From an uncultured Fibrobacter sp. (lineage in GTDB: Bacteria; Fibrobacterota; Fibrobacteria; Fibrobacterales; Fibrobacteraceae): a stretch of 64,000 nt of DNA. The first letter of the stretch is position 1. Every line of letters begins with the position of its first letter. A program made the position numbers and the translations under genes. Positions 1 through 64,000 of this stretch are shown here, in pieces. The stretch spans positions 1-64,000 of the forward strand of contig NZ_CAMVDO010000015.1 of assembly GCF_947166265.1 (NCBI RefSeq). The letters are read 5' to 3'. The notes under the pieces are model-generated. The model made no database searches. It had not been told where the DNA came from and saw only the letters and a program-made list of their open reading frames with translations.

Positions 1-40
1 TGGTGTTAACCAAGCCGAGTTCCTTGTAAGAAACTGCCAT
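1..40 (-). CDS. start of probable class II fructose-bisphosphate aldolase (partial)
   Basis: Only the first 13 codons are inside the window. They read MAVSYKELGLVNT, which resembles the N-terminus of class II fructose-1,6-bisphosphate aldolases of the Bacteroidota/Treponema type, where SYKELGLVNTREMF is typical. A purine-rich SD (AGAGG on the minus strand, around 47-54) lies at good spacing from the ATG, so the start is well supported. The enzyme would cleave fructose-1,6-bisphosphate in glycolysis. The assignment rests on a short peptide and recall of the family, so another product is possible. Confidence 0.5.
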   Translation of the reverse strand, partial: MAVSYKELGLVNT

Positions 41-90
41 TTGTTTTACCTCTTGATTCTTTGGCGACTGCCGCCGCCGGTTAAAAGTTA

Positions 91-119
91 CGGGCGTAAA
101 ACTAGTAATTTTACGCCCG
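91..119 (-). terminator. perfect 11-bp hairpin after the OmpA gene
   Basis: CGGGCGTAAAA and TTTTACGCCCG pair over 11 bp around a 7-nt loop. On the minus strand the hairpin follows the OmpA stop codon by about 40 nt and is followed by a short T-rich stretch (GTAACTTTT). It probably ends the OmpA transcript before the aldolase gene, though the U-tract is weak. Confidence 0.6.
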
Positions 120-160
120 CTTGTTAATGGTGCTTTAAGCTAAAATATGCGTTTTTAGGC

Positions 161-1156
161 TTATTTTGCTTCCTGCTGCAGGGCCTTGTCCTGGATCACC
201 AGATCCACGCGACGGTTCTTCTGACGACCTTCCTTGGTGGAGTTGTCTGCGATCGGCATGGTCATTCCAAGTCCCTTGGCGGTTAGGCGGTTTTCGTCGA
301 TGCCTTGTTCAACAAGGAATGCCTTCACGTTGTCGGCACGCTGCTGAGAAAGCTTCATGTTGTGTTCTTCGGAACCGGTGTTGTCGGTGTTACCTTCGAT
401 GGACACGTTGAACTGCTGGTACACGGAAAGAATACCGGCCACCTTGGCAAGGCTCGTCTTGAGGTCTGCCTTGAGGCTTGCCTTGTTCACGCCGAACAGA
501 ATGTCGGACATGGAAAGGATAATGCCGCGGGCGTCCTTGGTCACCTGGATCATCTTGGACTGGAGCTCGTTCAGCTTGTTCATTGCTTCCTGCTGGCGAG
601 CTTCGGCCTTGGCGCGTTCTTCGGCCAGTTTCTTTTCGAGGTCGGCTTCACGCTGGCTTGCGGCCATCAATGCGGCTTCCTTTTCGGCGGCTTCGGCCTG
701 GAACTTTTCCTGGTTCTGCTGCATTTCTGCCTGCAGGCGTGCATTCTGGTCCATCATCATGCCGCTGCGGGTCTGGTTGATTTTTTTCTGGGTTTCTTCC
801 ACCGAACGGGCCGTGGCGGCGCGCTTCTGCCAATTATCGGCAGTCTGGTTGCGGACTTTCTGCGTTTCTGCCTGGGTAGCGATCAGCTTGGCGTAGGTGT
901 CGCACTTGGCTGCGAGTCCGGCAATCTGCTCGGATTCCGGATCGTCCTTGTAGGCGGCTTCAAGTTCGGCGAGGTTGCTCTTGGCCTCAGCCAGAGTCAT
1001 TTTGGCAGAGAGAGCGTTTGCCGAAATATTCTTTGCGGCGTTGTCTATAGCTGCGCTGCAGGTTTCGACGGGACTAGCCTGTTCGGCTTCATTTTCGGCG
1101 GCAAAGCACATGGACACGGCAAATGCGGTTGTCAGCAACAAATTTCTAGTCTTCAT
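161..1156 (-). CDS. OmpA-family peptidoglycan-anchoring outer membrane protein
   Basis: 331 residues. A Sec signal peptide (about 1-20, ending CFAAE) is followed by a long charged, Gln/Ala-rich coiled-coil region (about 50-205) instead of a barrel. An OmpA C-terminal domain covers about 212-322. The peptidoglycan-binding signature is present: Asp258 in GNTDNTG, Arg273 in LSQQRA, then PIADNSTKEGR and NRRV, matching residues known to bind diaminopimelate in OmpA homologues. The protein is likely periplasmic and links the envelope to the cell wall. Its start overlaps the stop of the upstream DUF4398 lipoprotein gene (TAATG), so the two are translationally coupled. DUF4398-OmpA pairs are common in Gram-negative bacteria. 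Confidence 0.9.
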   Translation of the reverse strand: MKTRNLLLTTAFAVSMCFAAENEAEQASPVETCSAAIDNAAKNISANALSAKMTLAEAKSNLAELEAAYKDDPESEQIAGLAAKCDTYAKLIATQAETQKVRNQTADNWQKRAATARSVEETQKKINQTRSGMMMDQNARLQAEMQQNQEKFQAEAAEKEAALMAASQREADLEKKLAEERAKAEARQQEAMNKLNELQSKMIQVTKDARGIILSMSDILFGVNKASLKADLKTSLAKVAGILSVYQQFNVSIEGNTDNTGSEEHNMKLSQQRADNVKAFLVEQGIDENRLTAKGLGMTMPIADNSTKEGRQKNRRVDLVIQDKALQQEAK

Positions 1157-1551
1157 TAGTTTGCACCTCCGTTCTTGGTCTCGTTGTCAAGAACTTTCTG
1201 ATAACTCTTCTGACGTTCTATGTCGTCCTTAAGTTCCTTCTCGACTTTGTCGTTTTCCTTTTTAGCAGCGTCAAGTTCTGCCGTTGCAATGGCGAGCTTG
1301 TATTCGAGGTCGCTCTGTTCGGCAAGTGCGATAGCCTGTTCGTCTTCGCCATCTGCCTGGAGTGCCTTGGCGGAATCGAGCTTTGCGTTAGCCGATTCGA
1401 TCTGGGTCGGATTAATCTTGAGTTCTTCGGCGAGGGACTTGGAATTGTCTGCTTGCCCAATAGCCTTGTTGGCGTTTACGCCGCCTGCGCAACCGGAAAG
1501 AGCTGCGAGAGCCAGTGTGGCAAGACCCGCAACGAGAATTCTGGATTTCAT
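1156..1551 (-). CDS. DUF4398-type small lipoprotein
   Basis: 131 residues. The N-terminus is a lipoprotein signal with lipobox LSGC (Cys about 21). The mature part is entirely helical and charged, with repeating Ala/Lys/Glu (AKLDSAKALQADGE, AELDAAKKENDKVEKEL), as in DUF4398 proteins encoded beside OmpA. It is probably an outer-membrane-anchored helical partner or spacer for the OmpA protein encoded directly downstream with overlapping stop and start codons. The SD AAGGAG sits just before the ATG on the minus strand. The exact function of the family is unknown. Confidence 0.8.
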   Translation of the reverse strand: MKSRILVAGLATLALAALSGCAGGVNANKAIGQADNSKSLAEELKINPTQIESANAKLDSAKALQADGEDEQAIALAEQSDLEYKLAIATAELDAAKKENDKVEKELKDDIERQKSYQKVLDNETKNGGAN

Positions 1552-1646
1552 TCAAATCTCCTTTTAGGGGTTAAAAGTCGGGATTTAATATACAAAAAAA
1601 AAGAACTTGAAGCTTTGTGCTTAGTGCTTAGAACAGTCACGAATGT

Positions 1647-1775
1647 GTCATCCTGAGCGTGGTTTGTTTCGACAATGCTCAGCACTGGCTTAAGCTCACG
1701 CTTCGCAAGCTTGCTAACCTTATTAAGGTCCTTGAGTGGTACACTGAGCCTGCCGAAGTGCAAGCGAAGCGTCTA
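1647..1775. repeat. REP-like dispersed repeat (GTCATCCTGAGC family)
   Basis: The 300-nt gap between the DUF4398 gene and the metalloprotease gene holds no credible gene. It contains GTCATCCTGAGC at 1647-1658, AACCTTATTAAGGTCC and CTGAGCCTGCCGAAG. The same words recur at 48812-48934 and 54369-54421. This family is unrelated to the adjacent genes and marks a dispersed intergenic element. Confidence 0.75.
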
Positions 1776-1854
1776 TCTTCTGTCAACTAAAATTTTACTT
1801 GATTTACAACAACTTTGTATATAAATTTATACAGGCGTTTGGATTGGAGGCTTA

Positions 1855-3000
1855 ATGAAGTTTTGTGGTCTAATAAACCCGTTATTTTTATGGTGCTGTG
1901 TGCTGGCCTGTTTTGCAGGTAATGCTTTTGCAGCTATAGAGTATACGCTGCACAAGTCTGCAAATCCAACAGAGGACGAACTGGATGCCTACCGGCGCAT
2001 TACGACGGTGATGGATTCTGCGGTCAAGCTCTACAACACCTACTCGAATCTTTCCAAATTCATTAACGTGTATTATGCTCCTGGCGTGCCTACGGCCGAA
2101 GCGAGTAGTAATGGTGACTTGCGCTTTGGCGAAAACCGCAGCTACATGGTGGTGCCGACCGCCATGCACGAGATGGGCCATACGATGGGAATCGGGACCA
2201 CATCGGAATACGCGGCAACATGCGTGGACGGAGTCTTCAGGAACGACAAGGTTCAGGCAAAACTCCGTGAACTGGATAACGACCCGACCAAGGAACTCCA
2301 TTGCGACCGTCAGCATATCTGGCCCTACGGCCTGAACCAGGCAAGCGAAGCCAAGTCCGAGCAGGACCTGATCAACCATGTAATTCTTGTGGAAACCATT
2401 TACCAGCAGCTGTTCAAGGTTGCGTTCTACGCGCAGGGGAGAATCAAGTCACTCGGCGATACCAAGAATTGTATGGGTATTACTTCGTCCAACGCTTTGG
2501 AATTGATGGATTGTGCGGATTCGGCCAGCTTCGTGAAGATATTTTCTGTAGGCGACAATCCGGTTACGTACTATATCCAGCTAGGGTCACGGGTTGTCGA
2601 TATTCCGAATGAATCGACTGCTGCGGGTGTGCAGGCCTCGACCTACGGATACAACGGCGGGGCGCATCAAAGGTACGTGTTTGAAGGTGCGGACGTGAAT
2701 ACTCCGAATGCGCTGTTCCTAAAGAATTATAAAAGCGGACATTACCTGCAGGCGGTCGGGACGACGGTTGTGCAGAATCCAAAGGGCTCCGGCGACGAAT
2801 TTATCTGGCAGCTGATAGAAGACACGAAGGATTCTTCGGTAACTAAAGATTCTTCGGACATAAAGGATTCCTCTAAAACGAGCATTCCGTTGGTCCGTAA
2901 GGTGGAACCGCCGACCTTGATTAAGAAGGCTCGGTTCGATGCCATGGGTAGAATGTTTACTCCGGCCCGTAGGACTCCGCGCAATATTCGCCTGTATTAA
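1855..3000 (+). CDS. secreted zinc-metalloprotease-like protein with ricin-like domain
   Basis: 381 residues. A clear signal peptide (1-26, ending GNAFA) precedes a domain with HEMGHTMG (His105, Glu106, His109, Gly112), the zincin motif of metzincin-like peptidases. The usual third ligand position after xxGxx is Thr, so the third zinc ligand must lie elsewhere or be absent. Residues about 205-320 (LGSRVVDIPNE, LKNYKSGHYLQA, FIWQLIED) look like a ricin-type beta-trefoil used for carbohydrate binding. A DSS-repeat linker (DTKDSSVTKDSSDIKDSS) leads to a short tail containing FDAMGRMFTPA, which recalls the D-x-x-GR pattern of surface-sorting tails. The start is supported by GGAGG upstream. It is probably an extracellular or surface enzyme or cellulose-associated protein; the substrate is unknown. 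Confidence 0.7.
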   Translation: MKFCGLINPLFLWCCVLACFAGNAFAAIEYTLHKSANPTEDELDAYRRITTVMDSAVKLYNTYSNLSKFINVYYAPGVPTAEASSNGDLRFGENRSYMVVPTAMHEMGHTMGIGTTSEYAATCVDGVFRNDKVQAKLRELDNDPTKELHCDRQHIWPYGLNQASEAKSEQDLINHVILVETIYQQLFKVAFYAQGRIKSLGDTKNCMGITSSNALELMDCADSASFVKIFSVGDNPVTYYIQLGSRVVDIPNESTAAGVQASTYGYNGGAHQRYVFEGADVNTPNALFLKNYKSGHYLQAVGTTVVQNPKGSGDEFIWQLIEDTKDSSVTKDSSDIKDSSKTSIPLVRKVEPPTLIKKARFDAMGRMFTPARRTPRNIRLY

Positions 3001-3102
3001 AAGGAGACCCCGGATCAGGTCTGGGGTGATAAATAAAAAACGAAAAAGACCTTCAAGATGAAGGTGAGTATTTAGTTTACTTCACTTTGTTCAGTAAACT
3101 AA

Positions 3103-3129
3103 AACGCCTCTCTATTGAGAGGCGTTTTT
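3103..3129. terminator. strong Rho-independent terminator
   Basis: AACGCCTCTC and GAGAGGCGTT form a 10-bp stem with a TATT loop followed by a T run on the plus strand and by TTTTAGTTT on the minus strand. It can end both the plus-strand metalloprotease transcript and the minus-strand tRNA transcript. A second AT-rich hairpin (TAGTTTAC...GTAAACTA) lies directly upstream. Confidence 0.85.
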
Positions 3130-3131
3130 CG

Positions 3132-3207
3132 CGGGATAGACGAGGCTTGAACTCGCAACCTCCGGCGTGACAGGCCGGTGCTCTAACCAAAATTGAGCTA
3201 CCACCCC
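3132..3207 (-). tRNA. tRNA-Asp (anticodon GTC)
   Basis: On the minus strand the acceptor arm GGGGTGG pairs with CTATCCC, with discriminator G. The anticodon stem CCGGC/GCCGG encloses loop CTGTCAC (anticodon GTC), and the T arm reads GCGAG-TTCAAGC-CTCGT. CCA is not encoded. It lies 23 nt downstream of tRNA-Val and is probably co-transcribed with it. Confidence 0.93.
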
Positions 3208-3230
3208 AAATCGTTTCCGATTTTCGGTAG

Positions 3231-3305
3231 TGGGCGATAACGGATTCGAACCGCTGACATTCTGCTTGTAAGGCAGACGCTCTGAACCAACTGAGCTAAT
3301 CGCCC
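3231..3305 (-). tRNA. tRNA-Val (anticodon TAC)
   Basis: On the minus strand acceptor GGGCGAT pairs with ATCGCCC, with discriminator A. The D arm is GCTC...GAGC, and anticodon stem TCTGC/GCAGA encloses CTTACAA (anticodon TAC). The T arm contains GGTTCGAATCC. It begins 6 nt after the stop of the small membrane protein gene upstream, so the two may share a transcript. Confidence 0.93.
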
Positions 3306-3311
3306 GAAATT

Positions 3312-3500
3312 TTACTTGTCCTGGCCCTTACCCTTCCAGAGGATTCCCACAGGAATAACGACCAGATAGGCGATGACCAAAATAAGCGGTGCAACCGTGA
3401 GAGAAACCGGATTGTCGGCAGGGCCAGTGGCGAGGCAGATAAAACCGATCACGAGGAGCAACACACCGAGAGCAATCAGAATGATATTCTTTTTATCCAT
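3312..3500 (-). CDS. small two-helix membrane protein, DUF3098-like
   Basis: 62 residues: a short charged N-terminus (MDKKN), a transmembrane helix (about 5-25), a polar loop (TGPADNPVSL), a second helix (about 33-55) and a basic tail WKGKGQDK. Layout and the VAPLILVIAYLVV segment resemble DUF3098, a small inner-membrane family of unknown function in the FCB group. An SD (GAGGAC) precedes the ATG on the minus strand, and a TTGACA/TATATT promoter lies upstream. Confidence 0.65.
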   Translation of the reverse strand: MDKKNIILIALGVLLLVIGFICLATGPADNPVSLTVAPLILVIAYLVVIPVGILWKGKGQDK

Positions 3501-3530
3501 CAGTTAGTCCTCAACTCAAGATTACGAAGC

Positions 3531-3560
3531 CAAATATACAAAGTTTTATGTTCTTGTCAA
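3531..3560 (-). promoter_or_regulatory. sigma70-like promoter for the small membrane protein and tRNAs
   Basis: On the minus strand TTGACA (3555-3560) and TATATT (3533-3538, continuing as TATATTTG) are 16-17 nt apart. They sit about 30 nt before the ATG of the 62-residue protein gene, leaving room for its SD. This is a canonical-leader promoter, in contrast to the very short leaders seen elsewhere in the window. Confidence 0.6.
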
Positions 3561-3606
3561 CTAAATTTGTCAAAATTAGGTGAAAAAATATAAAAAAGGT
3601 CTTTGA

Positions 3607-5892
3607 TTACTTTTGCCCCGGATACTTGACTCGAGTATGGTAGGTTCCATCGAGGCTGTCCAGGAATGCCTGTTCAAGCTTGAAAAGTTCCTTGATCGAC
3701 AGGTTACATTCGTTGAACTGGCCTTCGGTAAAACGGCTCTCGATCGTCTTGTGAATCATTGCGGCAAGCGACTCGGGGCTCGTGTCCGCCATGGAGCGGC
3801 TTGTCGCTTCGATGATATCTGCGAGCATGAGAATGGCTGTTTCCTTGCTTTGGGGCTTGGGGCCCTTGTAGCTGTAATCCTCTATCTTGACATCTTCTCC
3901 TGTTTCCTTTGCTTTTTCGAGGGCCTTGTGGTAGAAGTACTGGATTACAGACGAACCGTGGTGTTCGCGGATACCGGCGGCCACAAGGTTCGGAATGTTG
4001 TATTCCTTGGCAAGTTCTGTCCCTTGTTCAACGTGACCGGTAATGATCTTTACGGATTGAGAAGGATCGATGTTGTTGTGCGGGTTGATTCCTTGCTTTT
4101 GGTTTTCGGTAAAGTATTCGGGGCGCATGGTCTTGCCGATATCGTGGTAGAGTGCCATTACGCGAACCAGAAGCGAATTGGCGCCGATACTTTCGGCAAC
4201 GTGTTCGGCGAGGTTCGAAACCTGAATGCTGTGGTGGAATGTTCCGGGGGCGTATTCAGAGATACGCTTGAGTGCCGGACGGTTGAAGTCGGACATTTCC
4301 ATGAGCGTAAGTACAGTGGTGATGCCAAAGATTCGTTCCATCAAATGAATCAGGGCTACCGAAGTCAAGGCATAGCAGAGTACGATGTTCGCGCTTGCGG
4401 CGATCAGGTTCTGGTAGAAGGCTTCCAGTGAAAGTCTGTTGCGCAAAAGGAACATGATGCTGATGGCGGCTGCCATTGCGATGATACCGACAATGATTCC
4501 CCATACGAACTGGACGCGGTAACGCATACGGGCGATAGGAGTCGTTGCGACAATGGTCACTGCAATGGCGCAAATCAGGGCGGCGAGGTCGTAGCCGTTT
4601 AAGATGCCAAAAATCATCGCGGAAAATACGGAAAATGCGATTCCGATGCGGCGGTCGTAAAGTACGGTTGCCGTAATGGGGGCGAAGGCGAAGGGGTAAA
4701 TCCACATAAAGTCGAGGTTTTCGGGAATAATCGAAATATCGATGCTGTTAAAGCTTCCCGAGAGGTGACGGATTCCCCAGAATGCGGCTAGCTGTAATAG
4801 GGCAAGGGCGATAAGGCTCCACAGCTGGCGTGCGCTCTTGAACATGCCTCTCGAAGGGGAATTGTAGAGGAACAGGAAAAAGAACGTAACGATTAACGCA
4901 AAGATGAGGGCGTTTCCGTAGATAGCGGTAAACGTCTTGGAGTTTTCTTCCTTTTGCTGGGCACGTTGTAGGGCGTCGATTTTTTCAAGGATTTCCTTTG
5001 TAATCGGGGCGCCCTGCGAAACGATTTCCATTCCACGGGGGACCATGCCCTTGATGAGTGTCACCTTGTTGCGCGCTTCTTCGCGGCTTGCGATCGTTTC
5101 TTTTTCGAGGTAGAAAACGTTTGGCATCATGAATACGAACAACGTTTCATAGAATGCGCTCAACAGTCCCTGTTCGTTCGGGAAACTCATTTGTAACTGT
5201 GCGAAGGCTTCGTCAATGCGACGGCGGAGAGGCTGGATATTTGCGGCTTCGACGGTTGTCTTTTCATTGTCCTTGATAAGCGTGATGTTTGGCTTGGTGT
5301 AGACAATGTACTTGAAATCTTGCAGATTGTAGTTGTCGCGGTAGAGCTGGGCCGCCGTCTCGGTACTTGCAATGAATGTGTTCGAAACGCCCGCCTGGAG
5401 CATTCGGTTGAAAACGGCCATCAGGGAATCCCTGGCCTTCGCGTTTTGGCTCAAGGGCTTAATGGCCGAGGTCGAGATGCGCTGCTTCAGGACTTCGTAA
5501 ATGCGCGATGCCTGCACCACCTTGGACTGCAGCGTGGAATCGCTTTCGCTGCTGGCCGTGAGTTGGTTGATTTGGCTTTGCAGCGAACCGTATTGAGCAA
5601 GCTTGTGCAAGAAAAGCTTGAGGTCTTCAGAGACTCGGTTTGTTTCGTCGCTGTTGTAGCCGAATATGGCGTTTACCTTGTCGGCGGCACGAGTCTTTTC
5701 TGCTTCGATTTCCTGTTCGGATTTAGGAACTTCGAAGTTGATGGGAGCGACAATCGTGCGTGTACTCACCTGTCCAAGGTGCGGGCGTTCGGATTGGAGC
5801 GCAATGTTCTTATCGGGAAAAAGGAAAATGGCTGCTGCGGCAACCAGTACCCATCCGATAACGAAGTGAATTCTCATCTGTTTCTTTTTCAT
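3607..5892 (-). CDS. pgpH: 7TM-HD family phosphodiesterase (PgpH/YqfF type)
   Basis: 761 residues. There is one N-terminal transmembrane segment (about 8-25), a large extracytoplasmic 7TMR-HDED-like region (about 30-325) and then a block of about seven hydrophobic helices (about 330-520). A cytoplasmic HD domain (about 545-740) carries [36 protein letters not shown] and IREHHGSS, the metal-binding His/Asp set of HD hydrolases. Studied members of this family hydrolyse cyclic di-AMP. The gene lies downstream of phoH in the same direction, an arrangement conserved in many bacteria (phoH-pgpH-ybeY). No ybeY is seen next to it here. A di-adenylate cyclase elsewhere in the genome would be expected if the substrate is c-di-AMP. 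Confidence 0.88.
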
Positions 5893-5945
5893 AATTTCTC
5901 TAGTCCTCAGGGGTGGGCATCAGGAATCAATTTTTTAGATGTTGC

Positions 5946-5973
5946 TTCTGAAACCTGTAGCCTGTTACCTGTC
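5946..5973. repeat. short CCTGTAGCCTGTTACCTG-type repeat
   Basis: The gap between phoH and pgpH contains CTGAAACCTGTAGCCTG followed by TTACCTGTCAC, a partly periodic sequence. Inverted relatives (TTTCAGGCAACAGGTTTC and CAGGTTCAGGCGACTGG) occur at 32862-32915. It looks like a low-complexity dispersed word rather than a gene. Confidence 0.4.
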
Positions 5974-6919
5974 ACTTTTCTTTTTCATAGGCTTTCAAAA
6001 TATCTTTCACGAGCGGGTGGCGGAGCACGTCCGTCGATTCGAATTCCACCTGCGCGATTCCGCGGATTCCCTTGAGCAGGTTCATGGCGTGCACGAGCCC
6101 CGACTTCTGGCCCTTGGCCAAGTCCACCTGGGTCGCGTCCCCAGTAATGATAGCTTTGCTATGGGGACCGAGTCGGGTGAGGAACATCTTCATCTGCTCG
6201 GGGGTCGTGTTCTGCGCCTCGTCCAGGATGATGAAGGCTCGCTTGAGCGTGCGTCCACGCATGTAGGCGAGCGGGGCGACTTCGATCGACCCCGTTTCTT
6301 CATAGCGACGGAGCTTTTCGGCGGGCAGGAGCTCGGCGAGGCTGTCGTGGATGGGGCGCAGGTACGGAGCGATTTTTTCCTTGAGGTCGCCGGGCAGGTA
6401 GCCGAGCGATTCTCCCGCTTCGACTGCCGGGCGAACGAGGCAGATGCGTTCCGCCTCATGGCGTTCCAGGCTTGCTACGGCGAGTGTAACGGCAAGGAAG
6501 GTCTTGCCGGTTCCGGCAGGGCCCTTCGCAAAGATGATGTCATTATGCTCGACTGCGTGCACCAGTTCGGCCTGGGCCTTGGTCTTGGCGAACACCGAAA
6601 CGCCCATACGGTTCCTGAAAATAGGGGTCGTCGGGATTTCGCTGGAAGAATTGAATTCTCCTGTGTCGGCAGGGTCCAGCAGTCTCGAAAGAGCGCTGGA
6701 CGAAAGTACCTTGCCATTTTTCGCGGCCATCTTTAATTGGTCGAGAACAGCCAAAACACCAGGCAAGTCTCCGTTTTCTTTCGCTATAATGCGAAGTCCC
6801 GGAAGCCTCGTCTGTATCTCAACACAAAAACGGCTCTCCAATAAGCGGAAAACCGTTTCGTTCTCGCCTGAAATCGTTCGTTTCAGGTCATCCGATAGGG
6901 AATAGCGTTGTTCGTCCAT
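5972..6919 (-). CDS. phoH: PhoH-family ATPase
   Basis: 315 residues. The core is a PhoH domain: Walker A GPAGTGKT (about 133-140), RPAVEAGESLGYLPGD, ALAYMRGRTL-like region, Walker B IILDEAQNTTPEQ and ITGDATQVDL. These are hallmarks of PhoH-like RNA-helicase-related NTPases. An N-terminal extension (about 1-100) resembles the KH-like segment of the longer PhoH class. The gene is in a minus-strand run after a small lipoprotein and before pgpH; PhoH neighbours in other bacteria act in rRNA maturation, which suggests an RNA-related role. No SD is evident before the ATG. Confidence 0.92.
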   Translation of the reverse strand: MDEQRYSLSDDLKRTISGENETVFRLLESRFCVEIQTRLPGLRIIAKENGDLPGVLAVLDQLKMAAKNGKVLSSSALSRLLDPADTGEFNSSSEIPTTPIFRNRMGVSVFAKTKAQAELVHAVEHNDIIFAKGPAGTGKTFLAVTLAVASLERHEAERICLVRPAVEAGESLGYLPGDLKEKIAPYLRPIHDSLAELLPAEKLRRYEETGSIEVAPLAYMRGRTLKRAFIILDEAQNTTPEQMKMFLTRLGPHSKAIITGDATQVDLAKGQKSGLVHAMNLLKGIRGIAQVEFESTDVLRHPLVKDILKAYEKEK

Positions 6920-6938
6920 CTAGAACGCGTGGCTATGA

Positions 6939-7226
6939 TTACTCTTCGGCAGCAGGAGCTGTAGAAATACCGAGCTTGTTCTTGGCTTCGAAGATTTCCT
7001 TGCGGAGCTTGTGGTTTTCTTCGGTAATGGCGACCGCTTCTTCTTCGGTCTTCTTCAGCTTGTTTTCGTCAATCTTTTCCTTAGGGGCAGATCTCTGGAC
7101 AGATTCTTCGGATCCGCCGTCGTTATCGTAATCGTCGCTAGAACCACCGGAAGAGCCGGCGCAAGCGGTGAACATGGCAACAGTCATAGCTGCAAGGAGA
7201 AATTTCCAATTTTTCAAAAGAGACAT
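6939..7226 (-). CDS. small coiled-coil lipoprotein
   Basis: 95 residues. Signal peptide with lipobox FTAC (Cys about 22), a Gly/Ser/Asp-rich linker (GSSGGSSDDYDNDGG), then a heptad-rich helix (KLKKTEEEAVAITEENHKLRKEIFEAKNKL). This resembles small outer-membrane lipoproteins of the Lpp type in size and design, although no homology is claimed. GGAG precedes the ATG on the minus strand. It is 19 nt upstream of phoH and divergent from the M24 peptidase gene. Confidence 0.7.
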   Translation of the reverse strand: MSLLKNWKFLLAAMTVAMFTACAGSSGGSSDDYDNDGGSEESVQRSAPKEKIDENKLKKTEEEAVAITEENHKLRKEIFEAKNKLGISTAPAAEE

Positions 7227-7264
7227 TTAATCAGGCTCCATTCTAGTCTGTGATGCCTAAAATC

Positions 7265-7270
7265 TATAAT
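7265..7270 (+). promoter_or_regulatory. TATAAT -10 box for the M24 peptidase gene
   Basis: TATAAT lies 25 nt before the ATG at 7296, with AAGGGA as SD between them. No good -35 match is visible upstream. The box sits in the divergent gap with the small lipoprotein gene. Confidence 0.5.
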
Positions 7271-7295
7271 AATTTGAGCCGAAAAGGGAACAAAA

Positions 7296-8711
7296 ATGGT
7301 AAATTTATTGCGAAAAAACACCTTTTTTGAGGATAATATGGTTGTAAATGCATGCTCCAGGCCCTATTCTCAGGTCTTTATCGAATCTCCGCTCTATAAC
7401 GCCAAGAATTTATACAAAAAACGCCGCAAGGCAATGCTCAAGGAACTCGACTCCTTTTTCGTGATAGCAGGAATGCCCATTGAACCGGGAACTGAAGAGG
7501 CATACGTGCAAATCTGGAACAAGATGGTGCAGGAACCCGCCTTCCTGTATCTCACGGGAATCAACCAGCCGGGGTGTTACCTCTTGCTCGATCCGAATAC
7601 CGGCGATGAAATCCTGTTCGTTCCACCCAAAGACCCGTTCAAGGAATTCTGGAACGGCAAGCGCCTCGGATATCTTGAAGACAATAACGAAGTGGCCCGC
7701 ATTACGGGAATCAAGGATGTGCGCTCCGTAGATGAATTGATGGATACGGTGGTGGCCCGCGCAAGGAAACTTCCCAAGGGCTCGTATGCCTATGCATATT
7801 TCTTCGAAAAATTCAAGGAAGACCACAACGACCGGTTCAGGCGTCAGCTGCTCAAGGCCCTAAGGCCTACGGGGGTCGGGCTCAAGAGTGCCGCGGCCTT
7901 GCACTGGAAACTCAGGCTTCCGTTGGAAGGCGAACGCATTCTGGATGCCGAAGCCGCGCAGTCGGTGACGGATAACGCTTTCCGTACGGTGCTTGCCGAA
8001 ATGAAAGATTTTAAAACCGAACGAGAACTAGGACTTCGGCTGGACTACGAAATGCAGCGCCAAAGCGACGGGGACCTCGCTTTTCCGACGATTGTTGCCG
8101 GTGGGGCGAACGCCTGTTGTCTGCATTATGTCAAGAAGGACGAACCGTTAAAGGCGGGGGAGCTTGTGCTCCTGGACTTTGGCATTCGCATCGGGAGTCT
8201 GCATAGCGATATTTCACGCACGATTCCGGTGAATGGCAAGTTTAATCCGCTGCAGAAAATGCTCTATCAGATTGTGCTGGATGCGGGGGCTGAATACCAG
8301 AAACATGTGCGTCCGGGGGTTTCGCTCAAGGAAATCGGGAATGTTCCCTGGGATTTTATTATGCAGGAACTGGAACGCCGCCTGGTTAAAGGGGCTAAGG
8401 GTTCGTACAAACTATTGTATGACAAACGCCCGCATGGTGTAAGCCATTTTATCGGGGAGCAGATTCACGAAGGCGAACCGGGAACGCGTTCCCTGGATAC
8501 GGTTCTTAGACCGGGGATGCTGATTTCTTGTGAACCGGGACTCTATGGGGAATTCAAGGCGACTATCGACGGAAGGCAATACCGCGAAAAGATAGGGATC
8601 CGTATTGAAGATGACCTGCTTATTACGAAAGAGAACTTCCGTAATATTTCCGTAAGTATTCCGAAGGAAATTCAGGAATTGGAGAAATGGATGGCCGGTT
8701 TGCAGAAATGA
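7296..8711 (+). CDS. M24-family aminopeptidase (Xaa-Pro aminopeptidase-like)
   Basis: 471 residues from the ATG at 7296 (SD AAGGGA); a second ATG at 7338, preceded by GAGG, would give 457. The N-terminal creatinase-like domain (about 25-190) has YLTGINQPGCYLLLDP. The C-terminal pita-bread domain carries the metal ligands in DFGIRIGSLHSDISRT (two Asp), HGVSHFIGEQIHE (His), SCEPGLYGE (Glu) and IRIEDDLLIT (Glu), as in aminopeptidase P. It would remove N-terminal residues preceding proline from peptides in the cytoplasm. It is divergent from the small lipoprotein gene and followed by the Aas-like gene after about 50 nt. Confidence 0.9.
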   Translation: MVNLLRKNTFFEDNMVVNACSRPYSQVFIESPLYNAKNLYKKRRKAMLKELDSFFVIAGMPIEPGTEEAYVQIWNKMVQEPAFLYLTGINQPGCYLLLDPNTGDEILFVPPKDPFKEFWNGKRLGYLEDNNEVARITGIKDVRSVDELMDTVVARARKLPKGSYAYAYFFEKFKEDHNDRFRRQLLKALRPTGVGLKSAAALHWKLRLPLEGERILDAEAAQSVTDNAFRTVLAEMKDFKTERELGLRLDYEMQRQSDGDLAFPTIVAGGANACCLHYVKKDEPLKAGELVLLDFGIRIGSLHSDISRTIPVNGKFNPLQKMLYQIVLDAGAEYQKHVRPGVSLKEIGNVPWDFIMQELERRLVKGAKGSYKLLYDKRPHGVSHFIGEQIHEGEPGTRSLDTVLRPGMLISCEPGLYGEFKATIDGRQYREKIGIRIEDDLLITKENFRNISVSIPKEIQELEKWMAGLQK

Positions 8712-8763
8712 GATATTTCTAGATTTGGGTCAAAAGTTTTATCGAATAGAACAAGGACTTGTC

Positions 8764-11700
8764 ATGTGGAAAATTAAGGGCGCTGTTCGCTACTTCCTGT
8801 CGATTCTTGCAATGACGTTCGTGCAGATGGGCGTGTTCATCTATGCCCAGAAGATTCTTTCGGGGTCGTTCACCCACGTGGAATCGGGGCAGACCTGGCA
8901 GGCTTTCATGCTGCAGATATTCTTCTTGGCCCCTTATATATTGATGGTGTTTTTTGCGGGGTTCTTCACCAACAAGTTCTCGAAGAACAAGGTGCTTGCG
9001 TGGTCGGCTTTGACCATGACGCTCTTCGTGATTGCGCAGTCGGTGTTGGTGACCTGCAATTGCCCGCGTGTGGCGTTCTGGCTTTCGATAGGACTTAGCT
9101 GCGGTTTTGCTATTCACAGTGCTGCAAAGTATGGCATCCTTAAGGAAATGTTCGGGGTCCGCAATCTGAGCTTTGCGAATGCGTTCTTGCAGATTTTTGG
9201 TCTGGGCGGCATTATTTGTGCATCCTGGCTTGCCGTGGTGGGCGTGAACCTCATTAACCTGGAATCTCTCCAATCTTACGCGGCGGTCCACCGCATTACT
9301 TCGGAATCGATCGTGATTCCCTGGATTTTGTCCGGTGTGGCGGTCCTTGGAACGGTGGCGAGTTTCCTGGTCCCGAAGGTCAAGTACGAAAACCCGAACG
9401 TGAACATCTCGAATGTGAAAAAGCATTTGAGCCTCGGCTGGCGTGTGCCGACGCTGCGTGCATCTATTATCGCCCTTTCGATGTTCTGGGCTCTTGCTCA
9501 GGTGTTTGTGCTGATGTATCAGGACGTATCGGGTGCAAACGATATCGATACGATTCAGAATTACCTCGCCTTTGCCATTGCGGGGCTTATGGTGGGGTCG
9601 GTCATTGCGGCGACCAAGTCTCGCGACTTTATTGAAACCGGCTTCATCCCGATGGGCATGATCGGGGTTTCCGTATGCATGTTCCTGGTGCCGTTCTTTG
9701 TGCATCCGGTGGCACTTGTGGTGCTGTATTCCCTGACAGGCTTGTTTGGCGGTCTTTTCCTGGTTCCGGTGAACGCTCTGTTGCAGTACAACACGCGTCC
9801 GAACAACTCCGGCTCGGTGCTTGCGCTTGCGAACATGATTCAGGCGCTGGTGCTGATTGCGTTCCTGTTCCTGTTCTCGGTGATGGTGCACTATACCCAC
9901 ATCCGTCCGCAGCTTTATTTCTTGGGACTTGCAATCGTTTCGATGCTCGTCTTTGTCTGGACGATTTCGAACTTGCCGCAGGCTCTTTTGCGTACGATGC
10001 TCAAGCTCGTGTTCAACCGCTACCGTATCCGCGTGCTCGGTGTGCAGAACATCCCGAACGAAGGTCCGGTGCTCTTGGTGGGTAACCATCACAGCTTTAT
10101 CGACTGGGCGATGCTCCAGATGGCCTCTCCGCGTCCGCTCTGCATTGCAAGCAACAAGGACCACTTTGAACGTTGGTATCTGCGTGCGGTGCTCAAGCGC
10201 CTGGGCATGATCCGTATCGACGTCAATAATCCCAAAGAGGCAATGGACAAGATTCACGAGGCTCTCCTTGCGGGGAAGGCTGTCGTGATTTTCCCGACGG
10301 GCGAAGTGTCCAAGTCTCCGCATGTGGAACCTTTCACGATCGATTATTCCTCTGCGATTGACGATACCGATGCGACGATCGTTCCTTTCTACATTCAGGG
10401 ACTTTGGGGCTCTAACTTTAGTTACAGTGGCTCCGATATGTATGGTGCTTCTGCAGACCGTGCGGTGACCGTTGCCTTTGGTAAGGCGATTCCGGCGACT
10501 ACACCTCCTAACGAGGTCCGAGCTATTATCCGCAAGATTTCCATCGATGCCTGGAAGTATGCCGTCAAGTTTGTTCGTCCGATTGCGGCTTCCTGGATTC
10601 GTACCTGCAAGCGTTACGTGAAGCATGGACCGGCTATCTACAATACCGACGGTGGACACTTCTCGGGTTACAAGTTGATGGGTGCCGTGATGGCGTTCCG
10701 TGGACTTTTGAAGAAAAAGCTCGGCAAGGACGAACAAAATATCGGTATTATGCTCCCGCCCTCTCCGGCGGGTGTCATCGTGAACCTGGTGCTCTGGGTC
10801 ATGGGCAAGACGAACGTGAACCTGAACTACACCTCTTCTGTAGACAACGTAAAGTATTGCTGCGAAAAGGCTGATGTTTCGACGGTTATTTCGAGTAGGC
10901 AATTTATCCAGAAACTGAAGGGCCGTGGAAATGACTATTCGCAGGTGGCTTCCGATAAGGTGCGTATCCTTTATGCTGAAGACCTGATGAAGGAAATTCC
11001 GAAGGCAAAGATTGCAGCCTTGCTGTTCATGTGCATTATTATGCCGTCGTGGCTGATCCGTTTTGTGTTCTGCAAGCGTACTAGCCTCGACGACACTGCC
11101 GTGATCGTGTTCAGTTCCGGTTCCGAAGGTACGCCGAAGGGAATTCTCCTTTCGCACCGTAACCTGATGGGTAATATCCAGCAGCTGGCCTGTATCATTA
11201 ACGTGAGCCGTGGCGACGTGATGCTTTCGGAACTTCCGCTGTTCCATAGCTTTGGCCTTACGGTGACGACGCTCTTGAACCTCACGGAAGGTTGCCCGAT
11301 CGTAGCTGTGGCTGACCCGACCGACGTGAAGACCATGGCGCGAGTCTGTTCCGAATTCCACGTGACCTGCCTCGTGGCTACCCCGACCTTCTTGCGAGCC
11401 TTTACGGTAAGCCGCTACGTGCATCCGCTGGTGTTCAAGTACGTGCGTATGATTATTGCCGGTGCCGAAGCCCTGCGCCCGGAACTGGCGACAGCATTCC
11501 GCCTCAAGTTCGGTAAGGAAATCTACGAAGGTTACGGCTGTACCGAAACCGCTCCGGTGGCCTCGGTGAATACCGAAAATACGCTGCGCAACGACTATAT
11601 GACGCTCCAGGTGAACAATAAGCCCGGAACCGTTGGTCCGGCTCTCCCTGGAACGCAGTTCCTGATTGTGGACCCCGAAACGAATGTGCCGCTCCCGACA

Positions 11701-12192
11701 GGCGAGGCGGGCATGATTCTGATCGGCGGTTGTCAGGTGATGCAGGGGTACCTCAAGGATCAGGAACGAACCGATAGCGTTATCGTGAAAATTGATGGCA
11801 TCCGCTACTACCGTACGGGCGATAAGGGCTACCTCGACGAAGATGGATTCCTCACGATCGTGGACCGTTACAGCCGCTTTGCAAAGCTCGGCGGTGAAAT
11901 GGTGAGCCTCGGTGCCGTGGAAAAGAAGATTCAGGATACGCCGGTGCTCGAAGGTTGCGATTACCTGGTGACGACCATTCCGGATTCCGCGAAGGGCGAA
12001 AAGATTGTGCTCCTGTACCAGGGTGAAAAGGATCCGAAGGACGTACTTTCCGAACTGCGTGCAAGCGGATTCCCGCCGATTATGCTCCCGGCGCTTGCTT
12101 TCGCTGTCGAAAAGGTGCCGAAGCTTGGTACCGGTAAGGCGGACTTTACCACCGCAAAGAAGGTGGCGAAAGAACTCGCCGGAATAAAGTAG
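8764..12192 (+). CDS. MFS-acyltransferase-acyl-ACP synthetase fusion (LplT/Aas-like)
   Basis: 1142 residues from the ATG at 8764, chosen because AAGGA precedes it and MWKIKG leads directly into the first helix. Domains in order: an MFS transporter like LplT (about 1-410); a PlsC acyltransferase with HX4D in GNHHSFID (about 440) and FPTGEVSKS (about 509); and an AMP-binding ligase with SSGSEGTPKG (about 783), YGCTETAP (about 922) and YYRTGDKGYLDEDGF. In E. coli, LplT flips lysophospholipid inward and Aas reacylates it. Here all steps are on one chain, so the role is probably lysophosphatidylethanolamine recycling at the inner membrane. Fused versions exist in other phyla. fabF follows after 160 nt, a shared lipid theme. 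Confidence 0.88.
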   Translation: MWKIKGAVRYFLSILAMTFVQMGVFIYAQKILSGSFTHVESGQTWQAFMLQIFFLAPYILMVFFAGFFTNKFSKNKVLAWSALTMTLFVIAQSVLVTCNCPRVAFWLSIGLSCGFAIHSAAKYGILKEMFGVRNLSFANAFLQIFGLGGIICASWLAVVGVNLINLESLQSYAAVHRITSESIVIPWILSGVAVLGTVASFLVPKVKYENPNVNISNVKKHLSLGWRVPTLRASIIALSMFWALAQVFVLMYQDVSGANDIDTIQNYLAFAIAGLMVGSVIAATKSRDFIETGFIPMGMIGVSVCMFLVPFFVHPVALVVLYSLTGLFGGLFLVPVNALLQYNTRPNNSGSVLALANMIQALVLIAFLFLFSVMVHYTHIRPQLYFLGLAIVSMLVFVWTISNLPQALLRTMLKLVFNRYRIRVLGVQNIPNEGPVLLVGNHHSFIDWAMLQMASPRPLCIASNKDHFERWYLRAVLKRLGMIRIDVNNPKEAMDKIHEALLAGKAVVIFPTGEVSKSPHVEPFTIDYSSAIDDTDATIVPFYIQGLWGSNFSYSGSDMYGASADRAVTVAFGKAIPATTPPNEVRAIIRKISIDAWKYAVKFVRPIAASWIRTCKRYVKHGPAIYNTDGGHFSGYKLMGAVMAFRGLLKKKLGKDEQNIGIMLPPSPAGVIVNLVLWVMGKTNVNLNYTSSVDNVKYCCEKADVSTVISSRQFIQKLKGRGNDYSQVASDKVRILYAEDLMKEIPKAKIAALLFMCIIMPSWLIRFVFCKRTSLDDTAVIVFSSGSEGTPKGILLSHRNLMGNIQQLACIINVSRGDVMLSELPLFHSFGLTVTTLLNLTEGCPIVAVADPTDVKTMARVCSEFHVTCLVATPTFLRAFTVSRYVHPLVFKYVRMIIAGAEALRPELATAFRLKFGKEIYEGYGCTETAPVASVNTENTLRNDYMTLQVNNKPGTVGPALPGTQFLIVDPETNVPLPTGEAGMILIGGCQVMQGYLKDQERTDSVIVKIDGIRYYRTGDKGYLDEDGFLTIVDRYSRFAKLGGEMVSLGAVEKKIQDTPVLEGCDYLVTTIPDSAKGEKIVLLYQGEKDPKDVLSELRASGFPPIMLPALAFAVEKVPKLGTGKADFTTAKKVAKELAGIK

Positions 12193-12334
12193 ATTTAAAT
12201 AAAACACACTGAATTCTCGCAAACAAAGCGAAATAGTGTGCGTTTCTTTCGTTTTGTAATTTAATTGTAAGAAATTTATATCAAGTTTCTAAAATTTAAG
12301 AATAAAATAGCTCCATGTAAGTTTACATTTTTTC

Positions 12335-12342
12335 TATATTTG
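12335..12342 (+). promoter_or_regulatory. TATATTTG box 8 nt before the fabF start
   Basis: TATATTTG fits the TAnnTTTG -7 consensus known from Bacteroidota and also a sigma70 TAnnnT -10 box. Only CCGCCATT separates it from the ATG at 12351, with no SD, so a transcript started about 6-8 nt downstream would be essentially leaderless. Confidence 0.55.
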
Positions 12343-12350
12343 CCGCCATT

Positions 12351-13583
12351 ATGGAAGAAGTCGTAATCACTGGTATGGGGTGTGTTTCCGCCCTCGGCAA
12401 TACGCCGGAACTCCTTTGGAACAACCTGCTGGAAGGTAAATCCGGACTCGCAACGATCGATCGCTTCGACGTGACCAACTATCCGATCAAGATAGCTGCC
12501 GCCGTCAAGGAATTCGATGGTTCTGAATTTATTTCCCCGCGCGATTCGTCCCGCCTCTCTAGGTGCATCCAGTACGCTGTGTATGCTTCTTTCCAGGCTC
12601 TTAAGAACGCCGGTATTTCTCCCGAAAACGAAGATCCGACCCGTTCTGGTGTGATTATCGGTTCCGGTATCGGTGGTATGCAGATCTATAGCGATTCCGT
12701 CGTTTCGCTTTCGAACCGTGGTCCTAGCCGCGTGTCCCCGTTCTTCATTCCGATGTCTATCGTGAATATGCCCGCAGGCGAAGTTTCCAACCGCACCGGC
12801 TGGATGGGCCCCTGCTACGCAGTGGTTTCCGCATGCGCAACCTCTAACCACTCTATCGCCGCCGCCTACGACCAGATCCGTCTCGGCCGCGCCGATATCA
12901 TGCTCGCCGGTGGTACCGACGAAACCGTGAACAATGTGGCTCTCGCTGGCTTTACCTCTATGAAGGCTTTGAGCAAGCGCAACGACGATCCGACAACCGC
13001 TTCTCGCCCCTTCGATAAGGACCGCGACGGTTTCGTAATCGGTGAAGGTTCTGGCATTCTCGTGCTCGAAAGCCTTTCTCACGCCAAGAAGCGTGGTGCA
13101 AACATTCTCGCTCGCGTGGCTGGTATCGGCATGAGTGCTGACGCTCACCACATGTCCGCCCCGCGTGAAGACGGCGAAGGCGTCCGCCTCGCTATCGAAA
13201 TGGCTCTCCGCGAAGCTGGTATTTCCCCGAAGGATGTGGGCTACGTGAACACCCATGGTACTTCGACTCCGCTCGGCGACGTTGCTGAATGCTCTGCACT
13301 CGAAAAGGTCTTTGCCGGCGCCACCGACAGCCTCAAGGTGAACTCCTCCAAGTGCATGATCGGCCACGCTCTCGGCGCTGCCGGTGCTCTTGAAGCCATC
13401 ATCACCGTGAAGTCCTTGCAGAATCAGATGATTCATGCGACCACGAACGTGTTCAACCAGGACGAACGCATCCATCTCGATGTGTGCGCCAACAAGAACA
13501 CCAGCCACTCGTTCAACTACGCCATGTCCGACAGCTTCGGCTTCGGTGGCCAGAACAGCGTGCTGCTCCTCGGCCGCAACTAA
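12351..13583 (+). CDS. fabF: 3-oxoacyl-ACP synthase II
   Basis: 410 residues, full FabF length. It starts EEVVITGMGCVSALGN and carries the Cys-His-His triad: Cys about 162 in VSACATSN, His about 302 in NTHGTSTPLGD and His about 338 in CMIGHALGAAGA. It ends with FGFGGQNS. The enzyme condenses malonyl-ACP with acyl-ACP during fatty acid elongation in the cytosol. It stands alone with its own close-set promoter box and a terminator after the stop. No acpP is adjacent. Confidence 0.96.
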   Translation: MEEVVITGMGCVSALGNTPELLWNNLLEGKSGLATIDRFDVTNYPIKIAAAVKEFDGSEFISPRDSSRLSRCIQYAVYASFQALKNAGISPENEDPTRSGVIIGSGIGGMQIYSDSVVSLSNRGPSRVSPFFIPMSIVNMPAGEVSNRTGWMGPCYAVVSACATSNHSIAAAYDQIRLGRADIMLAGGTDETVNNVALAGFTSMKALSKRNDDPTTASRPFDKDRDGFVIGEGSGILVLESLSHAKKRGANILARVAGIGMSADAHHMSAPREDGEGVRLAIEMALREAGISPKDVGYVNTHGTSTPLGDVAECSALEKVFAGATDSLKVNSSKCMIGHALGAAGALEAIITVKSLQNQMIHATTNVFNQDERIHLDVCANKNTSHSFNYAMSDSFGFGGQNSVLLLGRN

Positions 13584-13605
13584 GGCTCATTCATCACACA
13601 TTTAT

Positions 13606-13639
13606 AAAGCTCCTGGAGATTATTCTCCGGGGCTTTTTT
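13606..13639 (+). terminator. Rho-independent terminator after fabF
   Basis: AAAGCTCCTGGAGA and TCTCCGGGGCTTT form a long stem with a TTAT loop and one bulge, followed by a T run ending TTTTTTA. It lies 22 nt after the fabF stop. Confidence 0.85.
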
Positions 13640-13702
13640 ATATCCTATAACCGGAGGTATTTAATGTTTGTGGAAAGTTAGAGGAAATACTATATTTTTG
13701 TT

Positions 13703-14224
13703 ATGAAAATACTAATGCTGAAGCATTTTCCTTTGTTGATTTGTTTGTGTTTTTTTTGTGCGCTTTCGTGTGATCCAGAAGCAAATTCGTACACTGTTAC
13801 ATCAGAAACAGATTGTATAGATTTTTTTCGTTATAAAATTGAATATCCTTTAAAAGTAGACTCTGTTAGTTTGTTTTTATTATATGAAAAAAGTCTGCTC
13901 GTTACAGATCATTCAATTATTATTGGTTTTTATGATACTCTACATCCAAGAGTTAAATTCGGTCCTCATTCAAAAATAGGTATTTTTGATACCCTTGTAA
14001 TGAAATTTCAATTTGCTTGTAATGGCCGATGGCTTGAGTCCTATGATTATAAAATTCGTAACCGCAAAGATGTTTTCACGCACATTGATTATAAAGAACA
14101 AATTGAGGGCGAATTGATGTTTGATGCGGAACTAGATTCAATATGTCCCGGTCTCTCAAATTATCGTATTTCGCAATATACCGATGACGAATGCCTTGAT
14201 GAGTTGAATGACACAAGTAATTAA
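13703..14224 (+). CDS. AT-rich orphan lipoprotein of unknown function
   Basis: 173 residues. The hydrophobic N-terminus ends with the lipobox ALSC (Cys about 23) followed by Asp-Pro, so the protein is probably a lipoprotein. The mature part (TVTSETDCIDFFRYKIEYPLKVDSV, LLYEKSLLVTDHSIIIGFYDT) looks like a mainly beta domain with several Cys residues. I do not recognise the family. The gene is clearly more AT-rich than fabF and the riboflavin genes around it, consistent with recent acquisition or low expression. A TATATTTTTG box ends 2 nt before the ATG and no SD is visible. Confidence 0.65.
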   Translation: MKILMLKHFPLLICLCFFCALSCDPEANSYTVTSETDCIDFFRYKIEYPLKVDSVSLFLLYEKSLLVTDHSIIIGFYDTLHPRVKFGPHSKIGIFDTLVMKFQFACNGRWLESYDYKIRNRKDVFTHIDYKEQIEGELMFDAELDSICPGLSNYRISQYTDDECLDELNDTSN

Positions 14225-14269
14225 AAAGCCCTCAATTTAGTCCGCAAATTAATTAGCCTGACTTTTTTC

Positions 14270-14277
14270 TATCTTTG
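14270..14277 (+). promoter_or_regulatory. TATCTTTG box 5 nt before the DUF2279 gene start
   Basis: TATCTTTG is followed by TGCCC and then the GTG at 14283. Spacing and lack of SD match the boxes before fabF and ribE, supporting this GTG as the start and a near-leaderless mRNA. Confidence 0.5.
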
Positions 14278-14282
14278 TGCCC

Positions 14283-15215
14283 GTGAAATTTTTCCGTTCC
14301 ATATTGATTGCGCTGGTGGTGTTTTTGTTTGCAAGCGTTTCCTTGCAGGCTGCCCCTTACGATCCGCCGACCTGGCGCGATTCTACGTGGGATTACCGCA
14401 GCGAAGACCCGAGTGACACGACGGAACTTTCGGTTGCCAAGGGCGTGGGCGTGGCCTCGACGGTCTTGATTGCCTATGGCGCTGCCTATTGGCTGGTGTT
14501 TCAGAAAGGTTGGTGGGATGAACAGGGGAGTGATTTCCATTTCGAAAACGATTTTGACTACGCCTTGAACCTGGATAAGTTCGGCCATTTCGCCTCGGGT
14601 GTCATGATGGGCGAAACCTTTTACGAAGGCTACCGCTGGGCGGGAATATCCGAGTTCAAGTCTTACTTGTTCGCGGGGCTTTCGGCAATGGCGACCCATA
14701 TCGCAATCGACGTGAAGGACGGTTATTCGCCGGAATGGGGCTTCAGTATCTTTGATGTGCTCTCGGGGACGCTCGGTGGTTTCTTGCCGATGGCGGAACG
14801 TTACATTCCCGTGTTCAAGTATGTAGACCTCAAGTGGAGCTACTGGATCAATACCAAAGCGTATTATAGACAAAGTAAAACAGGCGTGTTTACGGACGAC
14901 TATTGCAACCAAACTTTCTGGGCGTCATTCAAGATTTACCGTATGCTGCCAAAGGCTGCACGTGCGTATTATCCGAGTTGGCTTGCGATTGCGGCGGGAC
15001 TCAGTATCGACGAAGGCGTGTTCCTGCACGACAAAAACGTGACCCCACACCGCGAAGTCTATATCGCGTTGGACTATGACCTGGAAGCTTTCCGTCCGCA
15101 GAGCCGCATGGCACGCACCATTGTCAAGTACCTGAATTACTTCAAGCTGCCGGCCCCCACCGTGCAAGTTTATCCCGAATTCCACTGGTACTTACTGTAT
15201 CCGATCAAGTTTTAG
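14283..15215 (+). CDS. DUF2279-family envelope protein
   Basis: 310 residues from the GTG at 14283 (an in-frame GTG at 14277 overlaps the promoter box and is less likely). Signal peptide or membrane anchor MKFFRSILIALVVFLFASVSLQAAP is followed by KFGHFASGVMMGETFYEGYRWAG and THIAIDVKDGYSPEWGFSIFDVLSG, the conserved pattern of DUF2279 (YfiM-like), then several hydrophobic stretches. Members are poorly characterised periplasmic or membrane-associated proteins. It sits alone just before the riboflavin operon, separated by a heptamer repeat. Confidence 0.75.
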   Translation: MKFFRSILIALVVFLFASVSLQAAPYDPPTWRDSTWDYRSEDPSDTTELSVAKGVGVASTVLIAYGAAYWLVFQKGWWDEQGSDFHFENDFDYALNLDKFGHFASGVMMGETFYEGYRWAGISEFKSYLFAGLSAMATHIAIDVKDGYSPEWGFSIFDVLSGTLGGFLPMAERYIPVFKYVDLKWSYWINTKAYYRQSKTGVFTDDYCNQTFWASFKIYRMLPKAARAYYPSWLAIAAGLSIDEGVFLHDKNVTPHREVYIALDYDLEAFRPQSRMARTIVKYLNYFKLPAPTVQVYPEFHWYLLYPIKF

Positions 15216-15232
15216 TGCTTCCTACAGCCTAC

Positions 15233-15263
15233 TTTCTCTCGTCTCTCGTCTCTCGTCTCTCAT
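15233..15263. repeat. heptanucleotide tandem repeat (TCTCTCG)4
   Basis: Four 7-nt units (TCTCTCG, TCTCTCG, TCTCTCG, TCTCTCA) lie directly upstream of the ribE promoter box. Related arrays are at 36486-36525, inside a lipoprotein gene, and at 40493-40516, between aguB and aguA. Confidence 0.75.
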
Positions 15264-15272
15264 CTAAATTTC

Positions 15273-15280
15273 TACATTTG
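15273..15280 (+). promoter_or_regulatory. TACATTTG box 7 nt before the ribE start
   Basis: TACATTTG then CCCCCGT then the ATG of riboflavin synthase. No SD and no room for an FMN riboswitch between the preceding gene and this start, so the operon seems to be driven by this short-leader promoter. Confidence 0.5.
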
Positions 15281-15287
15281 CCCCCGT

Positions 15288-15887
15288 ATGTTTACGGGAA
15301 TTATTCAATCTACCGGTGAAATCGTTTCTATTGAAAGTAGGGGCGATGCGCTTTCTATGCGCCTTAAGTCACCGGGCTTCTTTAAAAATTGTAAGTTGGG
15401 CGACAGTGTTGCTAACGATGGCGTGTGCCTTTCCATTGAATCTTGTACTGATGATGAGGCAACTTTCTGCCTGATGCACCAGACGGTGGAAAATACGGGC
15501 TTCAAGCAGGCCGCTGTCGGTAAGTTGGTGAATTTGGAACTTCCGTGCCGTGCAGACAGCTTTATGGGCGGTCACTTTGTGATGGGCCATGTGGACTGCA
15601 TTACCGAAGTTATCCAGGTGACTCCGCGCGAAACGGGTGTCGAAGTGGATTTGAAGCTTCCGGCTGACTTGCGTCGCTACGTGATTCGTCGCGGTTCGAT
15701 TTCGCTCAACGGAATCAGCCTGACGGTCGCCGAAAAGTTCGAAGATTCCATTCGCGTGTGCATTATACCTGAAACCTTGGCCCGCACGAACCTGCGTAAC
15801 TGGGTTCCGGGTACGATTGTGAATGTGGAAGTCGACATGCTCGGCAAGTATATTGAAAATTATCTGAAGGAACGTGACCTTGCTTAA
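15288..15887 (+). CDS. ribE: riboflavin synthase alpha chain
   Basis: 199 residues made of two homologous lumazine-binding barrels. It starts [12 protein letters not shown], has [12 protein letters not shown] in the first repeat and [11 protein letters not shown] in the second, all family hallmarks. The enzyme dismutates two 6,7-dimethyl-8-ribityllumazine molecules to riboflavin and a pyrimidine that RibH reuses. It is the first gene of ribE-ribBA-ribH-nusB; its last codons overlap the GTG start of ribBA. Confidence 0.95.
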
Positions 15888-17124
15888 TACGATTGAAGAG
15901 GCCATCGAAGATTTTAAGAACGGCAAGTTTTTGATTGTGGTCGATGACGAGGACCGCGAAAACGAAGGTGACTTTGTCATCGCTGCCGAAAAGATTACAC
16001 CCGAAAAGGTGAACTTCATGCTCCACGAAGGTCGTGGCGTGCTTTGCGCACCGCTCCCGATCAAGCGCTGCCATGAACTGAACCTCACGCGGCAGACCGC
16101 CGAGAATACCTCGATTCTGGGGACTCCGTTTACCATCATGGTCGATAAAATTGAAGGCTGCACCACGGGTGTATCCGCTCACGACCGTGCGGCGACGATT
16201 CTCGCTCTTTCGGATCCGAACTCCAAACCGAGCGACTTCGGCCGTCCGGGACATATTTCGCCCTTGTACGCCCAGGAAGAGGGCGTACTCCGTCGCGCAG
16301 GCCATACCGAAGCGGCTGTAGACCTTGCAAAGCTTGCGGGCCTGCGCCCGGCGGCCGCCCTGATCGAAATCATGAATGAAGACGGCACGATGGCTCGTAT
16401 GCCGCAGCTTCAGGAAGTCGCGAAGAAGTTTGGTCTCAAGATTATCTCGATTCGCGACCTGATCGACTACCGCCTGAAAAACGAGAAGCTCGTGCAGCGC
16501 GTAGCCGCTCCGCATGTGCAGACGAAGTACGGCGACTTTACCGCTTACGCTTACCGTAGCAAGACCGATGGCGTAGAACATGTGGCTTGGGTTGCAGGCA
16601 ATCCTGACTTCAGCAAGCCTGTGTACGTGCGTGTGCATAGCGAATGCCTTACGGGTGATATTTTTGGTAGCCTTCGCTGCGACTGTGGTGAACAGCTGGC
16701 CGCCGCCATGAAGTTCATTGGCGAGCACGGCGGCGTGTTCCTTTACATGCGCGGTCAGGAAGGCCGTGGAATCGGTCTCTGCAACAAGCTCCGCGCTTAC
16801 GAACTGCAGGAAAAGGGCATGGACACGGTCGAAGCGAACCTGCACCTTGGGTTCAAGTCGGACCTGCGTCAGTACGGTACGGGCGCCCAAATTTTGGCTG
16901 ACCTCGGCGTGAAGGAAATGCGACTCCTTACGAACAACCCGAGCAAGATTTCGGGCATTACGGCATACGGCCTTAAGATCGTGGAGCGTGTGCCGATCGA
17001 AATCAAGCCGAACAAGGAAAACTTGTTTTACCTGCTCACGAAGCAGAAAAAGATGGGACACCAGCTGCATGTAGACGAAGCTGCTGGCGCTGCGTCCGAA
17101 ACGAATTTGAAAGAGGAAAAGTAA
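15874..17124 (+). CDS. ribBA: bifunctional DHBP synthase / GTP cyclohydrolase II
   Basis: 416 residues. The N-terminal half (about 1-200) is 3,4-dihydroxy-2-butanone-4-phosphate synthase with [12 protein letters not shown] and GRPGHISPL. The C-terminal half is GTP cyclohydrolase II with zinc cysteines in [20 protein letters not shown] and [12 protein letters not shown]. It makes both branch precursors of riboflavin from ribulose-5-phosphate and GTP. The GTG start overlaps the ribE end by 14 nt, and ribH starts immediately after the stop, so translation is tightly coupled. Confidence 0.95.
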
Positions 17125-17589
17125 ATGGTGAACGAAATCAAGAATTCCCTGAACGGAACGGGCCTCAAGGTGGCTATCGCCGTTGCCCGTTTTAACGAGG
17201 TCGTGACGGACAAGCTCCTGGAAGGGGCTGTGCGTCAGCTTGAACTGCTCGGTGTGGCAGACAAGGATATCACCGTCGTGCATGTGCCGGGTGCATTCGA
17301 ACTCCCGGGCGTGTGCCGTCGCCTCGCTGATAGCGGCAAGTACAGTGCCGTGATGGCGCTCGGTGCCGTGATTCGTGGCGAGACTAGCCACTATGACGTG
17401 GTGGTGAACGCTTCTACCGGCGGTATCGCAAATATCGCCGCCGAAGGCAAGCTTCCCGTGATTCTTGGAATCCTCACCACCGATACCGTGGACCAGGCTA
17501 TGAACCGTGCGGGCCTCAAGGCCGGCAACCTCGGTTCCAGCTGGGCTTCCACTGCTGTTGAAATGGCAAACCTTTACAAGACCATCTAA
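17125..17589 (+). CDS. ribH: 6,7-dimethyl-8-ribityllumazine synthase
   Basis: 154 residues, normal length. Motifs: VPGAFELPGVCR, ALGAVIRGETSHYDVV and GILTTDTVDQA, the substrate-binding loops of lumazine synthase. It joins the DHBP and ribityl-aminopyrimidine products of RibBA and feeds RibE. The ATG directly follows the ribBA stop, and an SD (GAGGAAAAG) lies within the ribBA end. Confidence 0.95.
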   Translation: MVNEIKNSLNGTGLKVAIAVARFNEVVTDKLLEGAVRQLELLGVADKDITVVHVPGAFELPGVCRRLADSGKYSAVMALGAVIRGETSHYDVVVNASTGGIANIAAEGKLPVILGILTTDTVDQAMNRAGLKAGNLGSSWASTAVEMANLYKTI

Positions 17590-17607
17590 TTATTTAGCGA
17601 TTCGATT

Positions 17608-18042
17608 ATGAAAGTAAGTTACAGACCCGCTCGCGTATTTGCGATGCAATTGTTGTATGCCATGGAAATTACGGGCCAGACCGCGGGGGAGGCTCTCCCC
17701 GGAATCCTTGATGCCCAGCCCCTTCATGCCGAGCAGAAAAAGTTCGGAATGAAACTGGTGGATCTGGTGCAGGCCCATCGTGAAGAACTCGATGAAAATA
17801 TCAAGGCTGCCGCAGCCCATTGGGATATCGAGCGAATGGCGACGCTTGACCGTATTATCCTCCGTATTGCGATGGTGGAATTGTCCTACGTTGCCGAAAC
17901 ACCGATGAAGGTTGCCATTTCTGAAGCGGTGCAGATTGCTGCGAAGTACAGCACCGACAAGTCTTCGAATTTTGTAAACGGCCTTTTGACGGGCTTTATG
18001 CGTAACCGTGGCATGGTTGTCACCGAATCCAAGGAAAACTAA
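17608..18042 (+). CDS. nusB: transcription antitermination factor NusB
   Basis: 144 residues. It starts YRPARVFAMQLLYAMEI and contains DRIILRIAMVELSY and VAISEAVQIAAKYSTDKSSNFVNGLL, the standard NusB pattern. NusB binds boxA RNA with NusE to prevent premature termination of rRNA transcripts. Linkage ribH-nusB is conserved across many bacteria. The start is 18 nt after ribH. Confidence 0.94.
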   Translation: MKVSYRPARVFAMQLLYAMEITGQTAGEALPGILDAQPLHAEQKKFGMKLVDLVQAHREELDENIKAAAAHWDIERMATLDRIILRIAMVELSYVAETPMKVAISEAVQIAAKYSTDKSSNFVNGLLTGFMRNRGMVVTESKEN

Positions 18043-18043
18043 A

Positions 18044-21000
18044 ATGCTCAAAGAAAAATGGAAGAAACATCTCTTTGCCGGAATCGCTAGCTTGGTGGCG
18101 CTTGTCGTGTATGTGCTTACGATGGCCCCTACGGTGAGCTTCTGGGATTGCGGCGAATTTGTCGCCTGCGCCAATACGCTTGGCATTCCGCATCCTCCTG
18201 GAACGCCGTTCTTTGTGTTCCTTGCCCGTGCGGTAATTATTCTACTCCCGTTCGTAGAAGAAATCGCTAAGCGCGTGAACTACATTTCGGTGGTGAGCTC
18301 GGCGGCCACGGTTTACGTGACGGCTCTGTTTGCCTGGGAACTGTTGGCGACCGTCCTCAAGAGCGACGTCCTTGCCGAAAAGATTTCGGATAAGGTGCGT
18401 ACGGTGGTGCTTGCGACCGCAGCCCTGGTTGCGGGTTTCCTCCTCACTTTCTCGGACACCTTCTGGTTCAACGCGGTCGAAGCCGAAGTTTACGGCATCG
18501 CTATGTTCATCTTGATGCTCGTCTCTTACCTCGGCCTCGTTTGGTACAATAAGCGTAACGAAGCCTACAGCGACCGCATCCTTATTTTCATTTGCTACAT
18601 CGCCTTCCTTGGCGTGGGCGCGCATCTTTATACGATGCTCACGGTGCCTGCCGTATTCGCACTTCTCCTTGTTGCCGAACCTAAGAAAATTGTCGAACGC
18701 ATTCCTATCTGGATTACGGGTACACTCCTTTGTTCCGTCATCTACATGGTGTCTGCCTTTATTGAAATTTCGTTCGTATGCTTGATCGCCCTTTCGATCC
18801 TTTGCCTTGCAAAACCCATCAAGAACAAGGGTGTTCAGCGTAGCATGCGTCTTTCGCTTGCCTTTGCTTTCTTTGCCTTGATCGGCTATAGTACGCACCT
18901 CTACATTCCGATCCGTTCGGAACTGAACCCGATTATCGACGAAAACGACCCTGAAATCAATATTCGCGACGAGCAGGGTAACCTGCAGCTCGGTAACCTT
19001 TTCAAGGACGAAAACTGGGTTGCGTTCAACAACTTTATCGAACGTAAGCAGTACGGCTCCGAAAGCATGATTAGCCGTGCTTTCTACCGTCGTTCCCGTG
19101 TAAGCCACCAGTTCCTCTCGTTCCCGCACATGGGCTACGGTGGATACCAGATGGCTCAGTACCTGCCTTACAAGGTGGGCGACGTGAACTATGCGAACGG
19201 TGTCTATACCTTTGATGCTTCCGACAACCAGCCGATCGAACGCTTCGGTATCAAGTTCCCGACGCAGATGAGCTTCATGGGAGATGCGACTCTTCCGCAG
19301 TTTATCATGTTCTTGATTCTGAATGGCCTCTTGGTGATGGTTTGCGTGTTCGTTTGGAAACGCAACCGCAATATGGGCGTGTTTGTCTCGGTGCTTTATG
19401 CACTTTGCTCGCTTGGCCTGTTGTTCTACATCAACTTTGCCGACGGCACCCGCATGGAACAGCGTGAACACGACTACTGGGTGTCTGTCATGAGCAGGAA
19501 CGTGTCCGACTTGAATAGTCGCGGCATGGGCATTTCTGCACTTCCGGATCCGAACGAGCTGATCGATATGCGTCAGAATATCGAGTTCACCAAGATCCGT
19601 ATGGAAAACGTCAAGGCTCGTGGCGGAAACGACGCTCGCCTTGCCGAACTCCAGCGCGAACTCGACGGTTACATGAATTCCGCTGTGTGGCAGAACTGGC
19701 AGAAGATTGAAAGTGGCTTTGCCCAGGTGGGAAGCCGCGCCCCGTTCCCGGATGCCGTTCATCTGGAAGTCCGCGAACGTGACTACTTCTATACGCCGGC
19801 CTTCATTTTCATGAGCATGATTTACGGTATCGGTGCCGGTATCCTCGTGTTCCTCTGCGCAACGTCTTCGTTTGCGGCCTTTGCAAATCCGGTTGCCGCC
19901 CTTCTGGTTGCGGTTTCCTTCCTGATTCCTTGCATTTCGAACTACAAGGAACATGACCGCTCGGGTCTTTGGGTTCCTTGGGACTATGCGTATAACTTGC
20001 TGAATAGCTGCCGTCCGAACGCGATTCTTTTCACGAACGGAGATAACGATACCTTCCCGCTGTGGTTCGCTCAGGAAGTTGCCGGCATCCGTAAGGACGT
20101 GCGCGTGGTGAACCTTTCTCTGGGTAACACCGACTGGTATATTAAGCAGATGCTCACGAACGAGCCGATTCTCAAGCTCAGCTACGACAAGGCTGCCATT
20201 GACCGTGACATGGTGCTTGACAACAGCTCTGCTTCTAACCCGAACCATCAGGTTGCGACTTGGGTGAAGAACGCGCAGCGCCTGATGCCGCAGCTCAAGA
20301 ACCGTATCGATGCCATGGAAGGTCAGCAGCTTTCTCCGGCCGATTCCGCGAAGCTCATGCAGTTCAAGGTGCATTACCAGGTGTGGGATGCCTTTACCGA
20401 ATGGGCCGCTCGTACCCGCAGCGGTATGATGCTTACGCAGCATAAGCTGGTGATTGACCTTGCTCTCCAGAACATGGACAAGCCGATTGAAATTTCGACG
20501 ACCGTCGGTACTTCCAACTTCATGGGACTTGAAAAGTACATGGTGCAGGAAGGCATGGTCTACAATTTTGTGAAGGGTGACCTGAATCCGAAGCGTAATG
20601 CCTTCGATGCAAAGTACACGGCGGATCTCATTGATTCCGTGTTCAAGTTCCGTGGCCTTGGAGACGGTACGGCCTATATCAACGACGAAACGATTCGTTT
20701 GCTTTCGGGTTATGTGTCGCTTTACCTGCAGATTTCTTTCGATGCCCGCGACAAGATTTCGACGCTTCGCAACAGCCATCCGTTTACGGCTGAAAAGAAG
20801 GCTCAGGTGGATAGCCTTGCAGCCTCTGCTGCAAAGTATCTCGAAATGGGTATGAAGCAGTTCCCCTCGGAATGGCGCAATTACTGGGCAGCCGCATTCG
20901 TGTACGAAGCAGCGGGTGAAAAGGCTAAGGCTCAGGAAGTGCTGAACCGCGGACTTGAAAATGTTCCGGCATACGAAGAAGGCGGACGTGCACGACTCCT

Positions 21001-21133
21001 GATGAGTGGCCGTCAGATCGAACAGATGTCCGACGAACCTTTGAAAGTTGAGGAAAGTGCTCCCGCTGAACAGCTCGATTCCGCAGAAAAGGATTCTGCA
21101 AAGGAACCTGCGGTTGTTGCAGCGGCAAACTAA
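18044..21133 (+). CDS. DUF2723 polytopic membrane protein, glycosyltransferase-like
   Basis: 1029 residues from the ATG two bases after the nusB stop. The N-terminal part has repeated transmembrane helices and the DUF2723 signature APTVSFWDCGEFVACANTLGIPHPPGTPFF. The conserved Asp-Cys-Gly-Glu and Pro-rich loop resembles the acidic extracytoplasmic loop of PMT-type glycosyltransferases, which use polyprenyl-linked sugars. A long soluble middle and C-terminal region includes NGDNDTFPLWFAQEV and a TPR-like end (NYWAAAFVYEAAGEKAKAQEVLNRGL). The two polyprenyl-phosphate sugar synthase-like genes downstream could supply its donor, suggesting a protein glycosylation or surface glycan role. Confidence 0.8.
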   Translation: MLKEKWKKHLFAGIASLVALVVYVLTMAPTVSFWDCGEFVACANTLGIPHPPGTPFFVFLARAVIILLPFVEEIAKRVNYISVVSSAATVYVTALFAWELLATVLKSDVLAEKISDKVRTVVLATAALVAGFLLTFSDTFWFNAVEAEVYGIAMFILMLVSYLGLVWYNKRNEAYSDRILIFICYIAFLGVGAHLYTMLTVPAVFALLLVAEPKKIVERIPIWITGTLLCSVIYMVSAFIEISFVCLIALSILCLAKPIKNKGVQRSMRLSLAFAFFALIGYSTHLYIPIRSELNPIIDENDPEINIRDEQGNLQLGNLFKDENWVAFNNFIERKQYGSESMISRAFYRRSRVSHQFLSFPHMGYGGYQMAQYLPYKVGDVNYANGVYTFDASDNQPIERFGIKFPTQMSFMGDATLPQFIMFLILNGLLVMVCVFVWKRNRNMGVFVSVLYALCSLGLLFYINFADGTRMEQREHDYWVSVMSRNVSDLNSRGMGISALPDPNELIDMRQNIEFTKIRMENVKARGGNDARLAELQRELDGYMNSAVWQNWQKIESGFAQVGSRAPFPDAVHLEVRERDYFYTPAFIFMSMIYGIGAGILVFLCATSSFAAFANPVAALLVAVSFLIPCISNYKEHDRSGLWVPWDYAYNLLNSCRPNAILFTNGDNDTFPLWFAQEVAGIRKDVRVVNLSLGNTDWYIKQMLTNEPILKLSYDKAAIDRDMVLDNSSASNPNHQVATWVKNAQRLMPQLKNRIDAMEGQQLSPADSAKLMQFKVHYQVWDAFTEWAARTRSGMMLTQHKLVIDLALQNMDKPIEISTTVGTSNFMGLEKYMVQEGMVYNFVKGDLNPKRNAFDAKYTADLIDSVFKFRGLGDGTAYINDETIRLLSGYVSLYLQISFDARDKISTLRNSHPFTAEKKAQVDSLAASAAKYLEMGMKQFPSEWRNYWAAAFVYEAAGEKAKAQEVLNRGLENVPAYEEGGRARLLMSGRQIEQMSDEPLKVEESAPAEQLDSAEKDSAKEPAVVAAAN

Positions 21134-21173
21134 CAACTTGATTGACGTTTAGAGTTTTGGTAAGAGGTTTTTC

Positions 21174-22109
21174 ATGGATTTGAGTCTTGTCATTCCCGTT
21201 AAAGAAGAAAGCGAAAACCTTCCGGAGCTTTTCAAGGAGATTGTTGCGGCAATCGAACCGACGGGATTTTCGTTCGAAGTCATTGTCATCGATGACGGTA
21301 GCCGAGACAATACCTGGGAAGTGATTGAAAACATGTCCAAGGAGTATTCCTTTATCCGGGCCTTCCGTTTCCAGTTCAACTGCGGAAAGGCTGCCGGACT
21401 TGCTTTCGGTTTCTCCAAGGCACGCGGCAAGTACGTGGCGACTTTGGACGGCGACTTGCAGGACGATCCTCTTGAAATTCCGAAGATGATCAAGATTCTT
21501 GAAAGCGGTTACGATCTGGTTTCGGGTTGGAAAATCCGTCGCCTCGATCCGTGGCACAAGACCTGGCCTTCTAAGTTGTTCAACTTGACGGTTTCCATGG
21601 TCTGTGGCCAGCGTCTGCATGACTTTAACTGCGGCATCAAGGCTTACCGTAGCTCCGTGGTGCGCTTTATTCACCTGTATGGCGACTACCACCGCTTTAT
21701 CCCGGTGATGGCCAAGTGGCAGGGATTCCGCATTACCGAAATGCCGGTCGCTCACCGCGCGCGTGTCCACGGTGTGTCCAAGTACGGCGTTTCTCGCCTG
21801 GTGTCCGGTTTCCTTGACTTGGTTTCGCTCATGTTTATGCGGAGCTTTGCTTCCAAGCCGCTCCATTTCTTTGGACTCCTCGGTCTCATTTTTATGCTCA
21901 TCGGTTTTGGCGTTTCGGGCTACTTTGGCTACGAATGGCTGCAGACGGGAGCGCTCCATGTGCGTCCGCTCCTTTTGGCGGGTGGATTCTCGCTAGTGAT
22001 GGGGGTGCAGTTCATGTCGCTTGGCCTTTTGGGCGAAATGATGAACGGAAGCAAGAAACAGAGCTATCCTGTGGCCGAATCGATTCGAGAAATTGTAGAT
22101 TTAGGGTAG
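21174..22109 (+). CDS. family 2 glycosyltransferase with C-terminal helices (GtrB/DPM-like)
   Basis: 311 residues. The GT-A domain starts LSLVIPVKEESENLPELF and has VIDDGSRDNTW, ATLDGDLQDDP (DxD-type) and NCGIKAYRS. Two transmembrane helices follow at about 235-290. This is the plan of polyprenyl-phosphate glucosyl- or mannosyltransferases such as GtrB, which make lipid-linked sugar donors at the inner membrane. It is in line with the DUF2723 gene upstream and another GT2 gene 13 nt downstream. Confidence 0.85.
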   Translation: MDLSLVIPVKEESENLPELFKEIVAAIEPTGFSFEVIVIDDGSRDNTWEVIENMSKEYSFIRAFRFQFNCGKAAGLAFGFSKARGKYVATLDGDLQDDPLEIPKMIKILESGYDLVSGWKIRRLDPWHKTWPSKLFNLTVSMVCGQRLHDFNCGIKAYRSSVVRFIHLYGDYHRFIPVMAKWQGFRITEMPVAHRARVHGVSKYGVSRLVSGFLDLVSLMFMRSFASKPLHFFGLLGLIFMLIGFGVSGYFGYEWLQTGALHVRPLLLAGGFSLVMGVQFMSLGLLGEMMNGSKKQSYPVAESIREIVDLG

Positions 22110-22122
22110 GAGAAAATAGTTT

Positions 22123-22836
22123 ATGGCGTATCCTAAAAGTTTGGTGATTGTTCCGACCTATAACGAGAAGGAAAACATCCTGCTCATTATGGCGGAAATT
22201 TTAAAGCAGAATGAATGTCTTGAAATCCTCGTGGTGGACGATGGCAGTCCCGATGGCACGGGTGATATGGTCGAAGAGGAATCGAAGAAGAATCCTCGTG
22301 TGCATCTGATCCGCCGCAAGGGCAAGATGGGCCTTGGTTCGGCCTACGTGACGGGTTTCAAGTGGGCGCTCGAACGCGATTATGAACGCGTGTTCGAAAT
22401 GGACGCTGACTTTAGCCATTGCCCGACCGACTTGAACCGTTTCCTGGAAACGGCCGAAAGTGCGGACCTTGTACTCGGTAGCCGTTACCAGAATCACCGT
22501 ATTAGCGTGGTGAACTGGGACCTGCGTCGCCTGATTCTGAGCTACGGGGCAAACGTCTATACCCGCATTGTGACGGGACTTCCGATTAGCGATGCGACGG
22601 GCGGTTTCAAGTGTTTCCGCCGCGAAGCCCTGCAGGCCCTGAACCTCGACAAGATGAAGAGCGACGGATACTGCTTCCAGATCGAGACGACTTTCAAGAT
22701 TTGGAAGAAGGGACTTTGCGTCAAGGAAATTCCTATCGTGTTTACGGACCGTACCCGTGGAACTTCCAAGATGAGCGGCGGCATTATTTCCGAAGCTTTC
22801 TTCCTGGTTCTTAAACTCCGCCTAGGACTTGCTTAG
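22123..22836 (+). CDS. polyprenol monophosphomannose synthase-like GT2
   Basis: 237 residues, soluble. It starts PKSLVIVPTYNEKENI and has VVDDGSPDGTGDMV, MDADFSHCPTDL, LGSRYQ, SDATGGFKCFRR and FTDRTRGTSKM, the pattern of Dpm1/Ppm1 enzymes that transfer a hexose from NDP-sugar to polyprenyl phosphate. SD GTAGGAG precedes it. Together with the previous GT2 and the DUF2723 protein it suggests a lipid-linked monosaccharide pathway. Confidence 0.87.
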   Translation: MAYPKSLVIVPTYNEKENILLIMAEILKQNECLEILVVDDGSPDGTGDMVEEESKKNPRVHLIRRKGKMGLGSAYVTGFKWALERDYERVFEMDADFSHCPTDLNRFLETAESADLVLGSRYQNHRISVVNWDLRRLILSYGANVYTRIVTGLPISDATGGFKCFRREALQALNLDKMKSDGYCFQIETTFKIWKKGLCVKEIPIVFTDRTRGTSKMSGGIISEAFFLVLKLRLGLA

Positions 22837-22972
22837 CTATGAGGTCGCTTCGCTTTGAGTGATGAGCTTGCCTTGCTTTGCAAGGCTCTGAGTACATTTG
22901 CAAAAAGCATTAATCTGAATAACAAACTACTAGGACTCATACCTTAAAGCATCCCATAGGGATGCGAGCTCA
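22834..22972. repeat. dispersed hairpin repeat (AGCTATGAG ... CTCATACC-hairpin-GAGCTCA)
   Basis: The gap between two GT genes starts AGCTATGAGGTCG, has CTTTGAGT, a 7-3-7 hairpin GCCTTGC-TTT-GCAAGGC (22870-22886), CTCATACC (22936-22943), a second 7-3-7 hairpin GCATCCC-ATA-GGGATGC and then GAGCTCA. The same ordered words occur at 50303-50431 with different hairpin arms. Confidence 0.7.
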
Positions 22973-22987
22973 ACCCCCGAAACCTCT

Positions 22988-24571
22988 ATGTATTCCTGCT
23001 CCATCATTATCGTTGCCTATAATTCCTGCGACTTTATCCCTGCGTGTCTAAAGTCTATCCGTGATGCATGCGAAAATGTGGATGCCCAGGTGATTGTGCT
23101 GGACAATGGTTCGGAATCGCCGATTCTCCCCGAGATCAAGGCGTTTTTCCCGGAAGTGCAGTGGATTGATTCCAAGGTGAATCTGGGGTTCGGCAAGGGC
23201 TGCAATTTGGCCGAAAAGCAGGCGACCAAGCCCTACCTTTTCTTTATCAATCCGGATACGGTTGTTTCCCGCGATTCGTTTACCAAGGTGCTCGACTTTA
23301 TGGAAGAACACCCCGAATCGGGCACGGTCGGCTGCCGTATCTTGAACGAAGACGGGTCCATTCAGTGGGCATGTCGCCGTTCTTTCCCGACTCCGATTTC
23401 GGCAATATCCAAGACGATCGGTCTAGCCTCGTTTTTCCCGAAGAGCAAGCTCTTGGCGAGCTACAATATGACCTACGCCGACCCTGACGAAATGACCGAG
23501 GTCGATGCCATTAGCGGTTCGTTCTTCTGCATCCGTCGGGACCTCTACGAAAAGCTGGGTGGGTTCGACGAAGACTTTTTCATGTATGGCGAAGACCTGG
23601 ACCTGTGCTTTAGGACCAAGGCGGCGGGTTTCAAGAATTACTACACGCCCTCGACCAATATTCTGCATTTCAAGGGACAAAGCTGCCGTACGCGTCGACT
23701 GGGGTCTTACGTGGACTTTTACCAGGCGATGATTCTCTATGTCAAAAAGCATAGGGACCAGTACTGGATTCCGATTTTCCTGGTGACGACTGGTATTGTC
23801 TTTGCTGCGTTTGTGGGGATGTTCTCGAGGCTGATTCCTAGGTTCTGGAAAATTTTCCTGGACGTGGGTGCGGTTGCCATTGCTTCCCTGTTGACGCTTT
23901 CGTATTGCAGGCTTCCGGCAGGGGAGTCCCTGTGGAAAACCGATTTTGTCGACTGGAAATGGCTTGCTGTCTTTGCGGTGATAAACATCGTTCTGCTGGC
24001 CTGCAAGGGGGAATACAGCAGCGCAAGCTTGCGGGGCTTTTCGTTCATTAAGACCCTGGTTTCGATTAACCTTGTGGCAAGTGTCGCCTCTTTCTTTTAT
24101 GACAAGAGCCAGGCGGTGGTTCCTCACTATGGTTTGTTAGCGCTTGGGCTTTTGACCGTTGTATTCTTGATTGCCTGGCGCCGCATTGCATTTTGGATAA
24201 ACTATTTCTATCGTATTTTTGCAAAAAAACGTCACCGTTCCATTCTGCTCGGCGGCTCCGAAGATTCCCTGCAGTCCTGGTTTGACCGTTACAATGTCAT
24301 TCCGGGAATTGAAATTCTCGGTTGCGTGAGTGGCGAACCGGAAAAGGTCTCCGAAGAAAACCGCCAGCACCTGCTCGGAAACGTTTCTTCGATGGAATCC
24401 ATTTGCAACCGTACCGGTTGTCGTGAACTTTTGGTGGTGTCCAACTTGTCGGGGTATCGTGAACCTTTCGACATTCATTGGCTGGATAGTCTCGGTTTAC
24501 GTGTGTTTTTGCTAATCGGAAACGCCAAAGAGGGCGATTTTGCCCTTGTAAACCTGAAATATTTGCACTAA
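22988..24571 (+). CDS. GT2 glycosyltransferase fused to the membrane/Rossmann half of a polyprenyl glycosylphosphotransferase
   Basis: 527 residues. Residues about 1-250 are a WbbL-like GT2 domain (SIIIVAYNSCDFIPACL, VNLGFGKGCN, FFINPDTVV, FFMYGEDLDLCFRTKAAGF). A stretch of several transmembrane helices (about 255-400) follows. Residues about 405-527 (RHRSILLGGSEDSLQSW, LLVVSNLSGYREPF, LGLRVFLLIG) resemble the CoA-binding-like region found between the helices and the catalytic domain in WbaP/WcaJ enzymes. No phosphoglycosyl transferase catalytic motif is present. It may add a sugar such as rhamnose to a lipid-linked glycan. No SD is obvious; a hairpin repeat abuts the start. Confidence 0.75.
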   Translation: MYSCSIIIVAYNSCDFIPACLKSIRDACENVDAQVIVLDNGSESPILPEIKAFFPEVQWIDSKVNLGFGKGCNLAEKQATKPYLFFINPDTVVSRDSFTKVLDFMEEHPESGTVGCRILNEDGSIQWACRRSFPTPISAISKTIGLASFFPKSKLLASYNMTYADPDEMTEVDAISGSFFCIRRDLYEKLGGFDEDFFMYGEDLDLCFRTKAAGFKNYYTPSTNILHFKGQSCRTRRLGSYVDFYQAMILYVKKHRDQYWIPIFLVTTGIVFAAFVGMFSRLIPRFWKIFLDVGAVAIASLLTLSYCRLPAGESLWKTDFVDWKWLAVFAVINIVLLACKGEYSSASLRGFSFIKTLVSINLVASVASFFYDKSQAVVPHYGLLALGLLTVVFLIAWRRIAFWINYFYRIFAKKRHRSILLGGSEDSLQSWFDRYNVIPGIEILGCVSGEPEKVSEENRQHLLGNVSSMESICNRTGCRELLVVSNLSGYREPFDIHWLDSLGLRVFLLIGNAKEGDFALVNLKYLH

Positions 24572-24652
24572 AACACTAAATCCCTATTTTTTCTTTACTC
24601 ATTGCACAAAAAGATGTTATTTTTTGTGTAAGTATTTGATTATTAAGGTTTT

Positions 24653-24898
24653 ATGTTCGATACTACTCTTTTGGATATTCTGTGCTGCCCTGAAACAAGG
24701 GGTAAGCTTAAGTTGGCGTCTGACGAATGTCTCGCTAAGTTGAACAATGCTATTTCTGCCGGTACGCTCAAGAACGTTGCTGGAGAAACCGTTTCTGACC
24801 CCATGACCGAGGCTCTTACGACCGAAGACGGTTCTAGGGTGTATCCTGTACGCGAAGGGATTCCTGTCCTTTTGGCGGACGAAGCAATTTTGCTCTAA
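24653..24898 (+). CDS. Trm112-like small protein
   Basis: 81 residues. The pattern TLLDILCCPETRGKL near the start and DGSRVYPVREGIPVLLADEAI at the end matches the Trm112/UPF0434 family. Its eukaryotic member activates methyltransferases and its bacterial members are largely uncharacterised. Only the first Cys pair region is recognisable (CCPETRG), so the zinc site looks incomplete. SD AAGG precedes the ATG. It is 9 nt upstream of the acidic TPR protein gene and could be co-transcribed with pilT. Confidence 0.75.
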   Translation: MFDTTLLDILCCPETRGKLKLASDECLAKLNNAISAGTLKNVAGETVSDPMTEALTTEDGSRVYPVREGIPVLLADEAILL

Positions 24899-24907
24899 GA
24901 GGTGATT

Positions 24908-27900
24908 ATGGCGGTAACGTTGGATTCCCTTAAAAAGTCTATTGGTAAGAAAAATGCCAATTCTAGGGCCTTTGCATGGCTTGCAGATCTTGAACGCGAA
25001 GCGGGGGATCTGGATAAGGCTTTGCAGAGGGTCGATGGCGGACTTACGCTTTATCCGAACGACGTGGCGGCAATGCTTGTCCGCGCAAAGATCCTGTTCC
25101 AAAAGGAAAGCTACGACTCCTGCGTAGAGGAATGCGAAAAGGTCCTGATCGTTGATCCGTTCAACCTGGCTGCGCAGCAGATTATGGGCGACGCCTATGA
25201 CAAGCTCGAAAACATCGGTGAACGAAACGTCTGCTACCGTCGTCTGCACGACATGGATCCGCTGAACACCTTCTGGAAAGACGAATACGATGTGGTGGTG
25301 GGAAGTGTCGCTGCGGCTGCTATGGCCGGGGAAATTTCCGATACCGACTTCAGTATGCCGGGTGAAAACGGCTCGATGGACATGAGCGACGAATTCAAGA
25401 TGGACGCTCCGTCGGATGAGTTTAATCTGGATGAACCGCAAGCGGCGGAAGGCGCTCCCCAGGGTGAAGATTTCTCTGTGGATGGAGCTGCTGAAAGCGA
25501 CGATCCGTTTGCCGCCCTTGCCTCTATGATGCCCGGTAGCGATGATGCCGACGATTCTGCCATGGAGGACTTGTCCGCATCGCTTGATTCTGCCCTTGAT
25601 TCTATCGCGGTGAATCCTCCCGAACAGGAAATGGAAGAATTCCCTGCGGACGAGAACATTTCTGTTAGCGATGTTGGTTCGGCGCTGTCCGACATGTTTG
25701 GTCTGGACGATGACCTCGAACCGGAGGAAACGTCTCAGCCGGCCGCATCCGCCGATACGGATATTCCTGAAAGTATTGACGACAGTGCCGAGGCGAATGT
25801 GTCGAGCGTATTCAGCTCGACTCCTGTTGAAGCTCCGGCCTCAACCGATTCTGACGAACCGACGACAATCGACAATGCGTTTGACTCCATCTTCGGTGAA
25901 GACGAACTCCCCGAAGAAAAGCCGCAGGACGCGGCTCCGGAAACTGCACAGGAATCGGCACAAGACGAAGCCGCCTTTACGCTCGATGAGCCTGCAGCCG
26001 AAGAGGGTGGTCTGTTTGAAAAGTCTGCCGATGCCGACATGAACTTGACGGGCGAATGGTCTCCGAGTCCGACTCCGGCAGTCGAAGATAGCTCCGATGA
26101 AGTTCTGGACATCGATGCTCCTGCAGAAGCACCCGAAGCAGCAACTCCTGTAGCGGAAGCTCCGGCTGCTGCGGCCGATGAACCGACGACGATCGACAAT
26201 GCGTTTGATTCCATCTTCGGTGAAGACGAACTCCCCGAAGAAAAACCGCAGGAAACGGCTCCAGAAGTTGCTCAGGAAGAATCGGCACAGGACGATTCCG
26301 CCTTTACGCTCGATGAGCCGGCTGCCGAAGAGGGCGGTCTGTTTGAAAAGTCTGCCGATGCCGACATGAACTTGACGGGCGATTGGTCTCCGAGTCCTGC
26401 ACCGGCAGTCGAAGAAAGCTCCGATGAAGTTCTTGATATCGATGCGCCTGCAGAAGAAAGTCTCTCGCTGGATGAAACGCCCGCAGAAACTCCTGCAGCT
26501 GAAGCTTCTGTAGAGGAAGCTCCGGCAGTTGAAACTCCGGCTGCCGTAGCCGATGAACCGACGACGATCGACAATGCTTTTGATTCCATCTTCGGTGAAG
26601 ATGAACTCCCCGAAGAAAAGCCGCAGGATGCGGCTCCGGAAGCTGCTCAGGAAGAATCGTCACAGGACGATGCCGCCTTTACGCTCGATGAACCTGCCGC
26701 CGAAGAGGGCGGTCTGTTTGAAAAGTCCGCGGATGCCGACATGAACTTGACTGGCGATTGGTCTCCGAGTCCTGTTCCGGCGGAGGATGAGGCTCCTGTT
26801 GCCGAAACCGCTCCTGCACCGGCAGATGAAGTTCTTGATGTAGCTGCAGCCGATGAAAGCCTTGATCTGGAGGCTCCTGCGGACGAAACTCTTTCGCTTG
26901 ATGAAACGCCTGCGGAAGAATCCCTGTCGTTGGATGACATTAAACTGGATAACGTTGCTCCTGCTGCCGAAGAATCCACTCCTGTTACTTTGGACGAAAT
27001 TCCAGCGGAAACGGAAACCGTGGAAACGGCTTCTGAACAGGAAGTTGCCGCTTCTACTGAAGCTCCTGCGGAAACGAAGCCTGCAGACGATGGCTTTAGT
27101 GTAGATAGCGCTTTTGATTCGCTGTTTGGAACCGAAGACGATATTCCCGAAGAAAAACCGCAGACTGAAAATGTTGAAGAAGCCCCTGCAGAAGAATCGG
27201 CTAGTCTTGCGGAACAGGTGAATCAGGCTGAATCCGAACTCGAAATGCCCGAAGTCAAGGAAGAACAGTCCGATATTGCAAAGGAAATGGGCGGTGCTTT
27301 CGCTTCGATGTTCGGCGACGACGACGATCTGGATTTGCCTGTTTCTAAGGGAGAAGCCGAAGCTCCGGCGGAAAATAGTCAGGAAGCGACCGGTGCCTTG
27401 ATTGAAGAATCTTTTGGAAAGGCTAGCGAAGACGAAATCTCTGATGATCTGGATGCTTCGTTCGATAGCTTGTTCGGAAAGGACGATAGTCTGGAAGAAG
27501 ACCTTACAGTTCCCGCCGAAGAAAAGCCTGCCGCAGAAACTCCTGCTGCAACGGGAATGGCGACGGAACAGCCGAAGGATCTGGATTCCCTGGAATCCGA
27601 AGTTTCCGGTGCGTTCAAGGGACTTTTCGATATGGATGACGACGCTCTTCCCGAAGAAAAGCCGTCGAACAATGGTGTCGATTTCTTGATGTCCGGAGAT
27701 TCCGATGATGAAATTTCGGCCGGTCTTATCAATAATCCCGATGCTCCCCTTGACCGTGGCGCTCACGATTTGGATGAAAGTCTGAATACCCGGACGCTTG
27801 CTGAAATTTATTTCGATCAGGGACTTTATGGCAAGGCTCTTGAAATTTACAAGGATCTGGTACAGAAAGAACCTGAAAACGAAGATATTGCTGCCCGTAT

Positions 27901-27949
27901 GGCTGAAGTCGAAAAGCTGTATAACGAAAAGTTCGGAGGCAATGCCTAA
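24908..27949 (+). CDS. long acidic TPR protein with tandem repeats, coupled to pilT (FimV-like in plan)
   Basis: 1013 residues from the ATG at 24908 (SD AGAGGTG). An N-terminal TPR-like region (about 1-135: AFAWLADLEREAGDLDKAL, AAQQIMGDAYDKL) and a C-terminal TPR (about 955-1010: TLAEIYFDQGLYGKALEIYKDL) flank about 800 residues of Glu/Ala/Pro-rich disordered sequence. This contains three long near-identical repeats. A short motif of the type AFDSIFGEDELPEEKP recurs about eight times (ALSDMFGLDDDL, AFDSLFGTEDDI, AFASMFGDDDDL, SFDSLFGKDDSL, AFKGLFDMDDDAL). No signal peptide or membrane segment is seen, so it is probably cytoplasmic. Its stop overlaps the pilT start (TAATG), implying a role with the pilus retraction motor. 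FimV has a similar acidic-TPR plan but membrane anchoring; homology is not claimed. Confidence 0.75.
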   Translation: MAVTLDSLKKSIGKKNANSRAFAWLADLEREAGDLDKALQRVDGGLTLYPNDVAAMLVRAKILFQKESYDSCVEECEKVLIVDPFNLAAQQIMGDAYDKLENIGERNVCYRRLHDMDPLNTFWKDEYDVVVGSVAAAAMAGEISDTDFSMPGENGSMDMSDEFKMDAPSDEFNLDEPQAAEGAPQGEDFSVDGAAESDDPFAALASMMPGSDDADDSAMEDLSASLDSALDSIAVNPPEQEMEEFPADENISVSDVGSALSDMFGLDDDLEPEETSQPAASADTDIPESIDDSAEANVSSVFSSTPVEAPASTDSDEPTTIDNAFDSIFGEDELPEEKPQDAAPETAQESAQDEAAFTLDEPAAEEGGLFEKSADADMNLTGEWSPSPTPAVEDSSDEVLDIDAPAEAPEAATPVAEAPAAAADEPTTIDNAFDSIFGEDELPEEKPQETAPEVAQEESAQDDSAFTLDEPAAEEGGLFEKSADADMNLTGDWSPSPAPAVEESSDEVLDIDAPAEESLSLDETPAETPAAEASVEEAPAVETPAAVADEPTTIDNAFDSIFGEDELPEEKPQDAAPEAAQEESSQDDAAFTLDEPAAEEGGLFEKSADADMNLTGDWSPSPVPAEDEAPVAETAPAPADEVLDVAAADESLDLEAPADETLSLDETPAEESLSLDDIKLDNVAPAAEESTPVTLDEIPAETETVETASEQEVAASTEAPAETKPADDGFSVDSAFDSLFGTEDDIPEEKPQTENVEEAPAEESASLAEQVNQAESELEMPEVKEEQSDIAKEMGGAFASMFGDDDDLDLPVSKGEAEAPAENSQEATGALIEESFGKASEDEISDDLDASFDSLFGKDDSLEEDLTVPAEEKPAAETPAATGMATEQPKDLDSLESEVSGAFKGLFDMDDDALPEEKPSNNGVDFLMSGDSDDEISAGLINNPDAPLDRGAHDLDESLNTRTLAEIYFDQGLYGKALEIYKDLVQKEPENEDIAARMAEVEKLYNEKFGGNA

Positions 27950-29061
27950 TGGCTGAACAGCAACCGCAGCTGCGTATTGAAAAGCTGCTTCGCGAAATGG
28001 TGAACCGCAATGCGTCTGATATGCATTTGCGCGTAGGTGTTCCGCCTGTATACCGTATTAACGGTGCCTTGCAGCGTCCGTTCGATATTCGTGTCGATTC
28101 CTTGATGATGGATTCCTTCTTGGATGATATCATGAACCGCGACCAGAAACAGCGCTTTGAAGCGAATAAGGAATGCGACTTTGCCGTGGGTGCCCGCGAT
28201 ATGGGCCGTTTCCGTGTGAACGTTTTCCGTCAGCGTGGAACGATTGCTGTTGTGATCCGTCACATTAAGGCGAAGATTCCGGCATTCGAAGACCTGCAGC
28301 TGCCCGAAGTGATTCGTGACATGGCCTTAACCAAGCGCGGACTCGTGCTTGTGACGGGTACGACGGGTTCGGGTAAGTCGACAACGCTTGCTGCCATGCT
28401 GGACTACATTAACCAGCAAGAAGCGGTGAACATCATTACGGTCGAAGACCCGATTGAATACCTTTACCGCGACAACAAGGCGATTATTTCTCAGCGTGAA
28501 ATTGGCGTGGATACGCTTTCGTATGCAAACGCCCTGCGTGCCGCCCTCCGTCAGGACCCGGATGTGCTTCTGGTGGGCGAAATTCGTGACCTTGAAACCA
28601 TGCAGATTGCCATGACTGCTGCCGATACGGGCCACATGGTGTTTGCGACGATTCATACCACGAATGCGACCGAAACGATTCACCGTGTGCTTTCGATGTA
28701 TCCGCCGCACCAGCATGACGAAATCCGCTTGCTGCTTTCCGAAGTGCTTGCGGGCATTATTTCGCTCCGCTTATTGCCGACCAAGGATGGTAACGGGCGA
28801 GTGCCTGCTGCCGAAATCCTGGTGAATACGGCGGCCATCAAGGAATACATCGAAGACAAGGACAAGAACGACCTGATTGAACAGGCTATTGCCGAAGGCC
28901 ACATGCAGTACCGTAGCCAGACCTTCGACCAGGCGCTCCTGAAACTTTACGAAGAAGAAAAGATTTCCCTTGAAACGGCTATGAATGCGGCGACGAACCC
29001 CGATGACTTCGACCTTAAGATTCGCGGTATTTCGGGTACTTCTGAACGTGGCTGGATGTAG
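27949..29061 (+). CDS. pilT: type IV pilus retraction ATPase PilT
   Basis: 370 residues. N-terminal PAS-like domain with NRNASDMHLRVGVPPVYRING, then Walker A GTTGSGKS (about 136-143), EDPIEYLY (Asp box), RQDPDVLLVGEIRDLET (Walker B) and GHMVFATIHTTNA (His box). ISLRLLPTKDGNGRVPAAEIL near the end is close to the PilT AIRNLI-type region. It disassembles pili to drive retraction and twitching. Translation is coupled to the acidic TPR protein upstream, and a strong terminator follows. Confidence 0.93.
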   Translation: MAEQQPQLRIEKLLREMVNRNASDMHLRVGVPPVYRINGALQRPFDIRVDSLMMDSFLDDIMNRDQKQRFEANKECDFAVGARDMGRFRVNVFRQRGTIAVVIRHIKAKIPAFEDLQLPEVIRDMALTKRGLVLVTGTTGSGKSTTLAAMLDYINQQEAVNIITVEDPIEYLYRDNKAIISQREIGVDTLSYANALRAALRQDPDVLLVGEIRDLETMQIAMTAADTGHMVFATIHTTNATETIHRVLSMYPPHQHDEIRLLLSEVLAGIISLRLLPTKDGNGRVPAAEILVNTAAIKEYIEDKDKNDLIEQAIAEGHMQYRSQTFDQALLKLYEEEKISLETAMNAATNPDDFDLKIRGISGTSERGWM

Positions 29062-29099
29062 TTTTTCGGAAAGTCCTTTTTTCGAAGAAATTCTTTTCA

Positions 29100-29132
29100 T
29101 TTACACCCTTCACAAAGGGTGTAAATTTTTTT
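29100..29132 (+). terminator. Rho-independent terminator after pilT
   Basis: TTTACACCCTT and AAGGGTGTAAA form an 11-bp stem around CACA, followed by seven T. It lies about 38 nt after the pilT stop. Confidence 0.9.
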
Positions 29133-29164
29133 AAATTTGGCGCCGTCTTAAGAACGGAGTGCCC

Positions 29165-31066
29165 ATGCCCAATATTCACGCCAAAGAATCCCTCCAGAGT
29201 TTCCTCGCTGGCGTCAAGACGACCATTACCCCTGAACTTTTCCGCACGGTACGCAGAGGCTATAACAAGAAAAGCTTCATCAGCGACCTGATGTCGGGCC
29301 TCATCGTGGGCATTCTCGCGCTTCCGCTTGCGATTGCGTTCGCTATCGCCTCGGGCGTGGGTCCGGAACAGGGCCTCTACACGGCCATCATCGCTGGTTT
29401 CGCCATTTCTTTCCTGGGCGGTTCCCGTTTCCAGATCGGCGGCCCCACCGGCGCCTTCATCGTGATCGTCTACGGCATCGTGAGCCAGTACGGTTACGAT
29501 GGCCTTGCCTCGGCAACGCTCCTGGCCGGTATCCTCCTGATTATTTTCGGCCTCGCGAAATTCGGTGCCATTATCAAGTTCATTCCGTTCCCGGTGACCG
29601 TGGGCTTTACCGCGGGTATTGCGATTATCATTGCGCTTGGCCAGGTGCCAAACTTCTTCGGCCTGCGTTTTTTGGCGAAGGATCCGGCCGATGCCGTGGG
29701 TAAGATCAAGCTTTACGCCTCTTCGCTCGATACCATCAACATTTACGCGGTAATTGTGGGGCTTGTGGCGCTCGCCGTTTGCATCTTGTGGCCGAAGATT
29801 ACGACGAAGGTTCCCGGTTCCCTGATTGCAATTATTGTCGCTACGGTCATGGTGAAGGTTCTTGGCTGGGATGACCCGATCAACGGTCACGGCGTGGTGA
29901 CTATCGGCATGAAAAACCACATCCCGAGCGGTTTCCCGATGCCGCACCTGCCGAATATCAGCCTCGAAATGATGCAGAAGGTGTTCCAGCCTGCTTTGAC
30001 GATCGCTATTCTCGGTGCCATTGAATCGCTGCTTTCTGCCGTGGTGGCTGACGGTATGACCTCGACCAAGCACCGTTCCAATACCGAACTTTTTGGCCAG
30101 GGTGTCGCGAATATCCTTTCTCCGATGTTTGGCGGTATCCCGGCTACGGGTGCCATTGCCCGTACGGCGACCAACATCCGTAACGGTGCCGTGAGCCCGA
30201 TTTCGGGCCTGGTGCATGCGGTGGTGCTCCTCCTCATTATGCTCGTGCTCGGCAAGTACGCCGAAATGATCCCGATGGCAGCCCTTGCCGCCGTGCTTTT
30301 CCAGGTGGCCTTCAATATGTGCGGCTACCGCAGCTTCATCAAGATGTTCAAGGCTCCGAAGAGCGACGTTATCGTGATGCTTGTGGCCTTCTTCCTCACG
30401 GTGATTATCGACCTTACGGTTGCGATTGAAGTCGGCGTTCTCCTTGCCGCGGTGCTCTTTATTAAGCGCATGAGCGACGTTTCCGAAATGGAAACGGTGA
30501 CGGAAGCCCTCAAGGAAGACGACGAAGAAGCCGCCCACAACGATCTCAGCCGCCAGGTGCCAAAGGGTGTGGTGGTGTACGAACTCGCCGGTTCCCTTTT
30601 CTTTGGTGCGGTGGACAAGTTCAAGGACACCATGGCCCGCATCTCGGACAAGCCGAAGATCCTTATTCTGCGTATGCGTAGCGTGTCTAGCATCGATGCC
30701 GCCGGTATCCAGATGATCGAGGACCTGCTGAACCGTTGCAACCGCGAAGGGACGCAGCTCTTGCTGTCGGGCGTGCATGCCCAGCCGGTGGTGGCGCTTA
30801 CCCGTGCAGGCGTCCTCAAGCAGCTTGGCGAAGAAAACGCCCTCGGTAACATCGACGCGGCCCTCAACCGTGCCCGCGAACTCCTCGGACTTCCGATTGT
30901 CGATACCTCGCACGAAAAGCAGCAGGCCCCGACGGTGTCTTGGGAAAGAAACCTCGACAAGCCGTGGATGCCTGAAGAATCGAACGCCGCGATTGCCGAA
31001 GAGACACCGGAAGTCATCGCTGAAAAGATGATGGACGAACCCGTCGTGAAAATCGAAGAAAAGTAA
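29165..31066 (+). CDS. SulP-family anion transporter with STAS domain
   Basis: 633 residues from the ATG at 29165 (SD CGGAG). The SulP core (about 30-440) includes SDLMSGLIVGILALPLAIAFAIASGVGPEQGLYTA-type opening motifs (key residues GLIVGI, LPLAIA, GPEQGLYT) and GGPTGAFIVIV. The cytosolic STAS domain (about 465-570) has VYELAGSLFFGAVDKF and RMRSVSSIDAAGIQMIEDL. Family members carry sulfate, bicarbonate or dicarboxylates; the substrate cannot be read from sequence. A rumen organism would have use for bicarbonate uptake in succinate production, but this is speculation. The acidic C-terminal tail is about 50 residues. Confidence 0.9.
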   Translation: MPNIHAKESLQSFLAGVKTTITPELFRTVRRGYNKKSFISDLMSGLIVGILALPLAIAFAIASGVGPEQGLYTAIIAGFAISFLGGSRFQIGGPTGAFIVIVYGIVSQYGYDGLASATLLAGILLIIFGLAKFGAIIKFIPFPVTVGFTAGIAIIIALGQVPNFFGLRFLAKDPADAVGKIKLYASSLDTINIYAVIVGLVALAVCILWPKITTKVPGSLIAIIVATVMVKVLGWDDPINGHGVVTIGMKNHIPSGFPMPHLPNISLEMMQKVFQPALTIAILGAIESLLSAVVADGMTSTKHRSNTELFGQGVANILSPMFGGIPATGAIARTATNIRNGAVSPISGLVHAVVLLLIMLVLGKYAEMIPMAALAAVLFQVAFNMCGYRSFIKMFKAPKSDVIVMLVAFFLTVIIDLTVAIEVGVLLAAVLFIKRMSDVSEMETVTEALKEDDEEAAHNDLSRQVPKGVVVYELAGSLFFGAVDKFKDTMARISDKPKILILRMRSVSSIDAAGIQMIEDLLNRCNREGTQLLLSGVHAQPVVALTRAGVLKQLGEENALGNIDAALNRARELLGLPIVDTSHEKQQAPTVSWERNLDKPWMPEESNAAIAEETPEVIAEKMMDEPVVKIEEK

Positions 31067-31107
31067 CTCGGCATGCCTGCAGTGTCGTAGGTTAGATGCT
31101 GAATGGT

Positions 31108-31141
31108 GCCCGTGACTTTGCTGTGCGAAGGCGGGCTTTTT
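31108..31141 (+). terminator. possible terminator after the SulP gene
   Basis: GCCCG (31108-31112) and CGGGC (31132-31136) can close a hairpin with an imperfect inner TTTGC/GCGAA helix, followed by TTTTT. The outer stem is only 5 bp. Confidence 0.5.
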
Positions 31142-31173
31142 CTATGGTGAAAATCTTTTCTATTTTATAGCTT

Positions 31174-32292
31174 ATGGCAAAGAAGAAAAAAGTTTGGAAG
31201 TCGCCGGCGATGGCTCAGGCCATGCGCAGCAAGGAAGATAAACTTCGTGAAACGCTTACGCAGATTGTGAGCGGACAGAGCCGGCTTTTACACCGCCCCG
31301 ATGATTTGTACGAGGCGATTGCGAACGGCATCGACGAAATCGAAAATTTCAAGAATCCGAAGGATCAGCTGGAACTTTTGGCGTGGACGCTCCGTGCGGA
31401 CTTTATTTCGTTCAAGGCGGACAGCGACGAAGAAAAGGAATACTGGGACAATCTTTTTTACGATGCGGGAACGTTCTTTGTGGAACTGGCCTCGCAGTAT
31501 AGCGATAAGGACTATGTGGCGGACTTGGTTCACGACTTGGCGATGCGCCATGTGGGGGGCGAGGGCCGTTCGGTGGTGTTCCTGAGTGTCGAAGAAATTT
31601 TGCCCAGGGAACGTGCACAGGCCTTGCTCGAAGAATTGATCAACAAGGTCACCGAAGTCGATCAGGGAAACCGTGAAGACATTCTGGATGCCATTTGCGA
31701 CATGGCGGACTCTATCAAGGATGCGGCGAACTTTGCGAAGGCAGCACTCCTCAAGGATCCGGACAAGAGCAACGCAACACTCATTGATATTGCCAATGCG
31801 CAGTTCATGGCGGGGAATATCGAACTCGCCAAGCAGTGGCTCGGCGATGTCCGTAACCCCGGCTCCGAAGACGAAGAGGCGTACCTCGATTTGCAGGCGG
31901 CGATTGCCGACAAGGAAGGCCGCAAGTCTGACTGCATCAAGATTGCGCGTACCTTGTACGAAACCTTCCCGAAGGTGATTAACCTCGGACGCTTGGCGGC
32001 GTTCTTGCCCGAAGCGGATGCGGACCGCGTTCTCAAGGAACATGAACAGTTCCGCAACGGCAATACCGCTGACTTGGAATTTATGCAGTTGCTCGCTTCG
32101 ATGAAGCGTTATGAACAGCTATCGGGCTACGTGACCCGTTTTGAGAAGGACTTGACGACTCTCGATGCCGAAGAACTGACGGGGCTTGCCGATTCGATTG
32201 AGCATGACGGGCAGAAGGCTTTGGCCGACCACATTCGCGACTGGATTGTGGAAGAACCCGAAGACGCGCAAGCCTTTGACGATAAGGATTAA
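31174..32292 (+). CDS. TPR-like hypothetical protein
   Basis: 372 residues, acidic and mostly helical with a very basic start (MAKKKKVWKSPAMAQAMRSK). Helical pairs such as NATLIDIANAQFMAGNIELAKQWLGDV and DLQAAIADKEGRKSDCIKIARTLYETFP look like degenerate tetratricopeptide repeats. No signal peptide or catalytic motif is visible, so it is probably a cytoplasmic scaffold. A TATTTTAT box lies 5 nt before the ATG with no SD, suggesting a leaderless message. It converges with the methyltransferase gene, with stops 2 nt apart. Confidence 0.6.
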   Translation: MAKKKKVWKSPAMAQAMRSKEDKLRETLTQIVSGQSRLLHRPDDLYEAIANGIDEIENFKNPKDQLELLAWTLRADFISFKADSDEEKEYWDNLFYDAGTFFVELASQYSDKDYVADLVHDLAMRHVGGEGRSVVFLSVEEILPRERAQALLEELINKVTEVDQGNREDILDAICDMADSIKDAANFAKAALLKDPDKSNATLIDIANAQFMAGNIELAKQWLGDVRNPGSEDEEAYLDLQAAIADKEGRKSDCIKIARTLYETFPKVINLGRLAAFLPEADADRVLKEHEQFRNGNTADLEFMQLLASMKRYEQLSGYVTRFEKDLTTLDAEELTGLADSIEHDGQKALADHIRDWIVEEPEDAQAFDDKD

Positions 32293-32294
32293 AA

Positions 32295-32840
32295 CTATTC
32301 CAGCAGCAGTTCCTGCGGGATAGCGCCTTCGATAACGAGGAGTCGCCGCTTGAGGTCGAGCCCCAGGGCGTAGCCGACCAGGCTTCCGCCCTTGCCCACC
32401 ACGCGATGGCAGGGAAGGATAATCTGTAGCGGGTTCGCGCGGAGGGCGGCGCCCACGGCACGTGTGGCGCGGGGCTCTCCAACTGCTTCGGCCACCTGCT
32501 GGTAGGTGCGAGTTTCTCCGTAAGGAATCTCGGCGATGGCCTCCCAGACTTTTTGCTGGAAATCGGTGCCGTACACCTTGAGCGGGAGCGAAAATTCGTG
32601 AAGCTTTCCGGCCAGGTACAGGTTCAATTGTTGCACCGCCTTGCGGTAGGCGCGAGCCACCGTCGAAGATAATGTCTGAACCATATCCGGCTCGGCATAG
32701 GCGCAGGCCTGAACCGAACTCGGAACGCCTTCTCCCGTATAGCGCAGGCTACACAGCTTGGATTTTTCAAACACGAACGTCCACTGCCCCCACAAGTTGC
32801 GGTGCGCAATCGTCGTGAATCTTGAATCCGAGAAGTTCAT
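32295..32840 (-). CDS. ogt: methylated-DNA-protein-cysteine methyltransferase
   Basis: 181 residues. The C-terminal domain carries the active site ILPCHRVVGKGGSLVGYALGLDLKR (nucleophile Cys in PCHRV) and the helix-turn-helix region PYGETRTYQQVAEAVGEPRATRAVG. It repairs O6-alkylguanine by irreversible transfer to Cys. The N-terminal domain fits the Ogt/MGMT type without an Ada regulatory domain. On the minus strand TATATTCA lies 4 nt before the ATG and no SD is seen, another probable short leader. Confidence 0.93.
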   Translation of the reverse strand: MNFSDSRFTTIAHRNLWGQWTFVFEKSKLCSLRYTGEGVPSSVQACAYAEPDMVQTLSSTVARAYRKAVQQLNLYLAGKLHEFSLPLKVYGTDFQQKVWEAIAEIPYGETRTYQQVAEAVGEPRATRAVGAALRANPLQIILPCHRVVGKGGSLVGYALGLDLKRRLLVIEGAIPQELLLE

Positions 32841-32861
32841 GGTATGAATATAAAAAGGTGT

Positions 32862-32915
32862 CGGGTTTCAGGCAACAGGTTTCTCAAAAGGGATCAGGTT
32901 CAGGCGACTGGTTTC
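32862..32915. repeat. CAGGTTTC/CAGGCAACAGG low-complexity repeat
   Basis: GGGTTTCAGGCAACAGG, TCAGGTTCAGGCGACTGG and GTTTCAG form a loosely periodic stretch between the divergent ogt and FISUMP genes. It is the inverted relative of the words at 5946-5973. Confidence 0.4.
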
Positions 32916-32964
32916 AGAAAAAATTATATTTCTCCACAATTCTTTCATCAGAGGTGTTTTGTTT

Positions 32965-34905
32965 ATGCTTGGAAAGAAAAATACGATGTTTTTAATTGGT
33001 CTCCTGTTTTTGTTTGCCTGTTTTGTCGCTTGCGGCGATGACTCGGGTAACAATTCAACAGATAAGGAACTCCAAGAAGAGATTGAAAGTTCCTCTGATG
33101 AATCTATTTCGTCCAGTTCTATTTCGCAAAAAAAGAATAAATCCTCTTCTAGCGAAGTCGAAAAGAATACCAAAGCTAGTTCAGGTAAAGAAAGTGAAAA
33201 AAATGTTTCGAGTAGCAGCAAAACTGGAGATAAAAAAGCCTCAAGTGATAGTAAGTCTTCTGGAATAGATGAATTGTCCAGTTCGTCGAGTTCAGAGAAA
33301 AATTCTGCACAAAGTAGTTCTAGCAAGAAAAATAAGGGGCAAATACAAAAGAGCTCTGTGACCGATTGGCGCGATAATCATACTTATAAGACTGTCAAAA
33401 TTGGCAATCAGGAATGGTTTGCCGAAAACCTAAATTACGATGATCGGAAGTCTATTTGCCCGATGCATGACGCTGCAAATTGCGATGCTTATGGACGTTT
33501 ATACACTTTTGATGGTGCGGAAAAGAAATCGGATATTTGGAGTGTTTGCCCAGAAGGCTGGCATGTTCCGGATTCATTGGAATGGATGGAATTATTTGAT
33601 TATGTGTCTAAACATAACGAGGGTGAAGGTATTGCTGTGAGCCTAAAGGCCAAGGACGGTTGGTATGCGGAGGGGGATTCCGTTCTTGTTGAAGGAGATG
33701 GATATCATGGTTTTGTAGAAAGTTTAGATTCCTTAAGAATCGGAGCCCAAAAAGGAACGGATCGATTTGGCTTTGCCGCTCTTCCGGCGGGCGTTTGCTG
33801 GGATAATGGTTGTCATGTGGGGGATGACGCCCGTTTTGTTGTCAAGTATATTCTTATGGAGGATCGTGGATGTTATGGAAATGGTGGATTCAAATTTGCT
33901 TTTGATAAAAATGACGTATTTTATGATGAAGATGTAACCTATTCCTATAGTTCGGTGCGATGTGTCAAGGACCCTGTCATAAAAATTGATTCAATGCCAA
34001 GACTTGCCGTTTTTGATTCAAAGGTATGGATGGTTGAGGATTTGTCCCATAATGGTTCGACAGAGTTCTCGATTGAAGAAGCCGTTGTTGCTTGCCCCGA
34101 AGGATGGCGCTTGCCTAAGTCCGATGAGTATGATTCGGTTGCTAGAAAATGTCTCTTTGATAGCTTTTTTGAAAATAGTGGGGATTTCTTCTTTTATGGT
34201 TTTGAAGATCAACCCATTGGTGTAAAAATGCATATTGAAAAAATGTCTACTGAAAAATGTAGTCAATGGTCTTATGTGACACCATATTATTCTGCCCCCA
34301 AGCATGTTCGCTGTATCTCTGAGTGGTCTTATAAAACAGTGTCAGGTTGTTCTTGCACGGCATCGAAGTATAATCCAAAAGATAGTTCTATTTCGTGGAA
34401 AGTTTCGGGCTGTAACGAAAACAATTCTAAAATTGAAAAATATGCATGGAAATTTGGCGAAAATAGCGCTGATGTGAAAATCTCAGGTTCAAAGGCGATA
34501 AAAAAATTCAAGCATAATGAGCTGGTGACTCCTGCGGTACACGTTATAAGTAATTTGTCTGTTCCAGGGGCAACCTTTGAAGACTCTTTATTGTTGGATT
34601 GTTCCGCTGGAGTGGGAACACCTGCAGATACGATATTATTTTCTGATAATGATGTTTCTGTTTTTGTGCCTACAGGGAAAAATTTTGTTGCGAAAAAGAA
34701 TGTTAAATGTGCTTATGCTACTTATGTAACTGTAAGTTGTAATCCAATTGATATACAAGATCAGGATATTTTTATAAAGATTGCTGATAAATTGTACGAA
34801 GGAGAGTGGGGAAAGATTACTGCAAAGGTTGAGGAGCTGTGTGAGGAGGATGTCTTTAGCATCGAGGCTTCTGCAAATATGGAATGTAGTCTGCACCTTT
34901 TTTAA
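32965..34905 (+). CDS. FISUMP-domain lipoprotein with two domain copies
   Basis: 646 residues from the ATG at 32965 (SD GAGGTG). Lipoprotein signal with lipobox FVAC (Cys about 21), then a Ser/Lys-rich linker of about 100 residues with repeated SSS clusters. The first FISUMP domain spans about 130-335 (TVKIGNQEWFAENLNYDD, CPEGWHVPDSLEWMELF, FAALPAGVCW, SVRCVKD). A shorter second copy follows at about 345-455 (DSKVWMVEDLSHNG, VACPEGWRLPKSDEY, HVRCIS). The C-terminal region (about 460-646) has beta-sandwich, PKD-like character (YAWKFGENSADVKISG). The family is abundant in Fibrobacter; individual functions are unknown, and surface or outer-membrane exposure is likely. The gene is AT-richer than its neighbours. 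Confidence 0.85.
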   Translation: MLGKKNTMFLIGLLFLFACFVACGDDSGNNSTDKELQEEIESSSDESISSSSISQKKNKSSSSEVEKNTKASSGKESEKNVSSSSKTGDKKASSDSKSSGIDELSSSSSSEKNSAQSSSSKKNKGQIQKSSVTDWRDNHTYKTVKIGNQEWFAENLNYDDRKSICPMHDAANCDAYGRLYTFDGAEKKSDIWSVCPEGWHVPDSLEWMELFDYVSKHNEGEGIAVSLKAKDGWYAEGDSVLVEGDGYHGFVESLDSLRIGAQKGTDRFGFAALPAGVCWDNGCHVGDDARFVVKYILMEDRGCYGNGGFKFAFDKNDVFYDEDVTYSYSSVRCVKDPVIKIDSMPRLAVFDSKVWMVEDLSHNGSTEFSIEEAVVACPEGWRLPKSDEYDSVARKCLFDSFFENSGDFFFYGFEDQPIGVKMHIEKMSTEKCSQWSYVTPYYSAPKHVRCISEWSYKTVSGCSCTASKYNPKDSSISWKVSGCNENNSKIEKYAWKFGENSADVKISGSKAIKKFKHNELVTPAVHVISNLSVPGATFEDSLLLDCSAGVGTPADTILFSDNDVSVFVPTGKNFVAKKNVKCAYATYVTVSCNPIDIQDQDIFIKIADKLYEGEWGKITAKVEELCEEDVFSIEASANMECSLHLF

Positions 34906-34980
34906 AAAGTTAATGTAAATAACTCTAGGAACTATAGTCTATTAACGAGTAACGACTTTCTATTTACTACTTTTCTGCAT

Positions 34981-36411
34981 ATGGAATCTTACTTTTTTAT
35001 CGGTGTAGCGGGCGTAGGCATGAGTGCCATCGCCCAGTATCTTGTTGGCAAGGGTGTTGCAATTAGCGGTTCTGACCGCCAGTTCGGTGAGTTTTTGGCA
35101 GGCAAGTGCGAAAAGCCTCTTGTCATGACTCAGCTCGAAGAATGTGGAATCAAGTGCTTTGCACAGGATGGTTCTGGTGTCGTAGAAGGCCTGAATGCGG
35201 TGGTGGTGAGTACCGCCATCGAAGATACGAACCCGGACCTCAAACGCGCCAAGGAACTGGGAATCCCGGTAATGCACCGTAGCGAAATGCTCGCGAAGAT
35301 TTCAAAAGAGGCGAAGACCATCGCCGTTTCGGGCACCAGCGGAAAGTCCACCGTGACCGCCATGATTTATCATATTCTGCAATACGCTGGTCTCCAGCCG
35401 TCGGTCATGACGGGGGCGGGCCTTGTGAACTTGCAGAAAGAAGGCAAGATCGGTAACGCCGTGAGTGGCAAGGGGCAGTGGCTTGTGGTCGAAGCAGACG
35501 AAAGCGACGGAACGCTCGTGCGCTACGAACCTGAAATAGGCCTGATTTTGAATGTGGACAAGGACCATAAGGAATTGAGCGAACTCCAGGAAATCTTCCT
35601 CAAGTTCAGCCACAACATTCTCGATAACGGCAAGATTCTGATTGTTAACGACGCGCATCCGCTGGCCAAGAAGTTCAGCGCCGGTCGCGAATTCGATTTT
35701 GGTTTTGAAAATTATGTGGGTGTGCAGGGCACGGACTTCAAGTCTGTCGGAACCTCGATTCAGTTCCGCGTGCGTCACCAGGCAGAACTCGTGAAGTTCG
35801 TGGTGCCGCTCCCGGGCAAGCACAATATGGAAAACGCCCTGGCTGCAACGGCAGCCGCACTCCGCGCAGGAGTAACGCTCCATACGTGCGCCGACGCCCT
35901 AGCCACATTCCCCGGCGTGTTCCGCCGTCATCAGATTTTAGGAACGTTCAATGGCGTGACGCTGGTGGATGACTTTGCCCACAATCCGGCGAAGATTGCC
36001 GCGAGCATCAGGAGCGCGCAGGACTTTACCGAAGGCCGCGTTATCGCCTGGTTCCAGCCGCACGGTTTTGGCCCCACGCGATTCCTGCGCAAAGACCTTG
36101 TGGAATTTATCGCGAAGACGCTCCGCCCCAAGGACTTTGCAGACGATCGTGAAAACGATGTGATGTTCTTCAGCCAGATTTACTACGCCGGCGGCACCGT
36201 CACCCGCGACATTAGCGCCGGTGACCTCGCCGATGACCTGCTCCTCAAGGGCTGCGAAGCCATCTACATCGAAGACCGCAACGAATGTGCCGAGAAAATG
36301 GTGGAATACGCCCAGCCCGGCGACACCATCCTGCTGATGGGCGCGCGCGACCCGAGCTTGCAGGCCTTTGCGCAGCATGTGCAGGAGCTGCTAGAAGATA
36401 ATCTGATGTAA
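34981..36411 (+). CDS. MurC-like Mur ligase
   Basis: 476 residues. Three Mur-ligase domains: N-terminal Rossmann YFFIGVAGVGMSAIAQYL with SGSD; central ATPase with GTSGKST (about 118-124), VVEADESDGT and LNVDKDHKEL; and C-terminal DDFAHNPAKIAASI with FQPHGFGPTRF. Mur ligases add amino acids or peptides to UDP-MurNAc using ATP. The P-loop has Ser-Gly-Lys-Ser where classical MurC has His-Gly-Lys-Thr, and no dcw-cluster gene is nearby. It may therefore be a paralogue, such as a recycling (Mpl-type) ligase, rather than the biosynthetic MurC. Confidence 0.75.
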   Translation: MESYFFIGVAGVGMSAIAQYLVGKGVAISGSDRQFGEFLAGKCEKPLVMTQLEECGIKCFAQDGSGVVEGLNAVVVSTAIEDTNPDLKRAKELGIPVMHRSEMLAKISKEAKTIAVSGTSGKSTVTAMIYHILQYAGLQPSVMTGAGLVNLQKEGKIGNAVSGKGQWLVVEADESDGTLVRYEPEIGLILNVDKDHKELSELQEIFLKFSHNILDNGKILIVNDAHPLAKKFSAGREFDFGFENYVGVQGTDFKSVGTSIQFRVRHQAELVKFVVPLPGKHNMENALAATAAALRAGVTLHTCADALATFPGVFRRHQILGTFNGVTLVDDFAHNPAKIAASIRSAQDFTEGRVIAWFQPHGFGPTRFLRKDLVEFIAKTLRPKDFADDRENDVMFFSQIYYAGGTVTRDISAGDLADDLLLKGCEAIYIEDRNECAEKMVEYAQPGDTILLMGARDPSLQAFAQHVQELLEDNLM

Positions 36412-36458
36412 CTCTTCGATGAGTCGGTGTCTTGCTTTTATAATCCGAGGATTTTCTA

Positions 36459-39362
36459 ATGATGAAAAATTTTCGCGCCTTTGCAACATTTTCTCTCGTC
36501 TCTAGTCTTTCGTCTCTCGTCTTTTTCTCGGCTTGCGGTGAATCTACTACCACCGAAAAAATCGTGGAAGTGGCAACCGGCGGCACCGAAATTGTTTCTT
36601 CGGTGAAAGACCTCCCCAAATGCACCAAGAGCAATCAGGGCGAACAGGCGCTTGTGAAGGGCGAATCGTCGGTACGTGTCTGCGTAGACGGCAAGTGGTT
36701 TGCGACAGTCGCGAAGGATACTTCTTCTGCCGATTTTAGCAGCATGACCAAGGAACTCAAGGACAAGAGCGGCCTCAAGATTATCTGTAACGGCGATAGC
36801 ATTGGCGTGGTGTTGAACGGCGCAAAGGGCGAACAGGGAGAGCAAGGCGTACAGGGGCTTCAGGGTGAGCCTGGTGTTGCCGGTAAAGATGGTGCCGATG
36901 GCGAACAGGGAATTCAAGGTGAAAAAGGCGAACAAGGAGCTCAGGGTGAAAAAGGTGATTCCGGTGCTGCAGGAAAGAATGGTACGAATGGCTCGAATGG
37001 AAAAGATGGTTCCGGTTGCACGCTAGCCCAGAAGGGGACTAAGGTTACGATTACCTGCGGTGAAAAATCGACGACGATAGATATCGGCTCGGGGAGTGGC
37101 TCGGTTGTGGATACTGTTGAACTCGACTCTGAAAAAGTTTCTGTTTCGCTCGATTCCGTTTCGGGCGTATCGCAGAAGGGACCGTTCCTTTCTGGTTCCA
37201 AGGTGCAGGTGAAGGAACTTGAAAGCGGTCGCACCTTGGCTCAGACGGGTAACAATTTCGATGGAAAAATTTTGAATGATAAGGGCGAATTCAGGATTCC
37301 CTCGCGCATGATGGTGAGCCAGTACATGATGCTGGAGGCCTCGGGGTACTACCGCAACGAAGTGACCGGCGAAGAATCGAAATCGCCGTTAACTTTGTTT
37401 GGCGTGACGAACGTGCTGCTTGGCAATGTTGTGAACATCAACTTGCTCACGCATCTGGAATACGAGCGCGTCATTTACTTGGTGGTTCACGAAAAGATGA
37501 CCGTTAGACAGGCGAAGGATCAGGCGCAGAAGGAAATCTTCGGCTTGTTGGATATCGATGCGACGGGCTTCAGTAATTCCGAGCGGTTGAGCATCGCGGG
37601 TAGTTCCGATGAAGATGGTGCGCTTCTCGCGTTTTCGATTATGTTCCAGGGTGACCGCACAGTGGCTCAACTTACCGAACTTTTGACGAAGATTTCGACG
37701 GACATGGAAAAGGACGGCACGTGGGACGATGCCAAGACTCGCATGGACATTGCGGACTGGAGCGCCGATGCCGATTCTTCGGGACGTCTCGCAACGATAC
37801 GCCACAACGTGGCTACCTGGGGACTTTCTGCTATGGTTCCGAATTTCGAACAGTATGTGCGCCATTTCTGGACAACGGAATACGGCCTCGATAGCTGCAA
37901 CGCCAAGAACAGCGGTGTCGTGAAGGCGGCTACAGCAGGCAAACGCAAAGGATCCAAGACGCGTTATATTTGCAAGGATGTCGATGGCCTTGGCGATATG
38001 CGCTGGGTAATTGCAAACGATTTTGAAAAGGATACGTACCAGTGGAAAGCGGGTAAGGACGGTGCCGTAAAGGTCGGCTCCGTAACGGAAACGAAGTACT
38101 ACTTGTACGATGCTGTTGCCAAGGAATGGCGCGACGCCTCTGTGGTTGAACAGGTTCTAGGCGGCTGTATTGAAAGTGTCGCTGCAAACATTAACAAAAA
38201 TACGGGATTTGTGAACAGCTATTGGTACAAGTGCGAAGACCGCGAATGGGGTCGCACTACAGCTTACATCGTGGATACGCAGGGCTGGGTGCCCGGCAGT
38301 GACGGCGATGTCCAGAAAGGTGATAGCACCGATGCCTACTATGTGTTTGACCTTGCCGAGAACCAGTGGCGTGATGCTAGTTACAACGATGTGAATCTAG
38401 GGCTGAAAGGCTGCACTACGAACCGTACCGGTGAAATGGGCCGTTCCAAAAAAGATAAGAGATACTATAGTTGCGCCACGGATCACGCCTGGATGCAGAT
38501 GGTCGACAAGGTTGCCTACAATACTGTCGATTACGACTGCGACAAGGAAGGTAAGATGGTGACGGGCATTGTCGATACCAAGACATACTTTGTTTGTGAT
38601 GCGGGAATCTGGCGTGAGGCGACTACAAATGAAGAACAAGAGGGCATGGCCTGTACTGCAGCGATGAACGGAGTCTTTAACGAAGATTCTACCCGCATAT
38701 GCGAAAATAGTGGATTTAGGGATGCTTATGTTTATGATTTTGAAGTCGGTGTCAAGGATTATTTCAATCCTGAAGTTGAATACGGAACGCTAAAAGATAA
38801 ACGTGACGGTCGCATTTACAGGACCGTGACGATTAACGGCATGACCGTGATGGCGGAAAACTTGAACTATGCCGATGAAGGGGCGCATAGTTACTTGATT
38901 GAAAATAACTCGTGTTACAATAATGATTCTACAAACTGTCTGAAAGGTGGACGCTACTACACCTGGACTGCGGCGATGGATATAGACTCCAAGTGGCAGG
39001 AGGCCTCAGTGCCGGCAGGGACTATCAAAACCCCGCATCAGGGAATCTGTCCTGATGGCTGGCATATCCCGACGGTCAGTGAATGGTACCAGTTGCTCTC
39101 TAGTGTTGATTATACTGCGCAACAGGCACTTGGCAATGTAGAATGGAAGAATGCAACGAATGAAAGTGGTTTCTCCGCGCTCCCAGTCGGCTACTGTCGC
39201 TCGGGTGGTTTCAACTGTTTCTACTCTAATGCCGACTTCTGGAGTGCATCTGAGTATAGTAGTGGTGAAGCCTCCTACGGTTACATAGGGGCAGATGAAG
39301 CGCGTGTCTACAATAATTTAAGAAAGAACAACAGACTCTCTGTTCGTTGTTTCAAGGACTAA
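36459..39362 (+). CDS. FISUMP lipoprotein with collagen-like stalk
   Basis: 967 residues. Signal peptide with lipobox FSAC (Cys about 26); the hydrophobic core is encoded by imperfect TCTCTCG heptamers. Residues about 120-190 are Gly-X-Y repeats (GEQGEQGVQGLQGEPG, GEKGEQGAQGEKGDSG, GKNGTNGSNGKDG), then a Ser/Val-rich stretch and a large mixed domain. Repeated Cys-containing modules of the type GAVKVGSVTETKYYLYDAVAKEWRDAS occur in several copies (about 500-760). A C-terminal FISUMP domain (about 780-967) has TVTINGMTVMAENLNYADEG, ICPDGWHIPTVSEWYQLL, FSALPVGYC and SVRCFKD. It is likely a trimeric or extended surface adhesin-type lipoprotein, possibly for contact with plant fibre; this is inference. 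TATAAT and CGAGGA precede the start. Confidence 0.87.
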   Translation: MMKNFRAFATFSLVSSLSSLVFFSACGESTTTEKIVEVATGGTEIVSSVKDLPKCTKSNQGEQALVKGESSVRVCVDGKWFATVAKDTSSADFSSMTKELKDKSGLKIICNGDSIGVVLNGAKGEQGEQGVQGLQGEPGVAGKDGADGEQGIQGEKGEQGAQGEKGDSGAAGKNGTNGSNGKDGSGCTLAQKGTKVTITCGEKSTTIDIGSGSGSVVDTVELDSEKVSVSLDSVSGVSQKGPFLSGSKVQVKELESGRTLAQTGNNFDGKILNDKGEFRIPSRMMVSQYMMLEASGYYRNEVTGEESKSPLTLFGVTNVLLGNVVNINLLTHLEYERVIYLVVHEKMTVRQAKDQAQKEIFGLLDIDATGFSNSERLSIAGSSDEDGALLAFSIMFQGDRTVAQLTELLTKISTDMEKDGTWDDAKTRMDIADWSADADSSGRLATIRHNVATWGLSAMVPNFEQYVRHFWTTEYGLDSCNAKNSGVVKAATAGKRKGSKTRYICKDVDGLGDMRWVIANDFEKDTYQWKAGKDGAVKVGSVTETKYYLYDAVAKEWRDASVVEQVLGGCIESVAANINKNTGFVNSYWYKCEDREWGRTTAYIVDTQGWVPGSDGDVQKGDSTDAYYVFDLAENQWRDASYNDVNLGLKGCTTNRTGEMGRSKKDKRYYSCATDHAWMQMVDKVAYNTVDYDCDKEGKMVTGIVDTKTYFVCDAGIWREATTNEEQEGMACTAAMNGVFNEDSTRICENSGFRDAYVYDFEVGVKDYFNPEVEYGTLKDKRDGRIYRTVTINGMTVMAENLNYADEGAHSYLIENNSCYNNDSTNCLKGGRYYTWTAAMDIDSKWQEASVPAGTIKTPHQGICPDGWHIPTVSEWYQLLSSVDYTAQQALGNVEWKNATNESGFSALPVGYCRSGGFNCFYSNADFWSASEYSSGEASYGYIGADEARVYNNLRKNNRLSVRCFKD
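36486..36525. repeat. imperfect heptamer repeat inside signal-peptide coding region
   Basis: About five 7-nt units (TCTCTCG, TCTCTAG, TCTTTCG, TCTCTCG, TCTTTTT) encode part of the lipoprotein signal peptide. They match the intergenic arrays at 15233-15263 and 40493-40516. Confidence 0.65.
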
Positions 39363-39380
39363 ATCTTCAACATTCCATAA

Positions 39381-39416
39381 AATAAAACCCTGCGCTTTTA
39401 TACACAGGGTTTTATT
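39381..39416. terminator. bidirectional terminator between convergent genes
   Basis: AATAAAACCCTG and CAGGGTTTTATT pair perfectly over 12 bp around a 12-nt loop, with A-rich left and T-rich right flanks. It serves both the FISUMP gene and the minus-strand aguA. Confidence 0.88.
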
Positions 39417-39458
39417 ATATAGGGTGATGCGTTTTGGGCGATGCGTTATGTTTTAGCC

Positions 39459-40484
39459 TTACAAACTTTCGTGTTTGCTCATGCAGTGTAGGCTACCGCC
39501 TTCTTCGATTACGGTGCGGCAGTCTAGGCCAATCACCTTGCGGTCGGGGTATACGCTTTCGAAGTAGGCCTTGGCCTTGGCGTCGTTGGGCGACTTGTAC
39601 TTCGGGAAAATGATTGCCCCGTTTGCATAGATGTAGTTCATGTAACTGGCCGGGAGAATTTGGCCGTCATCGAGCTTACGTTGCGGCGGGAGCGGCAACG
39701 TGTCGACTTTCGCGGACTTGCCGTAGTGGCTCTTGAGCCAAGTTTCAATCAAGTACTTCGCTTCGGTCAGAATGACGTTGTTCGGGGAACGTTTGTCGGT
39801 CGCTTCGCACATCACGATGCGGTCTTTTGCAACAAAGCGTGCCACGTTGTCGATATGACCGTCGGTGTGGTCGCCGTGGAGCCCGTGGGGGAGCACCAGC
39901 ATGTCGCGCAGGCCGAAAGCCTTGCAAAGCGCCTTGACTACATTCTTCAAGTCCTTTTCTGCGTTACGATTCTTGCCAATCAGGCAGTCCAGCGTAGTAA
40001 TGCCGAGACCGTCTCCGTTGACTTCGATTGCGCCGCCTTCAAAGATGTAGGGAACGCTAGCGCCTTTCTTGTATTCAAAAATTTCAGCGATGTGTGCAGG
40101 AATCTGGTTGTCGTTTTTCCAGGGCGGAAATTTTGCACCCCAGGCGTTAAAGACGGTTTCCGAAACAATCGTTTCTTTGCCCTTTTTCAGAAAAAACGGA
40201 CCGTAATCGCGAATCCAGATGTCGTCTGTTTTAATGGTGAAGAAACTCGCGGGGAAGGGACGGTCGGCTACGGCGTATTTTTCTTCGGTGGTGAGAAAGT
40301 TCTTTTTCGGAACAAGGACGTTCACCGGTTGAAATTCGCTGATGGTGCGGATAAGTTCTATATAGAACTTGCGGATCATTTCGCCGCGCTTTCCGTACCA
40401 GTTCTTTTTGTTATGCGGAAAGGCGAGCCATGTGGCCGCTTGTTCTTCCCATTCGGCGGGGTAACGTACATTTGTTTTCGTCAT
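39459..40484 (-). CDS. aguA: agmatine deiminase
   Basis: 341 residues. PAD_porph-type fold: EWEEQAATWLAFPHN at the start, DDIWIRDYGPFFL, FEGGAIEVNGDGLGITT, LPHGLHGDHTDGHIDNVARF and the nucleophile Cys in EEGGSLHCMSKHE near the C-terminus. It converts agmatine to N-carbamoylputrescine and ammonia. It lies downstream of aguB in the same operon, completing the arginine-decarboxylase route to putrescine. The gap between the two genes carries a heptamer repeat. Confidence 0.95.
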   Translation of the reverse strand: MTKTNVRYPAEWEEQAATWLAFPHNKKNWYGKRGEMIRKFYIELIRTISEFQPVNVLVPKKNFLTTEEKYAVADRPFPASFFTIKTDDIWIRDYGPFFLKKGKETIVSETVFNAWGAKFPPWKNDNQIPAHIAEIFEYKKGASVPYIFEGGAIEVNGDGLGITTLDCLIGKNRNAEKDLKNVVKALCKAFGLRDMLVLPHGLHGDHTDGHIDNVARFVAKDRIVMCEATDKRSPNNVILTEAKYLIETWLKSHYGKSAKVDTLPLPPQRKLDDGQILPASYMNYIYANGAIIFPKYKSPNDAKAKAYFESVYPDRKVIGLDCRTVIEEGGSLHCMSKHESL

Positions 40485-40492
40485 AAAAATAT

Positions 40493-40516
40493 CTCTCGTC
40501 TTTCGTCTCTCGTCTG
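40493..40516. repeat. TCTCTCG-type heptamer repeat between aguB and aguA
   Basis: TCTCTCG, TCTTTCG, TCTCTCG units sit in the 48-nt gap of the agu operon. Same family as 15233-15263. Confidence 0.65.
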
Positions 40517-40532
40517 TAGGGCGAAGCCCGTT

Positions 40533-41399
40533 CTACTTATCGCACCAGATTTTCAGGATGTCCCCGTAGAGGTCTACGCGGCGGTCGCGGAAATGCGGCC
40601 ACCAGCGGCGATTCTCTTCGGTTTCCTTCAGGTCTATCTCGACGATGCTTGTTCCGAGAAAATCCACGTCGTTCTTGTGGAGAATGTATCCGTCGGGGGC
40701 GGCAACGAAAGAGGTTCCCCAGAAGGTGAGTTCGCCTTCGGTACCGATGCGGTTTGCCGAAAGAACGAAGGTGCGGTTTGCAATCGCGTGTCCGCGCATC
40801 ACCGTGACCCAGCTGTCCTGCTGACGCGGGTAGATTTCTGCGGGTTCCGATTTCATCCAGCCGATAGCGGTGGGGTAAATCAGAAGGTCTGCTCCCTTGA
40901 GGCTCATAATGCGAGCCGCTTCGGGGAACCACTGGTCCCAGCAAATCAGGACGCCGAGCGTACCGGCGCTCGTCTTGATGGGTTCAAAGCCCGTGTCGCC
41001 CGGAATAAAGTAGTACTTTTCGTAAAAAGCCGGATCGTCGGGGATGTGGCTCTTGCGGTAAAGGCCAGCAATAGAACCGTCGCGTTCAAAGACGAATGCA
41101 CTGTTGTGGTAGATGCCGCGGGCGCGTTTCTCGAAGAACGGGAAAACGATTACCGCGTTGATTTCTTTTGCGATGCCTTGCCACTGCTTTACGAGCGGAC
41201 TATCCTTTTCGATAGCCATGTCAAAAAAGTCGGCATTTTCTTCGAACGGGAAATACGGCGTATGGAACATCTCGGGGAGTACGACCAGGTCGATTCCCTT
41301 GCCCTTGAGCGCAAGCGCCTGCTCCACGTACCATTGGTTATTGGTCTCGGTGTTGCCCGTCCACTTGCCCTGCAGTGTTGCTGTCTTGATTTTGTTCAT
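40533..41399 (-). CDS. aguB: N-carbamoylputrescine amidase
   Basis: 288 residues, nitrilase superfamily. The Glu-Lys-Cys triad is visible: Glu in VVLPEMFHTPYFP, Lys in YRKSHIPDDPAFYEKYYF, Cys in GVLICWDQWFPEAAR. YFPFEENADFFDMAIE and the SEPAEIYPRQQDSWVTVMRGHAIANRTF-type region are typical of AguB (key words PRQQDSW, GHAIANR). It hydrolyses N-carbamoylputrescine to putrescine, CO2 and ammonia, directly following AguA chemistry. Confidence 0.95.
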   Translation of the reverse strand: MNKIKTATLQGKWTGNTETNNQWYVEQALALKGKGIDLVVLPEMFHTPYFPFEENADFFDMAIEKDSPLVKQWQGIAKEINAVIVFPFFEKRARGIYHNSAFVFERDGSIAGLYRKSHIPDDPAFYEKYYFIPGDTGFEPIKTSAGTLGVLICWDQWFPEAARIMSLKGADLLIYPTAIGWMKSEPAEIYPRQQDSWVTVMRGHAIANRTFVLSANRIGTEGELTFWGTSFVAAPDGYILHKNDVDFLGTSIVEIDLKETEENRRWWPHFRDRRVDLYGDILKIWCDK

Positions 41400-41509
41400 T
41401 TTGCAAATCTTTGTTGTTCAGTTTTAGAAACCAATAATCTTCGCTATTGATAGAACTCGCGTTAAGAATCGGATCATTTTCTAAATCGTTCATATTTTAA
41501 ATATAGAAA

Positions 41510-43051
41510 TTAGCGGAGTGTATCCCGCACAAATCCATTTTCGGGAACGTCACTTAAGACCTCGAATGTTCCCGAGCCGATAACTGCTCCATTCTTGTAG
41601 GCGACTTCGACACGGTACTTGCCCGGGGGCGTGTTCTTTTTGCGGGTGAATGTCCTGAATCCGGATTCGCGGCCTCCGTTGATTGTCATGCGGCTTGACG
41701 AAATGCGGTCTGTAAGCGAGTAACGTCCTGTTGTCGGATTCTGGTAGTACCATAGGTATTCCAGTTCCGCCTTGAGTTCGGCAGGGGCGTAAACGGATGT
41801 TACAAAGTAAACTTCGGAACTGTCGACGCGGTGGACGGTAGGTATCATGAGTCCAAGAGACTGCATGAATGTGGGGGCGTCTGCATCGCAGCTGTAGCTT
41901 GCCTTGTCAAAATTCTGGCAGGCGATTTTTTGCTTGAGTACCAGCGGCACGGGGGGCACCCAGTTCATGATATAGGCGACCACGAGCAAGACGCTGATGA
42001 TAGCTGGCGCGATAAGGATTGTCTTTTTACGGTGCGACATCTTCCAGATAAAAAGGCACATGCCAAATGAAATCAGCGTACTCAGGAAAAACCAGATAAA
42101 TCCGATGCGGTGAACCAGGTGCGGAATCGCGAAGTTCATGAACATAGTCCCGAGCAGGCAGAAAAAGGCGAGGCTTACGCCGAAACTTTCGTACTTCTTT
42201 TGCAGAAATTCGTTGCCGACCAGGAGAATTGCTAATAAAATAACGAGAAGGAACGAGGCGAGCGAACCGCTGCTCTTGAAATAGCAGACGACAAGGGCGC
42301 TGAACAGACCTCCGAAACAGAACTGTACCGCCCAGGTAAAGCGTTGTTTCCAGGCTTCGCTCCATTCGCGGTCCAAAAAGCGGTGGTTTACGACAATGGC
42401 GTTTTCGGGAATGGCGGTCGATTCGTAGCCGACGTTCTTTGCGAATTTTGAGGCGGCCCCCTTGGCCTTGACGGCAGCATCTTTCGCTTCGGTCGCAGCT
42501 CGGTTCGCGGTTTCCTTCGCTTTGGCCGTGGCGATCGCCTTTGCCTTGGCGGCGGCTTCCATGGCTTCGGTTGCGGCGCGGTTTGCCGCTTCCTTTGCTC
42601 GTACGGGAGTCTTTTGGGCTATAAAATTGGCTGCACGTCTGAAACGAGATTCCGCTGTCTTTGTTTCAGGGGTTTCCTCGGGGGTGGAGGCCTGCTTTTC
42701 ATCGTTTTTTTTCGCGGCTACAGGCTCCACCTTTGGGAGCGATTCTGCTTTCTTGGCTGGCTCTGCCACGGGGGCGCTTACTTTCGGGGCCTGTTTCTGT
42801 TGGCTCTTGGCGAGAGCCTGCAGGCGTTCCTTGGTCCAACCTTCGGGGTGCTCCAGTTGTGCAGAAAGGAGCAGAACCAAGATAAGTGCTCCCGTATAGT
42901 AGGCGAGTAGAATCAAAATGTCTGTGCCATACACCATTTGTCCAAGGGTGATGGAGTCCCAGGTGAAACCGCCTAGAAAGGCTATTGCCGGAAAAAACTT
43001 CTCTAATTTTTGAACGGAGGGCTTTGCCCTAAGCTTGTCGACAAATTCCAT
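41510..43051 (-). CDS. polytopic membrane protein with DUF2914 domain
   Basis: 513 residues from the ATG at 43051 (an upstream in-frame TTG at 43066 is less likely because a promoter-like TATTTTGT lies 4 nt before the ATG). Two N-terminal helices, an Ala/Lys/Glu-rich segment (about 85-215) with repeated KAKAIATAKAKETANRAATEA words, then about six transmembrane helices (about 225-385). The C-terminal DUF2914 domain (about 415-510) has YFVTSVYAPAELKAELEYLWYY, RTFTRKKNTPPGKYRVEV and GSGTFEVL. The function of DUF2914 is unknown; it looks like a beta-sandwich ligand or sensor domain outside the membrane. A second DUF2914 protein is encoded at 45435-45896. Confidence 0.7.
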   Translation of the reverse strand: MEFVDKLRAKPSVQKLEKFFPAIAFLGGFTWDSITLGQMVYGTDILILLAYYTGALILVLLLSAQLEHPEGWTKERLQALAKSQQKQAPKVSAPVAEPAKKAESLPKVEPVAAKKNDEKQASTPEETPETKTAESRFRRAANFIAQKTPVRAKEAANRAATEAMEAAAKAKAIATAKAKETANRAATEAKDAAVKAKGAASKFAKNVGYESTAIPENAIVVNHRFLDREWSEAWKQRFTWAVQFCFGGLFSALVVCYFKSSGSLASFLLVILLAILLVGNEFLQKKYESFGVSLAFFCLLGTMFMNFAIPHLVHRIGFIWFFLSTLISFGMCLFIWKMSHRKKTILIAPAIISVLLVVAYIMNWVPPVPLVLKQKIACQNFDKASYSCDADAPTFMQSLGLMIPTVHRVDSSEVYFVTSVYAPAELKAELEYLWYYQNPTTGRYSLTDRISSSRMTINGGRESGFRTFTRKKNTPPGKYRVEVAYKNGAVIGSGTFEVLSDVPENGFVRDTLR

Positions 43052-43104
43052 GTCTACAAAATACAAAAAAATGAAGCCTCCCTAATTTACTATCTTTTTT
43101 AGCG

Positions 43105-43923
43105 ATGGATAAGATTAAAGATTTTTTAGAAAACTGGATGAACCATTTGATGGATCATTCCTTTCTTCAGCGCTTTTTGCTTGCGCTGGTGATCCTTGCG
43201 GTTGCAAAAGTTCTGTTGATTGTCTTGAAGCAGGTAATCAATCATGCCGAAAGCAGGGGCTTTGACAAGGCGGCTAAGCCGTTGATCTACTCGCTGTTTG
43301 CCTACTGCATCTATATCGTTAGTTTGTTACTAATTCTGCATGTGCTGGGCGTCAATACGGCGGGGCTCGTTGCCATGGTCGGTGCGGCGAGCTTGGCCAT
43401 TGGACTTGCTCTCAAGGATACGCTCTCGAATATTGCCTCGGGCCTTTTGCTGTTGTTCCTTAGGCCGTTCAAGGCGGGGGACTATATCGAGTGTGGAAAC
43501 ATCAAAGGGAATATCGTAGGCATTGGACTGTTCAATACCACCTTCAAGACCGTTGACGGCTTGTTTGTTTCGGCTCCGAATTCTGCCCTGTGGGGTCAGC
43601 CCATTGTGAATTTCAGCAAGAATCCGCTCCGTAGGCTCGAAATTACGGTGGGAATCGATTACGGGGATTCCCCGGAAAAGGCGCTAGACATTATGCGCGA
43701 TGTGGTGGCGGGGGAGCCGCTCTTTTTACGCAAGCCGGAACCGCAGTTCTTTGTGGCCGGCCTCGAAGATAGCGCCGTGAACGTGACTTTCCGCGCCTGG
43801 GCGCGTACGCAGGACTATTTCAACCTGCGCTGGAAGTATACGGCCGAAATCCGCAAGCGTTTTGCCGAAGAAAACATCACGATACCCTTCCCGCAGCGTA
43901 CCGTTCACGTCGTAAATGACTAA
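43105..43923 (+). CDS. small mechanosensitive channel, MscS family
   Basis: 272 residues. Two or three transmembrane helices, with the pore helix GLVAMVGAASLAIGLALKDTLSNIASGLLLLF (Gly/Ala pattern, key words GAASLAIGLALKD and NIASG), then RPFKAGDYIECGNIKGNIVGIGLFNTTFKT and PNSALWGQPIVNFS of the beta domain and a C-terminal alpha/beta region. Protects cells against hypo-osmotic shock. It is divergent from the DUF2914 gene. TATCTTTT lies 6 nt before the ATG and no SD is seen. Confidence 0.94.
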   Translation: MDKIKDFLENWMNHLMDHSFLQRFLLALVILAVAKVLLIVLKQVINHAESRGFDKAAKPLIYSLFAYCIYIVSLLLILHVLGVNTAGLVAMVGAASLAIGLALKDTLSNIASGLLLLFLRPFKAGDYIECGNIKGNIVGIGLFNTTFKTVDGLFVSAPNSALWGQPIVNFSKNPLRRLEITVGIDYGDSPEKALDIMRDVVAGEPLFLRKPEPQFFVAGLEDSAVNVTFRAWARTQDYFNLRWKYTAEIRKRFAEENITIPFPQRTVHVVND

Positions 43924-44013
43924 AAACCACGTTTTGACGTAAAAAAAAGCAATTTTGACATATTTGTAAAATCATTTTTGTTAGATTTAGAACAGATATA
44001 TCAAGGATGTATA

Positions 44014-44979
44014 ATGTCTTCGATAAATTTTGCTACAAGAGAGATTAGTTGTAAGGTTGTTTACTATGGCCCGGGTCTTAGCGGTAAGACCACCAATTTG
44101 CAGGTGATTCACCAGAAAATGCCGCAAGACAAGCGTACCGACATGGTGTCGTTGGCGACCGAAGGCGACCGAACGCTGTTTTTTGACTTTTTGCCCTTGA
44201 ACCTTGGTGATATTAAGGGTTTCAAGACGAGGTTCCAGCTTTATACGGTTCCTGGTCAGGTTTATTATAACAGTACGCGTAAGTTGGTGCTTCGTGGTGT
44301 AGATGGAATCGTTTTCGTTGCGGATTCCCAGAGGTCCCGTCAGGCGGAAAACCTGGAAAGCTTGCAGAACCTGCGTCAGAACTTGCAGGATTACGGCATG
44401 GACCTCGACGATATGCCGTTTGTGCTCCAGTACAACAAGCGTGATATGGACAATGTGTTCACGCTCGACGAACTGAATGCGGAGCTCAACCCGCGCAACG
44501 TGCCTTTCTTCCCGGCGACCGCCCATAACGGTAAGGGCGTTGTGACGACCCTTAAGACCATCGCCATGCTGGTGATCGAAAAGTTCAACGTGAAGCAGGG
44601 CTTTTTACGCCAGGCGGCCGCGAATGTCGGCAATACCGGTGTTCACGACGTTTCCCTTACCAAGGAAGGCGTCTCGGTCAAGGCGACTCAGCCTGCAGCC
44701 CCTGCTGCCCCCGCAGCCGCTCCGGCTGCTGCATCTCCGTTCCGTATGCCTTCTTTTGCTGCAAAGCCGCCTCAGGCTCCCGCAGCTGGTTCGCCCGCAC
44801 AACCTCCGACTGCAGGTGCCGGTCTGTTCCAGAAAGGTGCGACGTCTTCGCCCTTCGGTCGTCCGCGTGCCGCAGCGACGGTTCCGCGTATGCCGACTTT
44901 TGGCCGTGAGGTCGCGAAACCTCAAGCCGATGCCGATGACGAAATTGAATTGCGTCCATACGTTCCCAAGAAGAAATAA
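44014..44979 (+). CDS. mglA: MglA-type small GTPase with Pro/Ala-rich C-terminal extension
   Basis: 321 residues from the ATG at 44014 (SD AAGGATG). Residues about 1-195 are an MglA GTPase: P-loop GPGLSGKT (19-26), VPGQVYYNSTRKLVLRGVDGIVFVADSQ and YNKRD. MglA controls polarity and motility in Myxococcus. The remaining about 120 residues are an Ala/Pro-rich disordered tail with repeated PFRMPSFAAKPP / PFGRPRAA / PRMPTFGREV words; typical MglA proteins lack it. The roadblock gene 12 nt downstream encodes a likely MglB-like partner. Confidence 0.9.
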   Translation: MSSINFATREISCKVVYYGPGLSGKTTNLQVIHQKMPQDKRTDMVSLATEGDRTLFFDFLPLNLGDIKGFKTRFQLYTVPGQVYYNSTRKLVLRGVDGIVFVADSQRSRQAENLESLQNLRQNLQDYGMDLDDMPFVLQYNKRDMDNVFTLDELNAELNPRNVPFFPATAHNGKGVVTTLKTIAMLVIEKFNVKQGFLRQAAANVGNTGVHDVSLTKEGVSVKATQPAAPAAPAAAPAAASPFRMPSFAAKPPQAPAAGSPAQPPTAGAGLFQKGATSSPFGRPRAAATVPRMPTFGREVAKPQADADDEIELRPYVPKKK

Positions 44980-44991
44980 CGAGATTGCATT

Positions 44992-45411
44992 ATGAGTGAT
45001 TTTACCATTTTCTCTGATGATGCTGCAAAGGTTCAGCGGTTGATGAGTGCCTACCAGGCAAGCGTCAAGGCTGAATATATCGTACTTTGTCACCGTGACG
45101 GCTCTACCATTGCCGAAGTGGGTTCCTTGGGAATCGATGCGACTCCGCTCGCCGTCTTGAGTACGGCATCCTTCGACTCGGCCCGCCAGGTCGGGCTGAT
45201 GCTTGGGGGCGAAAATTTCCAGTCGGTTTCTTTTACGGGTGAAAATCGTTCGATCTACATTTCTCCCGTGGATCAGGCTCTTCTGCTTGTCCAGATCTTT
45301 CCGGGATCCAAGCTTCCTAACCGCATTGAAGACTTCAATCGCTTGCTGGTTGAAAAGCTGGTCGATGCCGTTCCTGCCTTTACGCAGAATACAAGCCGCC
45401 TGGTCCGTTAA
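44992..45411 (+). CDS. roadblock/LC7 protein, MglB-like
   Basis: 139 residues with the roadblock fold: an amphipathic first helix (DAAKVQRLMSAYQASVKAE), YIVLCHRDGSTIAEVGS, a central helix (TPLAVLSTASFDSARQVGLML) and strands FTGENRSIYISPVDQALLLVQIFP. Such proteins bind small GTPases; MglB is the activating partner of MglA. Its position right after mglA supports that pairing. Confidence 0.85.
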   Translation: MSDFTIFSDDAAKVQRLMSAYQASVKAEYIVLCHRDGSTIAEVGSLGIDATPLAVLSTASFDSARQVGLMLGGENFQSVSFTGENRSIYISPVDQALLLVQIFPGSKLPNRIEDFNRLLVEKLVDAVPAFTQNTSRLVR

Positions 45412-45434
45412 ACCGTTGATCTAGGGGCTTTCCC

Positions 45435-45896
45435 GTGGCAAAAATCCCACCGCTTCGAAATTTGCGGAAAACGACGATCTTCGTGATTGTCGTTTTCTTG
45501 GGATTTCTCATACACCGAATAGTCGTTGCCTACATGGGCGATTACTCTGTTCGCGACTATGCCGAGGCGGAACTGACGCTTGCGCAGAGCGTTGTCTGTA
45601 GCCATATCGTAAACGGTTCCCCGTTCGGAGTCGATAGCGTGTTCGAAGAAGGAATGCGCCTTTACTACTACTCCACGGTGTCTTCGGCCCTGCAGCTTGG
45701 GGGCGACACCCTGATGCACATCTGGTTTAACGGCTCCGATACGGTGCAAAAACTTGCCTGCGACATGACGCAGGATGTCTGCCTTACAACGATTGTCCCA
45801 AAGCTTTTGAGTCCGGGCGAGTGGAGCGTGGACCTGGTTGCCGGACGGAAGTTGCTTTCAACCCGTCAGTTTGTCGTAGAACCTAACGAAAGGTAG
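45435..45896 (+). CDS. membrane-anchored DUF2914 protein
   Basis: 153 residues from a GTG (SD AGGGG). One N-terminal transmembrane anchor (about 12-30), then a DUF2914 domain: AQSVVCSHIVNGSPFGVDSVFEEGMRLYYYS (key words VVCSHIVNGSP, YYYSTV), LMHIWFNGSD, LSPGEWSVDLVAGRKLLSTRQFVV. Compact version of the domain at the end of the 41510-43051 protein. It lies between the MglA/roadblock pair and two outer membrane proteins, in the same direction with short gaps, so an operon is likely. Confidence 0.75.
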   Translation: MAKIPPLRNLRKTTIFVIVVFLGFLIHRIVVAYMGDYSVRDYAEAELTLAQSVVCSHIVNGSPFGVDSVFEEGMRLYYYSTVSSALQLGGDTLMHIWFNGSDTVQKLACDMTQDVCLTTIVPKLLSPGEWSVDLVAGRKLLSTRQFVVEPNER

Positions 45897-45901
45897 CGTT
45901 T

Positions 45902-48805
45902 ATGTCCCGGCATTTCTGGTTGGGACTTTTTTTACTGGCGCTGTCTGCGTGGGGCATGGATGTCGATTCCTTGCCAAAGTGGGACCCCGCGCTGTTGGCC
46001 CGTGGGGAATCGTTTGTTCCAAATGTAGAATCTCCGGAGCGTACGGATTCGCTGGAAACTCATGGCTATAAAATGGTACAGATTACCGTGGGCGATGGGG
46101 GAACCCAGGTGGACCAGGAACTTTGCTTGTCTATAACGGGGCGCCTGACCGATAGCGTTTATATTGACGCACTCCTTTCCGATGTGGGGCGGCGTGCGGG
46201 GGACCAGACAACAGCGACACTCCGCGAAGTGGACCAGATTTATTTTAGGGTGGAATCCCCGCATTACTTTTTGCATCTGGGCGACCTGACGTGGGTGGAT
46301 TCGTCGATGGGCTTTACCGGAATCAACCGAGCCTCTCTTGGGGCGATGGGGGGCATTCGCGGTAATTTCGGCGGTGGATACGCGCAGGTGCGTGGCGTTA
46401 TCGGAACCGACGAGGTCGAGCATTTTACGCGCATATTTAATGGCGTGAGCGGGCAACAGCTGGGCTATTCCCTGGATGGTTATGGAAACTTTATTGCGAT
46501 TGTCCCGCAGTCGGAAACGGTCTGGTTGAACGGCGTAAAGCTTTTGCGCGGCAAGGATTACCAGGTGAACTATGCGGGCGGCATGCTTGATTTTAAGGGG
46601 GCGGTACTTCCTGGTTTTGATGACGAAATTCGCGTGGAATACGATGCCTACGAAAGCGATAACATCTATATGCTTAAGGGCGCTTCGGCTAGCTACAGAC
46701 ACCCGAACCTGTACTTGGATGTTTCCGGCTTTAGGCTTGAAAATGATGTAGACCGCTTAAAGCGTGGCGTGTGGACGGATGTCGATTACGCTCTTTTGAA
46801 GGCGGACCGTGGCGATGAGTTTGTTCGTGACGATACGCTTCCGGCTTTGAACCGCCCCGACCGAACGGACCGTTTTGCTGCAAGAATGCGGATTCAGGAA
46901 AACCGCCAGTTCTATGCGGATTTTGAAATGGCGATGAACAGGCGCGATTCCAATATAGTGTCTTCGCATGTCGATGGTCCCGAAGGGCGAGCATTCCGCT
47001 GGTATGTGACGACGGATTCGACCCGAGACCTGTTGCATTTTCCGCTTGCGATGTCGGTGTACGGAAACCGGGTGCAAGAAGGGTTTGACATCTTGAATTT
47101 CCCCGGAACAGATTTGGACTGGAACCTGTATGGCTTGCGTGACCGCTGGGATTTGGCGTATGCGGATTCTACTTTTTTAGAAGATGATTTGTTGCATGAC
47201 GAATTCACGATGCGTACGCGCTTTGCGAGGGAATGGTTTGGATCTGCCCAGTGGGGCTACCGCCGTAATGCAGACGAAGACTGGAATTCTTCGCGTGTTC
47301 AGTTGGGGGTGGAACATCGGAATCGTAATGTCATGGGAAACCTCGCCCTGATTCGGATTGCAAGTGTTCAGGAACAGGAAATGGAACGCTATCAGGGAAC
47401 GTTGGATGCCGAATACCTGCAGGGCATGTTGCGACCCTTTGGAAGTGGCGATTTACGTTATACGCAAATAGAGGGAGAAACGCCTTTTCACGAAAGTATC
47501 CATGACGAGGTCGTGTATGGAAAGTCTTCGAGCGGACTTGGAATTTTCTTTGACCGTGGCGAGATTCGTGAAAGCGTTGGCGGACGCATGGCTAGGCGCC
47601 GTGGCGACAGTTTTGGCGATGAATGGGCGGATTCTTTGTGGGCATCTACCTGGGTGCAGGAGGCGAATTACAATAGCCGATATTTTACGATGTCTCATTT
47701 GTTGCAGTACGAACAAGTGCGCAGGGATTCTTCGGAGAGCGAACACAGCTGGCTAGGAGATCTTGATTCCCGTTTTGGGGCCGAAGAATTGGGCATTCAG
47801 GGGAATGTTTTGTATAAACTAGGGCTTACCGAAGAACAGATTTATACGGCCGTGTATAAGGCGGTGGCACCCGGAACAGGTGATGTGCGCTACGATAGCT
47901 TGACGGGAAGCTACATTGAGGGGGTGGACAATGGTGACTTTGTTTACGAGGGTATGGGGCGTAATGACTCGGTGGGAGCGGTCCTTTCTTCGGAGGCTTC
48001 TTTTGCGATTGATTTCCGATTGAATCCGGGATTTTTATTTGGTATACGCGAAGGTTTTTTGCGTGATGTGACCTTTGGCGGCTCTTATGAGGGCGAAGGG
48101 AGCGATACGACGGGGAGGGTGATTTACTTTCCACCGGTAACGACATCGCAACTGCACCGTATGACTTCGGGACGCATGGCAGTGGAAGGCTTGGTGGATT
48201 GGCAACATCCTTCGGGGGTGTCCCTTGCGTATAGGCCCGGCGCGAGCTTTGACAAGAAACTTTCTTCGATTTCGTATTATGAGACAACCTATTCGCACGA
48301 GTTCGATGCGGGGTATAGAATTAATCTGGATCATTTTGTCGGAGGAACCTTTCTGATGCAGGAATGTGAACTTTCGGCGTTGCAGGATTGGAACTGGGAT
48401 ATTTACGAGGGTTCGCTTCGTTACCGCTTTGATTTTTTGCAGGGGTTCTATGTGCAGCCTTTGGGGAGGTATCGCGTCGGTGAAGGGAGCGATGGAACGG
48501 AATACGAAAGCGGCACTTTTGATGCTGACCTTTGGGAGGGCGCTTTGCGTGTAGGCTATAATCGCCAAAAAAAGGTGAATTCTTTCGCTAATTTTTCGGT
48601 GGTGCAGGTGGAGCGCCGTGGAGAAGTCATTCCGTATCAGGTGATGAACGGTTACAGCGAAGGTCGCACGTATCGTTTTGAATTTTCGCTCTCGGTGGAT
48701 TTGAATGATTTTTTGTCGATGGGGTGTAATTATATTTTGCGGTTTGGCGATGCCGAAGAAAATATCTTTCAGAAGCTGAGCACCGAAGCGAGGGCGTATT
48801 TTTAG
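45902..48805 (+). CDS. large outer-membrane barrel-like protein of unknown family
   Basis: 967 residues. Signal peptide MSRHFWLGLFLLALSAWG, then a predominantly beta sequence with alternating Tyr/Phe/Trp and Gly/Asp turns (for example FRVESPHYFLHLGDLTW, LDFKGAVLPGFDDEIRVEYDAYESDN). Early segment QITVGDGGTQVDQELCLSITGRLTDSVYIDALLSDVG resembles an N-terminal plug or chaperone-like beta region. Many later strands match transmembrane beta-hairpins and the chain ends in ...STEARAYF with terminal Phe, as barrel proteins often do. I do not recognise the family. SD AAAGG. The Omp85-like gene follows immediately, which suggests a shared transport or surface assembly. Confidence 0.65.
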   Translation: MSRHFWLGLFLLALSAWGMDVDSLPKWDPALLARGESFVPNVESPERTDSLETHGYKMVQITVGDGGTQVDQELCLSITGRLTDSVYIDALLSDVGRRAGDQTTATLREVDQIYFRVESPHYFLHLGDLTWVDSSMGFTGINRASLGAMGGIRGNFGGGYAQVRGVIGTDEVEHFTRIFNGVSGQQLGYSLDGYGNFIAIVPQSETVWLNGVKLLRGKDYQVNYAGGMLDFKGAVLPGFDDEIRVEYDAYESDNIYMLKGASASYRHPNLYLDVSGFRLENDVDRLKRGVWTDVDYALLKADRGDEFVRDDTLPALNRPDRTDRFAARMRIQENRQFYADFEMAMNRRDSNIVSSHVDGPEGRAFRWYVTTDSTRDLLHFPLAMSVYGNRVQEGFDILNFPGTDLDWNLYGLRDRWDLAYADSTFLEDDLLHDEFTMRTRFAREWFGSAQWGYRRNADEDWNSSRVQLGVEHRNRNVMGNLALIRIASVQEQEMERYQGTLDAEYLQGMLRPFGSGDLRYTQIEGETPFHESIHDEVVYGKSSSGLGIFFDRGEIRESVGGRMARRRGDSFGDEWADSLWASTWVQEANYNSRYFTMSHLLQYEQVRRDSSESEHSWLGDLDSRFGAEELGIQGNVLYKLGLTEEQIYTAVYKAVAPGTGDVRYDSLTGSYIEGVDNGDFVYEGMGRNDSVGAVLSSEASFAIDFRLNPGFLFGIREGFLRDVTFGGSYEGEGSDTTGRVIYFPPVTTSQLHRMTSGRMAVEGLVDWQHPSGVSLAYRPGASFDKKLSSISYYETTYSHEFDAGYRINLDHFVGGTFLMQECELSALQDWNWDIYEGSLRYRFDFLQGFYVQPLGRYRVGEGSDGTEYESGTFDADLWEGALRVGYNRQKKVNSFANFSVVQVERRGEVIPYQVMNGYSEGRTYRFEFSLSVDLNDFLSMGCNYILRFGDAEENIFQKLSTEARAYF

Positions 48806-50295
48806 TGTTGTGTCATCCTGAGCGTGGTTCACAAAGGTCCCTGAGCCTGCCGAAGGGCCGAGAGTGTGTCATCCTGAGCCCATTCGACAAGCTCAGGGTA
48901 AACTCCGGGCAAAGCCCGGAGTCGAAGGATCTTCTGCTGGTATTTATTACGTTGCTTGTGCTCTGTGTACACGCCTTTTCTGCGGATTGTCGCGTTACGG
49001 CGGTGCAGTGGGCAAGCGTACATGAATCCTATGAAGAATCCCAGGTGCAGGCCTTGGTTGGAAAATCCTGCGAAGAATGGTCGCTTACTCGCGAACGTAT
49101 TTTGAGGTATTACGAAAATAGCGGTTTCTTGGCGGTTGCTTTTGAAGGAAAAATCGATTCCGCTGGAGTCTTGACGGTTCAATTGGATCGAGGCTCTGCG
49201 TGGGTGTGGGCTCCGCCTGAAAATTTGGATTCTTCGGGGAGCAAGCCCGAGGTATTCCGCAGACAGACGGGAATTGTCGCTGGTGACCTTGTCTCGCCAT
49301 TTGATTTGGAACGCTCCGATATGAAACTTGCGCGCCTAGGTTACTATAACCGAACAGCTCCGGTGCAAATGTTCCGTGATCCGAAGCGAAATCGTATTGT
49401 TCCCGTGTATCACATGCAGGCGGCTGCGGTTTCGGAAGCGTATGCGTTGCTCACTTATTCCAGCGAAACCGACGTGTGGGAAGGTAACGTGAATGTGGCA
49501 CTTTACAACATTCGGGGAACTGCCCGCGACTTGATTTTGCAGGGCTTTACCGCCGAAGATGCTCGTCGCCTAGAGGGTTCGTACAAGGAACCGTGGATTT
49601 TCGATACGGACTGGAACTTGATTGCACGCGGCTATTTTGATGAAGATTCCTCGGCGCGCGACGCTTATGGGGAACTCGGTGTTTCGCGCGACATCGGCTT
49701 TGACTTTACCGTGGGCGTTTTCTTGGGCATCGGGAATTCCCGCAAGACTTCTTCGCTGGAACTGGATTATGTTTCACTGGACCGCTTTGTCTTGCCGCGT
49801 AAGGGAACGCGTTTCAAGGGCGCGCTTGTATGGAATATGGACCGCCCCGATTCCTTGGATAATTACCTAAAGGCCTCGGCCAAGTTCTCGCGCTACATTC
49901 CGCTGCTCGGCAATTGGATAACGCGCTTTAGCGGGGCTGCCGGCGGAATTTTCCCGACAGATGCAGACCTAGATCGCTTCGATTATTTTGCGTTGGGAGG
50001 CATGAACGACTTTAGGGGCATGGATTATCGTTTTGTGCGGAGCCGTGCCTATGGGTATTCTGAATTTGCGATTCTTTGGCAAGACGGTTACGACCTGAGC
50101 ATCGAGGCGTTCTACCAACCGGGACTCTATCGCTCTTTTAGCCGCCCTGACCGTGGCTGGAAACGGGAGCAGGATTACGGCGTCGCCTTTACGCAGTACC
50201 GTGGCAACTGGAGCGTTAATTTGTACTACGCCCTCCGCAACGGTGAAAATTACCTCGACGGCATCATCGGCTTCGGATTAAAAACTTTATTTTAG
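48805..50295 (+). CDS. Omp85/POTRA-type outer membrane protein, N-terminus encoded by a repeat
   Basis: 496 codons are open; the true start is unclear because residues about 3-43 are encoded by a dispersed repeat. The natural signal peptide seems to be LLLVFITLLVLCVHAFSADC (about 44-63), so a non-ATG start within or just after the repeat is possible. After it comes a POTRA-like region (about 65-200: SCEEWSLTRERILRYYENSGFLAVAFEG, LARLGYYNRTAPVQMF) and a C-terminal 16-strand-type barrel with GGMNDFRGMDYRFVRSRAYGYSEFAILW-type loop-6 region (key FRGMDYR) and terminal ...GFGLKTLF. Family members (BamA, TamA, FhaC-like) insert or export proteins at the outer membrane. Its partner could be the giant barrel protein encoded just upstream. 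Confidence 0.7.
   Translation: MLCHPERGSQRSLSLPKGRECVILSPFDKLRVNSGQSPESKDLLLVFITLLVLCVHAFSADCRVTAVQWASVHESYEESQVQALVGKSCEEWSLTRERILRYYENSGFLAVAFEGKIDSAGVLTVQLDRGSAWVWAPPENLDSSGSKPEVFRRQTGIVAGDLVSPFDLERSDMKLARLGYYNRTAPVQMFRDPKRNRIVPVYHMQAAAVSEAYALLTYSSETDVWEGNVNVALYNIRGTARDLILQGFTAEDARRLEGSYKEPWIFDTDWNLIARGYFDEDSSARDAYGELGVSRDIGFDFTVGVFLGIGNSRKTSSLELDYVSLDRFVLPRKGTRFKGALVWNMDRPDSLDNYLKASAKFSRYIPLLGNWITRFSGAAGGIFPTDADLDRFDYFALGGMNDFRGMDYRFVRSRAYGYSEFAILWQDGYDLSIEAFYQPGLYRSFSRPDRGWKREQDYGVAFTQYRGNWSVNLYYALRNGENYLDGIIGFGLKTLF
48812..48934. repeat. REP-like element at the 5' end of the Omp85-like gene
   Basis: Two GTCATCCTGAGC copies (48812 and about 48868), CCTGAGCCTGCCGAAGGG, a 9-3-9 hairpin ACTCCGGGC-AAA-GCCCGGAGT (48902-48922) and GTCGAAGGATCTT. 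The element is open in the frame of the downstream gene and runs into its signal-peptide region. Confidence 0.8.
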
Positions 50296-50302
50296 GTGTG
50301 AG

Positions 50303-50431
50303 CTATGAGCTGCGAGGTCGGTCGCCTCCGGCTCCCTTTGAGTCAAAGTTTGGCAGCGCAGCTGCGATTATATAAGCTCAAAGGCACATTGTGCCGTCCT
50401 CATACCACAGAGTGCCTCTGGCACGAGCTCA
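50303..50431. repeat. dispersed hairpin repeat, second copy
   Basis: GAGCTATGAG, GGTCG, CTTTGAGT, hairpins GCAGC-GCA-GCTGC (50353-50365) and GGCAC-ATT-GTGCC (50383-50395), CTCATACC (50399-50406), hairpin GTGCC-TCT-GGCAC (50412-50424), then GAGCTCA. Same order of words as 22834-22972. Confidence 0.7.
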
Positions 50432-50434
50432 TTG

Positions 50435-51409
50435 CTAAACCGGAGTCTTGCTTTTCTCGCCGGCGATTTCTCGTACAAGTTTCGGCACCAGATAACCGGG
50501 GAGCTTGGTGCGGATTTCTGCAATCAGCTTGCGGGCTTCTTCGTCATTTACTTCAAAGTGGGCGACTCCGTTCGCATGGTCCAGCTGGTGCAGGTAGTAG
50601 GGGAGGACTCCCTGTTCAAAAAGCTTGCGGCACAGGGCGGTGAGCTTGGTGGCGTCATCGCTAATTCCCCGTAGCAGTACGCTCTGGTTCAAGAGCGTCC
50701 AACCGCTAAAGCGCAGTTGTGCAAACACGGTTGCCGATTCCTCGTCGAGTTCATCGGCGTGGTCCACGTGCGACACCAGTACGCAGCTAAACCTTGCCGG
50801 CAGTTCGCGCAAAAGTTCAAAATGCTGCATCACCAGGTCCGGGCGCATCACGGGGAGGCGCGTGTGGATGCGGAGCGTGGTGACCGAGGGGTGCATCGCA
50901 ATCGCTTCAATCAGTTCGCGGAAGGCTCCGGGACCGAGTGTCAGCGGGTCGCCGCCCGAAAGAATCACTTCCCAAACGTCGGTGTGGGTGTCGAGCCAGT
51001 GGCTCACCTGAAGTGCTACGTCGGGGGTGTTCTGGAAGGGGTAGTTCTTGCGGAAACAGAAACGGCAACGGGCACCGCAGGTGGCGGTCGAGACAATCAG
51101 GGCGCGCTGGTCGTATTTCTGGATGATGCAGTCGGATTTCCCGGCCGGCAAGTCGCCCACGGGGTCGTCTACAAAACCTTCGACTTTCTTGAGTTCGTCC
51201 TTGGTCGGCAAAATTTCGCGCAACAGGGCGGCGGGATCGCTAGCCTTCTTGATCAGGTCGGCATAATGCCTAGAACAAAGAAACGGAAACTTCGGATTTA
51301 GGTCTAGATCGGCAAGAGCGCTTGTTTTGGCGATAGTTGTCGCCAAATCGGATCCCAAATAGTCCAAAAAGTCGGGGATTTGCGTGAAAACGGTAACGGG
51401 GCTTTCCAT
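50435..51409 (-). CDS. epmB: EF-P beta-lysylation radical SAM aminomutase
   Basis: 324 residues, KamA-like radical SAM enzyme. The iron-sulfur motif is CGARCRFCFRKNYPF (CxxxCxxC), preceded by KYDQRALIVSTAT. EVILSGGDPLTLG and RIHTRLPVMRP are also present. The chain is shorter than lysine 2,3-aminomutases (about 420), matching EpmB, which makes (R)-beta-lysine for attachment to EF-P. It is divergent from efp at 41 nt distance, the same arrangement as in E. coli. EpmA is not in this window. Confidence 0.92.
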   Translation of the reverse strand: MESPVTVFTQIPDFLDYLGSDLATTIAKTSALADLDLNPKFPFLCSRHYADLIKKASDPAALLREILPTKDELKKVEGFVDDPVGDLPAGKSDCIIQKYDQRALIVSTATCGARCRFCFRKNYPFQNTPDVALQVSHWLDTHTDVWEVILSGGDPLTLGPGAFRELIEAIAMHPSVTTLRIHTRLPVMRPDLVMQHFELLRELPARFSCVLVSHVDHADELDEESATVFAQLRFSGWTLLNQSVLLRGISDDATKLTALCRKLFEQGVLPYYLHQLDHANGVAHFEVNDEEARKLIAEIRTKLPGYLVPKLVREIAGEKSKTPV

Positions 51410-51450
51410 TATATTGCTAAATTTAGAATCAAAATCAACAAGAGGATAAT

Positions 51451-52035
51451 ATGGGTACTGTAAGCACCAACGAATTCCGCAAGAAACTTAAAATCATGGT
51501 TGATGGTCAGCCGTACGAAATCATCGAAAACCAGTTTGTGAAGCCGGGTAAGGGTCAGGCCTTTAACCGCGTTCGCATCAAGAACCTGGTGACTGGCCGC
51601 ACCCTCGAACGCACCTGGAAGAGTGGCGATACGGTTGAAGAAGCCGACGTGACTTTCACCGAAATGACTTACCTCTACAATGACGGTTCTACTTGGTACT
51701 TCCTGAACAACGAAACTCAGGAAACTGAAGAAATCTCCAAGGAAGCCCTCAATGGTTGCGAAGTTTGGCTCCTCGACGGCGCTACAGTCGAAGTCACCTG
51801 GTGGAAGGACCCGAAGACTCAGGCAACGCTTCCGATCGAAGTGATTCCGCCTACCTTCGTTGACCTCATGATCATCGACGCTCCTCCGGCAGTCCAGGGC
51901 AACACCAGCGGTAACGTGATGCGTGAATGCACCGTCGAAACCGGCGCCAAGGTGATGATCCCGCTCTTCATCGAAAACAACACCAAGATCCGCGTGGATA
52001 CCCGCGACGGTTCTTACCTCGAACGCGCAAAATAA
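51451..52035 (+). CDS. efp: translation elongation factor P
   Basis: 194 residues, full length. Domain I contains FVKPGKGQAFNRVRIKN with Lys34 at the tip, the residue that is beta-lysylated in the EpmA/EpmB pathway. Domains II and III end with GNVMRECTVETGAKVMIPLFI and VDTRDGSYLERA. EF-P relieves ribosome stalling at polyproline. The partner epmB next door supports Lys34 modification. SD AGAGGA precedes the ATG. Confidence 0.97.
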   Translation: MGTVSTNEFRKKLKIMVDGQPYEIIENQFVKPGKGQAFNRVRIKNLVTGRTLERTWKSGDTVEEADVTFTEMTYLYNDGSTWYFLNNETQETEEISKEALNGCEVWLLDGATVEVTWWKDPKTQATLPIEVIPPTFVDLMIIDAPPAVQGNTSGNVMRECTVETGAKVMIPLFIENNTKIRVDTRDGSYLERAK

Positions 52036-52226
52036 GACCGGACTGTCTAAGCTCTGCGAGTTTCTTACTCTGGAGCCAGTCCTCTCGCAAAAGCGTGCAA
52101 AACGAGAGTCGCAGAAAAATGCTTGCATTTTTCTATGACCGAGTGAAGCCGCGGACGCCGTAGGCGTCAACCACGCCTCGTTAATACGAGGCGTTTGTTG
52201 CTCACGAATAAGACCGGACTGGCTAA
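52031..52226. repeat. 20-bp duplication bracketing a hairpin-rich insertion after efp
   Basis: AATAAGACCGGACTGTCTAA (52031-52050, including the efp stop) and AATAAGACCGGACTGGCTAA (52207-52226) differ at one base. Between them lie several hairpins: AGAAAAATGC-TT-GCATTTTTCT (52113-52134), GACGCC-GTA-GGCGTC (52154-52168) and ACGCCTCG-TTAATA-CGAGGCGT followed by TTTG (52173-52198). No gene is seen. Confidence 0.65.
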
Positions 52227-52255
52227 TACCAGGCGTTTTTAAAAGCGACTTTTAA

Positions 52256-52285
52256 AAGCCTCGTCTATGCGACGGGGCTTCTTTT
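52256..52285 (+). terminator. terminator of the efp region
   Basis: AAGCCTCGTC and GACGGGGCTT form a 10-bp stem (one G-T pair) with loop TATGC, followed by CTTTTG. It probably is the original efp terminator, displaced by the insertion at 52031-52226. Confidence 0.7.
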
Positions 52286-52316
52286 GTTTGATGTTCCTTT
52301 TTCTATCTTCACTTGT

Positions 52317-53333
52317 ATGTTCATGAGCAAGAAAGACCTTCGACTAGACCTTGATACACGGTGCAATTTCCGCTGCCATTATTGCGATAATGCAAGTCTC
52401 GATCCGGCAACGAAAATTTCGTTTCCGCTGGAGCAGTTCGAGGCGGTTTTCAAGAGTGCCGAGAAAAACTGCTGGTCGCTGTTCTTGAGCTGTGCGGGCG
52501 AGCCGCTGGTGAACCCCAAGTTCTCCGAGGTCATGGAACTCCTGTCGAAGACGGTTCATACACCGGATGTTTCGATGGTGTCGAATGCCCTGCTCCTGAA
52601 CGAGAAAAATCGTAAGCTGATTCTGAATTCGACGATTGACCGCCTGTTTATTTCGATGGATAGTCTTTCTCCCGAAATTTTCACCAAGTGGTGCGGCGTT
52701 TCGGCGGAACAGTTCCAGAAGGTGGTGGATCATATCGAAGCCTTTGCGCAAGAACGCTTGGCGCAGAAAAAGCGTCCGCACCTGATTGTGACATCCATTG
52801 CGATGAAGGATACCCTCGACGGCTTGCCAGAAATTGCGCGCTGGCTGAAAAGGCTCAAGGTTTCTGCTTACAATATCCAGTGGCTGAATTCCATGGACCA
52901 TGATTACCTGCGCAATGAACTGCTTGACTTGTCGGACCCGGCGGTCGCGGCGAAGGTGCAGTCGGTTCTGGATGAAGTTCGCGGAATCTTGAAGGGGAGT
53001 GGCGTGCTTCTAGATTATCCGAGGGCCGTGAGTTCGGAAAAGCTCAAGTCCGTCTGGATGAACCGCAAACTGTGGCGGAACAAGCTGTACTACTTCAAGG
53101 ATATTTTGATGAAGCTCACGGCGAAGCGTCGCGGTTTACCGTGTCGCTTCGCGAACAACACTTTTTACTTATGGCCCGACGGTCACTTGAAGGGCTGCCC
53201 GGCAGATGGCTTTGATACGGGAAACATTTTCGATGGAGTCCATACGCTGGAATCCGAAATCGAGGCGGTTCGCAAAAAGATAGCGGCGGGTGAAACCGGC
53301 CGCTGCAAGAATTGCTTATTCGTGAATGAATAA
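52317..53333 (+). CDS. radical SAM protein with SPASM-like C-terminus
   Basis: 338 residues from the ATG at 52317 (MFMSKKDLRLDL; a second ATG lies at 52323). CxxxCxxC motif CNFRCHYC near residues 16-23, FLSCAGEPLVNPKF (GGEP-like) and SMVSNALLLN. The C-terminal Cys set PCRFANNTFYLWPDGHLKGCPADG and GRCKNCLF resembles a SPASM domain that binds auxiliary clusters. Such proteins modify peptides or sugars; the substrate is unknown and no precursor peptide is visible nearby. TATCTTCA lies 5 nt before the start. Confidence 0.85.
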   Translation: MFMSKKDLRLDLDTRCNFRCHYCDNASLDPATKISFPLEQFEAVFKSAEKNCWSLFLSCAGEPLVNPKFSEVMELLSKTVHTPDVSMVSNALLLNEKNRKLILNSTIDRLFISMDSLSPEIFTKWCGVSAEQFQKVVDHIEAFAQERLAQKKRPHLIVTSIAMKDTLDGLPEIARWLKRLKVSAYNIQWLNSMDHDYLRNELLDLSDPAVAAKVQSVLDEVRGILKGSGVLLDYPRAVSSEKLKSVWMNRKLWRNKLYYFKDILMKLTAKRRGLPCRFANNTFYLWPDGHLKGCPADGFDTGNIFDGVHTLESEIEAVRKKIAAGETGRCKNCLFVNE

Positions 53334-53366
53334 GTAGAGGTTAGGGGAGGGCTGAGCCCGCCCTTG

Positions 53367-54341
53367 TCATTTTAGCGAATTTCGGAATGTTTCGGCGACC
53401 TTGTCCGGGTCATCGCTTTTCAGCCAGCTGAGTGTTTCTGTGCCTCGGTAACTCCATGCAAAAATGTTGTCGATTCCTGCGGCGCGACTTTCTGAAACGG
53501 CGATGGCGAGGTCGTTTTCGCGTCCCGCTTCAATCTGATATGCCTTGATCCACATCTGCACGGCCTTGCCGTACCTGGTGGCGACATCCACGAGTTTCTT
53601 GGCGGTTTCCGCGTATTTTTCGCGGACCCATTCCTCGGTGGCGCCGCGTTCCCAGTAGGGGTCGCTTGCGACTTCGTCGACGCTTTCGAGGCTTGCCACG
53701 CGGCCCCAGTCATCGAGGCCTGCGGGGAACCACGGTGGAAGCATGCAGACGCAGTTCCTTTTTCCGCGGGCGTGAACGTCTTCGGTCATTTCCTTTAAAA
53801 AATCGATGAGGCGATCTTCGCGGAATTTCAGCACGTCTTCGGTGAGTTCTGCGGGCATCTCGTAGCCGAACCTGTCGCGGAACAATCCACGGCATTTTTC
53901 GCAGCGGCAGCTCCAGTTGCTGAGTCCGCCCTTTTCAAAGTAGAAATGCGGCTCGTCCCAGAAAATGGTGCTTACTTTGGTCGCACAGACGGATTCAATC
54001 CACTTGTGCATGTAGGCGCGGAATTCCGGGTGATTTGGGCAGGCGGCCACCTTGGGCTTGCCATCGAGCGCCACCTGGCATAAGTCGTGGTTCCGGGCGG
54101 TAAGTTCCGAATAAGCCTCGCCGCCGAATACGCGGCCGACACCCCACGGGTTTACGTAGACAGTCAGACCGAGGTCTGCGGATTGGTCCACGATGTCCTT
54201 CATGGTACCGTAGTAATACTGTTCGTCTTCTTCGCTCCAGGTGTGGAGCACCGCGTTAAAACCCGCTGCCTTGATGTCTTGCATATCGGCAAGCACATGC
54301 CTAGGCGAACGTACGCCAAAATAACTTACGCCTTTAATCAT
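53367..54341 (-). CDS. TIM-barrel glycoside-hydrolase-like protein
   Basis: 324 residues, no signal peptide. Beta-alpha repeats of a TIM barrel: KGVSYFGVRSPRHVLADMQDIKAAGFNAVLHTW (key GVSYFG, DIKAAGFNAVLHTW), GLTVYVNPWGVGRVFGGE, TIFWDEPHFYFEKGG, CMLPPWFPAG, DEVASDPYW and WIKAYQIEAGREND. Acidic residues in WDEPH and SDPYW are plausible catalytic groups. CRCEKCRGLF gives a possible zinc-binding Cys cluster. It is probably a cytoplasmic glycosidase-like enzyme; I cannot assign a family. It is convergent with the radical SAM gene. Confidence 0.65.
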   Translation of the reverse strand: MIKGVSYFGVRSPRHVLADMQDIKAAGFNAVLHTWSEEDEQYYYGTMKDIVDQSADLGLTVYVNPWGVGRVFGGEAYSELTARNHDLCQVALDGKPKVAACPNHPEFRAYMHKWIESVCATKVSTIFWDEPHFYFEKGGLSNWSCRCEKCRGLFRDRFGYEMPAELTEDVLKFREDRLIDFLKEMTEDVHARGKRNCVCMLPPWFPAGLDDWGRVASLESVDEVASDPYWERGATEEWVREKYAETAKKLVDVATRYGKAVQMWIKAYQIEAGRENDLAIAVSESRAAGIDNIFAWSYRGTETLSWLKSDDPDKVAETFRNSLK

Positions 54342-54368
54342 GCAAAATAATGTAGAATTTAGAACTTT

Positions 54369-54421
54369 GGCTCGACAAGCTCACCAACCTGATTAAGGTC
54401 CCTGAGCCTGTCGAAGGGCCG
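54369..54421. repeat. REP-like dispersed repeat
   Basis: CTCGACAAGCTCACCAACC, TGATTAAGGTCC and CTGAGCCTGTCGAAGGGCC lie in the 96-nt gap. They share AACCTnATTAAGGTCC and CTGAGCCTGnCGAAG with 1647-1775. Confidence 0.75.
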
Positions 54422-54437
54422 ACTTCAGAAATCTGAA

Positions 54438-54860
54438 TTAATTATTAGCCCACTGGGGCGAACCGCTCTTGAGCAGCACCTGTTCGAGAGTGCTGTACCA
54501 TTCTTCTTCGCTCACGGGCTTGCGTACCCAGTAGTAGTTCTCGTCGCATTGGGGGAGCGGCATGTTGTCGGGAACGAGTTCCACAATCCACGATTCGGGA
54601 ATTCCGTCGTGCAACAGCTTGCTGAACTTGATATTCTGCTCGCAGGGTCTGTCGGCGTGATCGAGAATGATGAGGGCGGGGGACTGACCGATGATGAGCG
54701 CCGATTCCAGAAGGTTGGTTGCATCTTCGATGGAATTGCAGGTGTACATGGTGGAATCTTCTGCTAAGTCTCCATGTTCCAATAGCCAACGGAAAGTCCA
54801 TTGACTCAGGCGATCAAGGCTGCCTGGGGAAGATGGGGTGATGAAGAAGATGTGTCCCAT
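54438..54860 (-). CDS. receiver-like hypothetical protein
   Basis: 140 residues with alternating hydrophobic strands and helices: HIFFITPSSPGSLDRL, DATNLLESALIIGQSPALIILDHADRPCEQNIKF (strand ending LILDHAD, where CheY-like receivers carry the phospho-Asp), WIVELVPDN, YYWVRKPVSEEEWYSTLEQVLL (a KP motif as in receivers). It is probably a degenerate receiver domain without an output domain. On the minus strand TATCTTTT is 5 nt before the ATG and no SD is present. Confidence 0.6.
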   Translation of the reverse strand: MGHIFFITPSSPGSLDRLSQWTFRWLLEHGDLAEDSTMYTCNSIEDATNLLESALIIGQSPALIILDHADRPCEQNIKFSKLLHDGIPESWIVELVPDNMPLPQCDENYYWVRKPVSEEEWYSTLEQVLLKSGSPQWANN

Positions 54861-55031
54861 GGTCTAAAAGATAGGTAATTATCTCGTTTTGTGGATAGAT
54901 TTTTTCGAGTTTTTCAAAAAATATTTTTTATCCAAAGATTGTTTTCGACTTATCAACATCTTGTCGCCACTTTGTTTATTTTCTCAACGTTGTCCCCTCG
55001 CGCCCATACGACAAACATGTTCATTTCTGTG

Positions 55032-55137
55032 GATCCCGTCGGTCGTAGCACTCCCTCCAGGATGACGTATGTAATAAAGTCATTCTCGACCGAAGGGAGG
55101 GCGGACAGCACTTGGCAAGTGGACGCCTTTGGCGTCC
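55032..55137. repeat. inverted REP pair and hairpins in the 54860-55272 gap
   Basis: The 410-nt gap before thiL holds no credible gene. On the minus strand GTCATCCTGGAGGGAG ... GACGGGATCC is at about 55032-55067. On the plus strand GTCATTCTCGACCGAAGGGAGG is at about 55080-55100. CACTT-GGC-AAGTG (55109-55121) and a 7-3-7 hairpin GGACGCC-TTT-GGCGTCC (55121-55137) follow. 54891-55030 is AT-rich with no clear signal. Confidence 0.65.
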
Positions 55138-55271
55138 GCAATTTCGGCTCAACCATGCCAGAATGTAAACATTCTGTCGCGGCGTTCGCCTTATATGCTT
55201 TTGTTGCCTTAGTGCGCATGGTCCTCGAAGGGGAGAATCCAGGGTGACTCTCATATTTTTAATTTTTCGCT

Positions 55272-56261
55272 ATGTTTCCCGACGTTCCTGAATTCCGCTT
55301 TATTGATTCTCTCTTGAAAGGTGCTGCCGACTTCAAGCACGAACCTCCGCAAAAACGCGACTGGCTCGGCGTGGGTGACGATTGTGCCCTGTTCGACGGC
55401 TGGCTTGTGACAAAGGATCTCTCGGTAGAGAACACGCATTTCAGGCTCGACTGGTCTACTCCGGAACAGGCGGTCGAAAAGCATATTGTGTCGAACGTGT
55501 CCGACATTTCGGCGATGGGCGGAAAGCCGAAACTCGCTCTGCTTGGCCTGTGCTTGAACAGGAACTGGTCCGAAGAAACCCGTACCCGTGTGCAGCAGGC
55601 CCTTTCGGAAGGCTTTGCAAAACGCGGCATTGCGCTGATCGGTGGCGATACGGTGGCTGGCGATGTGGGAATGTTTTCGACGACGCTCCTGGGCGAACTT
55701 GCCGGCGAAAAACCGCTTTTGCGCTCTGCCGTAAAACCGGGTGATACCTTGTATGTAAACGGGACTCTCGGAAAGTCTGGGGCGGGGCTCTGGCTTTTGA
55801 TAAACCATCCGGAAGCGGTGGGCGATTTTGCTGCACTGGTCGAATACCATTTGAATCCGCGAATCTCTGAGTCGGCGGGGGCGGAACTTGTCCGCTTGGG
55901 GGCAAATGGCGCTGCGATGGACATTAGCGACGGACTTTCGTCGGAACTGAACCATTTGGCGACCGCTTCGGGCGTGAACCTGCAAATCGAGGAATCTAAA
56001 CTTCCGATTGACCCGGATGTTCTTCGCCTGTGTGACCGCTATCACCTTGATCCACTTGAATTTGCGTTAAATGGGGGCGAAGAATACGAACTCCTATTTG
56101 CAAATTCTTGCTCAAAAAGTATATTTGAAGAAAACGAGTTTATTGGTCGGGTGTGTAGAATTGGTTTTGCCGTGGAAAGTTCCGTGGCGCCCCAAGTGTG
56201 CATACTCCGCGAAAATGGAGAGATTTTGCCCGTTTCGCCGCGGGCGTGGTCGCATATATGA
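55272..56261 (+). CDS. thiL: thiamine-monophosphate kinase
   Basis: 329 residues, PurM/ThiL fold. GVGDDCALFDGWLVTKDLSVENTHF (Mg-ATP site; key GDDCALFD), VSNVSDISAMGGKP, GGDTVAGDV and MDISDGLSSELNHL are conserved in ThiL. It phosphorylates TMP to thiamine diphosphate. Its stop overlaps the ATG of the PilB-type gene (ATGA), an unusual functional pairing. Confidence 0.94.
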   Translation: MFPDVPEFRFIDSLLKGAADFKHEPPQKRDWLGVGDDCALFDGWLVTKDLSVENTHFRLDWSTPEQAVEKHIVSNVSDISAMGGKPKLALLGLCLNRNWSEETRTRVQQALSEGFAKRGIALIGGDTVAGDVGMFSTTLLGELAGEKPLLRSAVKPGDTLYVNGTLGKSGAGLWLLINHPEAVGDFAALVEYHLNPRISESAGAELVRLGANGAAMDISDGLSSELNHLATASGVNLQIEESKLPIDPDVLRLCDRYHLDPLEFALNGGEEYELLFANSCSKSIFEENEFIGRVCRIGFAVESSVAPQVCILRENGEILPVSPRAWSHI

Positions 56262-58192
56262 TTAATTCGAATAAGATGAACTTGGGGCAGCTGTTGCTCC
56301 GCCAGGGTGTGCTTGACGAAGACCAGCTTGCTCATGCCATGGCCGAACACAAGCGCACAGGACTCATGCTGAGTAAGATTTTGGTGCGCCTAGGAATGGT
56401 GAGCGAAGAAACGCTTACGAACATCCTTGGTTCGCAGATGCAGTCGTCGACCAAGATGCGTATCGGTGAAATGCTCCTTGCGCAGGGCTATATTACGCAG
56501 GAGCAGCTGGATAAGGCTCTCGAAACGCAAAAGACCTCGGGTAAGCGCCTTGGCCGCACGCTGGTGGATCTGGGCTACATGCCCGAAGAACGCTTGATCG
56601 AAATTCTTTCGAGACAGTTCGAAGTTCCGTACGTTAAGCTAGACAATTTCGATATCGATCCGAACGCCTATACCTACCTGCCCGAAGACATGTGTAAGCA
56701 GTATAGGGTGGTTCCCCTGTTCGTTCAGAAGACCGAAGACGACCGTCGCCAGGTGCGCTCCGTGCTGACGATTGCGATGACCGACCCGACCAATATGCGT
56801 ACGATCAGCATCGTGAAGTTCAAGGTCAGGATGGACGTAGAAATCGTCATGGCCTCCGATGCCGATGTGCAGAAATGTATCGAACGCGTCTATGCAGGGC
56901 ACGGCCCCGTCGAAGAATCCTTGGCCGACCTCATTAGCGAGTCCAAGGAAGGCGATGAACTGGAAACCGTGGAACGCGGTCAGGGCAATAGCGACGAACC
57001 GGAACTGTCCGACGAAGAAGGTCGCCAGGTGGTGAAAATCGTGACGACGCTGATTCACGAAGCCATTGCCCGTAAGGCATCTGATATTCACCTGGAACCG
57101 CAGGAAACCTTCCTCAAGCTCCGTTACCGTATCGACGGTGACCTGCAGGTGATGTCCCCGATTCCGGCACGTCTGATGCCGCAGATTCTTTCGCGTATCA
57201 AGCTCCTTTCGAAGATGGACATTGCTGAAAAGCGTAAACCCTTGGATGGCCGTTTTACCGTGCGTTACAAGGGGTCCGAAGTTGACCTTCGTGTGAGCTC
57301 GTTCCCGATTTCACTCCGTAAGCGCGGCGTTTGCGAAAAGATCGTTATGCGTATCTTGAACCCGAACTCCGGTCAGTTCCCGCTGAAGGATATGGGTTTC
57401 GACCCGCGTGTGCTTAAGCAGTTTATCGATGCGATTAACGCACCTAACGGAATTGTGCTGGTGACCGGTCCTACCGGTTCCGGTAAGTCTACTACGCTTT
57501 ACGCTTCTATTCGAGAAATTTTGGACTCCACGATCAACATCTCTACGATGGAAGACCCTGTGGAATTGAACATTGACGGTGTGAACCAAGGACAAATTAA
57601 CAACGCCGCAGGCTTTACCTTTGCGGCGGGCATCCGCGCCCTCTTGCGTCAGGACCCGGACGTGATTATGATCGGTGAAATGCGTGACCAGGAAACTTCG
57701 TCCATGGCTATCGAAGCCGCTTTGACGGGTCACTTGGTCTTCAGTACGCTCCATACAAACGATGCTGCCGGTGCATTCCCTCGTCTGCTCGAAATGGGAC
57801 TGGAACCCTTCCTTGTGTCAACCGCTATCAAGGGCGTTCTGGCCCAGCGTCTGGTGCGCCGTATATGCAAGAACTGTAAGGAACCGGTGGAAATTTCGCA
57901 GGAAATGCGCGACGAATTCCACTTGACCCCTGACATGCAGTTCTATCACGGTAAGGGTTGCGAAAAGTGCGAAGGCTCGGGCTACAAGGGCCGTTGCGGT
58001 ATCTACGAATTCCTGGTGCCGAACGAAACCGTGCGTAACCTTATCATCAAGCGTTCTTCGGGTGACGTTATCAAACGCGCCGCCATGCAGGAATGCGGCA
58101 TGATTACCCTGCGTATGGACGGTATCCAGAAGGCGCTCGACGGACACACGACCCTTGAACAGGCAATCGGTGCTTCGACCTCCGACGATTAA
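56258..58192 (+). CDS. pilB: PilB/GspE-type assembly ATPase with two MshEN domains
   Basis: 644 residues from the ATG that overlaps the thiL stop. Two tandem MshEN-like domains: about 5-60 (MNLGQLLLRQGVLDEDQL, LVRLGMVSEETL) and about 65-150 (MRIGEMLLAQGYITQEQL, LVDLGYMPEERLIEIL). In MshE and some PilB proteins this domain binds c-di-GMP. The ATPase has KASDIHLEP, Walker A GPTGSGKS (about 404), EDPVELNI, RQDPDVIMIGEMRDQET and GHLVFSTLHTNDA. Zinc cysteines are CKNC (about 537) and CEKC (about 568). It powers pilus extension or type II secretion; with pilT in the same window PilB is the better name. Confidence 0.9.
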   Translation: MINSNKMNLGQLLLRQGVLDEDQLAHAMAEHKRTGLMLSKILVRLGMVSEETLTNILGSQMQSSTKMRIGEMLLAQGYITQEQLDKALETQKTSGKRLGRTLVDLGYMPEERLIEILSRQFEVPYVKLDNFDIDPNAYTYLPEDMCKQYRVVPLFVQKTEDDRRQVRSVLTIAMTDPTNMRTISIVKFKVRMDVEIVMASDADVQKCIERVYAGHGPVEESLADLISESKEGDELETVERGQGNSDEPELSDEEGRQVVKIVTTLIHEAIARKASDIHLEPQETFLKLRYRIDGDLQVMSPIPARLMPQILSRIKLLSKMDIAEKRKPLDGRFTVRYKGSEVDLRVSSFPISLRKRGVCEKIVMRILNPNSGQFPLKDMGFDPRVLKQFIDAINAPNGIVLVTGPTGSGKSTTLYASIREILDSTINISTMEDPVELNIDGVNQGQINNAAGFTFAAGIRALLRQDPDVIMIGEMRDQETSSMAIEAALTGHLVFSTLHTNDAAGAFPRLLEMGLEPFLVSTAIKGVLAQRLVRRICKNCKEPVEISQEMRDEFHLTPDMQFYHGKGCEKCEGSGYKGRCGIYEFLVPNETVRNLIIKRSSGDVIKRAAMQECGMITLRMDGIQKALDGHTTLEQAIGASTSDD

Positions 58193-58219
58193 CTTGTCTT
58201 GAATTTAGCAGATGATGTA

Positions 58220-58250
58220 AATGAGGCTTCTTAACGGAAGCCTCATTTTG
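58220..58250 (+). terminator. Rho-independent terminator after pilB
   Basis: AATGAGGCTTC and GAAGCCTCATT pair over 11 bp around TTAACG, followed by TTTG. It lies 28 nt after the stop. Confidence 0.82.
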
Positions 58251-58304
58251 GTATGTAGCCGTCTCATACGTCTTTCACGGCTTGCTGTCCCCGCGATTCT
58301 TCTT

Positions 58305-58363
58305 GTCATCCCCGCGAAGGCGGGGATCTCTTTGTTTGTATATGCGCTCGTCATCCTGAGTGA
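58305..58363. repeat. REP-like element GTCATCCCCGCGAAGGCGGGGATC
   Basis: A palindromic unit GTCATCCCCGCGAAGGCGGGG then ATCTC at 58305-58331, followed by a second GTCATCCTGAG at 58351-58361. It lies in the gap before the Rpn gene, which otherwise is AT-rich. Confidence 0.8.
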
Positions 58364-58418
58364 ATATTTTTTTTACAAAGATTTTACAAAAAATCGGGCG
58401 CTGAGTCGCTGAAAAATA

Positions 58419-58455
58419 CGTGTTAACAAATAGGGACTACTCCTAATTTAACACG
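58419..58455. promoter_or_regulatory. imperfect 37-bp palindrome upstream of the Rpn nuclease gene
   Basis: CGTGTTAA (58419-58426) mirrors TTAACACG (58448-58455), with AATAGG and CCTAATT as inner arms around GACTACT. It sits 14-50 nt before the ATG, where an operator or RNA hairpin would control expression. Confidence 0.45.
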
Positions 58456-58468
58456 AAAAGGAATATTC

Positions 58469-59317
58469 ATGAATATTAAGTCTTTTGACGACCTTGACAT
58501 TACCGACCCGATTATGTTCGGACTCGTATTCAGCAATAAGCATATCGCGCAGCCATTCATCGAACACTTGCTGGACATCAAAATCGATCACCTGGAAACT
58601 CCAGTTCCGGAGGCGGTCTTGAGCTACGATGTAAAGCACAAGGGCGTTCGCTACGATGTCTTCGCGCGGGAAACTAACGAAAACGGAGAAACGGTTCGTT
58701 CCTTTGATCTGGAGATGCAGATGGTTGACACCAAGGAGCTTCCGCAGCGGGCTAGGTACTACCAGAGCGTGGGCGACGGCGTTGCCCTTTCAAAGGGTGG
58801 TTTCTACACCAACCTCAAGGATCAATACGTCATTTTTCTGTGTCCTATGGATATTTTTGGACGCGGACTTCCCTGTTATCACTTTGAAAATAGGGCAAGC
58901 GAAGACCCAAGTATTACTTTGAACGACCTTTCTTACAAAAACTTTTATATATTTAAAAAGTACGAGGAATTTACGGACCCGGTTGTCAAGGCGTACATGA
59001 AGTATTTTGCAACCAGGAATGCGGACTCCCGTGAAACACAAAACATTAACGACCAGGTGTCTTATTACAAGGCCGACACTCTCATAAGGAACAAGTATAT
59101 GACTTACGAATATGACCTTCATGAAAGCAAGGAAGAGGGCCGCGCTGAAGGCAGGGTAGAGGGCCGAGCAGAAGGCCGTACGGAAGGGGCTGATGCTAAG
59201 GCTCGTGAAATGGCTGCTGGCATGCTTACGGAAGGCGATTCCGTTGAGAAAGTTATGCGCATTTCGAAGCTTTCTAAAGAAGACGTCCTTGCGATTAAAG
59301 CAAAACTGGAGACGTGA
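58469..59317 (+). CDS. Rpn-family PD-(D/E)XK nuclease (recombination-promoting / transposase-like)
   Basis: 282 residues. It begins FDDLDITDPIMFGLVFSNKHIAQPFIEHLL, the usual opening of PDDEXK_2/Rpn proteins (key DPIMFGLVF). Nuclease residues are Asp63 (RYDVFA) and Glu82-x-Gln84 (FDLEMQMV), with RARYYQSVGDGVALSKG following. The C-terminus has tandem EGR[A/V/T] repeats (222-240) and a helical end GDSVEKVMRISKLSKEDVLAIKAKL. E. coli Rpn proteins cut DNA and act in phage defence, held in check by their own C-terminal fragment. SD AAAAGGA. It is upstream of a small gene resembling its tail and of the repeat-bracketed module. Confidence 0.85.
   Translation: MNIKSFDDLDITDPIMFGLVFSNKHIAQPFIEHLLDIKIDHLETPVPEAVLSYDVKHKGVRYDVFARETNENGETVRSFDLEMQMVDTKELPQRARYYQSVGDGVALSKGGFYTNLKDQYVIFLCPMDIFGRGLPCYHFENRASEDPSITLNDLSYKNFYIFKKYEEFTDPVVKAYMKYFATRNADSRETQNINDQVSYYKADTLIRNKYMTYEYDLHESKEEGRAEGRVEGRAEGRTEGADAKAREMAAGMLTEGDSVEKVMRISKLSKEDVLAIKAKLET
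59099..59317 (+). other. possible internal translation start giving the Rpn C-terminal fragment
   Basis: An in-frame ATG at 59099 is preceded by AAGGA at 59086-59090 (8-nt spacing). Starting there would yield a 72-residue product, MTYEYDLHESKEEGR onward, containing the EGR repeats and the terminal helix. Intragenic RpnS antitoxins produced this way are known for E. coli rpn genes; here it is inferred from spacing only. Confidence 0.4.
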
Positions 59318-59352
59318 CCTTCGAATAATTATTGAAAGCACTGGAGGCAAAC

Positions 59353-59565
59353 ATGTTCGATCATCATGAATACGAAGTTCTCGAAGCCGAGGCCTTCTTG
59401 AAGGGTGAGGCCAGTGGCGTTGAAAAAGGTATAGAAAAAGGTGCCCAGCAGGAACGCGAAAAGGCTGATGCTGAATATGCCGCTCGTGATTCCAAGCGTG
59501 CCAATTACCTTCGTTCGCAGAATGTCCCGGACAGCGTGATTTCGGCGATGCTAGCCTTGAAGTAA
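59353..59565 (+). CDS. stand-alone Rpn-tail-like small protein
   Basis: 70 residues from an ATG with a good SD (GGAGG at 59344-59348). MFDHHEYEVLEAEAFLKGEASGVEKGIEKG is followed by AEYAARDSKRANYLRSQNVPDSVISAMLALK (key words EKGIEKG, PDSVISAMLALK). Length, KG/EG repeat and the final helix parallel the last 72 residues of the Rpn nuclease encoded 36 nt upstream. It lacks any nuclease core. It may be a separate antitoxin-like fragment, or the remnant of a second rpn gene. Confidence 0.6.
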   Translation: MFDHHEYEVLEAEAFLKGEASGVEKGIEKGAQQEREKADAEYAARDSKRANYLRSQNVPDSVISAMLALK

Positions 59566-59593
59566 CGGAACTCATTTTTGATGCGTTCGGCCT

Positions 59594-59744
59594 CTTAAAC
59601 TCAAAAAAGTAAGTTTTTCATCATTTAAAGGTGCGGAATCTTTAATTTTACGAAAAAATTACCTATATTTGTCTGTAATAAGTTTAACATTTCGGTCGGA
59701 CTAGGCGAGGCGGTGGTCGCTGCGCACCAGGATGGCTGGAGTAA
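59594..59744. repeat. 151-bp direct repeat, left copy (DR-L)
   Basis: Starts CTTAAACTCAAAAAAG and ends GGCTGGAGTAA. Nearly identical (about 148 of 151 positions by eye) to 61870-62020, in the same orientation, offset 2276 bp. It contains TATATTTG (59664-59671), a GC-rich hairpin-capable segment (GGTGGTCGCTGCGCACC) and GGAG 9 nt before the ATG at 59751, so this copy serves as promoter, leader and SD of the next gene. Confidence 0.93.
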
Positions 59745-59750
59745 TTAAAT

Positions 59751-60170
59751 ATGGCGGCATATCCTAAAAGCTACCTGGCAGAAATAGTAGAAAACCAGGG
59801 GAAACTCTTTGAGCTGGTATCCGATTCCAATCCGCAGATAGACCTGGAAGACTTTATAAAGAAATTCATGACTGGCAAGACAAGGATGTTCTTGGATCGT
59901 GCCGATGCGTACCTGAGCAATATAGATTCGAAGGAACTATACGAGTTCTTTTGCAGAATGGATTCCTTTACGCCTAGGAAAGGTCGGAACATTGATGGCA
60001 TCCGTTCCAATTGGATTGGTCAGTTCTATGCCTATTACCAGTGGCAGACAGGGCTTCCTAGCAAGAAAGTCTTGGAAAAACTTCCAGTCGATTTTATGGA
60101 GGTCTCTTACTACGGACTCCACGACCTTGACCTGGACTTGGCGGTAACGAAAATCCTTGATTCAGCTTGA
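59751..60170 (+). CDS. small protein, first gene of the repeat-bracketed module
   Basis: 139 residues, soluble, helical. It starts MAAYPKSYLAEIVENQGKLFELV and has DLEDFIKKFMTGKTRMFLDRADAYLSN, WIGQFYAYYQWQTGLPSKKVLEKLP and YYGLHDLDLDLAVTKIL (key words YPKSYL, WIGQFYAYYQW, GLHDLDLDLAV). From memory, similar proteins with a YPxSYLxxVVENQGKLF start recur in gut Firmicutes and Fibrobacter next to small toxin-like genes (DUF3990 type); I give this low weight. There is no catalytic motif. Promoter and SD come from DR-L. A role as antitoxin or regulator of the two downstream genes is possible. Confidence 0.65.
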   Translation: MAAYPKSYLAEIVENQGKLFELVSDSNPQIDLEDFIKKFMTGKTRMFLDRADAYLSNIDSKELYEFFCRMDSFTPRKGRNIDGIRSNWIGQFYAYYQWQTGLPSKKVLEKLPVDFMEVSYYGLHDLDLDLAVTKILDSA

Positions 60171-60217
60171 TGTAAGCGAACAGCCTTTTGCTATATTTAG
60201 CGAAAAACGGAGGCCTA

Positions 60218-61237
60218 ATGTTTGATTCAGTGAAAATAGAGCGATTTCGCGGGATTAACCACGCGTCTATTTCTGGTTTTAGGCGTATCAACCTGTTTTT
60301 TGGCAAGAACAATTGTGGAAAGTCTTCTCTGCTAGAGGCCATCTTTTTGGCCTGTGGGCAGTCCAACCCACTTTTGCCCCTAAATATAAACGGTTTCAGG
60401 GATTATCGGAAAATACAGAAAAAGGACATTGCACTCGATTTCTATAAGTTGGACACGGAAAAAAAAATTCGGATAACGCTCCAAAATGTAGAAACTAGAG
60501 ACCTTTCCATCTCTTTTTTTGAACAGGTTGCTTCCGATATCAAGCTTGATGAAGATGGCAAGTCCGTATCAAGTATGCCCAAGGATCAGTATGGGCATGT
60601 TCTGAAATACAGCTACGGTGGACAGGAAATGGTTTCCAAGATTGTTTTCGAATCTACGGGACCGAACATTCTTCAGGATATTGACCCTCGTTACAAGGAA
60701 CGTATTAGATGTCGCTATCTTGGACCAAAGTTTGATTTTTATACGTCGATACAAGGACTAGACAACATTATCAAGAACAAGGATGAGGGGTCCATTCTAG
60801 ATGCGTTAAGGATAATCGAACCTTCCATAAAGGATTTTCGCTATTCGGATGGAGATGTCCTTGTTGATTTGGGACTCGAACAGCGAGTTCCCGTAAACGT
60901 TCTTGGAGACGGCGTCCGGAAAGTCGTATCGCTGCTCACTTCCATATACGAGTGTCGCGATGGCGTTTTGCTCGTCGATGAAATCAGCAATGGTTTTCAT
61001 TATTCCGTGATGGGAAAATTGTGGAAAGCCGTTGACAGTGCATGTCGGAGCAACAATGTACAGCTGTTCGCGACGACCCATGATCTTGATTCCATAAGGG
61101 GATTGGTGGATGGGCTTGAAGAAGAATCCGTGGCAGCGTTTCATCTTGAAAAATTGGATGACGACGAACTAAAGTCTTATTTCTTCTCGAAGGGCGACTT
61201 GGAGTACATGTTACGCCAGCGTATTGAGGTGAGGTAG
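60218..61237 (+). CDS. OLD-like AAA ATPase (AAA_15/AAA_21 type)
   Basis: 339 residues from the ATG at 60218 (SD GGAGG). ABC-type ATPase: FRGIN then Walker A GKNNCGKSS (29-37), a helical insertion with no transmembrane segment, signature-like VLGDGVRKVVSLL (about 228-240), Walker B VLLVDEISNGFHYSVM (about 250-265) and His switch FATTHDLD (about 283-290). This is the ATPase type of OLD, Gabija, PARIS (AriA) and AbiL. It has no C-terminal TOPRIM; that activity seems to be on the next gene, whose GTG begins 2 nt after this stop. TATATTTA lies upstream at 60192. Likely the sensor or motor of a two-protein defence system. Confidence 0.85.
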   Translation: MFDSVKIERFRGINHASISGFRRINLFFGKNNCGKSSLLEAIFLACGQSNPLLPLNINGFRDYRKIQKKDIALDFYKLDTEKKIRITLQNVETRDLSISFFEQVASDIKLDEDGKSVSSMPKDQYGHVLKYSYGGQEMVSKIVFESTGPNILQDIDPRYKERIRCRYLGPKFDFYTSIQGLDNIIKNKDEGSILDALRIIEPSIKDFRYSDGDVLVDLGLEQRVPVNVLGDGVRKVVSLLTSIYECRDGVLLVDEISNGFHYSVMGKLWKAVDSACRSNNVQLFATTHDLDSIRGLVDGLEEESVAAFHLEKLDDDELKSYFFSKGDLEYMLRQRIEVR

Positions 61238-61239
61238 CA

Positions 61240-61854
61240 GTGGTTCATTTTTTCATTGAATCTAGGGACGAAAAGACTCCCGAATACGTTTTCCTTATGA
61301 AATATATTGGAAAAATTCGGCCAGACTTGACTTTCGAGATTGTCCCGATGGATGGATTTGGAAACCTATTCAGTGATTCCATTAAGACCAAAATGCGCAT
61401 AAATCATGATAGGCATGAAAAGAACGTGGTTGTCGTGGACACTGATTATTCTGAAAATGACGGCGGCTTTGCCCACCGGCGAAATGACATTGCAAAACGT
61501 GCCGCAGATGAAGGTGTAGATTTTATTTTTTTCTTATTTCCGAATAACTCGGATGACGGAATCTTTGAAAATTTGCTGGATTCGATTGCGCGGAAAGATC
61601 GGCACAGGCTTTTCTTCGATTGTTTCGCTGATTACGAGAACTGCATGAAGTCGCAAAAAGATGGTGACGGTAAACCGCTGTACCAGGTCCCGAATTTGAA
61701 GGGAAAGCTGCATACCTATATTAATGCTGTTCCTATGGAAAAAAGGCTAAGAAAAATGCTTGGCAGGGGAGATTGGCAATTCGAGAATGCCGAGTATTGG
61801 GATTTGGACCATACCTATTTGACGCCGCTTAAGTCTTTCCTAGAGACTGTATAA
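61240..61854 (+). CDS. TOPRIM/DUF3226-like partner of the AAA ATPase
   Basis: 204 residues from GTG, with SD GAGGTGAGG inside the ATPase gene end. Acidic residues fit a TOPRIM-like nuclease: Glu7 in FFIESRDEKTPEYVFLMKYI, Asp67-x-Asp69 in VVVVDTDYSEND, and FFLFPNNSDDGIFENLLDSI, the FPN...G.xE pattern of DUF3226/RloB-like proteins. A C-terminal region follows with DYENCMKSQKDGDGKPLYQVPNLKGKLHTYINAVP (key words KGKLHTYINA). DUF3226, DUF4435 (AriB) and RloB proteins are encoded with AAA ATPases in anti-phage loci. The last coding part before DR-R. Confidence 0.75.
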   Translation: MVHFFIESRDEKTPEYVFLMKYIGKIRPDLTFEIVPMDGFGNLFSDSIKTKMRINHDRHEKNVVVVDTDYSENDGGFAHRRNDIAKRAADEGVDFIFFLFPNNSDDGIFENLLDSIARKDRHRLFFDCFADYENCMKSQKDGDGKPLYQVPNLKGKLHTYINAVPMEKRLRKMLGRGDWQFENAEYWDLDHTYLTPLKSFLETV

Positions 61855-61869
61855 ATTGAGCGCTTCATC

Positions 61870-62020
61870 CTTAAACTCAAAAAAGTAAGTTTTTCATCAT
61901 TTAAAGGTGCGGAATCTTTAATTTTACGAAAAAATTACCTATATTTGTCTGTAATAAGTTTAACATTTCGGCTGGACTAGGCGAGGCGGTGGTCGCTGCG
62001 CACCAGGATGGCCGGAGTAA
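61870..62020. repeat. 151-bp direct repeat, right copy (DR-R)
   Basis: Same sequence as 59594-59744 apart from three bases (GCTGG for GTCGG near the middle, GGCCGG for GGCTGG at the end). It carries TATATTTG at 61940-61947. It lies upstream of the NeuD-like gene, so it may now drive the polysaccharide cluster. Confidence 0.93.
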
Positions 62021-62035
62021 ATCTAGGGTTACGGC

Positions 62036-62554
62036 GTGTCGAAGAACGGAAATCTTCTTATTCTAGGTGCAGGTCAGTACGGCCAGATGGTGGCTGAAAT
62101 TGCCCAAGAAATGGGAATTTTCGCGAAAATCGCTTTCCTTGATGATTCGTTTGATTCTCGTCATTGCGAGCGCGTCGAAGGATCTCTGACTGATCTCCCG
62201 AAATTCGCCGCCGATTACCGCTATGGGTTCGTGGCCATTGGGAACCCGGAACTGCGCCGTAAACTTACCGAACAGCTTCTACAGAACGGCATAACCCCGG
62301 CAACGCTCGTGCACCCCACGGCATACGTGAGCCCGAGTGCGCAACTCGAATCGGGATGCTGCATCGAGCCTAACGCCACCGTGCAGACCGGCGCGACCCT
62401 CAAGACTGCGACCTTTATTGCCAGCGGGGCTGTCGTCCGGCACAACGCCGTTGTCGGCGAATATTGCCATGTAGACTGCAACGCCGTAGTGAATTCTACC
62501 GCCAATGTTCCGGCGGGTACGCATATTTTGGCCCAAGAGGCAACAAATGCATAA
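62036..62554 (+). CDS. NeuD/PglD-type sugar O-acetyltransferase with in-frame repeat
   Basis: 172 residues from GTG. N-terminal Rossmann part NLLILGAGQYGQMVAEIAQEMG and FVAIGNPELRRKL, then a left-handed beta-helix with hexapeptide-like repeats (VHPTAYVSPSAQLESGCCIEPNATVQTGA; key HPTAYVSPSAQL, YCHVDCNAVV). It acetylates an amino-sugar or similar precursor for surface glycans, as PglD does. Residues about 42-50 (RHCERVEGS) are encoded by a dispersed REP-like element inserted between the first strand-helix unit and the next. The chain is shorter than PglD (about 200), lacking the last turns. Confidence 0.85.
   Translation: MSKNGNLLILGAGQYGQMVAEIAQEMGIFAKIAFLDDSFDSRHCERVEGSLTDLPKFAADYRYGFVAIGNPELRRKLTEQLLQNGITPATLVHPTAYVSPSAQLESGCCIEPNATVQTGATLKTATFIASGAVVRHNAVVGEYCHVDCNAVVNSTANVPAGTHILAQEATNA
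62160..62185. repeat. REP-like element inside the NeuD-like coding sequence
   Basis: GTCATTGCGAGCGCGTCGAA followed by GGATCT at 62160-62185 matches the GTCATTGCGAGC...GAAGGATCT repeat type, and is read in frame as RHCERVEGS. Confidence 0.7.
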
Positions 62555-63230
62555 GACCCCCTACACACTCTTTTTTAAGCGACTTATCGATATAGTGCTT
62601 TCCGGTTTCGGCATCGTGGTGCTCGCGCTCCCCATGCTTGCTATTGCCATTGCCATCAAGCTCGACAGCAAGGGCCCCGTGCTGTTCAAGCAAAAACGCG
62701 TGGGCCTGCACAAAAAGCACTTTAACATCTACAAGTTCCGCACCATGCGCACCGACACCCCCAAGGACGCCCCGACGCACGAACTGAGCGACCCCAAAAA
62801 ATGGATTACCAAGGTGGGCGGGTTCCTCCGCAAGACCAGCCTCGACGAACTCCCGCAGATGTTCAACATTTTCGAGGGGACCATGAGCATTATCGGCCCG
62901 CGTCCGGCGCTGTGGAACCAGTACGACCTGATTGCGGAACGCGACAAGTATGGTGCAAACGACGTGCCCGTGGGCCTGACCGGCTGGGCGCAAATCAACG
63001 GTCGCGACGAACTGGAAATTCCCGTGAAGGCCGCCCTTGACGGCGAATACGTAAAGCGCCAGAGTATCCTTTTTGACTGCAAGTGCTTCTTTGGTACGTT
63101 CATTAGCGTTCTTAAGAGCGATGGTGTAGTCGAAGGCGGCACCGGTGAAATCCACAAGCACGATACCTCTTCGTCATCCTCGACCAAGCAAAGCGCGGGA
63201 GGGGATCCAGTGCATTCGAGGGGTGCATAG
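62547..63230 (+). CDS. PglC/WcaJ-type phosphoglycosyl transferase
   Basis: 227 residues from the ATG that overlaps the end of the NeuD-like gene (AATGCATAA). One membrane helix (about 12-35: IDIVLSGFGIVVLALPMLAIAIAI), then LDSKGPVLFKQKRVG, NIYKFRTM, TSLDELPQMFNIFEGTMSIIGPRP (Asp-Glu dyad in LDELPQ) and GLTGWAQINGRDEL. It transfers a sugar-1-phosphate to undecaprenyl phosphate, starting glycan assembly. It is the short, catalytic-only form. The last about 19 residues (SSSSTKQSAGGDPVHSRGA) are encoded by a REP-like repeat and look like a foreign tail. The following epimerase starts on the stop codon. Confidence 0.92.
   Translation: MHKTPYTLFFKRLIDIVLSGFGIVVLALPMLAIAIAIKLDSKGPVLFKQKRVGLHKKHFNIYKFRTMRTDTPKDAPTHELSDPKKWITKVGGFLRKTSLDELPQMFNIFEGTMSIIGPRPALWNQYDLIAERDKYGANDVPVGLTGWAQINGRDELEIPVKAALDGEYVKRQSILFDCKCFFGTFISVLKSDGVVEGGTGEIHKHDTSSSSSTKQSAGGDPVHSRGA
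63173..63208. repeat. REP-like element forming the 3' end of the sugar transferase gene
   Basis: GTCATCCTCGACC, AAGCAAAGCG and CGGGAGGGGATCC lie in order at 63173-63208, in frame, as SSSTKQSAGGDP. Same family as the elements in the 54860-55272 gap. Confidence 0.7.
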
Positions 63231-64000
63231 TGAAAAAAATTTTAATTACAGGCGCGAACAGCTACATTGGCACCTCCTTTGCCAACTACTTGGCTCAGCC
63301 CGAATTCGCGGGCAGGTACCAGGTGACTACCCTCGACATGATTGGCGACGCCTGGCGCAGCCACGATTTTAGCCAGTACGATACCGTTTACCACGTGGCG
63401 GGTATTGCCCACAGCGATAACGGCAAGATCAGCGACGAACGCGCAAAACTCTATTATGCCGTGAACACCGACCTGACTGTGGAATGCGCCAAGAAGGCGA
63501 AAAACGCTGGCGTAAAGCAGTTCATATTTATGAGCAGCGCCATTGTGTACGGTGACAGCGCCCCCATTGGCAAAGAAAAGCTGATTACCCGCGACGCCCC
63601 CGTGAACCCCGCGAACTGCTACGGCGACAGCAAGGTGCAGGCCGAGAACGGCATCCGCCCGCTGGACTGCGACACATTCAAGGTGGTTATCCTCCGCCCG
63701 CCCATGATTTTCGGCAAGAACAGCAAGGGCAACTATCCGCTGCTCAGCAAACTCGCGCAAAAACTGCCCGTATTCCCGAAAGTCGAGAACTGCCGCAGCA
63801 TGCTCTACATCGGGAACCTGGTGGAATTCGTGCGCCTGATGGTCGAAAACGACGAACGCGGGACATTCTGGCCGCAGAACCCGCAGTACAGCAACACCAG
63901 CGAAGTTATCTCGCTCATTGCCAAGGCACACGGCAAACGCTGCGTGCTTATTCCCGGATTCGGCTGGGCGCTCAAGATTATGGCCCACGTCATGGGACTC
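63230..64000 (+). CDS. NAD-dependent sugar epimerase/dehydratase (partial)
   Basis: 257 codons are visible and the gene runs off the window. GTG start overlaps the previous stop (TAGTG). Rossmann start KKILITGANSYIGTSFANYL (GxxxxIG), then VYHVAGIAH, SSAIVYGDS and NCYGDSKVQAEN (YxxxK catalytic pair in YGDSK), VVILRPPMIFGKNSKGNYPLL. An extended SDR enzyme related to UDP-glucose 4-epimerase or WbpV-like proteins. Third gene of the surface-polysaccharide cluster, translationally coupled to the glycosyl-phosphate transferase. Confidence 0.9.
   Translation, partial: MKKILITGANSYIGTSFANYLAQPEFAGRYQVTTLDMIGDAWRSHDFSQYDTVYHVAGIAHSDNGKISDERAKLYYAVNTDLTVECAKKAKNAGVKQFIFMSSAIVYGDSAPIGKEKLITRDAPVNPANCYGDSKVQAENGIRPLDCDTFKVVILRPPMIFGKNSKGNYPLLSKLAQKLPVFPKVENCRSMLYIGNLVEFVRLMVENDERGTFWPQNPQYSNTSEVISLIAKAHGKRCVLIPGFGWALKIMAHVMGL

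Follow-up and report, generated by a model that had tools for sequence, protein, structure and literature searches.

Several described systems are akin to the locus analyzed here. Its ATPase and TOPRIM-like pair is of a type whose relatives include OLD/Gabija and the AriA/AriB proteins of PARIS. AbiL is recognized by its AbiLi ATPase and AbiLii partner, and PDC-M38 by an M38A-type ATPase directly next to an M38B-type protein, while in PDC-M42 the M42B protein is partnered by the DUF3990 protein M42A. Direct repeats surround the cargo of composite transposons and cassette elements, and with JUMPstart/ops and epsC (EAR) the promoter of a long polysaccharide operon is immediately followed by a structured leader.

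The locus lies near the end of a 64,000-nucleotide stretch of DNA from an uncultured Fibrobacter sp., the whole of which we call the window. The features concerned are listed below.

58469 to 59317, + strand: Rpn-family PD-(D/E)XK nuclease, the ancestral upstream neighbor of the leader
59332 to 59565, + strand: stand-alone Rpn C-terminal domain, 77 aa, RpnS-like
59594 to 59744, + strand: repeat copy A, with upstream box (59600-59630), TATATTT promoter box (59664-59670) and P1 stem (59689-59698 with 59733-59742)
59751 to 60170, + strand: PDC-M42B homologue, 139 aa
60218 to 61237, + strand: AbiLi/PDC-M38A-type ABC ATPase (AAA), 339 aa
61240 to 61854, + strand: DUF3226/PDC-M38B protein, 204 aa, TOPRIM-like by motif
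61870 to 62020, + strand: repeat copy B, with the same upstream box, promoter and leader unit as copy A, in the ancestral position before the NeuD operon
62016 to 62035, + strand: second conserved leader motif (GTAA..TTAC), in which the NeuD-like gene has its SD (AGGG); absent after copy A
62036 to 62554, + strand: NeuD/PglD-like acyltransferase that opens the polysaccharide operon; a sugar transferase and an NAD epimerase come next

The three-gene module and its described relatives

Inspection of the ATPase revealed a Walker A motif, FFGKNNCGKSS, and a Walker B motif, LLVDE. The protein matched the AbiLi profile PDLC02336 over its full length (2.6e-58), as expected of an AbiL ATPase, followed by PDC-M38A (2e-48) and an AriA-like profile (4.8e-24); among PDB structures, only weak Rad50 matches were found. 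Its 204-residue partner carries the TOPRIM-like motifs ES..E and VVDTD. The best match of this protein, albeit weak, was to PDC-M38B (4.9e-07), with a still weaker one to HEC-01B (E<=0.1), and its AlphaFold model was poor (pLDDT 46.5). The two adjacent genes therefore have the arrangement of PDC-M38, with the weakness of the M38B match in mind. No AbiLii match was reported for the partner, nor an AriB match, and the pair thus differs from PARIS in spite of its AriA-like ATPase. Unlike AbiL and PDC-M38, the module is led by an additional PDC-M42B gene and sits behind a polysaccharide promoter and leader. Elsewhere in the genus the ATPase-DUF3226 pair was encountered only as a decayed fragment in genome G006 (contig C73; 8901-9786 of L056), a remnant with internal deletions.

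The first gene of the module encodes a full-length PDC-M42B homologue (3.7e-55) that occurs once in the source genome. It is an orphan, as no DUF3990/PDC-M42A gene adjoins it, and in this it departs from PDC-M42; four DUF3990 genes are found elsewhere in the source genome, on contigs C2, C7, and C41. Of eight other loci with M42B, six have a DUF3990/PDC-M42A-type gene ahead of it, as called by family search (PADLOC PDC-M42A) in L007, L008, and L097 and by sequence reading only in L009 to L011. The exceptions are L012, whose M42B homologue is distant, and L098, which has a different small gene in between. M42B is also present in another genus of the family, in two of its genomes. In some Lachnospiraceae a NADAR gene follows M42B, and in L007, L008, L010, and L097 the order is DUF3990, PDC-M42B, and sometimes a NADAR gene. 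Such a set could possibly constitute a three-part ADP-ribosylation toxin, antitoxin, and eraser.

The sequence-only reading had described a small gene, an AAA ATPase gene, and a TOPRIM-like gene between the repeats, with no transposase or integrase inside, and the three open reading frames bear this out. The module has a G+C content of 43%, versus 56% for the polysaccharide operon, and none of its proteins had a match in viral, plasmid, or phage collections. By family membership, the three-gene set would act in phage defence. A search for terminator-like sites on the + strand between the module and copy B was negative. A TATATTT box a short way ahead of the ATPase gene, at 60192-60198, might serve as a promoter of its own and split M42B from the ATPase pair.

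The repeat as promoter and leader of a polysaccharide operon

The two copies of the repeat are 151 bp each, share orientation, and are spaced 2276 bp apart, and the early estimate of about three differences proved exact. The mismatches are at 59696/61972 (T-C), 59697/61973 (C-T), and 59737/62013 (T-C), which leaves a longest identical run of 102 bp; all three fall within the P1 stem and preserve its pairing. Beyond the edges of the repeat, the flanks of the two copies have no similarity to each other. Among direct repeats in the 7-kb region the runner-up reached only 40 bp at 70%, so the 151-bp repeat is far beyond chance. A search of the 3.77-Mb source assembly, which consists of 89 contigs, revealed exactly two copies, both in the window.

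What is repeated is a genus-specific regulatory unit, that of a surface-polysaccharide operon, made up of an upstream box (AAAAAAGTAAGNTTTCTGT.AT), a TATATTT promoter, and a structured 5' leader with hairpin P1, within which an inner hairpin bears a GGWGGTC loop. The edges of the repeat nearly coincide with those of the functional unit. The leader was searched for with two covariance models, R1 and R2, in 80 genomes of the genus, one per species. Matches came from ten genomes with R1 and from nine with R2, at one place each except for two in the genome of the window; eight other genomes thus have a single copy by R2, and R1 added a weak match in G003. All matches outside the window directly precede a polysaccharide operon, whose first gene encodes a DegT-type aminotransferase, NeuD/PglD, or a sugar transferase.

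In 12 of 13 leaders the distance from the upstream box to TATATTT is constant at 64-65 nt, and the matches of the box in these leaders range from 19 to 30 of 31 positions, compared with a mean of 16 and a maximum of 20 in shuffles of one sequence. Across ten sequences, 99.1% of the cells of P1 and its inner hairpin are paired, against 95.0 +- 1.0 in shuffles and at most 49% in slid versions. Covariation was modest: at two pairs, both partners had changed among the ten sequences. Single-sequence folding energy is by itself weak evidence for the structure, as leader A had a z of -2.2 relative to shuffles and leader B, at -0.2 (-0.16), was no better than shuffles. The conserved pairing, together with the consistent context before polysaccharide operons, is what would be expected of a cis-regulatory RNA leader. 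Rfam had no match for it, and Fibrobacter polysaccharide operons thus appear to share a conserved structured leader-RNA family absent from that database, which we regard as the most interesting by-product of this work.

The leader differs from JUMPstart/ops and epsC (EAR) in both structure and sequence, yet its GGCGGTGG core recalls the GGCGGTAG of ops. Control of the RfaH/ops kind was considered and set aside, since an RfaH-type NusG paralogue was not found, the sole NusG gene detected in the genome being the housekeeping copy beside ribosomal genes, and the Rfam search returned no JUMPstart. The absence of the leader from Rfam and the detection of a single NusG raise the question of how these long operons are controlled.

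In relatives the second leader motif reads GTAACC-CCGA-GGTTGC. The motif CCGAGGTTGCGG is by itself unspecific, since most of its matches in the genus are intragenic and the control, the pattern in reverse, matches no less often. Other polysaccharide leaders of the genus (L020, L021, L024, L025, and L078) have this 3' motif or a close variant, with an upstream hairpin that is different or shorter, and the leader family is therefore wider than R1 and R2 describe. By inspection only, GTTTAAC before P1 in both copies resembles the core site of an attC-like cassette, a candidate we rejected because it is not kept in relatives and has no partner site.

Relatives without the module and the origin of the arrangement

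The leader itself is duplicated only in the source genome. An rpn gene ends upstream of copy A, an order shared with most relatives, whereas upstream of copy B is the end of the module; downstream of copy B is the second leader motif with the SD of the NeuD-like gene, whereas M42B follows copy A. Judged by the neighbors seen in relatives, the left flank of copy A and the right flank of copy B are the ancestral ones. In G102 the end of rpn, a single leader with a shorter hairpin, and the NeuD operon (86.6% nucleotide identity) follow one another without the module. G003 has the same rpn orthologue (82% nucleotide identity), a Fic gene in the gap, one short-hairpin leader, and the NeuD operon, again without the module. 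Because both relatives have the operon with one leader, the 2,276-bp unit of module plus leader was gained in the lineage of the window. Copies A and B are 98% identical, compared with about 71-83% between either and the closest other leaders, which dates the duplication as recent. In G004 an ATPase_2 gene lies upstream of the leader, and as G003, G004, G102, and the window all differ here, this spot holds different genes in different species.

These observations make it probable that a foreign low-GC module entered the junction between rpn and the polysaccharide operon with duplication of the regulatory unit, such that the module uses copy A and the operon copy B. The duplication may have arisen when a circle or donor fragment carrying a leader integrated, when the module was inserted at a widely staggered break, or through local copying. 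Copy A would drive transcription of M42B, and perhaps of the ATPase pair as well, with the P1 hairpin supplying the SD of M42B: the gene starts 6 bp past the end of copy A, and an SD-like GGAG recognized by inspection (59738-59741) lies inside the P1 stem. Copy B would still serve the polysaccharide operon, so that the module might be expressed under the same control as surface polysaccharide. The ATPase-TOPRIM pair would be an OLD/AbiL-like phage defence, and M42B an accessory or a retained antitoxin-like protein. Unequal homologous recombination over the identical run could then drop the module and leave the leader and operon intact. Transcription from copy A, the defence activity, and loss of the module by this route are what we infer from the arrangement.

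The view of the module as inserted DNA between repeats that carry a promoter, as first proposed from the sequence-only reading, is supported by the empty sites in G102 and, with Fic, in G003, and by the difference in G+C content. Single copies without the module, which the sequence-only reading had proposed to look for, were likewise found in these two genomes at the NeuD operon, but no second genome was found in which the repeat brackets cargo. The geometry proposed for excision also holds, as recombination between the copies would restore a complete leader before the NeuD-like gene. It had been reasoned that an ordinary duplicated promoter, found once per paralogous gene, would speak against a cassette. 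This largely applies, because the repeat is an ordinary regulatory region that is single-copy in eight genomes; here, however, the two promoter copies enclose cargo instead of standing one before each of a set of paralogous genes. Homologous recombination might spread or remove the cassette, and we consider the module excisable in principle rather than a demonstrated mobile cassette.

An alternative that we hold possible but doubtful is that the module came first and that the 151-bp unit was later copied from before NeuD to before M42B, by template switching or ectopic conversion, perhaps replacing a DUF3990 gene. Copy A does stand where most other loci have that gene, and the repeat edges almost match the functional unit; two events would be needed, however, and copying of a unit 2.1 kb upstream with clean junctions is unusual. 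The repeat might instead be an attachment site, with the 151-bp sequence at the ends of cassettes that are inserted and excised by a recombinase whose gene lies elsewhere, and the early suggestion of a site-specific element acting from elsewhere was of this kind. Exact direct repeats around foreign low-GC DNA, the hairpin within them, and the adjoining "recombination-promoting" rpn gene would suit such a site. The repeat, however, is a conserved promoter and leader that is single-copy and brackets no cargo in the eight other genomes matched by R2, its identity extends over the complete regulatory unit instead of a short core, searches of plasmid, phage, and viral collections returned nothing for it, and the module has no integrase. 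With no recombinase linked to what is an ordinary regulatory unit, we judge this reading very unlikely and find the suggestion unsupported. A composite transposon or IS is also at odds with a repeat that lacks a transposase open reading frame, has two copies only, and is single-copy regulatory DNA elsewhere. There is an even slimmer chance that the assembly joined two separate loci, or a free circle, through the shared repeat; the identical run is comparable to short-read k-mers and the genome is in many contigs, but the three mismatches tell the copies apart, and rpn upstream of A with NeuD downstream of B is the order in G102 and G003.

Insertion of the module with duplication of the regulatory unit would be a plausible way for defence genes to come under regulation, namely by landing next to a surface-polysaccharide promoter that is duplicated, while the operon is left intact and the module is removable by simple recombination. 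A broader proposal, that the leader unit is a recurrent portal where homologous recombination swaps defence and toxin genes and that the leader RNA co-regulates defence and surface polysaccharide, seems improbable to us. If it were true, the cell would tie phage defence to expression of the layer that phages meet first.

The rpn genes upstream of the leader

The Rpn-family gene directly upstream of copy A, which the sequence-only reading had left out, is annotated "recombination-promoting nuclease/putative transposase"; the protein is a nuclease and not an integrase. Rpn proteins are DNA-cleaving defence toxins whose C-terminal antitoxin is translated separately (PMC10327210), and the adjacent 77-residue open reading frame looks like such an RpnS-like antitoxin part. 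The end of an rpn gene lies at most 0.7 kb upstream of the leader, on the same strand, in 8 of 11 genomes, and these leader-bearing genomes have only 3-19 TIGR01784 matches each. The neighbors beyond rpn differ among genomes and include greA, groEL, ruvB, a TPP enzyme, and an rlmL-like gene, as if rpn, leader, and operon relocated together. A role for Rpn in recombination at the leader would be speculation. Among the leaders of ten related genomes (L042 to L051), rpn is directly upstream in most, and the wider chromosomal surroundings vary. The Rpn gene of the window also has EGRx four-residue repeats.
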